Under the pieces are notes generated by a model. The model saw only the letters and a program-made list of their open reading frames with translations. It made no database searches and was not told the DNA's origin. A DNA stretch of 51,139 nucleotides from the NCBI GenBank assembly GCA_944393745.1, contig CALYBD010000015.1:1-51139 (forward strand), read 5' to 3'. Both the position numbers and the translations under genes were made by a program. Positions 1 through 51,139 of this stretch are shown here, piece by piece (position 1 is the stretch's first letter; each line of letters starts with the position of its first letter). This stretch comes from an uncultured Alphaproteobacteria bacterium (lineage in GTDB: Bacteria > Pseudomonadota > Alphaproteobacteria > CAAGCB01 > CAG-977).

Positions 1-2
1 GA

Positions 3-62
3 ACGTACAAAAAGGTACGTGAGCATTTCGCAGCAAACCCTGACGAACCGGCAATCCGATAA
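3..62 (+). CDS. 3' end of an unidentified upstream gene (partial)
   Basis: The third forward frame is open from the window edge to a TAA at 60-62 and ends in PDEPAIR. It is the most credible tail of a gene lying before fliF, probably flagellar, but about 19 residues cannot identify it. Frame 1 also stays open to about position 111, so the frame choice is itself uncertain. Confidence 0.35.
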   Translation, partial: TYKKVREHFAANPDEPAIR

Positions 63-140
63 AATTGATTTATTAAGTGTTTTTTTAGGTTCTTTTGTTA
101 TACATATTTGATATGATTTGCCTATTTTGTAACTGAGGCT

Positions 141-1769
141 GTGGGAATAACGGTGCTTTCATTTATTCAGACACTTAAAAATTTGGGAACGGCGCGGCTG
201 GCGGCGATGGGCGGCGTGTTGGTTTTCCTGATGGGATTTTTGATTTATTTGGCGACCCATCTGGGATCAACGGAAATGGCAGTTTTGTTTAATGAACTGG
301 ATCCGGCCGATACGAAAAAAATTATGGCTCAGTTAGACGAACAGAACGTTCCGTACCGGTTATATAAAAACGGGACGGAGATTCACGTGCCGGCCGCGGA
401 TACGTTAAAGCTGCGCGTACAACTGGCCGAAACGGTCAATGCCGGCAGCGTTGTCGGGTATGAAATTTTTGACAAGGCGCAATCGCCGGGTGTCGGACAT
501 GATATCATACAGTTACAGGTTCTGCGGGCTTTAGAAGGGGAACTGTCCCGCACAATCCGCGCAATTGATCATGTCAAGGCCGCCCGTGTCCACTTGGTTT
601 TGGCGCGCCGGGAAATGTTTTCACGCGAAGAACAGCCGCCTTCGGCTTCCGTCATTATCAGAATGGAAGAAAATGAACAGCTGAAACCAAAACAGGTTGA
701 AGCCGTACAGCGTCTTGTTGCGGCGGCCGTGCCGAAAATGCAGACAAAAGACGTTTCCATTATGGACGCGCGCGGCACATTGTTGACCAAAAATTTTGAT
801 GACGACGAACAAATGCAGATGTCAACAAACGAAGAGATGCGCCGCGATTATGAAAAACGGCTGATCAATTCCGTTCAAAGCCTGATTGAACAATCCGTCG
901 GTATGGACAAAGTCAGGGTTCAGGCCTCTGTGGAAATGGATTTTGACCAGGTCGTCGTCAACCGGGAAATTTATGATCCGGAAGCGCAGGTTCTGCGTTC
1001 TTCGACAACCATTGAAGAAAATTCCCAGACAGACGAACGCGAACCGATTGTCAGTGTTGAACAAAACCTGCCCGATGCCGAAGCGCAAAATACCAATCAG
1101 GTAACTCAACAGGCCAACAGAACGGAAGAAACCGTCAATTATGAAATATCCAAAGAGGTTATCAGCCAGGTTCGCAAAAACGGTGTTATCAAACGATTAT
1201 CCGTTGCGGTTATTGTTGACGGCACCTATACTTTGAATCCGAACGGGACAAGGACGTATGTCCCGCGCACGGAAAAGGAAATGGAATTATTAACGACTTT
1301 GGTGCGTTCGGCCGTCGGATACGATGCGAACCGGGGCGATACGGTTGAAGTCATTAACCTGCCGTTCTTTAATCCGGACGATTTACTGCGTTTGGAAGAC
1401 CCGATTTTATTCATGGGCTTTACCAAGCAGGAAGTCATCAAAATGATTGAAGGAATGGGCATTGCCATGGTCGCTGTTTTGGTTATCCTGCTGGTTGTCC
1501 GTCCTTTGATTATCAAAGCCTTTGAACAACCGGAAATCGATGAAGAGGAGGAATTGCTCATGAGGCCGAGCGAAGATTTACAGCAGCTGCCCAGTCCGAC
1601 TTCGGGCGTTGCGCTGACGGAAACCGATCAGCTGGAAGAATTGATCGATATCGCCAAGGTTGAAGGTCGCGTCAAGGCGTCTTCCGTACGTAAAATCGGC
1701 GAAATTATCGATCAGCACCCGGAAGAAGCCGTCAGCATTATCCGTTCCTGGTTGTATTCGGACGAATAA
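141..1769 (+). CDS. fliF: Flagellar MS-ring protein FliF
   Basis: FliF forms the inner-membrane MS ring that houses the export gate and carries the C-ring. The 542 residues match the usual family length. A first membrane segment lies at about residues 22-42 and a second at about 437-460, flanking a large periplasmic ring-building region. The cytoplasmic tail ends in an acidic and hydrophobic segment, as expected for the FliG-binding end. The start is GTG at 141; an in-frame GTG at 153 is an alternative. It is the first gene of a co-directional operon, 12 bases before fliG. No sigma-54 -24/-12 element is obvious in the short upstream gap. Identification is firm; the start is not. Confidence 0.96.
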   Translation: MGITVLSFIQTLKNLGTARLAAMGGVLVFLMGFLIYLATHLGSTEMAVLFNELDPADTKKIMAQLDEQNVPYRLYKNGTEIHVPAADTLKLRVQLAETVNAGSVVGYEIFDKAQSPGVGHDIIQLQVLRALEGELSRTIRAIDHVKAARVHLVLARREMFSREEQPPSASVIIRMEENEQLKPKQVEAVQRLVAAAVPKMQTKDVSIMDARGTLLTKNFDDDEQMQMSTNEEMRRDYEKRLINSVQSLIEQSVGMDKVRVQASVEMDFDQVVVNREIYDPEAQVLRSSTTIEENSQTDEREPIVSVEQNLPDAEAQNTNQVTQQANRTEETVNYEISKEVISQVRKNGVIKRLSVAVIVDGTYTLNPNGTRTYVPRTEKEMELLTTLVRSAVGYDANRGDTVEVINLPFFNPDDLLRLEDPILFMGFTKQEVIKMIEGMGIAMVAVLVILLVVRPLIIKAFEQPEIDEEEELLMRPSEDLQQLPSPTSGVALTETDQLEELIDIAKVEGRVKASSVRKIGEIIDQHPEEAVSIIRSWLYSDE

Positions 1770-1781
1770 GGAATAAAGTTT

Positions 1782-2801
1782 ATGGGAAAAGCGGTTGAAA
1801 ATTATTATAATCTGACCGGTCCGCAAAAAGCGGCCATTTTGATGATGTCGCTGCAAGAAGAACACGTTTCCAAAATCCTGTCTTTGATGGAAGACGAAGA
1901 AATCAGAGAATTGTCCATTGTCATGACGTCTTTGGGAACCGTTCCTTCCGCCACGGTGGAAAAGCTGTTTTTGGAATTTGCCAGCGCGATTTCCGGTCCC
2001 AGCACGATGATCGGTAATTTTGAAAATACCGAACGGTTGCTGTTAAAAACGTTGCCCAAGGATCGTGTCGCCAGCATTATGGAAGAAATCCGCGGCCCGG
2101 CCGGCCGAACCATGTGGGACAAGCTGGGCAATATTAACGAACAAGTATTGGCCAACTATTTAAAAAACGAATATCCGCAAACCGTTGCCGTTATTTTATC
2201 CAAAATCAAACCTGATCATTCGGCGCGTGTTCTGGCTTTGCTGCCGGAATCTTTTGCAATGGACGTGATTATGCGTCTTTTGCGTATGGAGGCAATTCAA
2301 AAAGACGTTCTGGACGGTTTGGAACAAACGCTGCGTACCGAATTTATGAACAACCTGGCCCGCACGACGCGTCAGGATTCACACGAACTGATCGCGGAAA
2401 TGTTCAACAACATGGATCGCAACGCCGAAGGCCGCTTTATGGCCGCATTGGAAGAACGCAATCGCGAATCCGCCGAACGGATCAAATCCCTTATGTTTAC
2501 GTTCGAAGACCTTACGCGTTTGGATTCTTTGGGCATTCAGGTCTTGCTGCGTAATGTGGACAAAGAAAAGCTCAGCATTGCCTTAAAAGGTGCGTCCGAT
2601 GTGATTAAGGATCTGTTCTTTAAGAACATGTCCGAACGCGCGGGCAAGATGATGCGCGAAGATATGGAAGCGCTGGGGCCTGTTCGTTTGCGTGATGTTG
2701 ATGATGCGCAGGCCATTATTGTCCAAACGGCAAAAGACCTGGCAAACAACGGCGAAATTACGATCTCCGAAGGCGGTTCTCAGGACGAATTGATTTACTG
2801 A
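1782..2801 (+). CDS. fliG: Flagellar motor switch protein FliG
   Basis: FliG is the C-ring subunit that contacts the stator and transmits torque. The 339 residues carry the N-terminal FliF-binding domain, a middle domain with an EYPQ variant of the family EHPQ motif (YPQTVAVIL), and the C-terminal torque domain with the charged stretch [13 protein letters not shown] and the later [15 protein letters not shown]. An AAGGA ribosome site lies about nine bases before the ATG. It sits between fliF and fliH as in Caulobacter-type clusters. Nothing is missing. Confidence 0.97.
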
Positions 2802-2821
2802 TTTCCTGAAAGCAAAGGAAG

Positions 2822-3781
2822 ATGACGAAAGAATACAAATTTATGTTCGACAGGCGATTTGACGAAGACGAAGAAGACGTTTCTTCGGCAAAAGAAGACC
2901 TGTCGGCAAAATCTGTTGACGGCATTCCTTCCATTTCAGAACTGCTGGATACGCTGAACGAACAAATTCAGCAAAAATCCGAACAACTTTCATCTGAAGA
3001 ACCACCGCCCGAACCGGAACCGGAAAAACCGGAAGCTTCTGTCAATGACGTATCCGATACGGCACCGGTTGATCAAACGGACACGCCCGTAAAAAATGAT
3101 CCGCCGTCGCCCGTTGAAGAATTGCAGGCAACGGTACAATCCGTTCAGCAAACGTTAAAACATGACGTTGACCCCGTCTTTACCCAAAAAGAAATGGACG
3201 CCGCAAAAGAACAGGCCAGAAAAGAAGGACACCTGCAGGGCGTTGAAGAAGGCCGAGAATCCGCCTGGCAGGAGGCCATGGTTTCCATTGAAAAACAAAA
3301 TTCGGACACGTTGAACACCATTGACGCTTCGTTAAAAGAACTGCTGGAACGATCACAAAACGATTCGCAGGCCGCTTTTACAACGGCCGTCGGATTTGCC
3401 ATGGCCGTCTGCCGCAAAGTCGTTCCCGCTTTATCCGAAAAAAACGCCATCGGCGAAATTCAGGGACTTTTGGAAAAAAACTTTCATTTTTTAAAAGATG
3501 AACCCAAAATATCCTTACGTCTGAACCCGTTTCTGGCAGATAAAATAAAGCCTGTTCTGGCCGATTTGGTCAAAAAAGAATCTTATGCCGGGAAAATAGC
3601 CGTTATCCGTGACGATTCCCTGCCGGTCGGCGACTGCCTTGTCGAATGGAAAAACGGCGGATTGCAAAGAAATGCACAAGATGTTTTAAATCAAACGGAA
3701 GAACTGGTAAAATTATACGCGCAGGCCGAACCGATGACAGAACCGGCCGAACAAAACACTGGAGAACAAAAATATGGCTGA
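2822..3781 (+). CDS. fliH: Flagellar export regulator FliH-like protein
   Basis: FliH proteins bind and restrain the export ATPase FliI and dock it to the C-ring. The 319-residue protein has an acidic, Pro/Glu-rich, probably disordered N-terminal third (about residues 15-105). This is followed by a helical region with an ARKEGHLQGVEEGRESAWQ segment, the G-x3-G-type helix typical of FliH, and a C-terminal domain ending in PVGDCLVEWKNGGLQRN. Such divergent FliH (FlbE) proteins are usual in alphaproteobacteria. The Shine-Dalgarno-like AAGGA lies only two bases before the ATG, so the exact start is uncertain. The 3' end overlaps fliN by eight bases, suggesting coupled translation. Confidence 0.88.
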   Translation: MTKEYKFMFDRRFDEDEEDVSSAKEDLSAKSVDGIPSISELLDTLNEQIQQKSEQLSSEEPPPEPEPEKPEASVNDVSDTAPVDQTDTPVKNDPPSPVEELQATVQSVQQTLKHDVDPVFTQKEMDAAKEQARKEGHLQGVEEGRESAWQEAMVSIEKQNSDTLNTIDASLKELLERSQNDSQAAFTTAVGFAMAVCRKVVPALSEKNAIGEIQGLLEKNFHFLKDEPKISLRLNPFLADKIKPVLADLVKKESYAGKIAVIRDDSLPVGDCLVEWKNGGLQRNAQDVLNQTEELVKLYAQAEPMTEPAEQNTGEQKYG

Positions 3782-4166
3782 TACACCTGAAAATACTTTT
3801 GAAGCCGAAAACGAAGAGGAATTGAACCTGAACGAATTAAAAGAAAACGACATTCCTCAAACATCTTTGTCGGAAAGAGCCAGCCGGTTTAACGAAGAAA
3901 TTCCCGAAAAGCCCAAATCTTCGGCAGAATTGGAGGCGGTCTATGATGTTCCCGTACAGGTGTCTGCCGTTTTGGGAAAATCCAGCATGCAGGTGCATCA
4001 ACTGTTAAAACTGGGACGCGGTGCCGTTGTCGAACTGGACCGCAAAATCGGTGAAGCCATTGATATTTACGTCAACAACCGTTTGGTCGCCCGCGGCGAA
4101 GTCGTCGTCATCGAAGACCGTTTGGGCATTACCATGACGGAAATTATCAAAGCAGAAAGAAACTGA
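3774..4166 (+). CDS. fliN: Flagellar motor switch protein FliN
   Basis: FliN forms the lower part of the C-ring. The 130-residue protein has an acidic variable N-terminus of about 55 residues, then one complete SpoA domain: YDVPVQVSAVLG, LLKLGRGAVVELDRK, and a close at RGEVVVIEDRLGITMTEI. A GGAG ribosome site lies inside the end of fliH, with which the gene overlaps. Length and domain match canonical FliN. Confidence 0.96.
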   Translation: MADTPENTFEAENEEELNLNELKENDIPQTSLSERASRFNEEIPEKPKSSAELEAVYDVPVQVSAVLGKSSMQVHQLLKLGRGAVVELDRKIGEAIDIYVNNRLVARGEVVVIEDRLGITMTEIIKAERN

Positions 4167-4195
4167 TCACTCATACAATACTTTAAGGAAGAAAA

Positions 4196-5524
4196 ATGCG
4201 TCTGCTGTTAATCGGATCTATGGACGGACAAATCGGAGCAGCCAGCCAAATCGCCATAAAAAAAGGCGGGTCTGTTTCCCATGCCGAAAATATCGAACAG
4301 GCTTTGGAACTGCTGCGCGGCGGGCAAAGTGCCGATCTGATTATGGCTGATGTTAAACTGGATATTTATTCTCTGGTTGAAAAACTGGACAGCGAACGCA
4401 TTTGTGTTCCCGTTGTCGCCTGCGGCATCGCCGAAGACGCCCGCGCCGCCGTCAAAGCCATTAAAGCCGGCGCAAAAGAATATATCCCTCTGCCGCCCGA
4501 TGCCGAATTAATCGGCGCAGTTTTATCTGCCTTTTCCATGCAGACAACACCCGTTGTTTACAAAGACAAATCCATGGAACGCGTTCTGCAGCTGGCCAAA
4601 CAGATCGCTCCGTCCACCGCCAGCGTTCTGATTACGGGTGAATCGGGAACAGGGAAAGAAGTCATTGCCAAATATATTCACGCCAATTCAAAACGTTCTT
4701 CGGCGCCTTTTGTCGCCGTTAACTGCGCGGCAATTCCGGAAAACCTGTTGGAATCCGAACTGTTCGGATATGAAAAAGGGGCTTTTACGGGGGCGGTGGC
4801 GCGCCGGATCGGCAAATTCGAAGAAGCCGACGGCGGCACGCTTTTGCTGGACGAAATCAGCGAAATGGATATTCGTCTGCAGGCAAAGCTGTTGCGCGTG
4901 TTGCAGGAACGTCAAATCGACCGCATCGGCGGAAAAAAACCGATTAATGTCGATGTGCGGATTCTGGCCACTTCCAACCGCAATATGCAACAGGAAGTGT
5001 TAAATAAAACATTCCGGGAAGACCTTTTCTTTCGTTTAAACGTTGTAAACATAGCCTTGCCGCCTTTACGTCAACGCAAAGACGACATTATTCCCCTGGC
5101 CGAATACTTTATCAAAAAATATTCGGAAATGAATGACATTCCCGTCAAACCCTTGTCGCAAAAAGCCGTCGGCATGCTGCAAACTTATAACTGGCCGGGC
5201 AACGTACGCGAACTTGAAAACACGCTTCACCGCGCTGTTTTGCTGTCCACCGGATCGGAAATTAGCGATGAAGCCGTCATGCTGATGAACACAACACAGC
5301 CGACCAATGACGAACCGGCAGGACACAGCGGGGAAAGCATGGTGGGGCGGACGGTCGCCGATGTTGAAAAAGATTTGATTATCAGCACGTTAAAGCACAC
5401 GCTGGGCAACCGGACGCACGCCGCAAATATCTTGGGCATTTCGATCAGAACCCTGCGCAATAAATTAAAACAATATATGGAAGAAGGAACCGAGGTTCCC
5501 GCCGCGCCGAATGATTTCGGATAA
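4196..5524 (+). CDS. flbD: Sigma-54-dependent flagellar regulator FlbD-like
   Basis: This is an AAA+ activator of sigma-54 RNA polymerase for flagellar genes. The N-terminal 120 residues form a receiver-like domain (ADLIMADVK with a central Asp) but lack the usual acidic pair at the end of the first strand. That is as described for Caulobacter FlbD, which is controlled by FliX rather than simple phosphorylation. The central domain has Walker A GESGTGKE (about 147-154), the sigma-54 contact loop GAFTGA (about 195-200) and Walker B LLLDEIS. The C-terminus has a Fis-type helix-turn-helix (NILGISIRTLRNKL). rpoN is also in this window, which fits. Confidence 0.93.
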   Translation: MRLLLIGSMDGQIGAASQIAIKKGGSVSHAENIEQALELLRGGQSADLIMADVKLDIYSLVEKLDSERICVPVVACGIAEDARAAVKAIKAGAKEYIPLPPDAELIGAVLSAFSMQTTPVVYKDKSMERVLQLAKQIAPSTASVLITGESGTGKEVIAKYIHANSKRSSAPFVAVNCAAIPENLLESELFGYEKGAFTGAVARRIGKFEEADGGTLLLDEISEMDIRLQAKLLRVLQERQIDRIGGKKPINVDVRILATSNRNMQQEVLNKTFREDLFFRLNVVNIALPPLRQRKDDIIPLAEYFIKKYSEMNDIPVKPLSQKAVGMLQTYNWPGNVRELENTLHRAVLLSTGSEISDEAVMLMNTTQPTNDEPAGHSGESMVGRTVADVEKDLIISTLKHTLGNRTHAANILGISIRTLRNKLKQYMEEGTEVPAAPNDFG

Positions 5525-5534
5525 GGAGTCATAA

Positions 5535-7652
5535 ATGGCAAACGAACCCGTCAAAGCAGGCTCTATCCCGTCTTCCGCCGACATTAAACAAGGGCTTTTT
5601 TCCCTTGGGAAACGTTCGGATATTGCTTTGGCTTTGGGCATTGTTTTAATGCTGGTCATTTTGATTTTGCCGCTGGCACCGTGGCTGTTGGACATTGCTT
5701 TGGCGTTGTCCTTGACATTTTCCGTGCTGGTTTTAATGACATCGATTTTTATCGAAAAGCCGATTCAGTTTACGTCTTTTCCGTTGGTACTGCTGATAAC
5801 GACTTTGTTTCGTCTGGCTTTGAATTTATCCTCGACGCGTCTGATCTTATCGGACGGTTATCGCGGTCCGGAAGCCGCCGGCCATGTGATTGCCGCGTTC
5901 GGCGGGTTTATCATGAGCGGCAATTTTATCATCGGGGTTATTGTTTTTGCCATTCTGGTTTTGGTCAACTTTATGGTAATTACCAAAGGGTCCGGCCGTA
6001 TCGCCGAAGTCGCCGCCCGTTTTGCTTTGGACGCGATGCCCGGAAAACAGATGGCCATTGACGCGGATTTGTCTTCGGGGCTGATTGATGAACCGGAAGC
6101 CCGCAGACGCCGCGATGAATTGTCACAGGAATCAAGCTTTTACGGCGCAATGGACGGTGCTTCGAAATTCGTGCGCGGAGACGCTATTGCCGGACTGGTC
6201 ATCACGGCGATCAACATTATTGCCGGCATCTTAATCGGTGTTTTGCAGCAAAATATGCCGTTCATGCGGGCTGCCGATACCTATATGCGCCTGACGGTCG
6301 GCGACGGATTGGTTTCCCAGATCCCGGCTTTGATCGTTTCCGTTGCCGCCGGTATTATGGTGTCCAAAGCCGGTATTTCAGGCGGAACGGAAAAAGTGCT
6401 GTTCGGCCAGTTGTCTCATTATCCCAAATCACTGGGTATGACGTCGTTTTTATCGTTTATGCTGGCAATTCTGCCCGGTACACCGGCAGCACCCTTTTTG
6501 TTTTTAAGCTTTGTTTCCGGCGCAACGGCTTATTTCCTGATCCGCCAACAACAACAGGCCAAACAGGAAGCCGAACGCCAAAAACTTGAACAGCCTGAAA
6601 CGCCGCCGCCGATTGTTGAAGAACCGATTTCCAGCGTTTTAAAAATGGATCTGGTGCGTTTGGAACTGGGATACAGTCTGTTGTCATTGATCAACGATAC
6701 GTCAAACCGGCGCCTGACGGATCAGATCAAGGCGTTGCGGCGCGCTTTGGCTTTGGAAATGGGATTTGTCATGCCTTCGGTGCGTATTCAGGACAATATG
6801 CGTTTGGCGCCGAACACTTATGTGATTTATATCAAGGAAACGGAAGCCGGCCGCGGCGAACTGCGCCCGAACAAGCTGCTGGTGATGGATCCGCGGGGCG
6901 AAGAAATTACGCTGGCCGGAGAAAAAACAAAAGAGCCGACCTTCGGCCTGCCGGCGATGTGGATTGACATGACGGCGCGCGAAGACGCCATGTTTCGCGG
7001 TTATACGGTCGTGGATTGCCCGACAATCATCACAACGCACATTACGGAATTGGTTAAAACCAATATGTCCGAACTGCTGAGCTATACGGAAACGCAGAAA
7101 CTGCTGCATGAGCTGGACAAGGATCAGCAAAAGCTGGTTGAAGAACTGATCCCCAAACGCATTACGATCGGCGGCGTACAGCGTGTTTTGCAAAATCTGC
7201 TGACGGAACGGATTTCAATTCGCGACCTGCCGACAATTTTGGAAGGAATTTCCGAAGCCTGTTCGGTTACCCAGAGCCTGATGTTAATCACGGAACACGT
7301 CCGATCCCGTTTATCCCGCCAGATTTCAAATGCGGTTTCCGGTCCCGACGGCATTATTCCGCTGGTGACTTTATCGGGCGAATGGGAACAGCATTTTGCC
7401 GAGTCTTTATCGGGACAAGGCGAAGAAAAGCAAATAACCATGCCGCCCAGCCAGATTCAGAAATTTATTTTACGCGTCCGACAAGTGTTCGAAGAGCAGG
7501 CTTCCCGCGGAGAATCGCCGGTTTTACTGACCAGCCCCGGCATTCGTCCGTACGTTCGTTCAATTATTGAGCGCTTTCGGCCGACAACTGTGGTAATATC
7601 TCAAAATGAGATTCACCCCCGCGCGAAAATCAGAACCGTAGGACAAGTTTAG
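5535..7652 (+). CDS. flhA: Flagellar export gate protein FlhA
   Basis: FlhA is the large integral membrane component of the type III flagellar export gate. The 705 residues comprise an N-terminal half with multiple membrane helices (about 25-330). This includes the conserved cytoplasmic loop with PGKQMAIDADL and the RRRRDELSQESSFYGAMDGA motif. A soluble C-terminal domain follows, with TEDVRSRLSRQI-like and GIRPYVRSIIERF segments. A good GGAG site precedes the ATG. It lies 10 bases after flbD and 9 before flhF. Confidence 0.97.
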   Translation: MANEPVKAGSIPSSADIKQGLFSLGKRSDIALALGIVLMLVILILPLAPWLLDIALALSLTFSVLVLMTSIFIEKPIQFTSFPLVLLITTLFRLALNLSSTRLILSDGYRGPEAAGHVIAAFGGFIMSGNFIIGVIVFAILVLVNFMVITKGSGRIAEVAARFALDAMPGKQMAIDADLSSGLIDEPEARRRRDELSQESSFYGAMDGASKFVRGDAIAGLVITAINIIAGILIGVLQQNMPFMRAADTYMRLTVGDGLVSQIPALIVSVAAGIMVSKAGISGGTEKVLFGQLSHYPKSLGMTSFLSFMLAILPGTPAAPFLFLSFVSGATAYFLIRQQQQAKQEAERQKLEQPETPPPIVEEPISSVLKMDLVRLELGYSLLSLINDTSNRRLTDQIKALRRALALEMGFVMPSVRIQDNMRLAPNTYVIYIKETEAGRGELRPNKLLVMDPRGEEITLAGEKTKEPTFGLPAMWIDMTAREDAMFRGYTVVDCPTIITTHITELVKTNMSELLSYTETQKLLHELDKDQQKLVEELIPKRITIGGVQRVLQNLLTERISIRDLPTILEGISEACSVTQSLMLITEHVRSRLSRQISNAVSGPDGIIPLVTLSGEWEQHFAESLSGQGEEKQITMPPSQIQKFILRVRQVFEEQASRGESPVLLTSPGIRPYVRSIIERFRPTTVVISQNEIHPRAKIRTVGQV

Positions 7653-7661
7653 AGACCGTAA

Positions 7662-8645
7662 ATGAAAATAAAAACCTACACAGCCCCGACAATGTCCGAA
7701 GCCATGGATTTGCTGCGCCATGAGCTGGGGGAAAACGCGATCATCGTTTCCACACAACGTTTGGGAACCGGGGCGGGCGTTCGTTTAACCGCCGCGATTG
7801 AAGAAAGCGCACGCGATGACGAAATCGAACGGCTGTACGGGGAAGAACCGCAGGAATCCGAATTTCAGCAATCCGTGCGCGAAACATTGTCTTATCATGC
7901 GCTGCCCCCGGCTTTGATTGATAAAATTATTTTGTATGTCCGGGAATCCAAAAAGAAAAACGAACTGGTTGCTTTTGCTTCTGCTCTGGATACGGTCTTT
8001 ACGTTTCACCCGCTGCCCGAACAAATCAAAGGGCAGGCCTTTATGTTAACGGGTGCCGCCGGGGTCGGCAAAACCGTTATAACCGGAAAACTGGCAACGC
8101 GCGCGTGTTTGTCGGGGCGCAAAGTCGGTCTGATTTCCGCGGACACGGTTCGTGCCGGCGCGACCGAACAGCTGGTGGCTTTTACGAATATATTGGACAT
8201 TACTTTGCTGAAAGCCAGGTCACCGGAAAATCTGCAATCGCATATCCGCGCTTTGCGCAAGACGTGCGATTTAATTTTTATTGATATGCCCGCCTTTAAT
8301 CCGTTTCAGCCCAGCGACATGGAATACCTGAAGGCTTATATCGAAGCTGCAGACGTTCTGCCGGTTTTGGTGATGCCGGCCGGTGTGGATCCGCTGGAAT
8401 CCATGGAAACGGCAGAAGCTTTTGCCGAAGCCGGCGCAATATATCTGCTGGCAACCCGTCTGGACGCCGCCAGACGGTTCGGCGGCGTTCTGGCCGCAGC
8501 GGACGCGGGCCGTTTAACACTGTGCGAAGCCAGTATGAGCCAAAACATCACACGCGGATTATCCCCGATCAACGCGGTTTCTTTGGCTCGTTTGCTTTTG
8601 ATGTCATCGGAAGAATCCGATTCTGCTATAAGGAAAAAATTATGA
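7662..8645 (+). CDS. flhF: Flagellar SRP-type GTPase FlhF (short form)
   Basis: FlhF is a signal-recognition-type GTPase that sets flagellar pole and number. The basic N-terminus starts with the typical MKIKTYTAPTMSEAM, and the GTPase has P-loop GAAGVGKT (about 131-138) and DTVRAGATEQL. At 327 residues it is somewhat shorter than many FlhF proteins. The expected DTAGR-like G3 motif reads IDMPAFNP, and the G4 TKxD motif reads TRLD, so nucleotide binding could be altered. The stop overlaps the flhG start by four bases (ATGA). Confidence 0.9.
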   Translation: MKIKTYTAPTMSEAMDLLRHELGENAIIVSTQRLGTGAGVRLTAAIEESARDDEIERLYGEEPQESEFQQSVRETLSYHALPPALIDKIILYVRESKKKNELVAFASALDTVFTFHPLPEQIKGQAFMLTGAAGVGKTVITGKLATRACLSGRKVGLISADTVRAGATEQLVAFTNILDITLLKARSPENLQSHIRALRKTCDLIFIDMPAFNPFQPSDMEYLKAYIEAADVLPVLVMPAGVDPLESMETAEAFAEAGAIYLLATRLDAARRFGGVLAAADAGRLTLCEASMSQNITRGLSPINAVSLARLLLMSSEESDSAIRKKL

Positions 8646-9457
8646 ATACGCCAACAACGCAAAACAACTCCGAACAGATATTGGCTTTGGCGCCCAGAAA
8701 GGTGCTCCGCCCGCAGGTACGCAACATGATTGCCGTTGCGTCCGGCAAAGGCGGTGTCGGGAAAACCTGGTTTTCCATTACTCTGGCGCATGCTTTGGCG
8801 CAAAGCGGCTTAAAAACGCTTTTGTTTGACGGGGATTTGGGACTGGCCAACATTGATATCCAGCTGGGATTGATGCCGACACATGATCTGGGCAGCGTCA
8901 TTGCCGGAAAGATCACATTAAATCAGGCGATCTGCCATTACGACGACGGCAACTTTGACATCATTGCCGGCCGTTCGGGATCCGGCAGCCTGGCGAACGT
9001 GCCGATCAGTCGGTTGCAGCTGATCAATGACGACCTTCGTTTATTGGCCGGAGGCTACGACCGCGTCATTGTCGATCTGGGCGCCGGCGTCGAAAAACCC
9101 GTCCGCCTGTTTGCTTCGGCAGCGGCCAGCCTGATGATTGTCTGTACGGACGAACCGACATCGCTGACAGATGCTTATGCTTTTATAAAAATGATCTGCA
9201 TGGAACAACAGCAGCCGAATATCAGCATTATCGTCAATTCGGCCAATTCTTACCGTGAAGGGGAAAGAACTTATACGACGCTGTTAAAAGCCTGCCAGGG
9301 ATTCTTGCGTATTTCTCCGCCTTTGGCCGGCGTGATCCGCCGCGATACGCGCGTGCGCGACGCAATCCGCAACCAGACGTCCATTTTGCGCCGCCACCCG
9401 AATACTGAAGCCGCCGAAGATGTCCTGGCCATTGCCGCCCGGTTAAGCAAAGAATAA
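8642..9457 (+). CDS. flhG: Flagellar number regulator FlhG/FleN (MinD-like ATPase)
   Basis: This is a MinD/ParA-superfamily ATPase that partners FlhF and limits flagellar number. The deviant Walker A SGKGGVGKT lies near residues 35-43, followed by FDGDLGLANIDIQLGL and the switch region VIVDLGAG. I start it at the ATG at 8642, which overlaps the flhF stop, giving 271 residues. The open frame extends 120 bases further upstream, but only inside flhF. I do not see the DQAxxLR motif by which FleN proteins bind FleQ near the N-terminus. Confidence 0.92.
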   Translation: MNTPTTQNNSEQILALAPRKVLRPQVRNMIAVASGKGGVGKTWFSITLAHALAQSGLKTLLFDGDLGLANIDIQLGLMPTHDLGSVIAGKITLNQAICHYDDGNFDIIAGRSGSGSLANVPISRLQLINDDLRLLAGGYDRVIVDLGAGVEKPVRLFASAAASLMIVCTDEPTSLTDAYAFIKMICMEQQQPNISIIVNSANSYREGERTYTTLLKACQGFLRISPPLAGVIRRDTRVRDAIRNQTSILRRHPNTEAAEDVLAIAARLSKE

Positions 9458-9466
9458 AGGTTAACA

Positions 9467-11440
9467 ATGAGCAGTCCTGTCACAACGTTTCAAACTCTGG
9501 GAATGACTGCTCAAACTGCCGTGTCGGCGGCCGTTTCGGTAACGGACGTGCCCGAACAGCTGCAATCCCAGCCGACAGGGACGGTTTTGCCCGCGGTTAT
9601 TACACCGCCCCGTGTACCGACAGAACTGCCGATCATCACGGTGACGTTACCTGACGGCACGGAAATGGCTTTTCCGGCCAAATTGCCTCATGTCCCGGGC
9701 GTCGAAACACCCGTCAGCCTGAAAATCCTGCCGCCGGAAGTAAAAAACGTTTTATCGTTTCGCCTTCATTTTTCTGCCCCTTTGCCGGATATTAAAGAAG
9801 CGGCCCGGGCTTTGGAAGCCGCCCTAAAAACACAATCGGCCGTTATCGAATCGCCGGTAAAGCCGATATCCGTTCAGGCTTTTGTTTTAAAATCCGTTCC
9901 CGAACAGATTGCGGCTTTGCTGCCCGAACCGGAAAAAAGCGAGCCTTTGCCCCGTTTAAACATTGACGGCAAGATTAATATTGAACTGACTCCGGATCAA
10001 AATGCTTTACCGGCTTTGACCCGCCGTGACATTGCCGCCGCCCCGCCCGGCATTCAGGCGACACCGATGCCGCAGGCTCCGGCAGACGAGATCATAAAAG
10101 TAATCGAGATGCCCAAAGAAATTCCCGATACCGAACAAATGCCCCGTCCGCCTTTGCCTGCCGCCGCCGGTTTTGCCGAAACGCCGAAAGCCGGCAATTC
10201 TTCTGTTTTTATGGCACAGACGACGGCCGCTTTGCCCGCTGATCTGCCGGAAAATTTTTCCTTTGCCGCACAAAAAAATCCCTCTTTGCCGTCCTTTTTA
10301 CAAACGCCGAAAAGTGTTGTTGTTCCGGATTTTGCACCGACCGGCAAAACAGAAAACCAACCGGGAACAAGCGATATAAAAGATAACGCTTCGCCCGTTT
10401 TTTTGAAAACACCCCAAAATCCTTTTGTCCGGGAAGAAAAGGCCGTTCTTGCAGCATCACAAAAGGACCCGAGCTCAGCGCCTTTTCCCGTCCGACAGTC
10501 TTTCGAAGCGCAACAAAACGCATCGGCACCCCCGAACTTTTCCCCCGTTCGTCAGGATTCTTCCCCCGCTTCGGCGGCGACGATGCTGCAGGGAACCGTT
10601 TTTTTGCCGCAGGAAGATCAGATTCCCTTAATTATCACAAAGATCGGTGTCTTGGCCGTCGAAGAAAAAATCCATCTGCCGCACTTAACGCCGGTTCATG
10701 TTAAAGTTCTTTCTTTACCGGTTGAAAATGAATCGCCGATCATGCCGAAAACGCCGCTGCCCGAATTTAAAAACACCTGGACGGTATTGACAGATGCTCT
10801 GGAAACATTGCGCCAGACGGATCAGACTGCTTTTGAAGCCGTCAAAAATATTCTGCCGCACGTCGGAAACAGGCTGCCGGCGTTGATGTTGTCCTTTATG
10901 AATGCGGCCGCACAGAATGTTTCTTTTTCTTCTTTTATCGGCGAAGCCAACGTTTCGGCACTGCGGGCGACACCAAAAGGAGAACGGCTGTTAAAACAGT
11001 TGGAAAAAGAATTTTCCGCTTCACCCAAAAAAGCAACGGACGGACAAAACAGCTGGAACGGGTGGGATATTCCGTTTTTGTCGGGATCCGTCGTTGAACC
11101 GGTTTCTTTGTATTTACAGCGTCCGTCCGATGGCGATTTGCAACGCGGATCCGTTGAAAAACAACGCCGCAACGTCCGGTTTGTACTGGATCTGAATTTA
11201 ACAAAGCTGGGAAAAATTCAAATGGAAGGACTGGCCTGCCGCAGCGAACGCCGGTTTGATTTGATTTTACGCCATCAAAACGATTTTCCGGCTTTTTTTG
11301 ACAATACGATTCAGAATATATTTACGCAGACGTTATCGGCATTAAACTATACGGGCCTTGTCAAAGTTGACAGGACAAATGATTTTATTCTTTTTGCCCC
11401 CGATCAGGGCGGCAATATTAAACGGGGGGTTTTGGTTTGA
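9467..11440 (+). CDS. fliK: Flagellar hook-length control protein FliK
   Basis: FliK is the secreted ruler that ends hook growth. The 657 residues include a very long Pro/Ala/Thr-rich low-complexity N-terminal region (to about residue 430) and a conserved C-terminal hook domain at about 560-645 (LDLNLTKLGKIQMEG, then FDLILRHQ). This domain is characteristic of the family's export-switch domain. Low complexity and length variation in the N-terminal ruler are normal. It is the last flagellar gene here, and its stop overlaps the TTG start of the J-domain gene. Confidence 0.88.
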   Translation: MSSPVTTFQTLGMTAQTAVSAAVSVTDVPEQLQSQPTGTVLPAVITPPRVPTELPIITVTLPDGTEMAFPAKLPHVPGVETPVSLKILPPEVKNVLSFRLHFSAPLPDIKEAARALEAALKTQSAVIESPVKPISVQAFVLKSVPEQIAALLPEPEKSEPLPRLNIDGKINIELTPDQNALPALTRRDIAAAPPGIQATPMPQAPADEIIKVIEMPKEIPDTEQMPRPPLPAAAGFAETPKAGNSSVFMAQTTAALPADLPENFSFAAQKNPSLPSFLQTPKSVVVPDFAPTGKTENQPGTSDIKDNASPVFLKTPQNPFVREEKAVLAASQKDPSSAPFPVRQSFEAQQNASAPPNFSPVRQDSSPASAATMLQGTVFLPQEDQIPLIITKIGVLAVEEKIHLPHLTPVHVKVLSLPVENESPIMPKTPLPEFKNTWTVLTDALETLRQTDQTAFEAVKNILPHVGNRLPALMLSFMNAAAQNVSFSSFIGEANVSALRATPKGERLLKQLEKEFSASPKKATDGQNSWNGWDIPFLSGSVVEPVSLYLQRPSDGDLQRGSVEKQRRNVRFVLDLNLTKLGKIQMEGLACRSERRFDLILRHQNDFPAFFDNTIQNIFTQTLSALNYTGLVKVDRTNDFILFAPDQGGNIKRGVLV

Positions 11441-12495
11441 ACGACAAAAAAGGCTATTATGCTATTTTGCATTTATCCGAAACCGCCGGCGAAAAAGAAA
11501 TCAAGGAAGCTTTTCGCCGCGAAGTCAAATTGTATCACCCGGATAAAAATCCCGATCCGCAAGCCAGGGAAATTTATTTAAAAATTAATGAAGCCTATCA
11601 GGTCTTAACCGATCCCGATGCCAGAAAAGCATATGACAACGTGCCGCAGGCGGCGGCCGATTTTATTCCGTGCTGCCGCTGCGGCAGGCACGCCCGCCAG
11701 CCACGTTATGTTTTGTTTGAAGAAAACGGTGTTCTGCACGGCGGTGTTTTTTGCCGCGATTGTGCGTCAAAGCAACAATTCCGATCAGCGGCAAAAATCT
11801 GGAAAAAATTTTTTTCGGCGCCGGTTCAAAGTTGGTCTTCTTTGAAAAACAATTATTCTTTCAAGCATATGCCGCCCGAAGAAAACTTCAGCGTTTTAAT
11901 GCAGAACGCCGCCGCGTTCAGAAAGGAAAAACGCGTGGATCTCGCGCGATCTTTGGCGGAACAGGCGCGCAAGTTCGCCAAAGAACAAACGCAACGCGTC
12001 AAAATCAACATCTTTTTAAACGCTCTGCCCGAAGTCCCCAGACGCAAAGAACCGGACTTTTGGGAAATCCGTTGGACGGACACTTTACGCGTTTATCTGC
12101 CGTTGTTCCTCTGCCTGATTGTCGGACTGGTCATGCTGACAACGCCTTATTTGCACGAACTGATCCGTCCTCAGCATCAAGCTTCCCGCATCAGCGACTA
12201 TAAACCGCAAAACGTTGTTCCTTTGAAATTCGATTTGTTGGACGAAACACAGCTGTATCATACGGTTGCTCCCCAGACTTCCGCCTACCAGGCCCCTTAC
12301 ACGGACAGCGGCATCATTTCTTTGTTACCCGAACAAACGACTTTAAGAATTACGGGATACGTCCCCAAAACAGACTGGTTTCAAGCCATGACCCCTTACG
12401 GCATGGTTGTTTTCGTTCGAAGAAAAGATTTAAAAAAAGGCATCGGGAAAGCCCCGATGCCCTATAATTCCAAAATCCTTTTGCCCAAAGATTAA
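11437..12495 (+). CDS. J-domain membrane protein with zinc-ribbon-like and SH3-like regions
   Basis: The N-terminal 65 residues form a DnaJ domain with the HPD motif (YHPDKNPDP), which stimulates Hsp70 ATPase. Next comes CCRCGRH...FCRDCA, a four-cysteine zinc-ribbon-like pair at about residues 79-110. A single membrane helix lies near residues 218-240 (LPLFLCLIVGLVMLTTP), and the C-terminal part resembles a bacterial SH3-type fold (GYVPKTDWFQAMTPYGMVVFV). The start is TTG overlapping the fliK stop, behind a G-rich ribosome site. The Gly/Phe linker and CxxCxGxG repeats of DnaJ itself are absent, so this is a specialised co-chaperone. Its client is unknown; coupling to fliK hints at flagellar assembly. 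Confidence 0.82.
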   Translation: MNDKKGYYAILHLSETAGEKEIKEAFRREVKLYHPDKNPDPQAREIYLKINEAYQVLTDPDARKAYDNVPQAAADFIPCCRCGRHARQPRYVLFEENGVLHGGVFCRDCASKQQFRSAAKIWKKFFSAPVQSWSSLKNNYSFKHMPPEENFSVLMQNAAAFRKEKRVDLARSLAEQARKFAKEQTQRVKINIFLNALPEVPRRKEPDFWEIRWTDTLRVYLPLFLCLIVGLVMLTTPYLHELIRPQHQASRISDYKPQNVVPLKFDLLDETQLYHTVAPQTSAYQAPYTDSGIISLLPEQTTLRITGYVPKTDWFQAMTPYGMVVFVRRKDLKKGIGKAPMPYNSKILLPKD

Positions 12496-13013
12496 GGAGC
12501 GTTTTCTTTTATAAAGGCTTTAATGTCCTGTCTGATTTGATCCACAGTAGGTTCTTCGCTCAATCGATAACGCAGGATATTAACACCGGCATTCTGCAAC
12601 ATTTTTTCGCGGCGCAAGTGACGTTTTTGTTCGTTGAGACCTTCTAATTCAACGACACAAACAATATTTAAAGCCGCATTACAAATCACGAAGTCGACCC
12701 TTTTTAAATTAAACGGTGCCCACATGTCCCAGTGATTTGTTTCAATCAAGGCCCGCATTGAGACATGAGGAAAAACACTGCAACCGACAGGTACGGCCTG
12801 ACACAACAAATTGAAGAACTTAGCCTCCGTTTCGTTTAAGATCTTTTTGGGTCTGTAATATTTACTGATGATATCGCGTTGCTTATCGGAAACCCAGGCA
12901 AAGATACACAAGATAACGTATCCGATAATCAATAAAGCAATAATCGAGCCGATTAAGTATATACCGTTCCCCGTCAAAAGTGTCTTAACCAATGATGTTA
13001 ATGTTGTGTCCAT
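12492..13013 (-). CDS. Membrane-anchored DUF2726-type nuclease-like protein
   Basis: This 173-residue protein has one N-terminal membrane helix (about residues 20-42) and a cytoplasmic domain resembling DUF2726. That domain is a predicted restriction-endonuclease-like fold: KRVDFVICN and VVELEG resemble the catalytic Asp and E-x-E elements, and it ends LRYRLSEEP. The ATG at 13013 has AGAGG six bases upstream; the frame continues 27 codons further but without a ribosome site. It is convergent with, and overlaps by four bases, the J-domain gene. Cellular role unknown. Confidence 0.72.
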   Translation of the reverse strand: MDTTLTSLVKTLLTGNGIYLIGSIIALLIIGYVILCIFAWVSDKQRDIISKYYRPKKILNETEAKFFNLLCQAVPVGCSVFPHVSMRALIETNHWDMWAPFNLKRVDFVICNAALNIVCVVELEGLNEQKRHLRREKMLQNAGVNILRYRLSEEPTVDQIRQDIKAFIKENAP

Positions 13014-13116
13014 TGTCGCCTCTTCTTTATCTGCATATTTTAGTGTACGAAAAACAGTATAGAACAGTAAGTTACCAAAGTCACATTTTAACAATAAAAC
13101 TTAACTGTCAGCCGGA

Positions 13117-13145
13117 TTGCCTTTTACAGCTCTTTTTGCTAAAGT
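13117..13145 (+). promoter_or_regulatory. Sigma-70-type promoter for the structured RNA leader
   Basis: TTGCCT at 13117-13122, a 17-base spacer, and TAAAGT at 13140-13145. A start near 13152 would place the first hairpin of the RNA right at the 5' end. Confidence 0.55.
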
Positions 13146-13151
13146 AACTTG

Positions 13152-13373
13152 GTCGGAAAAATCACCGACAGGGCGTCAGAAACCCTTGAGTATATAGCCG
13201 CCTTGTGTATGGCGGTCAATAAGTTATGCACCGAATCTGTCCTGAAACGGGCGGATTTCGGTGAATAAGGCCTATGCTGAATAAGCCGAGCCGTTTGTAT
13301 ACTCACGGTTTCTGAAAATCCGCCCACCTACAAAGGTGGGTTTTATTTAAACAATACGAAAGGATTTCAGAAA
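13152..13373 (+). ncRNA. Structured RNA leader, riboswitch-like, upstream of a lipoprotein gene
   Basis: A 5' hairpin pairs GTCGG (13152-13156) with CCGAC (13165-13169). A long closing helix pairs 13176-13194 (TCAGAAACC, then TGAGTATA) with 13298-13315 (TATACTCA, then GGTTTCTGA), about 17 pairs with a small internal loop. It encloses a hairpin CCGCC/GGCGG (13198-13215) and a 14-pair hairpin (13229-13263, one bulged T, loop TGAAAC). A terminator hairpin follows (13323-13340). The 3' strand of the closing helix and its flank (13309-13321) can instead pair with 13362-13373, covering the GGA of the ribosome site and the first base of the ATG. That mutual exclusivity is what suggests a regulatory leader. 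A stand-alone 6S-like or phage C4-like RNA is the alternative. Confidence 0.6.
13323..13348 (+). terminator. Rho-independent terminator at the end of the RNA leader
   Basis: CCCACCT and AGGTGGG form a seven-pair stem with loop ACAA, followed by TTTTATTT. It lies 25 bases before the lipoprotein ATG, so it can act as an attenuator. Confidence 0.75.
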
Positions 13374-13738
13374 TGAAAAAAGTTTTTCTTTTTATACCGT
13401 TGCTGGCTTTGGTTGGATGCGCACCTCAGATTGCCAAAAACGGAACGACAACTTCGGTTTCTTATCAACAGAACGGAACAAATTGTGTTTACACGGAAAA
13501 ATTTGATGACGTTTTTTTTGTGCCTGAACGGAAAGGATTTTCCATAAAAGAAAAAAAAGTGTCTATTGAAAGAAAATCCAATACGATTACTTTTGCCGAC
13601 ACAAAATGTTCTGCTCTGATTTTAAAAGAAGTCGAACGGGATACGCATAAAAGTGCGCTTTCAAATAATTTTCAGAAACCGACATCCGTAGAAAACAAAA
13701 TTACTCACAATAACAATAAATCGGGATTTTTTTATTAG
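13373..13738 (+). CDS. Small putative lipoprotein
   Basis: The 121-residue product begins with a lipoprotein signal (MKKVFLFIPLLALVGCA; lipobox LVGC, modified Cys at residue 16). The mature part is polar with Lys/Ser/Asn-rich stretches and two further Cys; no family is recognised. An AAGGA ribosome site precedes the ATG and is predicted to be sequestered by the upstream RNA. Monocistronic between two terminators. Confidence 0.75.
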   Translation: MKKVFLFIPLLALVGCAPQIAKNGTTTSVSYQQNGTNCVYTEKFDDVFFVPERKGFSIKEKKVSIERKSNTITFADTKCSALILKEVERDTHKSALSNNFQKPTSVENKITHNNNKSGFFY

Positions 13739-13747
13739 GTAAACTAA

Positions 13748-13777
13748 AAGCCCCGTCAATGGCGGGGCTTCCTTTTT
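13748..13777 (+). terminator. Terminator between the lipoprotein gene and ileS
   Basis: AAGCCCCG (13748-13755) pairs with CGGGGCTT (13763-13770), followed by CCTTTTTT on +. On the minus strand the hairpin follows the ileS stop at once and is trailed by TTTTAG, so it may work in both directions. Confidence 0.75.
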
Positions 13778-13781
13778 TAGA

Positions 13782-16700
13782 TTATACCTTTTCAATTTTA
13801 AAGCAGACTGTCGCTTCTCCGACTTCTTCGGCGGGTCCGTCAACGTTTGATCGTTCATCAAAAGAAACGGCCAAGACCTGTTCACAGATATAGTCTTTGT
13901 TTTCCTTCAACGCTTCCAACACAACAGAAGATTCGGAAGCATATTCGACGACTATTCTGTCAGAAACATCAAATCCGCTGTCTTTGCGTTTTTGCTGCAC
14001 CAAACGGACGAAGTCGCGGGCAATGCCTTCGCGTTCCAGTTCAGGACGCAATTCAACATCTAACACAACTACCGCCGTGTTATCCGGCAAAGCCTGACCG
14101 GCGTTGCCGTCTTTTAAAACCAAACGCAATTCAAATTCTTCGGGTAACAACGTCTGTCCGGCAATCGACAACGTGCCGTCCGCGTTTGCCGTCCATTCGT
14201 TTGTTTTGGACGCCGCCAAAATATCTTTCATAAACCGTCCCAAACGTTTCCCGACCAACGGCGTAATGATGTATAACGTCTTGTCCGCCAAATCGGTCAC
14301 GTCTTGTCCGAAAACAACTTCTTTGACATTAACTTCGTCTTTAATCAATTCGACATAATCCGCCAGACGCGCGGCGTTGTTTCCCGCCACCGTCATGGAC
14401 GCCAACGGCAAACGGTTGCGCAATTTGTGATCCTCACGCACCGATTTCGCCGTAGAGCAGATCGCGCGGACAAAGTCCATGTCGGCAACCAGCTTTTCAT
14501 CGGCTTCAAAGATTTTATAATCGGGATAATCCGTCAAATGAACGCTTTCTTCGCCTGTCAAAGCCCGATAAATGTATTCGCACGTCAAAGGCATCAACGG
14601 TGCCGCGGCTTTGACCAGCGTCACCAAAACCGTATATAAGACATCGAAAGCTTCTTGTCCGTTTGAAACGTCCCAGAACCGCGCGCGCGAACGGCGAATG
14701 TACCAGTTGTTCATCAGTTCCAAGAAATCCGAAACATCGGCACAAGCGGCCACGATATCGCATGCGTCAAGTTCTTCGGTCAGGTTTTTCACCAGATCCC
14801 GCGTCTTTGCCAAGATATAACGGTCAAGAACGTCTTTTGCCGTCGTCGTGAGTTTGGCTTTCAGCCCTTCCGCATTGGCGTACAGCGTAAAGAAGTAAAA
14901 CGCGTTCCACAGCGGAATCAAAGCCTTGCGCGACGATTTGGCAATTTCCTTTCCTTCGCGGTCAATCGACAGGTTGCCCCCGCGCAAAATCGGCGAAGAC
15001 ACCAAAAACCAACGCAAAGCGTCAGACCCCAGCGTATTGAACACGTCCGCCGGATCGGGATAGTTGCGCAGCCGTTTTGACAGCTTCTGTTGGTTTTCGT
15101 CCAGCACAACGCCGTGGCACAGACATGTTTTAAACGGCGCGCGGTCGAACAGAGCCGTACTCATCACCATCAGGGTATAGAACCAGCCACGCGTCTGCGC
15201 CAGATATTCGACAATAAAGTCCGCGGGCGAATGGTTTTCAAACCATTCTTTGTTTTCAAACGGGTAATGCACCTGCGCGAACGGCATGGATCCCGATTCA
15301 AACCAGCAGTCCAGAACGTCTTCGACGCGGCGCATCATGGACTTTCCGGTCGGATCGTCCGGATTCGGACGCACCAGCGTATCAATGAACGGACGATGCA
15401 GATCAGTAATTTTTACGCCGAAATCCTTTTCCAGTTCCGCGATTGACCCGTAAACGTCCACGCGGGGATATTTCGGATCGTCGGATTTCCACACGGGGAT
15501 CGGCGTTCCCCAGAAACGATTGCGCGAAATGGACCAGTCGCGCGCACCTTCCAACCACATTCCCATCGCTCCGTTTTTAACGTGTTCCGGAATCCAATTG
15601 ATCTTTTGATTGTGCGCAACCATACGATCGCGAAAATCCGTCACTTTGACAAACCAACTGTTGATCGCTTTATAAATCAACGGCGTATCCGTGCGCCAGC
15701 AGTGCGGATAACTGTGCTTATACATTTCCTTGCGCACCAGTTTCCCTTCCGCCTTTAAGCGTTTGATAATCGGTTCGTTGGTTTCAAAAACCTGCATTCC
15801 TTCGTAATCGGGGACTTCTTTGGTAAAGCAGCCTTTGCCGTCCACCGGACAGATCACGGGAATATGATACGGCTGGCAGGCGATCATGTCGTCTTCACCA
15901 AATCCCGGAGCAATATGAACAATGCCGGTACCGTCTTCTGTTGAAACGTAATCGGCCTGAATAATCTGGAAACAGTTCGGCGTCCCTTTGAAATAATCAA
16001 ACAAAGGTTCGTACGTCCGCCCGACCAGTTCCGCGCCTTTGACCGTTTTGATTTTTTCGGCTTTGGCCAGTTCGCGTTTGTACCGCCCCGCCAAAGCGGA
16101 AGCCAGAATGTACTGAACGCCGTCTTCTTCATAAACGTCGTAATCGAATTCCTTATTGACGCACAAGGCCAAATTTGACGGCAAAGTCCACGGCGTTGTC
16201 GTCCACGCCAGAATTTTGACGGGTTTTGTTTCACCTGCAACCGGGGTCAGCGTAAACATAACGGTTATGGACGGATCTTCGCGTTCGCGGTAAGAATTGT
16301 CCATGCGCGTTTCAAAGTTTGACACCGGCGTTTCGGCAGCCCAGCTGTAAGGTAAGATACGAACACCTTCATACAGAAGCCCTTTTTTATACAATTCCTT
16401 AAAGGCCCAGATAATGGATTCCATATACGGCAGATCCATTGTCTTATAATCATTGTCAAACGCGACCCAGCGCGCCTGGCGCGTAACGGTCTGTTCCCAT
16501 TCGTTGGTATACATCAAAACGCGTTCGCGGCAGACTTCGTTAAATTTACCGATTCCGTATTCGGAAATGGCGGCCCGCCCGGAAATGCCCAAAAATTTTT
16601 CGGTTTCCATTTCCGCCGGCAAACCGTGACAATCCCATCCGAAACGACGTTCGACACGATGACCGCGCATTGTTTGATAACGCGGAATAATATCTTTGAC

Positions 16701-16919
16701 GTATCCTGTCACCAAATGGCCGTAATGCGGCAACCCGTTGGCAAACGGAGGGCCGTCGTAAAAAACATATTCGTTTGATCCTTTTTCACCGGCCGCGCGA
16801 TTGACAACGGATTTTTTAAATGTGTCGTCCGCACGCCAATAATCCAGAATTTCCCGTTCCAAGGCGGGAAAATCGGCTTTTGCCTGAATTTCGGGATAAT
16901 ATTTTGTTTTTTCCGTCAT
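13782..16919 (-). CDS. ileS: Isoleucyl-tRNA synthetase, IleS2 (eukaryote-like) type
   Basis: This enzyme charges tRNA-Ile. The class I signatures are HYGH at residues 65-68 (PPFANGLPHYGH) and KLSKR near 612-616, in KLSKRLRNYPDP. KMSKR followed by NYPDP, together with the 1045-residue length, marks the eukaryote-like IleS2 group rather than the shorter bacterial IleS1, whose motif is usually KMSKS-LGN. The editing domain has GWDCHGLPAE and the TTPWTLPSNLALCV segment. It is transcribed alone, opposite to its neighbours. IleS2 enzymes are typically insensitive to mupirocin; I infer that here only from the class. Confidence 0.95.
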   Translation of the reverse strand: MTEKTKYYPEIQAKADFPALEREILDYWRADDTFKKSVVNRAAGEKGSNEYVFYDGPPFANGLPHYGHLVTGYVKDIIPRYQTMRGHRVERRFGWDCHGLPAEMETEKFLGISGRAAISEYGIGKFNEVCRERVLMYTNEWEQTVTRQARWVAFDNDYKTMDLPYMESIIWAFKELYKKGLLYEGVRILPYSWAAETPVSNFETRMDNSYREREDPSITVMFTLTPVAGETKPVKILAWTTTPWTLPSNLALCVNKEFDYDVYEEDGVQYILASALAGRYKRELAKAEKIKTVKGAELVGRTYEPLFDYFKGTPNCFQIIQADYVSTEDGTGIVHIAPGFGEDDMIACQPYHIPVICPVDGKGCFTKEVPDYEGMQVFETNEPIIKRLKAEGKLVRKEMYKHSYPHCWRTDTPLIYKAINSWFVKVTDFRDRMVAHNQKINWIPEHVKNGAMGMWLEGARDWSISRNRFWGTPIPVWKSDDPKYPRVDVYGSIAELEKDFGVKITDLHRPFIDTLVRPNPDDPTGKSMMRRVEDVLDCWFESGSMPFAQVHYPFENKEWFENHSPADFIVEYLAQTRGWFYTLMVMSTALFDRAPFKTCLCHGVVLDENQQKLSKRLRNYPDPADVFNTLGSDALRWFLVSSPILRGGNLSIDREGKEIAKSSRKALIPLWNAFYFFTLYANAEGLKAKLTTTAKDVLDRYILAKTRDLVKNLTEELDACDIVAACADVSDFLELMNNWYIRRSRARFWDVSNGQEAFDVLYTVLVTLVKAAAPLMPLTCEYIYRALTGEESVHLTDYPDYKIFEADEKLVADMDFVRAICSTAKSVREDHKLRNRLPLASMTVAGNNAARLADYVELIKDEVNVKEVVFGQDVTDLADKTLYIITPLVGKRLGRFMKDILAASKTNEWTANADGTLSIAGQTLLPEEFELRLVLKDGNAGQALPDNTAVVVLDVELRPELEREGIARDFVRLVQQKRKDSGFDVSDRIVVEYASESSVVLEALKENKDYICEQVLAVSFDERSNVDGPAEEVGEATVCFKIEKV

Positions 16920-16999
16920 CGTTTTCCACTTCAGTTGCAGTTAACTCTGTTTTATATAAAGCTTTTTTAAACAGATAGCGAATATTGTCAATAGAATCC

Positions 17000-17028
17000 T
17001 TGACGACAAATACATTTTACGTGATTCT
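17000..17028 (+). promoter_or_regulatory. Possible promoter of the coiled-coil gene
   Basis: TTGACG at 17000-17005 is a strong -35 match. The hexamer 17 bases downstream, GATTCT, is a weak -10. Confidence 0.3.
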
Positions 17029-17067
17029 GAAAGGAATTTGATTTTAAAAGCAAACAGGAAACAAACT

Positions 17068-20000
17068 ATGGGGCAGGATACCTCTTTCGAAAACGAGCCG
17101 GAGTCCATTTCCGATGACGGCAAAATGATATTTTCCGAAAGCACTTCTTCACACAAACACCCGAAATGGTATGAAGATTTCAGTATTACCGTCGGATTAA
17201 TCCTCAGTGTCATATGGGGATACGTTGTTGTTGATTATGTTCTGGCGACCGGCTGGTGGGCCGCGCGTTTTGAAATGACACCGCCGGAATTTATGAGCTT
17301 TGTCGCCGGTGCTTTATCTCCGTTTGCTTTTATATGGGTAGCGGCGGCGTATTTTTCCGCACAAAGAAAATATATTAAAGAAGCAAAAAAACTGCGTGCC
17401 TATATTTTTGAATTTATCCACCCGAATGCCAAAAACAAATTATACGTCAAATCTCTGCTGGACGATATCCGTCGACAGACGGCCGATTTGAATACGGTTT
17501 ATGACCGGTTAAAGGACTGTACCGCCGATACCGGATCCGCTTTGGCCGAACGCGTCAGAGAATTAACGGCCATTGCCGATTCTTTGGAACAAAACGTTGA
17601 TGAATCCGTTCAAAAAATCAAAGACAAAAGCAACGATTTAAAAGCCGCGGCAGATGCCGTCGACACCCAAACCGTCCGAAACATCGAATTGTTGGAAACG
17701 AATCTGAACGCTGTCCGGCAAGCGGCAGATACGACAACGCAGACTTTATCGGCCATCGGTTCCTCTTTACAATCCGACACGGCCGCTTTAAAGGAAACGG
17801 GAACAGCTTTAACGGACAAGGCCATGCAGCTGTCGGCAGAGCTTCGGGATCAAAACACTTTGCTGCGCAATGCGGCCGAAAACGCCTGCGATATCTTAAC
17901 ACGCCAGACGGCAGCGGCAACAACCGCTTTGACGGCACAGACGGAAATGATCGTCAAGGCGGGAAATGACGTTTATGCAACATTGGACGAACAATCCGTC
18001 CGAATTAAACAGGATATTCAGACCCAAGTTGCCCTGATTACCGATTCCGGCAAAGAAGCCGGCGATCATATGTCTGTCATGACCGCCGATCTGGAAGAAC
18101 AAACCGCCTTGCTGCGCGAAGCGGCCGAAACGGCGCGGACAAACACGGAAAAAATGCTGGGCGGACTGGAACGGCGCATTGAAACGTTGGAAGAAATTTT
18201 TGAACGGCAAAACAACGTTATTTCCGACAAAGATGCCTTATTGACACAGACATCCGAAAAACTGCAGACAACGTTTAAAGAACAAAACGCTCTGCTGGAT
18301 CAGGAAGCGGAAAAAATCATTGCCCGGTTTAAGACAATTGAAACAACGCTGGATACTTATCTGAACGAAATTAACGCCGCATCGACCAATGCCGTGGAAC
18401 AGATTTCTTCCGTTTCCAATGCGCTGAACGACAAAGCCGAACAAATTACCAAGGCGGGTTCTCGGGCCAGAACGGAAATTTCCACCGTTGACGAAGAAAT
18501 CGAAAATCGTGCCGATCTGTTAAATGCCGCGGCATCGCGACTGCGTTCGGACGCGGAATCCGTATCGGGTGCTTTGGCCGAACATACGCAAAGATTAACG
18601 ACGGCGCTGGACGAAGCGTCTGAAAAACTGGCCGTCATACAGGAAAATATCAACACCGGCATTTCGCAAATTGATACCAGCGTTTCCAATGCCGAAGAAA
18701 AATCCGAAACGGCCTGTCAGAAACTGACTAAACAGGCCGGCGAATTGTCCGATCTGACCGGCGCATTGGTTTCGCAGGCAATTGTGACGGAAACATCGCT
18801 GGCTCAGCAACAAAAATACGTTTCCAATGCTTCGGCCAAACTGGAAGAAGCAAAAACAACGCTGAAAGAACAGGCCGATGATCTGACCGGTATTGCCGAA
18901 CTGTTGGATTCCCGGGCGGCCGAAACGGTTGTGCGACTGTCCCGCCTGCTGGAAGACACCATAAATCAGGCCGGAAAAATCACTGATCAAATCAATGAAA
19001 TCGACACGTCTTTGTCCAATAAAATCAATGCGCTTGATTTATCATCACAGCGAACGGTCGTTGCCAACAACACTTTGCGCGAAGAACTGGAACGTCATAA
19101 AACCCTGCTTGACGCTTCGGCACAGCGCATTTCGGCTTATGCCGAAGAACTCAGCGCCGAAATTACGCGCCAGACAACACAGATGGACATTTCCTCCGAA
19201 CTGATCAAGTCGCGTTCGGAAAAAGCCGTTTTACAAATCGACGAACAGTTCAGAAAACTGACCGAAGACGCGCAAAACATGCTTGACAGCACGCAGAACG
19301 CTTCAACCGTTCTGGCGGATCAGTCAGAAAAAATCGAAACGCTGTTCAGTCGGCAGAACACGACTCTGTCCGCCGTTTCGGATAAACTGTCCGAACAAAG
19401 TGCGCAGGTTGCCGCCATGCTGCGCGAACAATCCGAACAGGCCGACAAAGATCTGGAACGTCTGGTTTCCCGAATCCATCTGATCGAAGAAGGCTTAAGC
19501 GTTCAGACAAAAGAACTGACAAACGCCTCCGAAATGACGGTGTCTCAGCTGGAAAACGTCGGCGCGGCTTTGACCCGTCAGACGGATACCCTGACGAACT
19601 TAAGCGAAACGGCAAAAACAAAAATAACGGAAACGGGCAACATTATGATGCAGGCGGCGCAGAAATTAACGTCTGTCACGCAGGACACCTGTACCCGCAA
19701 CATTCAATCGACAACGGCTTTGGAAAACAAACAAAACGAGTTCAAGCAGTCCGCCGACGAACTGATTCAGCGCATTACGGAACTGCAAAGCGAAATTGAG
19801 GAACAAACGGACGGGCTGCAAAAACAATCCGCAAAATCAACGCAGCAGGCCGTTATGATCCGCGATTCCATGCAGCGACATATCATCGATCTGGGTGATG
19901 TTGCCAATATCGTTGCCACACAGTCACGCATGGGCGAGGCTTCTTTAAGCAATCAGATCAATTATTTAAAGGAAGCGGCCGAAGACGTTATGACGCATAT

Positions 20001-21231
20001 CCGCAACATCAACGAAGCCGTGCGCAAAAACACAAACGACCTGTTGACGGCTTCGTCGCGGATCGGCTTTGAACTGGACGCCATGGGCGAAAACCTGCGC
20101 CGCAGAAACGAAGAAGCGTCAAAAGCCGCGGAAGACAGCCTGTCACGTTCGCAGACAGCCGCTCAATTCCTGGAAGAAAAGGCACACCTGCTGGCCGATA
20201 TGACCGATCAGGTTGTCAACGGATTAACCAATGCCGGCAGCGAATTTTCGGCGCAGGCAAACAGGATTGAAGCCGCCGGAGAAATCGCACGCGAACAAAT
20301 CGAAACGACCGGGGAAACTTTCCTGGTGCAGTCTCATCAACTGACCCGCATTTCCGAAGAAGCGCAAAAAGCCATTAAAAACTTCAGTGTCGTCATGCGC
20401 GAACGAGCCGTTGATTTCAACAAAACGGCCGAAAATGCCGGTGAACGGGTTCATGCTTTAAACGAAACCGTTCAGCAGATCGGCAAAGAATTTGAAGAAA
20501 TGTCCAACAAAGGCGTCATTCAGATTGACTTAGCCGGCCAGCGGCTGCGCGCCATGATCAGCGAAGTGGCCGGTAATTCCGAACGTATCGCCGTAGAAGT
20601 AAAAAAATCCGGCGAACAATTTGTCGATCAGTCCGATTTATTGTCAATTGCGGCGGAAGATGCTTTAAAACGTTTGCAGGATTTGCTGACTGTCATGCGC
20701 GACAACGCCAAAGAAATTCAGGAATCCGGCGAAAAAATTTCCGCTCAGTCCATCAAGCTGGGCGGCGCGTTCAATCGCCAGGTGCAGGCATTGATTTCCG
20801 CGTCCCGATCGGCGGAAGAATATCTTTCTGCTTTGGATAAGAAAAAAGAAGACGCCGATACCGAACGCTTTATGCGCGAAGCCTCTTTTATTATTGAAAA
20901 GCTGCAGTCTTTAGGCGTTGACATGGCGCGTATTTATACGCCGAATGTTGAAGAAGATCTGTGGAAACGCTATTATTCCGGCGACAGAAGCGCCTTTATC
21001 CGACATTTATCCCGTGCCGTAGACAAGCATCAGGTGCGCAAAATGACGGATCTGTTTACGGAAAACGCCGAATTCAGGGAATGCGTGTCACGCTATGTGT
21101 CCGAATTTGACGGCATTTTGGCGCGCGCGCAGGAAAACGAACGTGCCGACGTGCTGACGGGCGTTCTTTTGGGATCGGAAGCCGGGCGCTTATATATGCT
21201 TTTGTCCCGCGTTTTCCATAAAGAAGCCTGA
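17068..21231 (+). CDS. Giant membrane-anchored coiled-coil protein (1387 aa)
   Basis: Two membrane helices lie near the N-terminus (about residues 40-62 and 75-97; the second includes FAFIWVAAAYFSAQ). About 1150 residues of heptad-like coiled coil rich in Ala, Glu, Gln, Thr and Asp follow. The globular C-terminal 120 residues contain ASFIIEKLQSLGVDMARIY, EEDLWKRYYSGD and LLGSEAGRLYMLL. Rare charged breaks and repeated ETA/QTAAL-type units resemble apolipoprotein-like or methyl-accepting-like repeats, but there is no HAMP or chemotaxis signalling tip. I start it at the ATG with AGGA eight bases upstream; a TTG at 17038 is in frame. Large polar or septal scaffold proteins of this shape occur in alphaproteobacteria, so a scaffolding role is an inference. 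Confidence 0.8.
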   Translation: MGQDTSFENEPESISDDGKMIFSESTSSHKHPKWYEDFSITVGLILSVIWGYVVVDYVLATGWWAARFEMTPPEFMSFVAGALSPFAFIWVAAAYFSAQRKYIKEAKKLRAYIFEFIHPNAKNKLYVKSLLDDIRRQTADLNTVYDRLKDCTADTGSALAERVRELTAIADSLEQNVDESVQKIKDKSNDLKAAADAVDTQTVRNIELLETNLNAVRQAADTTTQTLSAIGSSLQSDTAALKETGTALTDKAMQLSAELRDQNTLLRNAAENACDILTRQTAAATTALTAQTEMIVKAGNDVYATLDEQSVRIKQDIQTQVALITDSGKEAGDHMSVMTADLEEQTALLREAAETARTNTEKMLGGLERRIETLEEIFERQNNVISDKDALLTQTSEKLQTTFKEQNALLDQEAEKIIARFKTIETTLDTYLNEINAASTNAVEQISSVSNALNDKAEQITKAGSRARTEISTVDEEIENRADLLNAAASRLRSDAESVSGALAEHTQRLTTALDEASEKLAVIQENINTGISQIDTSVSNAEEKSETACQKLTKQAGELSDLTGALVSQAIVTETSLAQQQKYVSNASAKLEEAKTTLKEQADDLTGIAELLDSRAAETVVRLSRLLEDTINQAGKITDQINEIDTSLSNKINALDLSSQRTVVANNTLREELERHKTLLDASAQRISAYAEELSAEITRQTTQMDISSELIKSRSEKAVLQIDEQFRKLTEDAQNMLDSTQNASTVLADQSEKIETLFSRQNTTLSAVSDKLSEQSAQVAAMLREQSEQADKDLERLVSRIHLIEEGLSVQTKELTNASEMTVSQLENVGAALTRQTDTLTNLSETAKTKITETGNIMMQAAQKLTSVTQDTCTRNIQSTTALENKQNEFKQSADELIQRITELQSEIEEQTDGLQKQSAKSTQQAVMIRDSMQRHIIDLGDVANIVATQSRMGEASLSNQINYLKEAAEDVMTHIRNINEAVRKNTNDLLTASSRIGFELDAMGENLRRRNEEASKAAEDSLSRSQTAAQFLEEKAHLLADMTDQVVNGLTNAGSEFSAQANRIEAAGEIAREQIETTGETFLVQSHQLTRISEEAQKAIKNFSVVMRERAVDFNKTAENAGERVHALNETVQQIGKEFEEMSNKGVIQIDLAGQRLRAMISEVAGNSERIAVEVKKSGEQFVDQSDLLSIAAEDALKRLQDLLTVMRDNAKEIQESGEKISAQSIKLGGAFNRQVQALISASRSAEEYLSALDKKKEDADTERFMREASFIIEKLQSLGVDMARIYTPNVEEDLWKRYYSGDRSAFIRHLSRAVDKHQVRKMTDLFTENAEFRECVSRYVSEFDGILARAQENERADVLTGVLLGSEAGRLYMLLSRVFHKEA

Positions 21232-21278
21232 TCAGGCATCCGGAAATATGATCGTTTTATGAAAGAGTTACAAAGAAA

Positions 21279-21307
21279 TAGACAAAAGTTTCTTTTTTGT
21301 TTATTTT
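21279..21307 (+). promoter_or_regulatory. Promoter of the 590-residue unknown protein gene
   Basis: TAGACA at 21279-21284 and TATTTT at 21302-21307 with a 17-base spacer. A GGAG ribosome site lies downstream at 21331. Confidence 0.5.
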
Positions 21308-21342
21308 AGTAAGTAAGGCATTTTATTTTTGGAGATTTTGTC

Positions 21343-23115
21343 ATGACGGCAGATTCTTTGGGTCAAAAACAAATCCCGACATTAAAACTTTCATCAAAGA
21401 CATTGGACAACTATGCTGCGGCAGCGGGGCAGAAGTACCTGAAAATGTGCGACCGCATCAAACAAAAAGTCAAAAGCACACCCGTCCTGAACAAGATTGT
21501 CCATAACGTCAAAGCGTGGGACGAAAAAATGACCCAGAAACACGGTGCCGCCTATAAATTTGCAAAAGGCGCCGTGATCGGTACGGCCATCGGCGTCGGC
21601 TTGGCTGTTGCCGGCCCCGAAGTTGCCGCAGCTTATGCCGCCATTAATGCCGCCCGTGCAGCGGGTACCTTGTTGGCAGAGGCTGAAAAAGCCCGCCAGG
21701 AAGGAAACGTTTCCGGATTTTCGGATTTTGCCGCTAAAAACAAAACGGCCGTCGGTCTGGCTGCTTTGTCCGTTGGCGTATCGGCCATGGGGGTTTCTGC
21801 TGGCGCAATAGAAGGACAGACAGCAGCCGTTATATCCGGAATCAGACAAGTTGCCGTCGGCGGTATGATGGCAACCGCAACGGCTTCAAAGATTCATAAA
21901 GTTAACGCTGATCTGAAGGCCGGAAAAATCACCGAAGAAGCCGCAAAACAGGCTAAAAAAGAACATTGGGCCGATTTAGGGGGAAAATTGGCCGGTTTGG
22001 CTGCCGTTTCATCGATTTCATCACAGATGCATACAAATGCCGAAACGAACAATCAAATGCCGGATCAGACACAACCCCAAACACCGGATCCGACTCCTGC
22101 CCCTGCACAAACCTATGACGGCGGTACTTTGCCCGAAGTCGTTGTGACAGCTCCGGTGCCCGAACCGACACCGGCTCCGACGCTTGAATCGACACCTGCC
22201 CCGGCTCCGACTCCCGCCCCCACACAAACTTATGACGGCGGCACTTTGCCCGAAGTTGTTGTAACGGCTCAGGCGCCCGAACGTGTTCCGTTGCCGGAAG
22301 CTCCCGTTATTTCCAGACCGGACTTGCCGCCATTACAGCCGTTGCCGGAAATCCAACCGCCTCAACCTGAACCTGTTCTGCCCGAAATTCGTACACCGGC
22401 AGATCAAAGACCGATCAATGTTGAAAAAGATACTTTTGTTTCCTATACGCAAAAGGTTTCGCCGACAACAAATACCTTTAGCCTGAACATAGCGGATAAT
22501 GATCATATCTCTAATGATTATGACAGTTCTTCTTTGTTTGTTGAAGTGCAGGATATTAAGGGATCCGATGCAAAACTGATGTCAATGTCCGTTCACAACG
22601 ATAATCAGTATTCCGATATTCCGACAATGCATATTGATGCTGACGGCAAAGTAACGGAACTGCCGGATTGGCATGCCATGCCCGATGCAAACGGTGACAG
22701 TCATTTATCCGACAGCGAAATACGAAATTGGGCGGCAAAACGCCAGGCGTCATTGCAATCCGTCTTATCCGAACAAGAAGCGCGCAATGTTGTCATGACG
22801 GAATTAAGCGAAGAAGCAAAATTGTATAACGGCAAGAATATTTGCACGATTGAATCGGAACAAAATTCCGGCACGACCAAATACAGCGGGCCGGCAGACG
22901 GTTTAAATAAAGGCGGAGAAAATGCTGCGGCCCGTGTCCGCGACATTGGTTCCCAGCAGGCAGATAAAATTGCGAATTCCGCCCGGGAAGTTATGTGCGA
23001 CCGTATTGACACACAAGGAAATGAACGTCAGGTCAGCGCAACGGAAAAACAAATTCAGACTGCGGATCAGTTGTTACGATCCATTGCTGACAGAGTCAAA
23101 AGCAGAGGCGGCTGA
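21343..23115 (+). CDS. Unknown 590-residue protein with Ala/Gly-rich, Pro-repeat and EF-hand-like parts
   Basis: Not recognised. After a helical N-terminus comes an Ala/Gly-rich hydrophobic stretch (about residues 68-175), resembling glycine-zipper or toxin-like helices. A Pro-rich linker (about 238-350) contains two copies of QTYDGGTLPEVVVTA separated by PTPAPAP-type repeats. Residues 448-459 read DANGDSHLSDSE, which fits a calcium-binding EF-hand or dockerin loop (D1, N3, D5, E12). The C-terminal third is hydrophilic with Gln/Glu-rich helices. There is no classical signal peptide. GGAG lies eight bases before the ATG. It is followed after 14 bases by another unknown gene, likely in the same operon. 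Confidence 0.78.
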   Translation: MTADSLGQKQIPTLKLSSKTLDNYAAAAGQKYLKMCDRIKQKVKSTPVLNKIVHNVKAWDEKMTQKHGAAYKFAKGAVIGTAIGVGLAVAGPEVAAAYAAINAARAAGTLLAEAEKARQEGNVSGFSDFAAKNKTAVGLAALSVGVSAMGVSAGAIEGQTAAVISGIRQVAVGGMMATATASKIHKVNADLKAGKITEEAAKQAKKEHWADLGGKLAGLAAVSSISSQMHTNAETNNQMPDQTQPQTPDPTPAPAQTYDGGTLPEVVVTAPVPEPTPAPTLESTPAPAPTPAPTQTYDGGTLPEVVVTAQAPERVPLPEAPVISRPDLPPLQPLPEIQPPQPEPVLPEIRTPADQRPINVEKDTFVSYTQKVSPTTNTFSLNIADNDHISNDYDSSSLFVEVQDIKGSDAKLMSMSVHNDNQYSDIPTMHIDADGKVTELPDWHAMPDANGDSHLSDSEIRNWAAKRQASLQSVLSEQEARNVVMTELSEEAKLYNGKNICTIESEQNSGTTKYSGPADGLNKGGENAAARVRDIGSQQADKIANSAREVMCDRIDTQGNERQVSATEKQIQTADQLLRSIADRVKSRGG

Positions 23116-23129
23116 CAGGCAGGCTTTTA

Positions 23130-23810
23130 ATGGAAGATGTTTCTTTTTTATATGCGGATTTACAACGTTACAAAAAAGATCCTGCCGGTTTTGATGATGA
23201 AAAAAAAGAACAGCTTTCCGGCAGGACAGAGGCTTTTTTAAACGAGTATCTGGCGGACAAAATCATTTTTGAAACGGACGCGGCACCGGAATTATTAATG
23301 TTGCTGCAAAAGGCTGCCGTTTTTGACAACCTGCGGGACAAGATTAAACAGGCCCGGAAAAAACTGCAAAAACAATTAAAGGATTTTGACGAACGTTACG
23401 GTTTTACCGATTTGGAAACCGTTGCGCCGGAATTAATCGAAAAGAATATTGATAAAATCGGCGTTTTGGCTCAGATGCCGATTAAAGATCGTCCCGACTT
23501 TAAACAAATATTTGATATTATTGCCAATGTTGATTTAACCGATGAAAATGGAGACTCTTTAGGACAAGCCGGGCGAGATCGGGTTGAAACAACCGTTATC
23601 GAATTGGCCAGAACAGATACTTTTTTCTGCCTGTTGGGATCAAAAAACCTCAATATGGAGGAATATTTCAGCGTTCTGCACGACGCAATGCAAATTAATC
23701 TGATCGGCCTGTTTTACACCGAAGAAATCGTTAAATATTATCCTTTAAACGACGAAACGAAACGAAAAGCCGCCGATTATATGGAAAAACTGATCAATTT
23801 GATTAAATAA
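23130..23810 (+). CDS. Unknown cytoplasmic helical protein
   Basis: The 226-residue, strongly charged and probably all-helical protein has no signal or membrane segment. Features are a KQARKKLQKQLKDFDERYG helix and a Cys-containing FFCLLGSKNLNMEEYF region. It lies 14 bases after the 590-residue unknown gene and has a weak AGG ribosome site, so the two are probably co-transcribed and may act together. No family recognised. Confidence 0.72.
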   Translation: MEDVSFLYADLQRYKKDPAGFDDEKKEQLSGRTEAFLNEYLADKIIFETDAAPELLMLLQKAAVFDNLRDKIKQARKKLQKQLKDFDERYGFTDLETVAPELIEKNIDKIGVLAQMPIKDRPDFKQIFDIIANVDLTDENGDSLGQAGRDRVETTVIELARTDTFFCLLGSKNLNMEEYFSVLHDAMQINLIGLFYTEEIVKYYPLNDETKRKAADYMEKLINLIK

Positions 23811-23895
23811 GCACTGCTCTTACAAACGAAAAAGTGTATAAAGGCAGTTCTTTGGACAGATAATTTAGAACCATTAAAAATAATCATTTTGTTAC

Positions 23896-23924
23896 TTGCT
23901 TTTTAATATCTTTTCTTATATTAT
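23896..23924 (+). promoter_or_regulatory. Promoter of rpoH
   Basis: TTGCTT at 23896-23901, 17-base spacer, TATTAT at 23919-23924. This is a good vegetative-type promoter, followed by a leader of about 65 bases with a five-pair hairpin (AGCAA/TTGCT, 23964-23980) just before the ribosome site. Confidence 0.6.
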
Positions 23925-23997
23925 TTTTTTGAAAAGAATGCTCAGGGGAGGTTCTTTTAACACAGCAATGTCATGTTGCTTATGAAAGGATATGACG

Positions 23998-24846
23998 ATG
24001 ACAACAACTTTACTGCCTGTCGTTCAAAACGGCATACAATCATATTTAGCATCAATACGGCGCATTCCTGTTCTGTCAGCGGAAGAGGAATACATGCTGG
24101 CCAGTCGGTTTCGCGATCACGGTGATTTAACCGCTGCGAAAAAGTTGATTTCGGCGCATTTGCGTTTAGCGGCAAAGATTGCTTTTTCTTATCGTTTTTA
24201 CGGTCTGCCGCTGGAAGATTTAATTTCCGAAGCCAACATCGGTCTGATGCAGGCGGTCAAACGGTTTGAACCTGACAAAGGAAACCGGCTGTCGACTTAT
24301 GCTGTCTGGTGGATCAAGGCCGCCATTAACGAATTTATATTAAAATCTTGGTCATTGGTACGAATCGGGACAATCGCGGCGCAAAAACGATTATTTTATA
24401 ATCTGCGCAAAATCAAAGCACGCTTAGGATTATACGGGGATTCTTCTTTGGATGCCGACAGTGTCAAAGAAATATCCCGCGACTTAAATGTTCCGGAAGA
24501 AGACGTAACCGAAATGGATATGCGTTTAAACGGCGATGTTTCTTTAAACACGCCTGTATTTAACGACGGTTATGCCGAACGCCAGGATTTTTTGACGGAT
24601 GAAGCAAATATCGAAAATGATCTGGCAGATCGCCAGGAAAGCAATATTCGTCTACAACTTCTGGCCCAAGCAATGGAAAAGCTGAACGAACGTGAACAGA
24701 TCATTATTCGGGCCAGACGGTTATCCGAAACCCCGGACACACTGGACGCTTTAGGCGAACGGCTGGGCATTTCCCGCGAACGTGTCCGCCAGATTGAAAA
24801 CCGCGCTATTGAAAAAATGACGCAGTATATCCAAAACCGCTGCTAG
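23998..24846 (+). CDS. rpoH: Heat-shock sigma factor RpoH (sigma-32)
   Basis: RpoH directs RNA polymerase to heat-shock promoters. The 282-residue protein has sigma regions 1.2 to 4.2: YRFYGLPLEDLISEANIG (region 2.1-2.2), TYAVWWIKAAINEFIL (2.3-2.4), the RpoH-specific AAQKRLFYNLRK box, and ERLGISRERVRQIENRAIEK (4.2). Two in-frame ATGs occur; AGGA is one base before 23992 but seven before 23998, so I prefer the latter. The stop TAG lies inside the first bases of a GC-rich repeat array, so the last residues (RC) come from, or abut, the repeat. It is convergent with tyrS. Confidence 0.95.
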   Translation: MTTTLLPVVQNGIQSYLASIRRIPVLSAEEEYMLASRFRDHGDLTAAKKLISAHLRLAAKIAFSYRFYGLPLEDLISEANIGLMQAVKRFEPDKGNRLSTYAVWWIKAAINEFILKSWSLVRIGTIAAQKRLFYNLRKIKARLGLYGDSSLDADSVKEISRDLNVPEEDVTEMDMRLNGDVSLNTPVFNDGYAERQDFLTDEANIENDLADRQESNIRLQLLAQAMEKLNEREQIIIRARRLSETPDTLDALGERLGISRERVRQIENRAIEKMTQYIQNRC

Positions 24847-25396
24847 CCGCAGGGGGTACTGGCCGTACGGGCGTCAGTTTTTTGGAGTTCTTGCCGCCGG
24901 CACGATCTGATCCCCTGTCTGGAAGACGTTGTGCCTGTGGCGCTGCCACCCTGTCCGGAGGACGTTAAGCCTGTGGCGCCGCCACCCGGGAGGACGTTTT
25001 CCCCCTACGGGTAGTAGCCGTACGGGGTACTGGTCGTACGGGCGTCAGTTTTTTTGGGGTTCTTGCCGCTAGCACGACCTAATCCCCCGCCGGGAGGACG
25101 TTTTCCCCCTACGGGTAGTAGCCGTACGGGCTGCTAGCCGCAGGGGGTACTGGCTGTACGGGCATCAGTTTTTTGGGGTTCTTGCCATTGGCACGACCCA
25201 ATCCCCGCCGGGAGGACATGATCCCCGCACGGGTAGTAGCCGTACGGGCTGCTAGCCGCAGGGGGTACTGGCTGTACGGGCATCAGTTTTTTGCTTTCTT
25301 GCCGCTGGCACGATCTGATCTCCCGTCGGGAGGACATGATCCCCGCACGGGTAGTGCCCCGTCGGGAGGGCGTTGTCCTCCTACGGGTAGTACCAG
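24839..25396 (+). repeat. GC-rich tandem repeat array between rpoH and tyrS
   Basis: Four direct units of about 118-120 bases occur; the first is enlarged to about 171. They are anchored on TCAGTTTTTT at 24874, 25045, 25165 and 25283, each followed by a TTCTTGCC...GCACGA block and GGGAGGAC. The units also contain CGTACGGGC and CTAGCCGCAGGGGG. The array begins within the last codons of rpoH and runs into the 3' end of tyrS, providing both stop codons. The same unit recurs after infC in the same orientation. No spacer diversity as in CRISPR and no encoded transposase. Confidence 0.92.
25105..25147 (+). repeat. Long hairpin inside the repeat unit
   Basis: The arm at 25105-25123 (CCCCCTACGGGTAGTAGCC) pairs with 25129-25147 over about 19 positions with two mismatches and one G-U, around a GTACG loop. 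At the rpoH junction only the right arm is present. A T6 run follows about 20 bases later on the + strand, so in RNA the element may terminate or protect transcripts coming from rpoH. Confidence 0.75.
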
Positions 25397-26632
25397 TCCG
25401 TGTTTTTTCTTGCCGACAGACAGTTTTATTTGTCCGTTTTTCATATCGGTGGTTGTCAAGACGATATTTTCGCCCGAAACAACGGCGTCATTGATTTTAA
25501 CCCCGTTTTGCGCGATCAGGCGTTTCGCTTCGCCCTTGCTGGCCGTCAGTTTTAACCGAACCAGAGCTTCAGTCAGCGGCAGATTGTCAACAAAATCAAT
25601 CATGGGCAGATCGCCGCCGGCTGCGCCTTCCTCAAACGTTTTACGCGCCGTTTCCGCAGCGGCAACGGCGGCTGTTTCCCCGCGACAGAGCTTTGTTGCC
25701 TCAAAGGCCAAGATTTTTTTAGCTTCGTTGATTTCTTTATCCTGCAAAGCCTCCAGCCGGCGGACTTCGTCCATCGGCAGATCCGTATAAATCCGCAGAC
25801 ATTTGCCGACTTCGGCATCGCCGATATTGCGGAAATATTGATAGTAATCGTAAGCGGACAGCTTTTCGTCATTAATCCAGACGGCATTGCCTTCGGACTT
25901 GCCCATTTTTTTGCCCGAAGAATCCGTTAAAATCGGACTGGTAAAGCCGAACAGCTCCACGTCCAGCTTGCGCCGTCCCAGCTCTGTCCCCGAAGTGATG
26001 TTGCCCCATTGATCCGATCCGGCGATCTGCGCGCGGCAACCGAATTTTTCATACAGACGGCAGAAATCGTACCCTTGCAGCAGCTGATAATTAAATTCCA
26101 GAAACGTCATTTGCTGTTCGCGTTCCAGACGCGTTTTCACGCTTTCCATTGTCAGCATGCGGTTGACGGAATAATACGTTCCGACATCACGCAGAAAATC
26201 CAGATAATTAATGTCTTTAAACCATTCATAGTTATCCACGATTTCGGCGCCGGACGGCGTATCGTCAAAACGAATAAATTTGGCATAAGAGGATTTCAAC
26301 CCCGCGATATTGTGCGCAATTGTTTCGGGCGTCATAAAGGGACGCAGTTTGTCTTTGCCGGACGGATCACCGATACGCGCCGTTGCGCCGCCGACCAACA
26401 TAATCGGCTTGTTTCCCAGTTTCTGAAACCAGCGCATCATCATAACCGGTACCAGGTGACCGACATGCAAACTGTCCGCCGTCGGATCGGACCCCAGATA
26501 CCCTACGGCCGGCCGGTTTGATTTTTCACATTCATACAGATAAGCGTCAAAGCCTTCTTCGTTCGTGCATTGATTATAAAAACCGCGTTCGGCCAGAATA
26601 CGCAGAAATTCCGATTTAAATTGTGTCATCAA
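25283..26632 (-). CDS. tyrS: Tyrosyl-tRNA synthetase with repeat-encoded C-terminal tail
   Basis: This enzyme charges tRNA-Tyr. The class I signatures are HVGH at residues 56-59 (DPTADSLHVGH) and KMGKS at 242-246, and a C-terminal S4 RNA-binding domain contains VRLKLTASKGEAKRLI. The protein has 449 residues; homologues usually end soon after the GKKK strand. The last 37 residues or so (from about 25396 to the TGA) are read from the repeat array: GGQRPPDG, then RGSCPPDGRSDRAS. The tail is Pro/Arg/Gly-rich and unlike the rest of the enzyme. Start: two adjacent ATGs (26632, 26629). Confidence 0.95.
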   Translation of the reverse strand: MMTQFKSEFLRILAERGFYNQCTNEEGFDAYLYECEKSNRPAVGYLGSDPTADSLHVGHLVPVMMMRWFQKLGNKPIMLVGGATARIGDPSGKDKLRPFMTPETIAHNIAGLKSSYAKFIRFDDTPSGAEIVDNYEWFKDINYLDFLRDVGTYYSVNRMLTMESVKTRLEREQQMTFLEFNYQLLQGYDFCRLYEKFGCRAQIAGSDQWGNITSGTELGRRKLDVELFGFTSPILTDSSGKKMGKSEGNAVWINDEKLSAYDYYQYFRNIGDAEVGKCLRIYTDLPMDEVRRLEALQDKEINEAKKILAFEATKLCRGETAAVAAAETARKTFEEGAAGGDLPMIDFVDNLPLTEALVRLKLTASKGEAKRLIAQNGVKINDAVVSGENIVLTTTDMKNGQIKLSVGKKKHGLVLPVGGQRPPDGALPVRGSCPPDGRSDRASGKKAKN

Positions 26633-26721
26633 AAAACGCCCCGTTTGGATTTTATTAAACTATTGCGGCTATGATATTTAGCAGTAAATACGAACGAACT
26701 CAACAGCAAAGAAGGGAAAAT

Positions 26722-27855
26722 ATGGAAGTCATCAAGCCCTTGACGGCCCTGGGACTTATGAGCGGAACCTCCATGGACGGCGTTGACGCGGCTTTATTGG
26801 TTACCGACGGTGTGGACATTTTCGAATACGGTAAAGCTTTAAGCCGTCCTTATGATATGGATATGCGCGCGGATCTGCGTTCCGTTACGGGGCGCAACGC
26901 CTGCAAAGACAACAAAAAAATTAAAGATGTCGAACGCAAAATGACTCTGTTTCATGCCGAAGTCGTTTCCGAATTATTGGATTCGGCCGGGCTGAGAGCC
27001 GAAGACGTTGACGTAATCGGCTTTCACGGACATACCGTTTATCATAATCCTGCAGAAAAAATCTCTGTCCAAATCGGTGACGGCGATTTGCTGGCCGAAC
27101 AGACCAGAATTCCTGTTGTCAATCGTTTTCGCAACTCTGACATAGCCAACGGCGGACAAGGCGGACCGATGATGTCGTCTTATCACGCGGCTTTGGCGCG
27201 GGATTTGGAAAAACCGTTGGTCATTTTAAACATCGGCGGCGTGGCAAAGCTGACATGGATCGGGGAAAACGGCGAATTAATCGCTTTTGACACGGGGCCC
27301 GGAAACGCCCTGATTGATGACTGGATGATGAAAAAGCACGGCACAAATATGGATTTTGACGGCAATATGGCCGCCGCCGGAACGGTAAACGAAAAAATCG
27401 TTTCTTTGATGATGAAAAGTGATTACTTTGCAAAAAAGCCTCCGAAATCTTTGGATCGTGACGAATTTTCCCAAAAAATATCGGAACACCTGGAAGGCGA
27501 AAACGTTGCCGACGGTGCAGCGACCTTAACAGCCTTTACGGCACAAGCCGCCGCCAGCGCCGCAAAAGATTTTCTGCCCAAACCGGCTAAACGCTGGATC
27601 ATCTGCGGCGGCGGAGCAAATAACCCGACGCTGGTGCGCATGTTACGCCAAAAAATTAACGCACCGGTTGCTCTTGCGCGCGAAGTCAATTGGAACGGCG
27701 ATTTTCTGGAAGCACAGGGGTTTGCTTTTCTGGCTGTCCGGTCCTTGTTCGGATTGCCGTTGTCCTTTCCGACGACAACCGGTGTGCCGCATTCAATGTG
27801 CGGCGGGCTGCTGCACAGCGTCCCTGCCTTGATCAAAGAAAAGAAAAACAGATAA
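26722..27855 (+). CDS. anmK: Anhydro-N-acetylmuramic acid kinase AnmK
   Basis: AnmK phosphorylates and opens 1,6-anhydro-MurNAc in peptidoglycan recycling, giving MurNAc-6-phosphate. The N-terminus has the family signature GLMSGTSMDGVDAAL. IGFHGHTVYHNP, LNIGGVAKLTW, FDTGPGNALIDDWM and the ATP-site ICGGGANNPTLV follow. I start at the ATG at 26722 with GAAGGG just upstream (377 residues, the usual length); the frame is open for 17 more codons. It is divergent from tyrS. Confidence 0.95.
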   Translation: MEVIKPLTALGLMSGTSMDGVDAALLVTDGVDIFEYGKALSRPYDMDMRADLRSVTGRNACKDNKKIKDVERKMTLFHAEVVSELLDSAGLRAEDVDVIGFHGHTVYHNPAEKISVQIGDGDLLAEQTRIPVVNRFRNSDIANGGQGGPMMSSYHAALARDLEKPLVILNIGGVAKLTWIGENGELIAFDTGPGNALIDDWMMKKHGTNMDFDGNMAAAGTVNEKIVSLMMKSDYFAKKPPKSLDRDEFSQKISEHLEGENVADGAATLTAFTAQAAASAAKDFLPKPAKRWIICGGGANNPTLVRMLRQKINAPVALAREVNWNGDFLEAQGFAFLAVRSLFGLPLSFPTTTGVPHSMCGGLLHSVPALIKEKKNR

Positions 27856-27891
27856 ATCGGCAGCTCTTTTAAAAAATAAAAAACAATACTC

Positions 27892-27920
27892 TTGACCCCT
27901 TAAAAAAAAGGGGATAAACC
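27892..27920 (+). promoter_or_regulatory. Promoter with internal palindrome before the amidohydrolase gene
   Basis: TTGACC at 27892-27897 and TAAACC at 27915-27920 are 17 bases apart. The palindrome CCCCTT-A6-AAGGGG (27896-27913) overlaps the -35 box and fills the spacer, a typical place for a repressor operator. Confidence 0.5.
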
Positions 27921-27965
27921 TTTCCTGCTTTTAAGAATTTTCCTTTTAACGAAAGGACGAAAACG

Positions 27966-28853
27966 ATGATTGACGAAGAAGATTACGGTAAAATTATCGA
28001 AGCTCATGCCCATATCGGCACCTGGAGCGCCGACAACGCCGATTTTACCGAAGAAACGCTGAATGCTGTTTTTGACGAACCGTTTACGGTATCGATTAAT
28101 GGCGAAGAAGAAGAAAACGAGGTCGTTTACGTTCTGGTTTCCAATATGAGCGGAATTGATCAGCTGCCCGACGGTTCACCGAAAATCGATGAAATCGAAG
28201 CCAATACGGAAATGCTGGACATTGCCGCCGAAAATCCCAAATTAAAAACGCTGATTGTCGGTCAGCCCGGTTACGGCGATGCAAATAACCTGGCCGATTT
28301 GATCGAAGAACGCGGCGATGAAATTTATGGCATAAAGCTGCACCCCAACACATTAATGCTGAATGCGAACGATCCGTTGTACGAACCGTATTTGGCCGTT
28401 GCTCAGGAATATGACCTGCCCGTTTTGTTTCATTCGCAGGATAATTATTCCGATCCGCTGTATATTTACGAAACGGCGCGCAAATTCCCGGAAGTACCGG
28501 TCATTTTGGCTCATATGGGCATGGGAAACGATGATAATCACTGGTATACGTTCGGTATTTTGCAGGCGGCTTTACGTTCCGAAACGGCAAACTTATATGC
28601 CGATATTTCCTGGTTGTCGCCCGAAATGATCGTTGCCGTGTTGCAGCGTGCCGATGAAGAAACAATTTATCATTTAATGTTCGGAACGGATATTCCGCTG
28701 GGACCTTATTCCGATCCGGCGGCTTATCCCGACCGCGTCAGTGAAGTAAAATCCGCCATTGCCGATGCTTTTGAAGAAGAAGAGGCAGAGGAATTAATTC
28801 ACAGGATTTTTTACCAAAATGCTTACGAACTGTTTTTTGCAGGTCGTGAATAA
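27966..28853 (+). CDS. Amidohydrolase-family (TIM-barrel metal) hydrolase
   Basis: The 295-residue protein matches the amidohydrolase-2 pattern. It has HAHIG near residue 14 as the H-x-H metal motif, FHSQDN and ILAHMGMGND as the barrel histidines, and FGTDIPLGP as the catalytic Asp. The N-terminal part is unusually acidic (EEDYGKI, NGEEEENEV). Substrate cannot be told from sequence; decarboxylases and lactonases share this fold. It is monocistronic between its own promoter and a strong terminator. Confidence 0.82.
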   Translation: MIDEEDYGKIIEAHAHIGTWSADNADFTEETLNAVFDEPFTVSINGEEEENEVVYVLVSNMSGIDQLPDGSPKIDEIEANTEMLDIAAENPKLKTLIVGQPGYGDANNLADLIEERGDEIYGIKLHPNTLMLNANDPLYEPYLAVAQEYDLPVLFHSQDNYSDPLYIYETARKFPEVPVILAHMGMGNDDNHWYTFGILQAALRSETANLYADISWLSPEMIVAVLQRADEETIYHLMFGTDIPLGPYSDPAAYPDRVSEVKSAIADAFEEEEAEELIHRIFYQNAYELFFAGRE

Positions 28854-28854
28854 C

Positions 28855-28888
28855 AAAAAAATCCCTTAAAATTTTAAGGGATTTTTTT
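28855..28888 (+). terminator. Terminator after the amidohydrolase gene
   Basis: AAATCCCTTAAAA and TTTTAAGGGATTT form a perfect 13-pair stem followed by a T run. Confidence 0.9.
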
Positions 28889-28955
28889 ATCCTGAGCGCA
28901 TGTTTTATAAAAAAGAACCGTTTATCTAACATAAAGGCTTTACGGAAAACGACCT

Positions 28956-29498
28956 ATGACTGCAGACGATCAGACAGACGAACAGCTTATGCGTGCAACG
29001 GCAGGATCTGATGCAGCGGCGTTTCAAAAGCTGTTGGATCGGTACAGTCAACGGGTATTCGGTCTGGCGTGGCGGCTTTGCGCCGACAAGACGGAAGCAG
29101 AAGATTTAACGCAGGAGGTTTTTTTTAAAGTATGGCGGAATGCCGGTGCGTGGCAACCGCAGGCAAAATTGGAAACATGGCTGTATCGGATTTTATACAA
29201 CCTGTTCATAGACAGCCGCCGACGGATCAAAATACAACCGGACGCATTAAGCGAAGATATTCAATCTGATGACAATACGCCGGAACAAAATTTAATCCGC
29301 AAAAAAAACATTCAGGAAGTTGCCGCTGCGGTAAATTCGCTGCCCGACCGTCAGAAAGAAGCGCTGATTCTGTGCTATTATCAGGGATTAAAGGCCAAAG
29401 AAGCCGCCGAGATCTTATCCGTATCGCAAGGAGCATTGGAATCTTTGCTGTTTCGTGCCAGACAAACGCTGAAGGAAAAATTAAAACTAAAAGAATAA
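28956..29498 (+). CDS. ECF-type RNA polymerase sigma factor
   Basis: The 180-residue protein is a group 4 sigma factor. Region 2 has AAFQKLLDRYSQRVFGLAW, EDLTQEVFFKVWR and LETWLYRILYNLFIDSRRR. Region 4 has LPDRQKEALILCYYQGL and EILSVSQGALESLLFRARQ. It lacks regions 1 and 3. It is the first gene of a three-gene operon with a membrane protein and a periplasmic metal-resistance-like protein, an arrangement like CnrH with its anti-sigma and sensor. Stress- or metal-responsive autoregulation is likely but not shown. Confidence 0.9.
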   Translation: MTADDQTDEQLMRATAGSDAAAFQKLLDRYSQRVFGLAWRLCADKTEAEDLTQEVFFKVWRNAGAWQPQAKLETWLYRILYNLFIDSRRRIKIQPDALSEDIQSDDNTPEQNLIRKKNIQEVAAAVNSLPDRQKEALILCYYQGLKAKEAAEILSVSQGALESLLFRARQTLKEKLKLKE

Positions 29499-29510
29499 GG
29501 GGGAATTGCG

Positions 29511-29885
29511 ATGGATTTTAATTCTTTTCAAAAGATGGTGCAGACCTTTGGTGCCTGCCGCGCCCGCTGGGAAACAAAAGAATTTGAAGCCGCTTCGGCC
29601 TGGGCCGAAACCCCTCGGGGCGCCGATATCATTCGTTCGGAACAAAAACTGGACGAACGGCTGAATCTGTTCCGCCCGCCTGTATGTGCCGGACTATCCG
29701 ACCGTTTATATGCAGCGCTTTTAAACGAAAAAACACAACGGCAGTTTTTGTTTATTTTGCGTTATTCAACATGGCTTTCTTTGTTGTTTATGATCGGCGG
29801 ATTCTGTCTGGGGTGGTATCAAACCCGACAGGTTTACATCAATACGCAAAGCTATTTTGATACACTATTCGACATTAATTACTGA
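29511..29885 (+). CDS. Putative anti-sigma factor, single-pass membrane protein
   Basis: The 124-residue protein has a soluble N-terminal part, one membrane helix at about residues 84-102 (LSLLFMIGGFCLGW) and a short C-terminal tail. It follows the ECF sigma gene by 12 bases, the standard place for an anti-sigma factor. It does not show the H-x3-C-x2-C zinc signature, so the assignment rests on position and topology. Confidence 0.6.
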   Translation: MDFNSFQKMVQTFGACRARWETKEFEAASAWAETPRGADIIRSEQKLDERLNLFRPPVCAGLSDRLYAALLNEKTQRQFLFILRYSTWLSLLFMIGGFCLGWYQTRQVYINTQSYFDTLFDINY

Positions 29886-29909
29886 CAACCCTTAAATCAG
29901 GAGAACAAC

Positions 29910-30698
29910 ATGAACAAAAAACTATTGGTTATCCTGGGGATTTCCCTGGCCGTCAATTTTGTTTTCATCGGCTTTGAAGCCGCAAAAGCAATTTATCAAC
30001 CGGCATTTCCGGATATTCCGCCCGAACGTCCGAAATTTATGCCCGCCGACTATCAAAAACCCGACGGAGCGGATTTTGAAAACAAACGCCTGATGCGCAA
30101 AGCATTCAGAGCCGCCATCAAAAACCATGCACAGGAAATGCAGTCTGTCCGCAAAGAAGTCGAAGAAGCTCTTTTGGCCGAACAGTTTAATACGGATCAA
30201 TTCAAAGCCGCCATGCAAAAAGCAACAACGGTACGCAGCACCATTGATGCCGCCGTTCAGGAAAATATGTTGGAAATGTTGTCAAAAATGACGCCTGAAG
30301 AACGCCGCCGCTTTGCCGAACGGTTTTCCGGGAAAAAACGTCCGGGGTTCCGGCATCATCAAAGACGTATGCACCGTTTTATGAACAGGCCGGATCATAA
30401 CGCGCCCTTTCGTGACCCCGGCTTTCGCCCCGAAAAAGGCAGAATCCCCTGTGTCCCCCCGTGCTTTGCCGTTGCAAGACCCTGCCCGGGAGCCAACATC
30501 ATGGAACCGCCCTGCCGGCGCCCCTGCGGCCCCGCATTCAGAAGACATCACGGCCCGCGCCCGTGTTTTGAGGGACCGGCAGAAAAATTAACGGCACCCG
30601 CACCGGAAAAACTCAAAAAAGACAAACCGAAAAAAGAGCGCAGACCCGATCCTCGGCGTCCTGAACCTCAACCGCCAAAACCGGCACCGGTCGAATAA
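29910..30698 (+). CDS. Periplasmic metal-sensor/resistance-like protein (CnrX/Spy-like)
   Basis: An N-terminal signal anchor (residues 4-25) leads to a helical domain with conserved Arg/Glu/Gln pattern: MRKAFRAAIKNHAQEMQSVR, and EMLSKMTPEERRRFAERF. This pattern is typical of the CnrX/ZraP/Spy-type heavy-metal-resistance superfamily. From about residue 148 the tail is His-, Cys-, Pro- and Arg-rich (HHQRRMHRFM, then IPCVPPCFAVARPCP, then PPCRRPCGP), with at least six Cys, then a Lys/Pro tail. This suggests metal binding. Third gene of the ECF operon. Confidence 0.72.
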   Translation: MNKKLLVILGISLAVNFVFIGFEAAKAIYQPAFPDIPPERPKFMPADYQKPDGADFENKRLMRKAFRAAIKNHAQEMQSVRKEVEEALLAEQFNTDQFKAAMQKATTVRSTIDAAVQENMLEMLSKMTPEERRRFAERFSGKKRPGFRHHQRRMHRFMNRPDHNAPFRDPGFRPEKGRIPCVPPCFAVARPCPGANIMEPPCRRPCGPAFRRHHGPRPCFEGPAEKLTAPAPEKLKKDKPKKERRPDPRRPEPQPPKPAPVE

Positions 30699-30710
30699 GG
30701 TTGCCTGATA

Positions 30711-30781
30711 AAGCATACTTTCCGTTCTTCATGGTTTTTCTCCTATGAATATTACCGCAAACGGAAAGTATGCTTTTTTTT
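30711..30781 (+). terminator. Long stem-loop terminator after the ECF operon
   Basis: AAGCATACTTTCCGT (30711-30725) pairs perfectly with ACGGAAAGTATGCTT (30761-30775), followed by a T run. The loop of 35 bases contains a smaller TTCAT/ATGAA stem. The large loop is unusual for a plain terminator. Confidence 0.75.
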
Positions 30782-31106
30782 ATCTGATTAGAAAAAAGAT
30801 TCTTTTTACGATTCCATGTAAAAACAAAACAACTTTTACGCGTTTCGTTTTAAAAAACAGAATCATAAGATTTATTTTACCGTTTGTTCTTTTTCTGTTC
30901 TGATTTTAGAAAAAATTTTTTTGCGACTCGTTGATTTTTATCGGGATTCAAAAAAACCTTATTTTGCAAGGCTTCCGAGTCGTTTCGAGTCGCTCTTTCA
31001 GTCAATGCTGCAACTTTTTTTATAAAAAAAATCATTTTTTTCTGGATTTGCCGAATCCCCCCTATATATAGTGGAAAAAGTTATTGATTATTTCAAGGAT
31101 TCCATT
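30782..31106 (+). other. AT-rich intergenic region before the small regulator
   Basis: This stretch of about 325 bases contains no credible gene. It is very A/T-rich with many homopolymer runs. The only distinctive content is three GACTCG motifs near 30923-30993 (described separately) and a TATATATAG element at 31062-31070 before the next gene. Confidence 0.6.
30923..30993 (+). promoter_or_regulatory. Clustered GACTCG motifs, candidate operator
   Basis: GCGACTCG at 30923-30930 faces CGAGTCG at 30976-30982 and CGAGTCGC at 30986-30993. The last two are a direct repeat ten bases apart, one helical turn. The first and last copies are perfect 8-base inverted repeats. A fourth GACTCG occurs at 31443-31448, just downstream of the promoter of the accessory operon. 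The adjacent small regulator could bind them; this is inference. Confidence 0.4.
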
Positions 31107-31328
31107 ATGGGAACAACCTCTCTTAACAACAAAGTGATTCCTCTTGTGCTGGACGAATCTCTTTATCAACTCATTGAAACACAAGCACATTTGGCAGGAG
31201 AACCGCTGGAAACTTTTATTTTGAACAGACTGCATGATTCTATAGAAGCCTGGGCTGATTATTGTTCCGCCGTTTCCATGTTGAATAATGAAGAACAAGA
31301 GCATTTTCATCTGCGCGTCGTTGATTAA
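31107..31328 (+). CDS. Small ribbon-helix-helix-like regulator
   Basis: The 73-residue protein starts at the ATG preceded by AAGGA seven bases upstream; a GTG at 31071 is in frame but lacks a site. After a short strand (KVIPLVLDESLYQLIETQA) come two helices (HLAGEPLETFILNRLHDSIEAW), the layout of ribbon-helix-helix DNA-binding or antitoxin proteins. No toxin gene is next to it. It sits 143 bases before the accessory operon. Fold assignment is by pattern only. Confidence 0.6.
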   Translation: MGTTSLNNKVIPLVLDESLYQLIETQAHLAGEPLETFILNRLHDSIEAWADYCSAVSMLNNEEQEHFHLRVVD

Positions 31329-31349
31329 AACAACCTAAGCCACGATTAA

Positions 31350-31380
31350 AAAAATCCCCTTTTTCAGGGGATTTTTTTTT
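31350..31380 (+). terminator. Terminator after the small regulator
   Basis: AAAATCCCCT and AGGGGATTTT stem with a short T/C loop, followed by a T run. Confidence 0.88.
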
Positions 31381-31408
31381 GCCGGATAACCTCTTTTCCT
31401 TTTCTGTC

Positions 31409-31437
31409 TTGACTCTTGTCTTCAGATGAAATAAAAA
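31409..31437 (+). promoter_or_regulatory. Promoter of the accessory operon
   Basis: TTGACT at 31409-31414, 17-base spacer, TAAAAA at 31432-31437. The GACTCG motif at 31443 would lie at about +1. Confidence 0.5.
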
Positions 31438-31471
31438 AGTTTGACTCGTAAAACTTTTTGGAAATAAAAAA

Positions 31472-32146
31472 ATGACACAAATCGACACTTGGGCAAACAT
31501 TCAAAACGAAGAAGACGTGATGAATGATCATCACGCTCCCTTTTGGCGCGCAATGATCCGCCAAATGGATGAAAACGATATTCAAAACAGAACCGTATTG
31601 GACTTCGGTTGCAATCAGGGCGGTTTTTTAAGAACGCTGTTTCGCATAAAGCCTTTTAAAAAGGGGCTGGGGGTTGATTTGGCGATCAAATCTTTAAACA
31701 CCGCCCAAAAATTGAAAGGAAATATGCCGCTGCAATACGAAACACCGGATATTCTGGACAATATGGCTGCCGAATTTGATCTGGCTTTCAGTCACGACGT
31801 CATTTACTTGTTGCCGGATCTTGATGAACACGCCCGAAAGATCCGTCATGTTTTAAAAACCGGCGGCGTTTACTATGCCGCCACGGGATGCTACAGCGAA
31901 ATGCCGTTATGGCCGATCTGGAAAAAAGAGGTGGAAAGTTATTCAAATGTTCCCGTACCGGATTATTCGATCAATGATTTTGCCAATGCTTTTTGGAAAG
32001 CCGGTTTTGACGTCGCCATACAAAAATGCATTCCCGAAGGATTTGTGAATTGTTGGCAGGGCAGACAGAAATACTTCCCGCAGGTGACGGATTTCTTGAA
32101 ATATTACGATTACAAAATCATTTTCCGATTTTCAAAACAAGGATAG
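31472..32146 (+). CDS. Class I SAM-dependent methyltransferase
   Basis: The 224-residue protein has motif I VLDFGCNQGGFL, the acidic ribose-binding residue in GLGVDLA, and LAFSHDVIYLLPD plus VLKTGGVYYAATG as motifs II and III. The acceptor is unknown; the set resembles small-molecule methyltransferases. First gene of the accessory operon, four bases before the tiny ORF. Confidence 0.85.
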   Translation: MTQIDTWANIQNEEDVMNDHHAPFWRAMIRQMDENDIQNRTVLDFGCNQGGFLRTLFRIKPFKKGLGVDLAIKSLNTAQKLKGNMPLQYETPDILDNMAAEFDLAFSHDVIYLLPDLDEHARKIRHVLKTGGVYYAATGCYSEMPLWPIWKKEVESYSNVPVPDYSINDFANAFWKAGFDVAIQKCIPEGFVNCWQGRQKYFPQVTDFLKYYDYKIIFRFSKQG

Positions 32147-32150
32147 CCCT

Positions 32151-32279
32151 ATGATTTTTCCAGAAGGACAACCCGTTTCTTTTTTTCCGGACACAAACGA
32201 TCTTCCTTGCCAGCAGTCGGCGGAACACATGGAAAAACTGAAACAAAAAGAAGAAACGCGACAAAATGCCGACACCTGA
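32151..32279 (+). CDS. Tiny conserved-position ORF (42 aa)
   Basis: An ATG with AAGGA eight bases upstream opens a 42-codon frame (MIFPEGQPVSFF, then a Gln/Glu/Lys-rich helix). It ends 14 bases inside the esterase gene. It fills the gap between two tightly packed genes with correct ribosome-site spacing, which supports translation. Could be a real small protein or a translational-coupling leader. Confidence 0.45.
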   Translation: MIFPEGQPVSFFPDTNDLPCQQSAEHMEKLKQKEETRQNADT

Positions 32280-33066
32280 ATTAAAAAACTGGAAATATTA
32301 CATTGCCGATCCTTCAAAGAAACCGTCCCTTTTGTTTCTGATGCTGCACGGATGCGGCGGCAATGCCGATGATATTTTTAAATTTATCCCTTTACTGCGA
32401 AATGTCATCAAAAATGAAAATTTCATTGCCGTCGCTCCGGACGCTTTTTGGCAGTCTTGTGAAAAAGCGGACGGTTACCAATGGTTTGATATTGAAAACA
32501 ACTATGCCAAAAAACTGTTTTCTTCGCCGTACGCAACGCTGACAGATGCGGAAAAAGAAAAATTCGCCAACATGGAAAAGGGAGAAAAAGGGGTCGTCAA
32601 GGCGTCCGAAACATTAAATTGTTTTCTTGATTTTTGCCAAAAAAAATTCGGTTTAAAGAATGAACAGACCATTATTTTCGGTTATTCCCAAGGGGCGATG
32701 CAGGCTTTGGACATGGGCATATCGCGTTCGGGGAAAGTCAAAAAAGTGATTGGTGTTGCCGGTTGTCTTATTCCGCCGGACAAAGAATCTTTCAAAAAGC
32801 GTCATATGGTTTCTCCGGACGTTTTACTGATACACGGAACGAAAGATACCGTCATTGATTTCCATGCGGCCAAGCAAACGGAAGAAATTTTAAAGCAAAA
32901 CGGATTTAATGTGACGTTATGCGCTCAAAAAGGCATGGGACACGGCAGAGGAGAGGAATCCAGATCGTTCTGGTTAAAAACGGCTTGGTACACGGCAAAG
33001 ACGATGGCAAGCAAGCCGACACTTTCAAAAATCAATACTTTTTTTGCGCAAAGGCAAAGGCGATGA
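32266..33066 (+). CDS. Alpha/beta hydrolase (phospholipase/carboxylesterase-like)
   Basis: The 266-residue protein has an oxyanion region LFLMLHGCGGNADD, the nucleophile elbow GYSQGA, the acid in LLIHGTKDTVID, and the catalytic His in KGMGHGRG. This is the pattern of the PF02230 carboxylesterase group and related esterases. No signal peptide, so it is cytoplasmic. It overlaps the tiny ORF upstream and the transketolase gene downstream by four bases. Confidence 0.82.
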   Translation: MPTPELKNWKYYIADPSKKPSLLFLMLHGCGGNADDIFKFIPLLRNVIKNENFIAVAPDAFWQSCEKADGYQWFDIENNYAKKLFSSPYATLTDAEKEKFANMEKGEKGVVKASETLNCFLDFCQKKFGLKNEQTIIFGYSQGAMQALDMGISRSGKVKKVIGVAGCLIPPDKESFKKRHMVSPDVLLIHGTKDTVIDFHAAKQTEEILKQNGFNVTLCAQKGMGHGRGEESRSFWLKTAWYTAKTMASKPTLSKINTFFAQRQRR

Positions 33067-33980
33067 CTGTTTTATTGGATTGGTCTCCGTTCACAAAGAC
33101 ACAAAGAGATCTTTCTTTTTCCGAAGAAAGAGAAAAAGCCCGACTGAACGATCTTGCGGCACAAATGCGTCTGAATGTCATGCGCACCATGATCCGGGCG
33201 GATTACGGACATCCCGCGTCATGTCTGGGATTGTGCGATTTATTTACCGCACTGTATTTTGGCGGCGTTATGAAATATTCGATCAGTCGTCCGGCTTGGG
33301 ACAAAAGAGACCGGTTGGTCGTTTCCTGCGGACATATTTCCGCTTTATTATACACGGCGCTTTCCATGGCCGGATATCTTTCCGGAAAAGATCTCGACAA
33401 CTACGCGCGCGCCGGCGGACCGGGAGGTCACCCGCAGCGTTGCGTCGAAAAAGGAATAGAAAATTCCTCCGGTTCTTTGGGACAAGGGGTCGGTATCGCA
33501 ATCGGCATGGCTTTGGCTTTGCAAAAAACGGGACAAAAGGTCTTTTTAATCAGCTCCGACGGAGAACAACAAGAAGGGCAAGTCTGGGAAGCTTATCACG
33601 CCGCCATAAAATACAATCTGAGCAATCTGATTGTTTTTGTTGATGAAAACGGTATTCAAAACTCCGGCACAACCCTTGACGTTATGCCGTCCGGAAACTT
33701 AAAGAAAAAATTTAACGCTTTCGATTTCAACGTCATTTCTTTGGAAAACGCCTGCGCCTTTAACATCGTCCGCACTTTAAAAACACTTCAATCCCCTTCC
33801 AAACCAAGCGTTATCGTTCTGAAAACAACCGCCGGCAAAGGCGTTTCCTTTATGGAAAACAATCCGTTCTGGCATGACGGCGTTCCGCGGGGAAAACTGA
33901 AGGAACAAGCCTTAAAAGAACTGAACGAACAAAAAAGACAAACGGGACTTTGGCTGAATTTTTTAAATAAAATGGAATAA
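33063..33980 (+). CDS. Transketolase, N-terminal (thiamine diphosphate) subunit
   Basis: Transketolases move two-carbon ketol units between sugar phosphates. This 305-residue half carries the thiamine diphosphate and metal site: GGHPQRCVE, SSGSLGQGVGIAIGMA, then SDGEQQEGQVWEA and FVDENGIQNSGTT. It starts at the ATG overlapping the esterase stop (ATGA); the longer frame runs through that gene. The C-terminal half is encoded separately four bases downstream, as in other two-subunit transketolases, so this is not a frameshift. Confidence 0.92.
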   Translation: MTVLLDWSPFTKTQRDLSFSEEREKARLNDLAAQMRLNVMRTMIRADYGHPASCLGLCDLFTALYFGGVMKYSISRPAWDKRDRLVVSCGHISALLYTALSMAGYLSGKDLDNYARAGGPGGHPQRCVEKGIENSSGSLGQGVGIAIGMALALQKTGQKVFLISSDGEQQEGQVWEAYHAAIKYNLSNLIVFVDENGIQNSGTTLDVMPSGNLKKKFNAFDFNVISLENACAFNIVRTLKTLQSPSKPSVIVLKTTAGKGVSFMENNPFWHDGVPRGKLKEQALKELNEQKRQTGLWLNFLNKME

Positions 33981-33984
33981 GCCC

Positions 33985-34905
33985 ATGCCGACGATGATGG
34001 ACGTTTTTGCAGAAGAATTGAAAAAAGCCGGCGAACTCAATCCGAATATTGTCGCCTTATCAGCTGACGTGTACGGTTCGACAGGATTAAAACCGTTCGC
34101 CGACACGTTCGCGGACAGATACTTTGAAATGGGGATCTGTGAACAAAATATGATCAGCACTGCGGCGGGATTGGCCTTGGAAGGCAAAACCGTCGTCACG
34201 TCAAGTTATGCCTGTTTCAGTCCGGGACGCAGTTGGGAACAGATCCGCAATACTGTTTGCATGGATCAGGCCGACGTTAAAATCATCGGAGCCCATATCG
34301 GTGTCGGATCAGGCAGGAACGGAGCGACCCATCAATCATTCGAAGATATCGCTTTGGTCAGTTGCCTGCCGAATATGATGATTTACAGTCCCGCCACCGA
34401 ACGGGAAGTCCGTTTATGCGCCAAAGAACTGTTCAACAACCGACGCCCGTCTTATTTACGCCTGTCCGCCCGCATTTGTCCGGCTCCGAAAGGATATCAC
34501 CCCGACATCAACGCTTTGTCCGTTATGAAACAAGGAACGGATATTGCCGTTATCGGATCCGGAAGCATATTGGAAAAAGCTTTAACGGCGGCCGAGATGT
34601 TTGAACGACAGCATTCTTTGTCCGTCGCCGTTTTCAATCTGGTCAAACTGTGCCCTTTAAACACGACCGGATTTCATTGTCTGAAAAATTTTAAAAAAGT
34701 CCTATGCCTTGAAGAACATCAAATCAACGGCGGACTGGGATCCTTATTATCGCCTGTTTTTGCCGCGGACGCTTCTTTGCCCGTTTTTGAACGCATGGGC
34801 GTCAATCAAAGTTTCGGATCTTCTATGGACATTCAGGATCTGTACAATTTTATCGGATTATCGGAACAACATATCTTCCAACGGTTACAGAGTTTGATTT
34901 TATGA
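33985..34905 (+). CDS. Transketolase, C-terminal (pyrimidine-binding) subunit
   Basis: The 306-residue partner has the pyrimidine-domain features ALSADVYGSTGLKPF, YFEMGICEQNMISTAAGLA (conserved Glu contacting the thiamine) and HIGVGSGRNGATHQSFED. A C-terminal transketolase domain follows (VAVFNLVKLCPLN). Together with the preceding gene it forms a complete enzyme. Split transketolases often serve specialised sugar or secondary-metabolite pathways. Its end overlaps the next gene by four bases. Confidence 0.92.
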   Translation: MPTMMDVFAEELKKAGELNPNIVALSADVYGSTGLKPFADTFADRYFEMGICEQNMISTAAGLALEGKTVVTSSYACFSPGRSWEQIRNTVCMDQADVKIIGAHIGVGSGRNGATHQSFEDIALVSCLPNMMIYSPATEREVRLCAKELFNNRRPSYLRLSARICPAPKGYHPDINALSVMKQGTDIAVIGSGSILEKALTAAEMFERQHSLSVAVFNLVKLCPLNTTGFHCLKNFKKVLCLEEHQINGGLGSLLSPVFAADASLPVFERMGVNQSFGSSMDIQDLYNFIGLSEQHIFQRLQSLIL

Positions 34906-35759
34906 CAGCATTACAAGAAAAACTTTTCAAGTTAATCACACGCAAAAGATTTAGAAAATGGGCTTTGCCCGAAGATGCGACTTTGCGTATAAAAAAAGCG
35001 CTCGAAGTTTGCACCACCTTACACAAGCCGTTGAATTTCGTTTTTGAATTCGGCGGTTATAAGCTGTGGCGTCTGCCTTCGGCACCGTATCCCGATTTGG
35101 CGGAAACATATATGTTGCGCCATTACGCCGACTATCTTGAACCGATCGCGGATCTGTATGATCCCGGAGTTCACTTGTATTTTGCGTCGGACGACTGCGT
35201 CGTTGAACGCATGAACAATATCAAACCCGAAGCGATGGAAATTTACGCAAAAGCCTTCCAGCGGTGTTTGGAAGAAATCAAACCCGATTTGCCGGACAAT
35301 CTGAATATGTCTTACATCCGGTTGGGACAGTTGTACGATTCCGAGGAACTGTTGGAAAAAGAACTGAAATTGACTTTTGCTTTTAACATGAACAAATTCC
35401 GGACATGGAGCGAAGAAAAAAAAGAACGCATGAGAAAAAGAGCCTTATTGAATTTTTGTCCTTCAGGCCCTTTGGCAGCTTCTGATTTATCCGGCATTTC
35501 CGAAGAGGAATTGCAAAAACGACTGATACAAGGCGCCGTTTACCACGATGCTTTCGAAGACTGTTCGAAACGCCGCGATTTCGTTCTGGCGGAAGACAAA
35601 ATATTGCTTTTTTGCACCCCCATTCCTCAAGCCGTCGCCATCGGAACAACAAAAGCTTCCGTAACGAAATTTTGGACAGGTGTCGGCGTTTGTGAAAACG
35701 GATTGCATAAAGTGCTTTCACCTCTTGCCTGGCAACAACGACAAAAAGAAAATCAATGA
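34902..35759 (+). CDS. Unknown protein, possibly distant isocyanide-synthase (PvcA/Dit1)-like
   Basis: The 285-residue protein is not confidently recognised. Its N-terminal half has FVFEFGGYKLWRLPSAPYPD, LAETYMLRHYADYLEPIAD, LYDPGVHLYFASDD and EIYAKAFQRCLEEI. The order PD-L-E, Y-x-PG, S-D-D recalls PvcA/Dit1 isocyanide synthases (PDLGEE, YPPGA, SDG), but key residues were not aligned. The C-terminal half has LLNFCPSGPL and TPIPQAVAIGTTKASVTKFW. It is translationally coupled on both sides. Confidence 0.72.
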   Translation: MTALQEKLFKLITRKRFRKWALPEDATLRIKKALEVCTTLHKPLNFVFEFGGYKLWRLPSAPYPDLAETYMLRHYADYLEPIADLYDPGVHLYFASDDCVVERMNNIKPEAMEIYAKAFQRCLEEIKPDLPDNLNMSYIRLGQLYDSEELLEKELKLTFAFNMNKFRTWSEEKKERMRKRALLNFCPSGPLAASDLSGISEEELQKRLIQGAVYHDAFEDCSKRRDFVLAEDKILLFCTPIPQAVAIGTTKASVTKFWTGVGVCENGLHKVLSPLAWQQRQKENQ

Positions 35760-36139
35760 AGAAAATCATCACCGCGACAACCCGACCGACCGCCCGTTAC
35801 AACAACGCCATCCTTGCTCAAGGCCGATTTTTGTTTATAGCGACGCAGCCTTCTTTTGACTGGAAAAAAGGAACCTTTTTAAACGGAGATATTTACTTTC
35901 AAACTCAAAAAGCCTTGGAAAATGTCGATTATTTTCTCAAACAGGCAAACGCCTCTTTACAAGATGTCGTCAAAATCGGAATCTTTCTGGCGGATCTGAA
36001 AGACTTTAGCGCCATGAACTCGATTTATAACAATTTTTTCCCCGATCCGGAAACGGCTCCCGTCCGCTTCACGTTACAAACGCCTTTTCCGGATCCAAGA
36101 ATCAAAGTCGAATTCGAAGCAATCGCCGTCTTAGATTAA
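35756..36139 (+). CDS. Rid/YjgF/YER057c-family protein
   Basis: The 127-residue protein follows the Rid pattern: GRFLFIATQP in place of the usual G-x-x-x-x-SGQ, QTQKALENVDYFLKQANAS, DVVKIGIFLADLKDFSAMNSIY, then PVRFTLQTPFPDPRIKVEFEAIA with the substrate-binding Arg. Rid proteins hydrolyse reactive enamines/imines or act in biosynthetic pathways. It overlaps the previous gene by four bases and closes the operon. RidA proper is not certain. Confidence 0.85.
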   Translation: MKKIITATTRPTARYNNAILAQGRFLFIATQPSFDWKKGTFLNGDIYFQTQKALENVDYFLKQANASLQDVVKIGIFLADLKDFSAMNSIYNNFFPDPETAPVRFTLQTPFPDPRIKVEFEAIAVLD

Positions 36140-36148
36140 AGGCACTAT

Positions 36149-37177
36149 CTATGCACTTTCACTCGGTTTGCTAATTTTCCGATAGATATATACGGAAATG
36201 GGAACCCCCAGCAACATTCCCCACATACCGATCATGCTGTGCGCAATGTATAAAATAATCAATGTCATAACAGGATTGATATGCATGACGGAAGAAACAA
36301 TCCGGGGATTAAGCACATAAGCTTCAAGAATATGTATACCGCAAATCATCAACAAAGCCCACAGCCCCAATTCCATACCGCCGCTGTTAATTGCCATCAA
36401 CACGATCGGCACCGAAGAAATCCACATTCCCAAAACAGGAATCAAGCCGCACATAAACACGATCGTACATAACAAAACGATTGCTTTTATGCCCATAAAA
36501 TAAAGCCCCAGCGCCGTCAATACCGTGTTAATTGCGGAAATCAACAACTGTGCGCGGAAATTTTCTCCGACGACTTTGGCAAACAAAATAACGCTGTCCG
36601 CCGTTTCACGATAAGATTCGGCCAGACGCGTAAAACGCAACCGGCGCATGCCTCTGGATAATTCCGGCAGATCAAACATAATCAAAAAACTAAATAACAT
36701 CGCCAGGAAAAACCAGCCGACGTAATGCAGTCCCCGTTCCAACATGCCGCGAACAATATTCCAGGCGCTGACAACAACCGTTTCGGGGAACAACGCTTCT
36801 TTAATCTGCGGCAGCAAAGGCGCAATGACTTCATTATTTTCCAAATTATGACTCAGCCAGTTTCTGACAGATCGGATACTTGCAGGCAATTGATCCGTAA
36901 AATTTATGGTTTCGGACAAAATTCTGGGCGGAACATATACCAAAAAAGCCGTCACACCGACCAAAAACAACAAATAAACGCCAATGACAATCGTCCTTCT
37001 GTTCAGCCGATACTTCCTGCGCAGACGATGCGTAACATCCGATACGATAAAGCACATAATAAAAGTAATAAAAACCAAGCCGAACAAATTCCGAAACAGA
37101 TACAACACGCCGACAAAAACGGCCCAGATAAAATACACTCTGTTGACCCGGATAAATTCAGAAATATTAAACGTCAT
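36149..37177 (-). CDS. AI-2E family transporter (PerM/TqsA-like)
   Basis: The 342-residue integral membrane protein has about seven hydrophobic helices and the family C-terminal pattern GLIPVLGMWISSVPIVLMAI, then EAYVLNPRIV and GMWGMLLGVPISVYIY. Members include quorum-signal exporters and cation antiporters. Substrate not predictable. Convergent with the accessory operon, ten bases apart with no evident terminator between. Confidence 0.88.
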   Translation of the reverse strand: MTFNISEFIRVNRVYFIWAVFVGVLYLFRNLFGLVFITFIMCFIVSDVTHRLRRKYRLNRRTIVIGVYLLFLVGVTAFLVYVPPRILSETINFTDQLPASIRSVRNWLSHNLENNEVIAPLLPQIKEALFPETVVVSAWNIVRGMLERGLHYVGWFFLAMLFSFLIMFDLPELSRGMRRLRFTRLAESYRETADSVILFAKVVGENFRAQLLISAINTVLTALGLYFMGIKAIVLLCTIVFMCGLIPVLGMWISSVPIVLMAINSGGMELGLWALLMICGIHILEAYVLNPRIVSSVMHINPVMTLIILYIAHSMIGMWGMLLGVPISVYIYRKISKPSESA

Positions 37178-37411
37178 TTTTTCCTCAGCACAAATTGATT
37201 AATTTATATATCATACCTTTTGTAAATTATGAATTAAACTGATTGTTTTAGCCAAAAGACAGCCTTTTGTTCCGCATAAAGCGCAAATCCTTGACGTCGC
37301 AGAACAAAGGTTTTTGACGTACCCCAAAAAAGACATTAAGCCGCGGCCGGATATACCATTAAAAACCAATACTAAAAAAGCCCTGTATCCGCAGAATACA
37401 AGGCTTTGAAT

Positions 37412-37487
37412 TGGTGGAGATGAGGAGGATCGAACTCCTGACCTACGCATTGCGAACGCGTCGCTCTCCCAGCTGAGCTACACCCCC
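37412..37487 (-). tRNA. tRNA-Ala (anticodon CGC)
   Basis: The 76-base minus-strand sequence folds as a cloverleaf. The acceptor GGGGGTG pairs with CATCTCC and includes the alanine identity pair G3-U70. Anticodon loop TTCGCAA gives CGC (codon GCG), the T loop is GTTCGATCC-type, and the CCA end is encoded. Confidence 0.95.
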
Positions 37488-37585
37488 GTAACGGGACGTA
37501 ATATGCCCCGAAACAATCTCTTTTGTCAACAAAATTATTCTTTGATCAAAAAACGGGCAGAACCGGCATTTTATAAATTGCATAT

Positions 37586-37618
37586 AAAAAAGCGGAACCG
37601 AATTTTCAGTTCCGCTTT
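37586..37618 (-). terminator. Terminator after ptsN
   Basis: AAAGCGGAAC and GTTCCGCTTT form a ten-pair stem. On the minus strand a T run follows. It ends the long sigma-54/LPS operon. Confidence 0.85.
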
Positions 37619-37634
37619 ACCAAGATTTGTTTTA

Positions 37635-38090
37635 TCAGCCCTGTTCGCTTTCCAAAATAGCAGAATAGATTGCTTCGGCGCTTTCACTGCCGCGCAGCAA
37701 AGAACACACCTTTTCATCGCGCAGCAGGCGGGAAACCTTAGCCAGTGCCGTTAAATGATCTCCGCCGGCATTTTCGGGCGTCAGCAGTAAAAACATTAAA
37801 TCGACGGGACGGCCGTCCGGCGAATCAAAAGCCACCGGCGCGGACAATCTGGCAAACAACAAATACAATCGGTCCAGATCAACCATTTTCCCGTGAGGAA
37901 CCGCAACGCCGCCGCCGACACCGGTCGACCCCAAACGTTCGCGTTCCAACAATACGTCTAAAATGGCACGGTCTTCCAAATGCAGCTGTTCCGCGGCATA
38001 AGAAGCCATTTCCTGCAAAGCCTGTTTTTTGCTTGTCGCCTTCAAATCAGGAATAATTGACTGAGGCGTCAACAAATCGGAAATTAACAT
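37635..38090 (-). CDS. ptsN: PTS-Ntr EIIA component PtsN
   Basis: This is the regulatory phosphotransferase of the nitrogen-related PTS. The 151-residue EIIA domain has the phosphorylatable His66 in GVAVPHGK, preceded by RERLGSTGVGGG. The place after rpoN and hpf is the standard proteobacterial arrangement. Confidence 0.94.
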   Translation of the reverse strand: MLISDLLTPQSIIPDLKATSKKQALQEMASYAAEQLHLEDRAILDVLLERERLGSTGVGGGVAVPHGKMVDLDRLYLLFARLSAPVAFDSPDGRPVDLMFLLLTPENAGGDHLTALAKVSRLLRDEKVCSLLRGSESAEAIYSAILESEQG

Positions 38091-38110
38091 AACAGTTTTT
38101 CTTTTAAGGT

Positions 38111-38671
38111 TTAGTTCGCCTGCGGATCAACCCAACCGATATTGCCATCGGCGCGACGGTAAACCATATTCAGCCCGCCATGAGCAATATTCCGGAACAT
38201 CAATGCCGGTACGTCGGCCAGATCCATGCGCATGACGGCTCCGCTGACCGTGCACAGCGGCAGTTCGGACTGCATTTCGGCAACAACGACAGGAGCGGAT
38301 TCGTCCTGCGGCAAAGAATCTTCGTCCGATTCTTTTTCCGGTTCAATCACGGCAAAGTTTACCGTTTCGGCAGAAGCCTTATGACTGGTCAGGCGTTTTT
38401 TATAACGCTGCAGCTGCTTGGCAATACGATCATTAGCTGCGTCAAAAGCGGCATAAGCATCGGCGCTGGAAGAAGAGCCCTGAATCAGGACGCTGCTCAT
38501 CGGGTGGGCGGAAATATCCGCTTTGATGAGGTTTCCTTCCTTGGAAAAAGCAACAGAAGCGTTTAAAGGCGTTTCAAAATACTTTTTAACGGTATTTCCG
38601 ATACGTTCTTCAACATACGTGCGCAAACTGGTACCGATGTCGATTTGTTTCCCTGTAATAGCAATTTTCAT
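38111..38671 (-). CDS. hpf: Ribosome hibernation factor HPF, long form
   Basis: The 186-residue protein has the N-terminal ribosome-binding domain (MKIAITGKQIDIGTSLRTYV, then YKKRLTSHK), an acidic linker of about 45 residues, and the C-terminal dimerisation domain (PALMFRNIAHGGLNMVYRR). The long form dimerises 70S ribosomes into inactive 100S particles. It lies between rpoN and ptsN. Confidence 0.93.
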   Translation of the reverse strand: MKIAITGKQIDIGTSLRTYVEERIGNTVKKYFETPLNASVAFSKEGNLIKADISAHPMSSVLIQGSSSSADAYAAFDAANDRIAKQLQRYKKRLTSHKASAETVNFAVIEPEKESDEDSLPQDESAPVVVAEMQSELPLCTVSGAVMRMDLADVPALMFRNIAHGGLNMVYRRADGNIGWVDPQAN

Positions 38672-38787
38672 AGTGCCGTTCTCATTTGTTAAAAGTTAAA
38701 TCCTGTTGCGGAATCTCACCGCCTAAAGCGAAAAAGTACGACCGCACGCGCCGTAAGTCAAGAAAATGTTGCATATTGCAATGAATT

Positions 38788-40293
38788 TCAGTTATTCAGG
38801 CGCTTGTCTCTTTTTCTTTGTGCCGATGTCGGAATCCCCATGGATTCCCTGTATTTGGCAACCGTCCGGCGGGCAATGTCTATCTTTTCCTTTTTCAATA
38901 AATAAACCAAGGCTTCGTCCGATAAAATATTTTCTTTCTTTTCTGATTCTATTAATTCTTTGATTCGGCGGCGAACGGCCTGAGCCGATACGCTGTCGTC
39001 TCCGCCGCGACTTTCCAGTCCCTGCGAAAAAAAGTATTTTAATTCAAACACGCCGCGCGAACAGGCAAGATATTTCTGCGCCGTCACCCGACTGACAGAG
39101 CTTTCATGCATGCCGACCGCTTCGGCAATATCCCTGAGCACCATGGGTTTCAAAGCCTTTTCGCCGTATTTAAAAAAATCTTTTTGCCGAGAAACGATTT
39201 CGCCGGCAACCTTTAAAATCGTTTCTGCCCGTTGATTTAAGGCTTTGATCAGCCAATTGGCCGATGATAAATGCTTGGTTAAAAACTGTTTTGCCGTTTT
39301 ATCCCCGCCGGCCGCCGCCGATATTTCCGCAACATAAGACCGATTGATTAAAACTCGCGGTAAAACGGCCTGGTTTAATTCAACAAAAAAATTCCCGAAT
39401 TTATCCCGGCGCACCAAAACGTCCGGAATTAAAACGCCGGGCTGTTCCGTTTGAAAAACAGCGGCCGGACGCGGATTTAAACGCCGGATTTCCGCAATCA
39501 TATCCGAAATATCGCTTTCGTCCACGCCGCACAGTTTTGACAGCTTTTTGTATTCCCGTCCGGCAATTAAATCCAGATGATCCAGCATTACCGCCATAGC
39601 CGGATCATATCTGTTTTGTTCTTTTAACTGCAGCGCCAGACATTCCGACAATCCCGAAGCAAAAATGCCCGTCGGCGCAAACCCCTGCAGCACCGGCAGA
39701 AGCTCTTTTAATTTTTCCGGCGGGCAGACTTCATCGGTTTTTCCCGTCAGCCACCCGTTTTCGTCAAGGCATTCCAACAACGCAACTGCCGTCCGGCGGT
39801 CATTTTCATGATCAAACGACATATTGATCTGCGAAATCAGCGATTCATGCAATGTCTGACGCGGCGCGGCGCACAAATCAACCGCACGAAACGTATCGTC
39901 TTTTTCCCCTGCGGCGCCATCACCCGACCAGGGATCCAAAGAAAAATCAAACGATTCGTCCGAAACACCGTCGTCTTCCCCTGGCTGTTCGTAAAAGCTG
40001 TCCTCCGTCGGGATATCGTTTGTATCCGGCGGTGCTTCTTCTTGTCCTGCAGAATCAAGCAAAGTCGGCAGTTCCTCGCGGCCTTCAAATTCGGAAAAGT
40101 CCGTATTTTCGGGTTGATTATCCTGATCAAAAGATCCTTCGCGTTCCAAAAAAGGATTTTTTTCCAATTCTTCGGCAACGGCACTTTCCAATTCCAAAGC
40201 AGACATCTGCAACAGCCGGATCGCCTGCTGCAAACGGGGCGTCATCGTTAACGTCTGTGATTGGCGCAAGTCCAAACGAGGCGTCAAAGACAT
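38788..40293 (-). CDS. rpoN: RNA polymerase sigma-54 factor RpoN
   Basis: The 501-residue protein has the glutamine-rich region I that contacts activators (LRQSQTLTMTPRLQQAIRLL), an acidic region II (about residues 55-130), the core-binding domain and region III. The latter ends in the RpoN box ARRTVAKYRESMG that reads the -24 promoter element. It serves the flagellar activator FlbD encoded at the other end of the window. Confidence 0.96.
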   Translation of the reverse strand: MSLTPRLDLRQSQTLTMTPRLQQAIRLLQMSALELESAVAEELEKNPFLEREGSFDQDNQPENTDFSEFEGREELPTLLDSAGQEEAPPDTNDIPTEDSFYEQPGEDDGVSDESFDFSLDPWSGDGAAGEKDDTFRAVDLCAAPRQTLHESLISQINMSFDHENDRRTAVALLECLDENGWLTGKTDEVCPPEKLKELLPVLQGFAPTGIFASGLSECLALQLKEQNRYDPAMAVMLDHLDLIAGREYKKLSKLCGVDESDISDMIAEIRRLNPRPAAVFQTEQPGVLIPDVLVRRDKFGNFFVELNQAVLPRVLINRSYVAEISAAAGGDKTAKQFLTKHLSSANWLIKALNQRAETILKVAGEIVSRQKDFFKYGEKALKPMVLRDIAEAVGMHESSVSRVTAQKYLACSRGVFELKYFFSQGLESRGGDDSVSAQAVRRRIKELIESEKKENILSDEALVYLLKKEKIDIARRTVAKYRESMGIPTSAQRKRDKRLNN

Positions 40294-40319
40294 TGTCTAT
40301 CCCCTCTCCTGCTCAGAAA

Positions 40320-41039
40320 TTACAAGGCGAATTTTTCACCCAGATAGACACGGCGCACGTCTTCATGATGCACCACGTCCTGCGGATCACCTTCCATTAA
40401 AACAACGCCGTCATGCAAAATATATGCGCGGTCAATAATATCCAATGTTTCGCGCACATTGTGATCCGTAATCAAAACGCCGATGCCGCGATGTTTTAAA
40501 TGCGACACCAAATCCCTGATTTCCCCGACCGATATCGGGTCGATCCCCGCCAAAGGTTCGTCCAGCAAAATAAACGACGGCGAAGACGCCAAAGCGCGCG
40601 CGATTTCAACGCGGCGCCGTTCACCCCCCGACAACGCCAAAGCCGGCGCACGGCGCAAATGGGCAATCGAAAATTCGTTTAATAATTCTTCCAGTCGTTC
40701 TTCGCGCCGATCCCATCTGGGTTCAACGACTTCCAAAATCGCGCGGATATTATTTTCAACGTTCAGGCTGCGGAAAATTGACGCCTCTTGCGGCAGATAA
40801 CCGATCCCCAGGCGCGCCCGGCGATACATCGGCAAGGACGTCACGTCTATGCCGTCAATGCTGACTGTGCCGGAATCCGGCGTAATCAAACCGGTAATAC
40901 AATAAAAAGACGTTGTTTTCCCCGCACCGTTCGGCCCCAACAAACCGACCGCTTCGCCGCGATCAACTTTAAATGAAACATTACGCAAAACTGGACGTTT
41001 CTTATAGGCTTTGGACAAACTTTTGGCACGCAGCCCCAT
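40320..41039 (-). CDS. lptB: LPS export ABC ATPase LptB
   Basis: LptB powers LPS extraction from the inner membrane. It has Walker [10 protein letters not shown], signature [16 protein letters not shown], Walker B FILLDEP, and the family-typical [15 protein letters not shown] and [13 protein letters not shown] start at the ATG at 41039 (239 residues, the usual length). A start at 41129 would add 30 unconserved residues and overlap lptA by 62 bases, but some alphaproteobacterial LptB proteins do have such extensions. Confidence 0.93.
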
Positions 41040-41067
41040 TTCCGTAGAGGCCGCCAGACGCGGCGTA

Positions 41068-41982
41068 TTACTGCTTTGCTGCGTCGGAGGAATCGATGCG
41101 TTTTTCGTTTTCTTCGCGTCCTTTACCACTTTTACTTTCCTTCAGCACGGCGCCGGTTTTTGGTTTTTCATCAACGACAGGTTTTTGTTTCTTTTCACTG
41201 TCGGGGACGAAAACGCCGCGCACCTGTTTTTTAGATTTACCTTTTTCGGACAACATTTGCAAGCGGCTGACGCCCGTTTTCATATTTATATCGGCAACTT
41301 CGCCGACAATAAAGTTATTTCCCTGGGAAATTTTCACATTTCCCTGCAAAGTGGCCGTTTCTTTATCCACCAGATAAACGCCGAAATCCCCCTGAACCTT
41401 TTCTTTGTCATTGGTAATCACAACGTTGTTTTCGGCTTCGAACCGTTCCACCTGCGTTTTATCGCCCTGCTTCCCTTTTATAAAATAAGCCCTGACGATA
41501 TCGGCTTCAAGACGACGGGAATCTTTCTGCGCAACAACGTTTTGACGGGCAACCGCCATGTCTTCGTTCTGCCACAGTTCCAAAATCCGGGCCGTCATCT
41601 GTTCCTGACCTGCGAACAGTTTAACCGGATTTCCTTTAAGAACAATTACCGACTTGTCAATTTCATAAACGCCCGAATCAGAATAAACCGTCTGTTTGGG
41701 AGTTGTTATAATAACATTGCCGACGGCTTTGACCAGATAAACTTCGCTGTTTTCCCCGTTCGGTCCGTCCTTATAATAAGCCGTGATTTTATCAGCCCCC
41801 AAAGCGGTATCGCCGCGAACGACCAGAGCTTTTTCTTCGGCCGTCAGCGTTTTTTTGTTGCTGTCCCATTCCAACCCTCCTTCGGAAGTCAAAACAACCT
41901 GCTGTTTTTCAGCCGCTGCCGCATCGCTGCAGGAAAATAAAAAAACTAACAGGCAAAAACATAACCGATCCCAGCCGCACAT
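41068..41982 (-). CDS. lptA: LPS transport periplasmic protein LptA-like
   Basis: A signal sequence (to about residue 22) is followed by beta-jellyroll repeats of the OstA/LptA type ([64 protein letters not shown]). At 304 residues it is longer than E. coli LptA, with a Lys/Glu-rich, disordered C-terminus. Four bases after lptC and just before lptB. Confidence 0.88.
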
Positions 41983-41985
41983 TTT

Positions 41986-42681
41986 TTATTCTTCCTTATC
42001 CTGCATATAAAAGACAGCCCGCGTTTTTCCCGTCAGCCTGAAAACCGTCCCGTCCTGTGTGACCGAAAAACCTTCGGCACGGGCATAACCGTACGGCGTG
42101 CGTAAAAAAACGTCCTTTGAACCAACGATATCCCTGTTTTTTATATTTATCAACGCCTGTGTCGTATCAATTTCTTCGCCCGTTTCCGTATATACGTTGA
42201 CCTGCTTCAGCAATTCCATCGTATCATCAACCTGAGAATAAATCCCCACATCGGCGTCCAAAGCAAACCAACGTTCATTTTGCGTCAACAGATCCGCCTT
42301 GATGGCTACCAGCTGGACGCGCCGTGTTTCACCGGGCAGCTCAAAAGCCGTTTTGGCCGTCAGATTAAACGGTTCGCCCTTATCGTCCACGGTAAAAAAG
42401 CGCGGGTTGACCATGGCCTGATCGTCCGGCAGATTTAACTGATCAACTTCGGAAGAAATCAGGGAAATGTTTTCTTCCTGCTGCGCCTTCATCTGCGGCC
42501 ATAAAACAACCAGTCCGATCATAACGGCCGCCAGACTGGGAAATAAAACTTTTAAAGAAATAACCAGCCGGCTGTGGTGACGCATACGCTTTTTTTGGCG
42601 GCGTTGCCATTCGGCGGCGCCTTTTGTCTGGGTTTTTCCCCACTTTATATCGCTGATATCAACGATTTTATCCGCCATCAC
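41986..42681 (-). CDS. lptC: LPS export protein LptC
   Basis: The 231-residue bitopic protein has one membrane helix at about residues 43-63 (LFPSLAAVMIGLVVLWP) and a periplasmic LptC domain (PRFFTVDDKGEPFNLTAKTA, then SKDVFLRTPYGYARAEG). LptC links LptB-FG to LptA. Starts four bases inside the kdsD end. Confidence 0.9.
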   Translation of the reverse strand: MMADKIVDISDIKWGKTQTKGAAEWQRRQKKRMRHHSRLVISLKVLFPSLAAVMIGLVVLWPQMKAQQEENISLISSEVDQLNLPDDQAMVNPRFFTVDDKGEPFNLTAKTAFELPGETRRVQLVAIKADLLTQNERWFALDADVGIYSQVDDTMELLKQVNVYTETGEEIDTTQALINIKNRDIVGSKDVFLRTPYGYARAEGFSVTQDGTVFRLTGKTRAVFYMQDKEE

Positions 42682-43649
42682 GCGACTCCGGCGCGCAGAC
42701 AGTCATGCATATGCAACAGCCCGATCGGTTTTCTGTGATCATCTAAAACAAACAGGCTTGTGATCCCTTTGCCTGTCGTATTCATAATGCGCAAAGCATC
42801 TATTGCCAGTGTTTGCGGTGTTGTCGTCGTCGGCGTACGCGTCATGACGTCTTGAATTGTTTTCGTCAAAAGATCCGGCGCCATCGCCCGGCGCAAATCG
42901 CCGTCGGTAAAGACACCGCAAAAGACCCCCTGATCATTAATAATCCCCAGACACCCGAAGCCTTTACCGCTCATTTCAATTAAAGCTTCCGACATATTTG
43001 TATCGGGCTTTACCAACGGCATTTCATCGCCCGTGTGCATCAAATCGGCGACGGTCAGCATCATTTTGCCCAGTTTGCCGCCCGGGTGGCGCAGTTTATA
43101 TTCGTCTTTGGAAAAATTATGCAGCTGCAAAAGCGCAATCGCCAGCGCATCGCCCAAAGCCATCATCAACGTGGTTGACGTTGTCGGCGCCAGACCGAAC
43201 GGGCATGCTTCCTGGATCGGCGGCAAGCACAAAACAATATCCGACTGACGCGCCAAAGTACTGTCGCGCCGTCCCGTCATGCCGATCAGTTTAATGCTGA
43301 ACCGACGGCAAAAAGCAATAATGTCACTTAATTCCGGCGCTTCGCCCGAATTTGACAAAGCAATAACGATATCGTTCGGTTCAATCATGCCCAAATCGCC
43401 GTGGCTGGCTTCGCCGGGATGAACAAAATAAGCCGTCGTTCCCAGAGACGCCAAAGAAGCCGAAATTTTTCTGCCGACATGTCCGCTTTTTCCCATACCG
43501 GTAATAATGACGCGCCCTTTTGTGGCATTAATTGTGTTGACGGCCTGAACAAAAGAATCATCCAGACTGTCGGACAACAGTTTCAGGGATTCGCTTTCAA
43601 GATTTAAAACATGATGGGCTATTTTTAATATTTCGTCAGATGTCAGCAT
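42678..43649 (-). CDS. kdsD: Arabinose-5-phosphate isomerase KdsD (KpsF/GutQ family)
   Basis: This enzyme converts ribulose-5-phosphate to arabinose-5-phosphate for Kdo, the LPS core sugar. It has a sugar-isomerase domain with GMGKSGHVGRKISASLASLG and SNSGEAPELSDI, then two CBS domains. I start at the ATG with AGGA seven bases upstream (323 residues); the longer start at 43685 would overlap rnd. Its neighbours are LPS transport genes, as in other alphaproteobacteria. Confidence 0.94.
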   Translation of the reverse strand: MLTSDEILKIAHHVLNLESESLKLLSDSLDDSFVQAVNTINATKGRVIITGMGKSGHVGRKISASLASLGTTAYFVHPGEASHGDLGMIEPNDIVIALSNSGEAPELSDIIAFCRRFSIKLIGMTGRRDSTLARQSDIVLCLPPIQEACPFGLAPTTSTTLMMALGDALAIALLQLHNFSKDEYKLRHPGGKLGKMMLTVADLMHTGDEMPLVKPDTNMSEALIEMSGKGFGCLGIINDQGVFCGVFTDGDLRRAMAPDLLTKTIQDVMTRTPTTTTPQTLAIDALRIMNTTGKGITSLFVLDDHRKPIGLLHMHDCLRAGVA

Positions 43650-43674
43650 AAAAGATCCTGTAGAAAAAGTTGAC

Positions 43675-44289
43675 TTAGTGAACAAAAAGATTTTCGCAGT
43701 TAAATCCCGCTATGTCCAGCATACCGATTTGCGGCAGAAAATCAAAACAAGCCTGAGCATACCCCGTTCTGCCTTCGCGTGCCAGCAAAATATCCAGTTT
43801 TTCCTTTAAAGCATGAAGGTACAATACGTCATTGGCCGCATACTTCAGCTGTTCTTCGTTTAATTCTTCGGCGCCCCAGTCGGAACACTGCTGTTCTTTT
43901 TCCAGTTCAATGCCCAACAGTTGCTGACACAACGCTTTCAGACTGTGAGAAGGCGCATTCGTCCGTGCAATTTTGGAAGCGATTTTGGTGCAATACACCG
44001 GCCGGCACAACGCCCCCAGATATAAATATAACGCCGCCACGTCAAAACGGGCGAACTGAAAAATCTTTAAAACAGAAGGATCTTCCAACAACGCTTTTAA
44101 ATTCGGTGCATCATACTGCCCTTTTTTAAAACGAACGATATGGCAATTCCCGTTGCCGTCCCCCAGCTGAACCAAACACAGCCGGTCGCGATGCAAATCC
44201 AGCCCCATTGTTTCGGTATCAACGGCCACGGCATTTGAAAAATGAACCGTTGAGGGCAGGTCGCCTTCATGAAAACAGATCTGCGTCAT
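43675..44289 (-). CDS. rnd: Short ribonuclease D-type 3'-5' exonuclease
   Basis: The 204-residue protein is a DEDD exonuclease. It has D24-x-E26 in AVDTETMGLDL, the second Asp in FQFARFDVAALYLY, and YAANDVLYLH with the Tyr/Asp of motif III. It lacks the C-terminal HRDC domains of E. coli RNase D, the usual state in alphaproteobacteria. First gene of the operon that runs to ptsN. Confidence 0.9.
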   Translation of the reverse strand: MTQICFHEGDLPSTVHFSNAVAVDTETMGLDLHRDRLCLVQLGDGNGNCHIVRFKKGQYDAPNLKALLEDPSVLKIFQFARFDVAALYLYLGALCRPVYCTKIASKIARTNAPSHSLKALCQQLLGIELEKEQQCSDWGAEELNEEQLKYAANDVLYLHALKEKLDILLAREGRTGYAQACFDFLPQIGMLDIAGFNCENLFVH

Positions 44290-44319
44290 TGATCTTCCTT
44301 TCCCCTTTGAATCAAAAAG

Positions 44320-44341
44320 AAAGGGGCTTTTCGCCCCTTTG
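44320..44341 (-). terminator. Terminator after tRNA-Leu
   Basis: AAGGGGC and GCCCCTT stem with a TTTTC loop. On the minus strand it follows the tRNA and is trailed by TCTTTTT. Confidence 0.75.
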
Positions 44342-44358
44342 CCTTTCAGAACTTGCTT

Positions 44359-44445
44359 TGGTGCCCAAAATAGGACTCGAACCTACACACCCTTGCGAGT
44401 ACTAGCACCTGAAGCTAGCGCGTCTACCAATTCCGCCATTTGGGC
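44359..44445 (-). tRNA. tRNA-Leu (anticodon CAG)
   Basis: The 87-base class II tRNA has a long variable arm. The acceptor GCCCAAA pairs with TTTGGGC, anticodon stem CTAGC/GCTAG, loop TTCAGGT giving CAG (codon CUG), GTTCGAGTC T arm, encoded CCA. Confidence 0.95.
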
Positions 44446-44502
44446 AAAACAAGCTCCGGCAGTTTTTTTATTACGAAGCCGAACGTTCGTCAACAAAAAA
44501 AA

Positions 44503-45297
44503 TCAAAAAAGATAAAAAAGAAATATCCCCAGTAAAATCCGATACACCGCAAAAACGGCAAAAGAAGAATGTTTCAGCCACTTCATTAAAAATCCGATTG
44601 CAAAAACTCCCATTCCGAAAGCAATCAACATTCCCCAAAAAATCATCATTTCCGGCGGGTTTTCGCCGACCGGATCCGTCAAAATCTGCAAAATGCCGAA
44701 AATGCCCGCCGCCCCGATTGTCGGAACGGACAGCAGCATTGAAAAACGCGCCGAATCTTCACGATTAATTCCCAAAGCCCTGGCGGCCGTCATTGTTATT
44801 CCCGAACGGCTGACGCCGGGTATCAACGCCAAAACCTGCGCCAGACCGATCCAAAAGGCCTCTTTCATGCCCATTTGTTCGACCGTTTTCGTTGAATCGC
44901 CCTTTCTGTCCGCCCAATACAGAAAAACGCCGAAAACAATTGCCGTTACGGCAATCAGATGCGGATTTCTGAAATACATTTCAATATAAGTATGGCAAAA
45001 AACGCCGATTGCAAAAACCGGCACGCAAGCAATCCCCAGATGAAGGGCCAGTCTGGCCTGCGGCTGATCAAAATGCCGCCGCAACAGGTAAAAGCAGCCT
45101 CTGATAATGGCGATGATATCTTTTCTGAAATAAATCAAGACAGAAAACAACGTTCCGATATGCAGGGCAATATCCATTGCGATGCCCTGGTCTTTCCAGC
45201 CGAACAGGCGCGGCACCAAAATCAGATGCGCCGAAGAACTGATCGGCAAAAATTCGGCAAAGCTTTGCACCAAAGCCAACGTAATGGTCTGCAACAT
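44503..45297 (-). CDS. uppP: Undecaprenyl-diphosphatase UppP (BacA)
   Basis: This enzyme dephosphorylates undecaprenyl diphosphate to recycle the lipid carrier for wall and LPS synthesis. The 264-residue membrane protein has the signature FAEFLPISSSAHLILVP near the N-terminus and LIPGVSRSGITMTAA near residue 155, the two catalytic segments. Typical length and about eight helices. Bacitracin tolerance is a known property of the family. Confidence 0.94.
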   Translation of the reverse strand: MLQTITLALVQSFAEFLPISSSAHLILVPRLFGWKDQGIAMDIALHIGTLFSVLIYFRKDIIAIIRGCFYLLRRHFDQPQARLALHLGIACVPVFAIGVFCHTYIEMYFRNPHLIAVTAIVFGVFLYWADRKGDSTKTVEQMGMKEAFWIGLAQVLALIPGVSRSGITMTAARALGINREDSARFSMLLSVPTIGAAGIFGILQILTDPVGENPPEMMIFWGMLIAFGMGVFAIGFLMKWLKHSSFAVFAVYRILLGIFLFYLF

Positions 45298-45423
45298 GCG
45301 AACAGCTCCTTTGTTTCACCTGAAAAATGCTTTTTCACTGTGAAGTTTTTTTTAATTATTTACAAGCTATAAACTAATTTTTGTTAAGAATAAAAAGAAT
45401 TATTTTTTTTCAGGAAAACCGCA

Positions 45424-46107
45424 ATGTACACGCTGTATCATCATTTAGCCGATCCTTTTTCCCGCAAGGTGCGGCTGATGTTGGCGGAAAAAGGACTGGA
45501 ATTTACGACAAAAATCGAAGAACCTTGGAAATTCCGTCCTGAATTTCTGGCCAAAAACCCGGCCGGAGACGTCCCCGTTCTGGAAGAACCGGACGGCTAT
45601 ATCCTGTGCGGCCACCGCCCGATCTGCGAATACATTGACGAAATCACATCGCGACCTTTATTCGGCGCTTATGCCCGCGACAAAGCCGAAGTCCGGCGTT
45701 TATGCGACTGGTTTGACGATAAATTCTTTAAAGAAGTCACCTTTTATCTGGCCGGAGAAAAAATCATAAAACGCCTGACGGGCGGTGTGCCGGATTCAGA
45801 TTCGATTCGCGCGGGAAAAGCTAACATTATCGGCCATCTGACTTATACGGAATGGCTGTTAAAGCAGCGAAACTGGCTGGCCGGAGAAGTCTTTACCATG
45901 GCTGATTTTTCGGCAGCGGCACAAATTTCGGTGCTGGATTATATCGGCGAAGTTCCCTGGGATAAATCGGAAAACGGATCCATGCTGTTTGAAGAAACCA
46001 AAAACTGGTATGCCCGCGTTAAATCGCGCCCGTCTTTCAGATCGATCCTGGCAGACCGGATTCCGGGGGTTATTCCGGCGCCCCATTACGGCGATCTGGA
46101 CTTTTAA
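45424..46107 (+). CDS. Glutathione S-transferase-like protein
   Basis: The thioredoxin-like N-terminal domain reads LYHHLADPFSRKVRLML, EFLAKNPAGDVPVLEE (conserved cis-Pro) and an ICEYIDE helix. An all-helical C-terminal domain follows with NWLAGEVFTMADFSAAAQ, the N-capping box of GSTs. 227 residues. The S-S/Ser catalytic residue is not obvious. Divergent from uppP. Confidence 0.86.
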   Translation: MYTLYHHLADPFSRKVRLMLAEKGLEFTTKIEEPWKFRPEFLAKNPAGDVPVLEEPDGYILCGHRPICEYIDEITSRPLFGAYARDKAEVRRLCDWFDDKFFKEVTFYLAGEKIIKRLTGGVPDSDSIRAGKANIIGHLTYTEWLLKQRNWLAGEVFTMADFSAAAQISVLDYIGEVPWDKSENGSMLFEETKNWYARVKSRPSFRSILADRIPGVIPAPHYGDLDF

Positions 46108-46132
46108 GACAACGAAACAAAGGATAAAAAAA

Positions 46133-46510
46133 ATGAAACGTTTTCTCTGTCTGTTTGTTTTCTGCCTTTTGTTAAACGGCTGTTTGTCTTCACCGACACG
46201 GATTTATTACTGGGCAAGAGAAAATACGGGAACAACCCGATTTGTTCAGGATCACAATCGCTGTCTGCGCGAAGCCGATTTTTGGCCGTGGAGATTTACG
46301 AATTTCGACCCGCTCGGAGCCGAAACGCTTGATTTGCGTTTAAACCTGAAAGACGGCGGCATCTGGGCCAATTTTTCGCCTTATCCCGGTGCCATGCCTA
46401 TTTTCGTCAACACGGCCACACCGTCAAAAACCGTTATTTACTGGCGTTATGCGTCCTGCATGAAAAAAGCCGGTTATAAAGAACGCCGCCCCTATGGCGG
46501 ACCCCTGTGA
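46133..46510 (+). CDS. Small putative lipoprotein
   Basis: The 125-residue protein has a lipoprotein signal (MKRFLCLFVFCLLLNGCLS, lipobox LNGC). The mature part contains aromatic-rich DFWPWRFTNFDPLGAE and ends in an RYASCMKKAGYKER motif found in several alphaproteobacterial small lipoproteins. The ATG at 46133 has AAAGGA upstream; the frame continues upstream inside the GST gene. Confidence 0.78.
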   Translation: MKRFLCLFVFCLLLNGCLSSPTRIYYWARENTGTTRFVQDHNRCLREADFWPWRFTNFDPLGAETLDLRLNLKDGGIWANFSPYPGAMPIFVNTATPSKTVIYWRYASCMKKAGYKERRPYGGPL

Positions 46511-46533
46511 TTTTTTAAAAATGGAATAAAACG

Positions 46534-47709
46534 ATGACATCTTCTGATAAAATTCCCGTTATTTTGCAAATTCTGCCGCGTCTGGAAACCGGCGGCGTTG
46601 AAAGAGGAACCACGGAAATTGCCGCTGCTCTGACAAAAGCCGGGTGGCATTCCGTCGTTGTTTCGGGCGGCGGACGACTGGTTCATGAATTGGAACGCGG
46701 CGGGACGGAACACATTACACTGCCCGTTTATTCCAAAAACCCGATTGTTATGCGCAAAAATGCCGATCGGCTGGCAAAAATCATCAAAGAAAAAAATGTC
46801 GACATCGTTCATGCCAGATCCCGCGCACCGGCCTGGAGCGCCAAATGGGCCTGTGAAAAAACCGGTGTTCCGTTTCTGACGACTTTTCACGGCGCTTATA
46901 ACATGGGGCCGTTCAAAATTAAAAAGAAATACAATAAAGTCATGACGGCCGGCGTTTTGACGATTGCCGTATCCGACTTTATCAAACAGCATATTCTGGA
47001 TAATTACGAAGGCGTTGAAGCCGATAAAATCCGCGTCATTCACCGCGGCGCCGACATAGAACGGTTCAATGTTTCAAAAATATCGCAGGAACGCCTGATT
47101 GCTTTGTCCAAAAAATGGCGTCTGCCCGAAGACCTGCCCGTCATTATGCTGCCCGGACGGCTGACCCGTTGGAAAGGGCAACTGTTAATGCTTGAAGCTT
47201 TGGCTTTGATGAAACACAAAAACGTCCGCTGTTTGTTTGTCGGATCCGATCAGGGACGCAAACGTTACCGCCGCGAACTGGAAAGAAAAACAAAAAAACT
47301 GGGATTGGCTTCAATTGTTCAATTTGTCGACCACTGCAATGAAATGGACGTTGCTTATATGCTTTCTGATATTGTCGTATCGGCTTCAACCGATCCGGAA
47401 GCTTTCGGTCGTGTCATTCCCGAAGCGCAGGCCATGGGGCGTTTAGTGATCGGCCCCGATCACGGCGGCGCCACCGAAACGATCAAAGACGGCGAAACAG
47501 GATTTTTATTTAAGCACGGCGACGCCAAAGATCTGGCGGAAAAGCTGGATGCCGCTTTGGATATGTCTGCCGCAGACAAACAAACAATGACCCAAAAAGC
47601 CGTCCAAAGCGTACGCACCGATTTTTCCAAAGATGCCATGTGCGCCAAAACACTGGATCTTTACCGAGAAATCATACAAAAATATCCCGTTGATAAAAAA
47701 TCGGATTAA
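46534..47709 (+). CDS. Family GT4 glycosyltransferase
   Basis: The 391-residue two-domain GT-B enzyme starts with LQILPRLETGGVERGTTEIA, the nucleotide-sugar domain has PGRLTRWKGQLLMLEAL, and the E-x7-E motif reads PEAFGRVIPEAQAMG. Retaining transferases of this type build LPS core or capsule. No capsule cluster lies around it, so LPS core is the likeliest product. Confidence 0.88.
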   Translation: MTSSDKIPVILQILPRLETGGVERGTTEIAAALTKAGWHSVVVSGGGRLVHELERGGTEHITLPVYSKNPIVMRKNADRLAKIIKEKNVDIVHARSRAPAWSAKWACEKTGVPFLTTFHGAYNMGPFKIKKKYNKVMTAGVLTIAVSDFIKQHILDNYEGVEADKIRVIHRGADIERFNVSKISQERLIALSKKWRLPEDLPVIMLPGRLTRWKGQLLMLEALALMKHKNVRCLFVGSDQGRKRYRRELERKTKKLGLASIVQFVDHCNEMDVAYMLSDIVVSASTDPEAFGRVIPEAQAMGRLVIGPDHGGATETIKDGETGFLFKHGDAKDLAEKLDAALDMSAADKQTMTQKAVQSVRTDFSKDAMCAKTLDLYREIIQKYPVDKKSD

Positions 47710-47719
47710 ATTGTTTTTT

Positions 47720-47751
47720 TGGCTTTGTTCTCTCTTGAATACAAAACAAAG
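47720..47751 (+). other. Leader hairpin before thrS
   Basis: GCTTTGTT pairs with AACAAAGC around a 15-base loop at 47731-47751, about 55 bases before the thrS ATG. No T run follows. Could be a translational operator or chance. Confidence 0.3.
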
Positions 47752-47805
47752 CGGAATTACAATGCGCGCATTAAAGAACTTTTTGCAGGAAAGAAGATAA
47801 TTTTC

Positions 47806-49725
47806 ATGGTTTCGATCAAACTTCCCGACAGCTCCGTGCTGTCATTTGACGGACAGACCAGCGGCGCCGACATTGCCGCTAAAATCGGTCCGGGTCTGGC
47901 CAAAGCCGCTTTGGCCGTCAAAGTTAACGGTAAATTGCAGGATCTTGCGACGCCGATCACGACAGATGCCGAAATTGATATTATTACATCAAAATCCCCT
48001 GAAGGGTTGGACATTATCCGCCACACGTGTTCGCACGTTATGGCACAGGCCGTTCAAGAATTGTATCCGGAAACACAGGTCACAATCGGCCCGTCAATCG
48101 AAAACGGGTTCTATTACGATTTTGCGCGCAAAACACCGTTTACGCCTGCCGATTTGGAAGCCATCGAAAAGAAAATGGCCGAAATCGTCGACCGTGACGA
48201 ACCGATCGTGCGCGAAGAAAAACCGCGCGGCGAAGCAATCGCTTTCTTTAAAGAAAAAGGCGAAAAATACAAAGTCGAACTGATCGAAGACCTGCCTGCG
48301 GACGCCGTCATCAGCTTTTACAGACAGGGCGGCTTTATTGATTTATGTCGCGGGCCGCATTTACCGTCCACGGGCAAAGTCGGCAAAGCGTTTAAATTAA
48401 TGAAAGTCGCCGGCGCTTACTGGCGCGGGGATTCTTCGCGCGAACAGCTGCAGCGCATTTACGGCACGGCATGGGCTGACAAAAAAGCTTTGGACGCTTA
48501 TCTGGTTCAGTTGGAAGAAGCCGAAAAACGCGACCACCGCAAACTGGGCCGCGAAATGGATTTGTTCCATTTTGAAGACGTTGCCCCCGGCGATATTTTC
48601 TGGCACCCGCACGGCTGGACATTGTTTCAGACTTTGATCAATTACCTGCGCAAACGTCAAAACGACGTCGGATATGTCGAAATCAACACGCCGCAGATTA
48701 TGGACCGCGTGTTATGGGAAACGTCGGGACACTGGGACTGGTATCGCGAAAACATGTTCACAACGGAAATCGAAGACCGCGTTTACTGCGTTAAACCGAT
48801 GAACTGTCCGGGCGGCATTCTGGTTTTCAAACAGGGGATTAAATCCTACCGCGACCTGCCGCAATACATTGCGGAATTCGGCCGCGTTCACCGTTACGAA
48901 GCGTCCGGAGCCATTCACGGATTGTTCCGTGTGCGTGCTTTTACCCAGGACGACGCGCATATTTTCTGTACCCCCGAACAGCTGGAAGACGAATGTCAGA
49001 AAGTCGTTCGACTGATGCTGGATATTTATGATGCTTTCGGATTAAAGGACGTCAGCATTAAATTATCCACGCGTCCGGCCGAACGCATCGGCGCCGATGA
49101 ATTATGGGATAAAACGGAAACCGCTTTGGCGCAGGCGTTGACCGACATGGGATATCAGTATACGCTGAATCCCGGCGACGGTGCTTTTTACGGCCCGAAG
49201 CTGGACTTTAAAGTCAAAGACGCCATCGGTCGCGAATGGCAGCTGGGCACCCTGCAGGTTGACATGAACCTGCCGGAACGTTTTGACGTTTCTTATATCG
49301 GCGAAGACGGCGAAAAGCACCGTCCGATCATGTTGCACCGCGCTTTGTTCGGTTCTTTGGAACGCTTTACGGGCATTATGATAGAGCATTACGCCGGAAA
49401 ATTCCCGTTCTGGCTGGCGCCGTTGCAAGTCGTTGTCGCCACGATTACGGACGAAGGAAACGATTACGCAAAAGAAGTGCTGGCCGCTTTGAAAAAAGCC
49501 GGCATTCGCGCCGAAATCGATCTGCGCAACGAAAAAATCAGCTATAAGATTCGCGAACATTCTTTAAAGAAAGTGCCCGTTATGCTGGTAATCGGCAAAA
49601 AAGAAACCGCCGATCAAACAGTTACGATCAGGCGCTTGGGTCAGGAAAAGCAAGAAACACTTGCACTTAGCGATGTAATTGCTAAACTGAAAGCAGAAGC
49701 GGTCTGGCCGCACATTGATGAATAA
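47806..49725 (+). CDS. thrS: Threonyl-tRNA synthetase
   Basis: This class II enzyme charges tRNA-Thr. The start at 47806 makes residue numbering coincide with the E. coli enzyme: editing-site His73 and His77 (HTCSH), zinc ligands Cys334 (MNCPGG), His385 (DDAHIF) and His511 (MLHRAL). An N-terminal TGS domain, editing domain, catalytic core and anticodon domain are complete, 639 residues. The reading frame is open 29 codons further upstream but without conserved residues. infC follows after 23 bases, the classic thrS-infC pair. Confidence 0.97.
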   Translation: MVSIKLPDSSVLSFDGQTSGADIAAKIGPGLAKAALAVKVNGKLQDLATPITTDAEIDIITSKSPEGLDIIRHTCSHVMAQAVQELYPETQVTIGPSIENGFYYDFARKTPFTPADLEAIEKKMAEIVDRDEPIVREEKPRGEAIAFFKEKGEKYKVELIEDLPADAVISFYRQGGFIDLCRGPHLPSTGKVGKAFKLMKVAGAYWRGDSSREQLQRIYGTAWADKKALDAYLVQLEEAEKRDHRKLGREMDLFHFEDVAPGDIFWHPHGWTLFQTLINYLRKRQNDVGYVEINTPQIMDRVLWETSGHWDWYRENMFTTEIEDRVYCVKPMNCPGGILVFKQGIKSYRDLPQYIAEFGRVHRYEASGAIHGLFRVRAFTQDDAHIFCTPEQLEDECQKVVRLMLDIYDAFGLKDVSIKLSTRPAERIGADELWDKTETALAQALTDMGYQYTLNPGDGAFYGPKLDFKVKDAIGREWQLGTLQVDMNLPERFDVSYIGEDGEKHRPIMLHRALFGSLERFTGIMIEHYAGKFPFWLAPLQVVVATITDEGNDYAKEVLAALKKAGIRAEIDLRNEKISYKIREHSLKKVPVMLVIGKKETADQTVTIRRLGQEKQETLALSDVIAKLKAEAVWPHIDE

Positions 49726-49748
49726 CCATTAACTGAAGGAGACGATTT

Positions 49749-50285
49749 ATAACAACAGCTACGACACAGGCTTCGCCCACCCGTGAGGGGCCGCGGGCCA
49801 ATACGGAAATTACGGCAAAGGAAGTCCGCCTGATCGGCGTTGACGGTGAAAATGTCGGAATTGTATCTGTCCACGAAGCATTAAAACAGGCCGATGACGC
49901 CGGTTTGGATTTGATTGAGATTTCACCGAACGCGAATCCGCCTGTCTGCAAAATTCTGGATTTGGGCAAATACCGTTACGAACAGCAAAAGAAAAAAGCG
50001 GAAGCGCGCAAAAACCAAAAAGTTGTAGAAATCAAGGAAATTAAGCTGAGTCCCAATATTGACACGCATGATTATGAGGTCAAACTGCGCAGTGCTCAGC
50101 GTTTTATTTCCGAAGGCAATAAAGTAAAAGTGACTTTACGTTTCCGCGGCCGTGAAATGGCTTATATGGAACAAGGCGAAGAAGTGATGGCACGCGTTGT
50201 TGCGGATTCAGACTTGTATGCAAAAGTCGAACAGCCCGCAAAATTGGAAGGCAAACAAATTACAATGTTGCTTGTGCCGAAGTAA
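49749..50285 (+). CDS. infC: Translation initiation factor IF-3, AUA start
   Basis: IF-3 keeps ribosomal subunits apart and checks the start codon. From 49749 the frame reads TTATTQASPTREGPRAN, EITAKEVRLIGVDGENVGIV and the signature DLIEISPNANPPVCKILD, then the linker KYRYEQQKKKAEARK and the C-terminal domain with KVTLRFRGREMAYMEQG. No ATG, GTG or TTG lies before 49905, which is already in the middle of the N-terminal domain. GGAG at 49738 is seven bases before ATA at 49749, giving a normal 178-residue IF-3. Rare start codons in infC underlie its autoregulation. Confidence 0.93.
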   Translation: MTTATTQASPTREGPRANTEITAKEVRLIGVDGENVGIVSVHEALKQADDAGLDLIEISPNANPPVCKILDLGKYRYEQQKKKAEARKNQKVVEIKEIKLSPNIDTHDYEVKLRSAQRFISEGNKVKVTLRFRGREMAYMEQGEEVMARVVADSDLYAKVEQPAKLEGKQITMLLVPK

Positions 50286-50305
50286 CATTTATCCGTTACA
50301 AAGCG

Positions 50306-50331
50306 CCCCCGCAAAAAATGCGGGGGTTTTT
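50306..50331 (+). terminator. Terminator after infC
   Basis: CCCCCGCA and TGCGGGGG stem with an AAAAA loop and a T run. Confidence 0.9.
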
Positions 50332-50540
50332 GTATACGGATAAAAATCGAAAGATTTTGTTCCCGCCCGTTTTCATGACAGACCGATATGAACCGGTCGT
50401 TAATATTTCTTTGTAAACGGATCGGATTGAATTCAAAATCAACAGCTTTATTGCGACACGGAAATCAGAACTTTCCGAAAGAATGTACCTGTAATTCTTT
50501 CCCCGTCAGGGTGCCGATAATATTCGTATATTCTGTTCAA
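50332..50540. other. Unassigned spacer after infC
   Basis: No gene, tRNA or clear repeat; only short frames without a convincing ribosome site. I see nothing I can name before the repeat array begins near 50541. Confidence 0.5.
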
Positions 50541-50968
50541 TCACCTTTTTTTGCTTTCTTACCGCAAGCACGATCTGATCCATGTATCTAAAAGATGTAA
50601 TCCCCGTACGGGTAGTACCCGTGGCGCTGCCACCCTGTCCGGAGGGCATGATCCCCCTACGGGCTGCTAGCCGCAGGGGGTACTGGCCGTACGGGCGTCA
50701 GTTTTTTGCTTTCCTGCCACCGGCACGATCTGATCCCCTCGCCGAGAAGGCGTTATGCCCGTGGCGCCGCCACCCGGGAGGGCGTTGTGCCTCGGCCGCC
50801 GGCTGGTACTAGTCGTACGGACATCAGTTTTTTTTGGTTCTTGCCGCAAGCACGACCTAATCCCTGTCTGGAAGACATGATCCCCGCACGGGTAGTGCCT
50901 CGGCCGCCGGCCGCGTACGGGTAGTACCGCCGGCCGCGTACGGGTAGTGCCCCGTCGAGGGGAGATAG
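50541..50968 (+). repeat. Second GC-rich repeat array, downstream of infC
   Basis: Three units of the family found between rpoH and tyrS, in the same orientation. The first is truncated at its left end (starts near 50541); TCAGTTTTTT anchors the others at 50698 and 50824. Spacing is about 157 and 126 bases. The hairpin arm CTAGCCGCAGGGGG is present at 50667-50680, and the right end contains a partly duplicated GCCGGCCGCGTACGGGTAGT unit (50915-50950). Sequences between the conserved blocks differ more than in the first array. Confidence 0.9.
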
Positions 50969-51139
50969 CACCACAACTTCTTTTTTTACGTGTACATCCT
51001 TCCCAACCTTTTTCTTTATCTTTTTTAACAAAAAGATCTTTTTTCTTTTTATTTTCAAGAAATCGGATTGTTACACTTTTGTTACAAATATGCCCCCCCC
51101 CCCCCCCCGCCCCTCTTCATAAAGCCCTCCACACTAAAA
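50969..51139. other. A/T-rich end of window with poly-C tract
   Basis: No gene. A/T-rich sequence is interrupted by a run of 16 C at 51093-51108, then G and four more C. The tract may be a phase-variable run or a sequencing or assembly weakness near a contig end. Confidence 0.6.

Follow-up and report, generated by a model that had tools for sequence, protein, structure and literature searches.

A structured leader precedes a small lipoprotein gene in the window, a stretch of 51,139 nucleotides from an uncultured alphaproteobacterium (GCA_944393745.1, contig CALYBD010000015.1), and is likely to encode an antisense RNA of the P1 C4/P4 CI type which silences its own mRNA with locus-specific recognition. 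The leader belongs to a multi-copy family that we regard, with reasonable confidence, as a distant relative and not a member of sRNA-Xcc1 (RF02221), sharing the C4/P4-CI type of regulation. In gut alphaproteobacteria an RNA of this type has probably been amplified, its copies preceding surface genes and others. If true, common gut bacteria have made a phage-type immunity RNA into a regulator of their surface genes, present in many copies that are each individually addressed, and if the C4/P4-CI reading is right it also provides an anatomy and a target for sRNA-Xcc1.

Architecture of the leader

The leader consists of a series of hairpins followed by an intrinsic terminator and the start of the regulated gene (Table 1). 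It folds with a predicted energy of -87.3 kcal/mol compared to -51.4 kcal/mol for dinucleotide shuffles (z -8.9). The preliminary description proposed mutually exclusive helices over the ribosome site, and this is supported, including by three-strand covariation in variant copies. The motif TCAGAAA is present at both 13176-13182 and 13367-13373 with its complement TTTCTGA at 13309-13315, the terminator lies between the competing sites and the ATG begins at 13373, all exactly as described, and the pairing between strands B and C comprises 12 of 12 standard pairs with one bulged A. The upstream promoter, which had been called good, is plausible but turns out to be weak, with 8/12 consensus matches; across the family, promoter scores show a modest excess (8.0 vs 7.05 in shuffles).

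Table 1. Positions of the leader elements and the downstream gene in the window
Feature	Position	Strand	Remarks
Putative promoter TTGCCT-17-TAAAGT	13117..13145	+	Weak; missed by a stricter scan
P0, 5' hairpin of variable sequence	13152..13169	+	Adjoins core; hairpin end is core start in 79/87 relatives
H1 hairpin AGGG(CGUCAGAAA)CCCU	13170..13186	+	Displays strand A (UCAGAAACC, 13176-13184); equivalent hairpin upstream of RF02221 loci
P2 5' arm (barcode') UGAGUAUAUAG	13187..13197	+	Partner 13295-13305
P3 hairpin (GYCGC/GCGRC)	13197..13216	+	
P4 hairpin	13229..13263	+	3' arm overlaps X5' bases; P4 and X mutually exclusive
X5', 5' strand of acceptor-like closing stem	13249..13258	+	RF02221 model start; predicted RNase P cut 13248/13249
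Predicted antisense small RNA, about 97 nt	13249..13345	+	Inferred from X5' and terminator; fold -37.4 kcal/mol
P5 hairpin GGC..GCC	13269..13292	+	
Barcode hairpin GCCGU(P2 3' arm, 13295-13304)ACGGU	13290..13309	+	CCG(loop)CGG form also in RF02221 loci
Strand B GGUUUCUGAAAAUCC	13307..13321	+	Alternative partners A or C
X3' AAAUCCGCCC	13316..13325	+	10 bp with 13249-13258; partly excludes terminator 5' arm
Intrinsic terminator	13322..13345	+	Kept in most relatives
ACC directly after X3'	13326..13328	+	Similar to tRNA 3'-end RCC, which RNase P recognises
Strand C GGAUUUCAGAAA	13362..13373	+	Spans Shine-Dalgarno and A of ATG; target comparable to seqC
Small lipoprotein gene, 121 aa, MKKVFLFIPLLALVGC..	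13373..13738	+	Predicted regulated gene

The duplex between strand B and its own start region is predicted at -15.1 kcal/mol, and none of 200 shuffles was so low (-6.6 +/- 2.1). The longest B:C run has a mean of 8.2 over 88 non-redundant relatives as opposed to 5.2 in shuffles, and a run of at least 8 is found in 59 of the 88 compared to 1.3% of shuffles. The pairing over the ribosome site is retained by most homologues; its loss had been named in advance as evidence against the arrangement. Within one molecule the A:B state (-84.7 kcal/mol) is favoured over the B:C state (-81.0 kcal/mol) by only 3.7 kcal/mol; since A:B is slightly preferred in cis, silencing may need a separate molecule. The lipoprotein gene also holds a perfect 14-nt complement (ATTTTCAGAAACCG, 13668-13681) of strand B at 13306-13319, and no other gene among the 88 relatives has a site as long; it may be a second target or have arisen by chance.

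Covariation supports the structure. Across 63 distinct matches 97.3% of cells are paired, compared to 87.3% in shuffles and 28-44% when the alignment is slid. P2 shows double, compensatory changes at 7 of 7 counted pairs and is paired in 98.6%. Stem X played no part in fitting the model. It keeps nine of its ten pairs in at least 93% of the sequences, four of the ten show double changes, and the one pair that is less well kept is non-standard in 28 of the 63. Variant copies have changed all three strands A, B and C together, as in L038 (UUCGAAAACC / GGUUUUCGAACAUCC / AUGUUCGAAAAU) and L034 (AUACAAACC / GGUUUGUAACAUCC / UUACAAAU), with concerted changes of the same kind in L072, L058 and L068. 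The A side is lost in L040, where B and C still match, and B:C pairing is poor in L032, L062_749, L067 and L039.

A multi-copy family with individual barcodes

The element is found at 19 places in its own 2.25-Mb alphaproteobacterial genome by blastn, and a covariance model of the core (13170-13326, built from 12 copies) detects at least 21 copies. All six genomes of the same genus carry it in 4 to 20 copies each, as do three of five further genomes of the same family with 4 to 6 copies; distant alphaproteobacterial families have a few copies, and a wider draw across the class found the element in 11 of 289 members. A DNA pattern search returned 62 stretches, nearly all from assemblies of gut or rumen alphaproteobacteria, Azospirillum sp. 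CAG:239 among them. The pattern fixes most of A and B and its matches therefore say little on A:B covariation, but they are fair for testing P2, P3, P4 and X. A plasmid collection gave no match and a viral-contig collection no pattern match, with one weak phage-like fecal record.

Many copies are located at contig ends, and L066 and L104 are shortened copies without a gene. Several copies in the own genome are interrupted within P4 (the end of L012, the start of L018, the copy at 1928 in L016, the start of L019, and L014), two P4-interrupted copies having identical sequence after GGGCGGAT (CAACCCAGTTAAAAAGTATC...), which suggests an insertion element favouring the P4 hairpin.

P2 is a per-copy barcode helix, unrelated in sequence between copies and yet about 99% paired within each. 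Its mean identity between copies is 0.37, compared to 0.77-0.79 for P3 and P4. This is most apparent for L050 and L051, whose identity is 38% within P2 and 99% elsewhere. P2 is never shared between two copies of the own genome even though they are up to 94% identical in the remainder; it is shared by some counterparts in related species, for instance L029 and L069. Selection for distinct identities would be expected to yield this pattern, which simple neutral drift of a helix would not. In L063, L064 and L073 the two P2 arms are mismatched or match only partly, L063 combining a 5' arm of the L027 type with a foreign 3' arm, as would result from recombination between halves of two copies, or from misassembly.

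Relationship to sRNA-Xcc1

At the gathering threshold, an Rfam search of the whole window returned only tRNAs. A permissive search found a single above-chance relative, RF02221 (sRNA-Xcc1), which the copy in the window matches with 32.7 bits and the best copy in the own genome with 40.7 bits, both below the cut-off of 53. The preliminary description had reported no match to a known class, and this holds above threshold with RF02221 as a sub-threshold relative; a strong hit to a stand-alone RNA, which would have counted against the riboswitch-like reading, did not appear. The 6S RNA named as an example matches at chance level (E = 1) and was rejected.

RF02221 is widespread in Proteobacteria, where 48 of 299 sampled genomes contain it at E <= 1e-4 (about 16%), 35 of them above the cut-off (12%), often in several copies. 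The closing stem X, the P5 hairpin, the barcode hairpin CCG(loop)CGG and strand B are found in identical order in both families, and both have an upstream H1/barcode' and, often, a downstream target. The barcode and B were tested separately in the flanks of RF02221 loci, as an earlier test of whole-RNA duplex energy was too noisy. Among 100 loci, ordered complementarity to barcode and B is present upstream in 80 and downstream, near the start of the next gene, in 45, compared to about 8% in either direction when loci are mismatched; permutation z values are 17.4, 16.7, 13.0 and 10.0, uncorrected for shared ancestry. Neither flank is part of the Rfam model. Upstream there is most often a hairpin, for example GGGG(CCGAAAA)CCCC, with the barcode complement after it, and downstream of many loci the hairpin-type and the barcode-complement parts are both repeated at the ribosome site of the next gene. 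Locus L173 exemplifies this with CCGAAAACCCCATACGTAAG upstream, CTTACGTCGGTTTTCGG in the RNA and CCCCGAAAGGAGACGTAAGCCCATG in the start region. Once the H1 hairpin had been seen in RF02221 loci, the reading of A:B (P1) as an ordinary closing helix was dropped.

The two families differ in that the core from P2 to P4 is fuller in the gut family, whose target C has only the A-like part and lacks the second barcode of many RF02221 loci. RCC follows stem X in 89% of 83 close relatives but in only 35% of RF02221 loci. The downstream genes are also different: those sampled after RF02221 elements include the phage antirepressors Bro-N, KilA-N, P22_AR_N and Rha as well as SymE, whereas the gut family mostly precedes surface proteins. 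A blastn search of plasmids with the RF02221 consensus found none.

Xcc1 has been mapped by RACE as an 88-nt RNA (PMC2996969), and we infer that the RF02221 model, which has 87 positions and begins at X5', starts at the mapped end. sRNA-Xcc1 is described as trans-acting with targets that are predicted only, and a 2025 paper places it upstream of symE without giving a mechanism (PMC12444791). A non-exhaustive literature search found no paper linking sRNA-Xcc1 to a C4/P4-CI type mechanism.

Comparison with phage immunity RNAs and proposed mechanism

The CI RNA of P4 has two pairing partners, seqA on its upstream side and seqC on its downstream side (PMC4825925), and in P1 RNase P cuts a longer transcript at the 5' end of the closing stem to form C4, in which b' occludes the ribosome site and a' is a variable specificity loop (PMC5320573). 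The leader is reminiscent of both, as its middle RNA is complementary both to an upstream site and to one covering the start of the gene that follows. Like C4 of P1/P7 (RF01695; also c4-2, RF02944), it would be an antisense RNA that lies upstream of its target in one transcript and covers the ribosome site; the specificity loop is variable, and RNase P is predicted to cut immediately 5' of the closing stem (compare PMC5320573). Unlike C4, it has an upstream mimic hairpin, H1, and a different terminator anatomy, and the C4 (RF01695) covariance model gave no match at the element in any scanned locus. The order of a seqA upstream, a complementary RNA in the middle and a seqC downstream is shared with P4 CI and with Gifsy-1 IsrK/STnc1160 (PMC4825925), and H1 with strand A can be likened to seqA as an upstream mimic. 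In P4, however, the outcome is transcription termination before the replication genes, whereas here C lies over the ribosome site and each gut-family copy has its own barcode. The amplified C4-like sRNAs of Acinetobacter baumannii (PMC5320573) likewise occur in many copies per genome with differing specificity loops; their targets are not established, while here each copy keeps a mimic and its own downstream gene. A phage antirepressor or other phage gene as target is found for the RF02221 relatives and not for the surface proteins of the gut family.

It is proposed that transcription starts near 13152 and that the 3' part of the leader forms stem X (13249-13258/13316-13325), a tRNA-like closing stem with ACC directly after it. 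RCCA is bound by RNase P via GGU (PMC4919922); the RNase P RNA of the own genome is of type A and has GGU in the expected loop, the tRNAs of the genome have an encoded CCA, and Hfq is also present. Stem X, the mapped length of Xcc1 and the match of RCC to GGU together lead to the predicted cut at 13248/13249, and with the terminator setting the 3' end a small RNA of about 97 nt would be released. This RNA would present the barcode in a hairpin loop followed by strand B. Pairing of B with C over the ribosome site would stop translation, and barcode and B could also pair with the upstream A and barcode', as P4 CI does with seqA; pairing at A would either sequester the antisense strand or stop the nascent transcript. 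The barcode may restrict upstream recognition to the own locus and, if the model is right, specificity should track it. The proposal builds on the observed alternative pairings, the covariation, the family and the A-B-C plan that recurs in RF02221 loci. Against it speak the RF02221 score below cut-off, the lack of a C4 match, a target C without the second barcode, the slight preference for A:B in cis, the competition between X and P4, the low frequency of RCC in RF02221 loci, the mismatched P2 arms (L063, L064) and the poor B:C pairing of L062 and L039. The mapped 5' end of Xcc1 falls at the start of the stem and had suggested an HDV-like ribozyme, but the strands do not follow the order of such a ribozyme and RNase P explains the end, so this reading was dropped. 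Locus L155 holds, within about 3 kb, an RF02221 element before a P22-type antirepressor and a sub-threshold match to c4-2 RNA (2890-2958, 34.8 bits, cut-off 41), and two C4-like RNAs may coexist there.

Alternative explanations

The preliminary description saw the leader as riboswitch-like. In a metabolite riboswitch A:B would close an aptamer of P2 to P5, the ligand keeping B off C and translation on, and without ligand B would cover the ribosome site. The multi-branched conserved core, two states that are 3.7 kcal/mol apart and the combination of a terminator with ribosome-site sequestration are indeed features which riboswitches have, but P2, the heart of this core and its most variable helix, is a different barcode in every copy, which is unexpected in an aptamer. 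About twenty copies precede unrelated genes, and the equivalent plan in RF02221 loci precedes antirepressors and SymE; with lipoproteins and porins also among the genes, the relatives do not point to one pathway. A small-molecule aptamer is not supported by these results and we consider it improbable. Somewhat better placed, though still unlikely, is a cis-acting attenuator that releases no RNA and chooses co-transcriptionally between A:B with read-through and B:C with termination, in response to transcription speed, a leader-binding protein or temperature. All strands are on one transcript, the two states are close in energy, the terminator is conserved and Hfq is present in the genome, all of which would suit such a device; it leaves unexplained why the barcode differs in each copy, why the X stem is tRNA-like and why an 88-nt Xcc1 RNA is released.

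There is a very slim chance that the element is a mobile or recombinogenic palindrome-like repeat, its structure serving its spreading and the pairing at the start codon being a by-product of insertion near genes. The high copy number, the copies at contig ends or interrupted, the shortened ones without a gene (L066, L104) and the possible recombinants L063 and L064 would fit this. Conserved placement shortly before the start codon, a C strand kept complementary to B and barcode arms that are about 99% paired argue against it, as does the outcome for the viral-contig and plasmid collections, with one weak phage-like record only.

Downstream genes and possible cross-silencing

The genes that follow the copies mostly encode secreted or membrane proteins, including proteins with Cys-rich repeats, lipoproteins, PEGA proteins and outer-membrane barrels, with an HU-like protein and a hexapeptide transferase as exceptions. 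The product of the 121-aa lipoprotein gene has no Pfam match, and a paralogue of the gene is located downstream of copy L037. Secreted proteins bearing Cys-rich repeats, which resemble protozoan variant surface proteins, follow many copies (L022-L024, L026, L102 and others).

As B and C are common to most copies, the RNAs could cross-silence, and predicted duplexes across the own-genome copies reach -14 to -19 kcal/mol for most combinations. One tentative and rather doubtful model is that the copies make up a network in which surface proteins are cross-silenced: the RNA of one active locus could silence many others, and the private barcode would provide recognition of the own leader. If this were true, surface antigens could be expressed in a mutually exclusive or switchable manner by a system built from a phage immunity device. 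Elsewhere in the window, a 1397-aa open reading frame (17038-21231) with long heptad-like repeats probably encodes a coiled-coil membrane protein.
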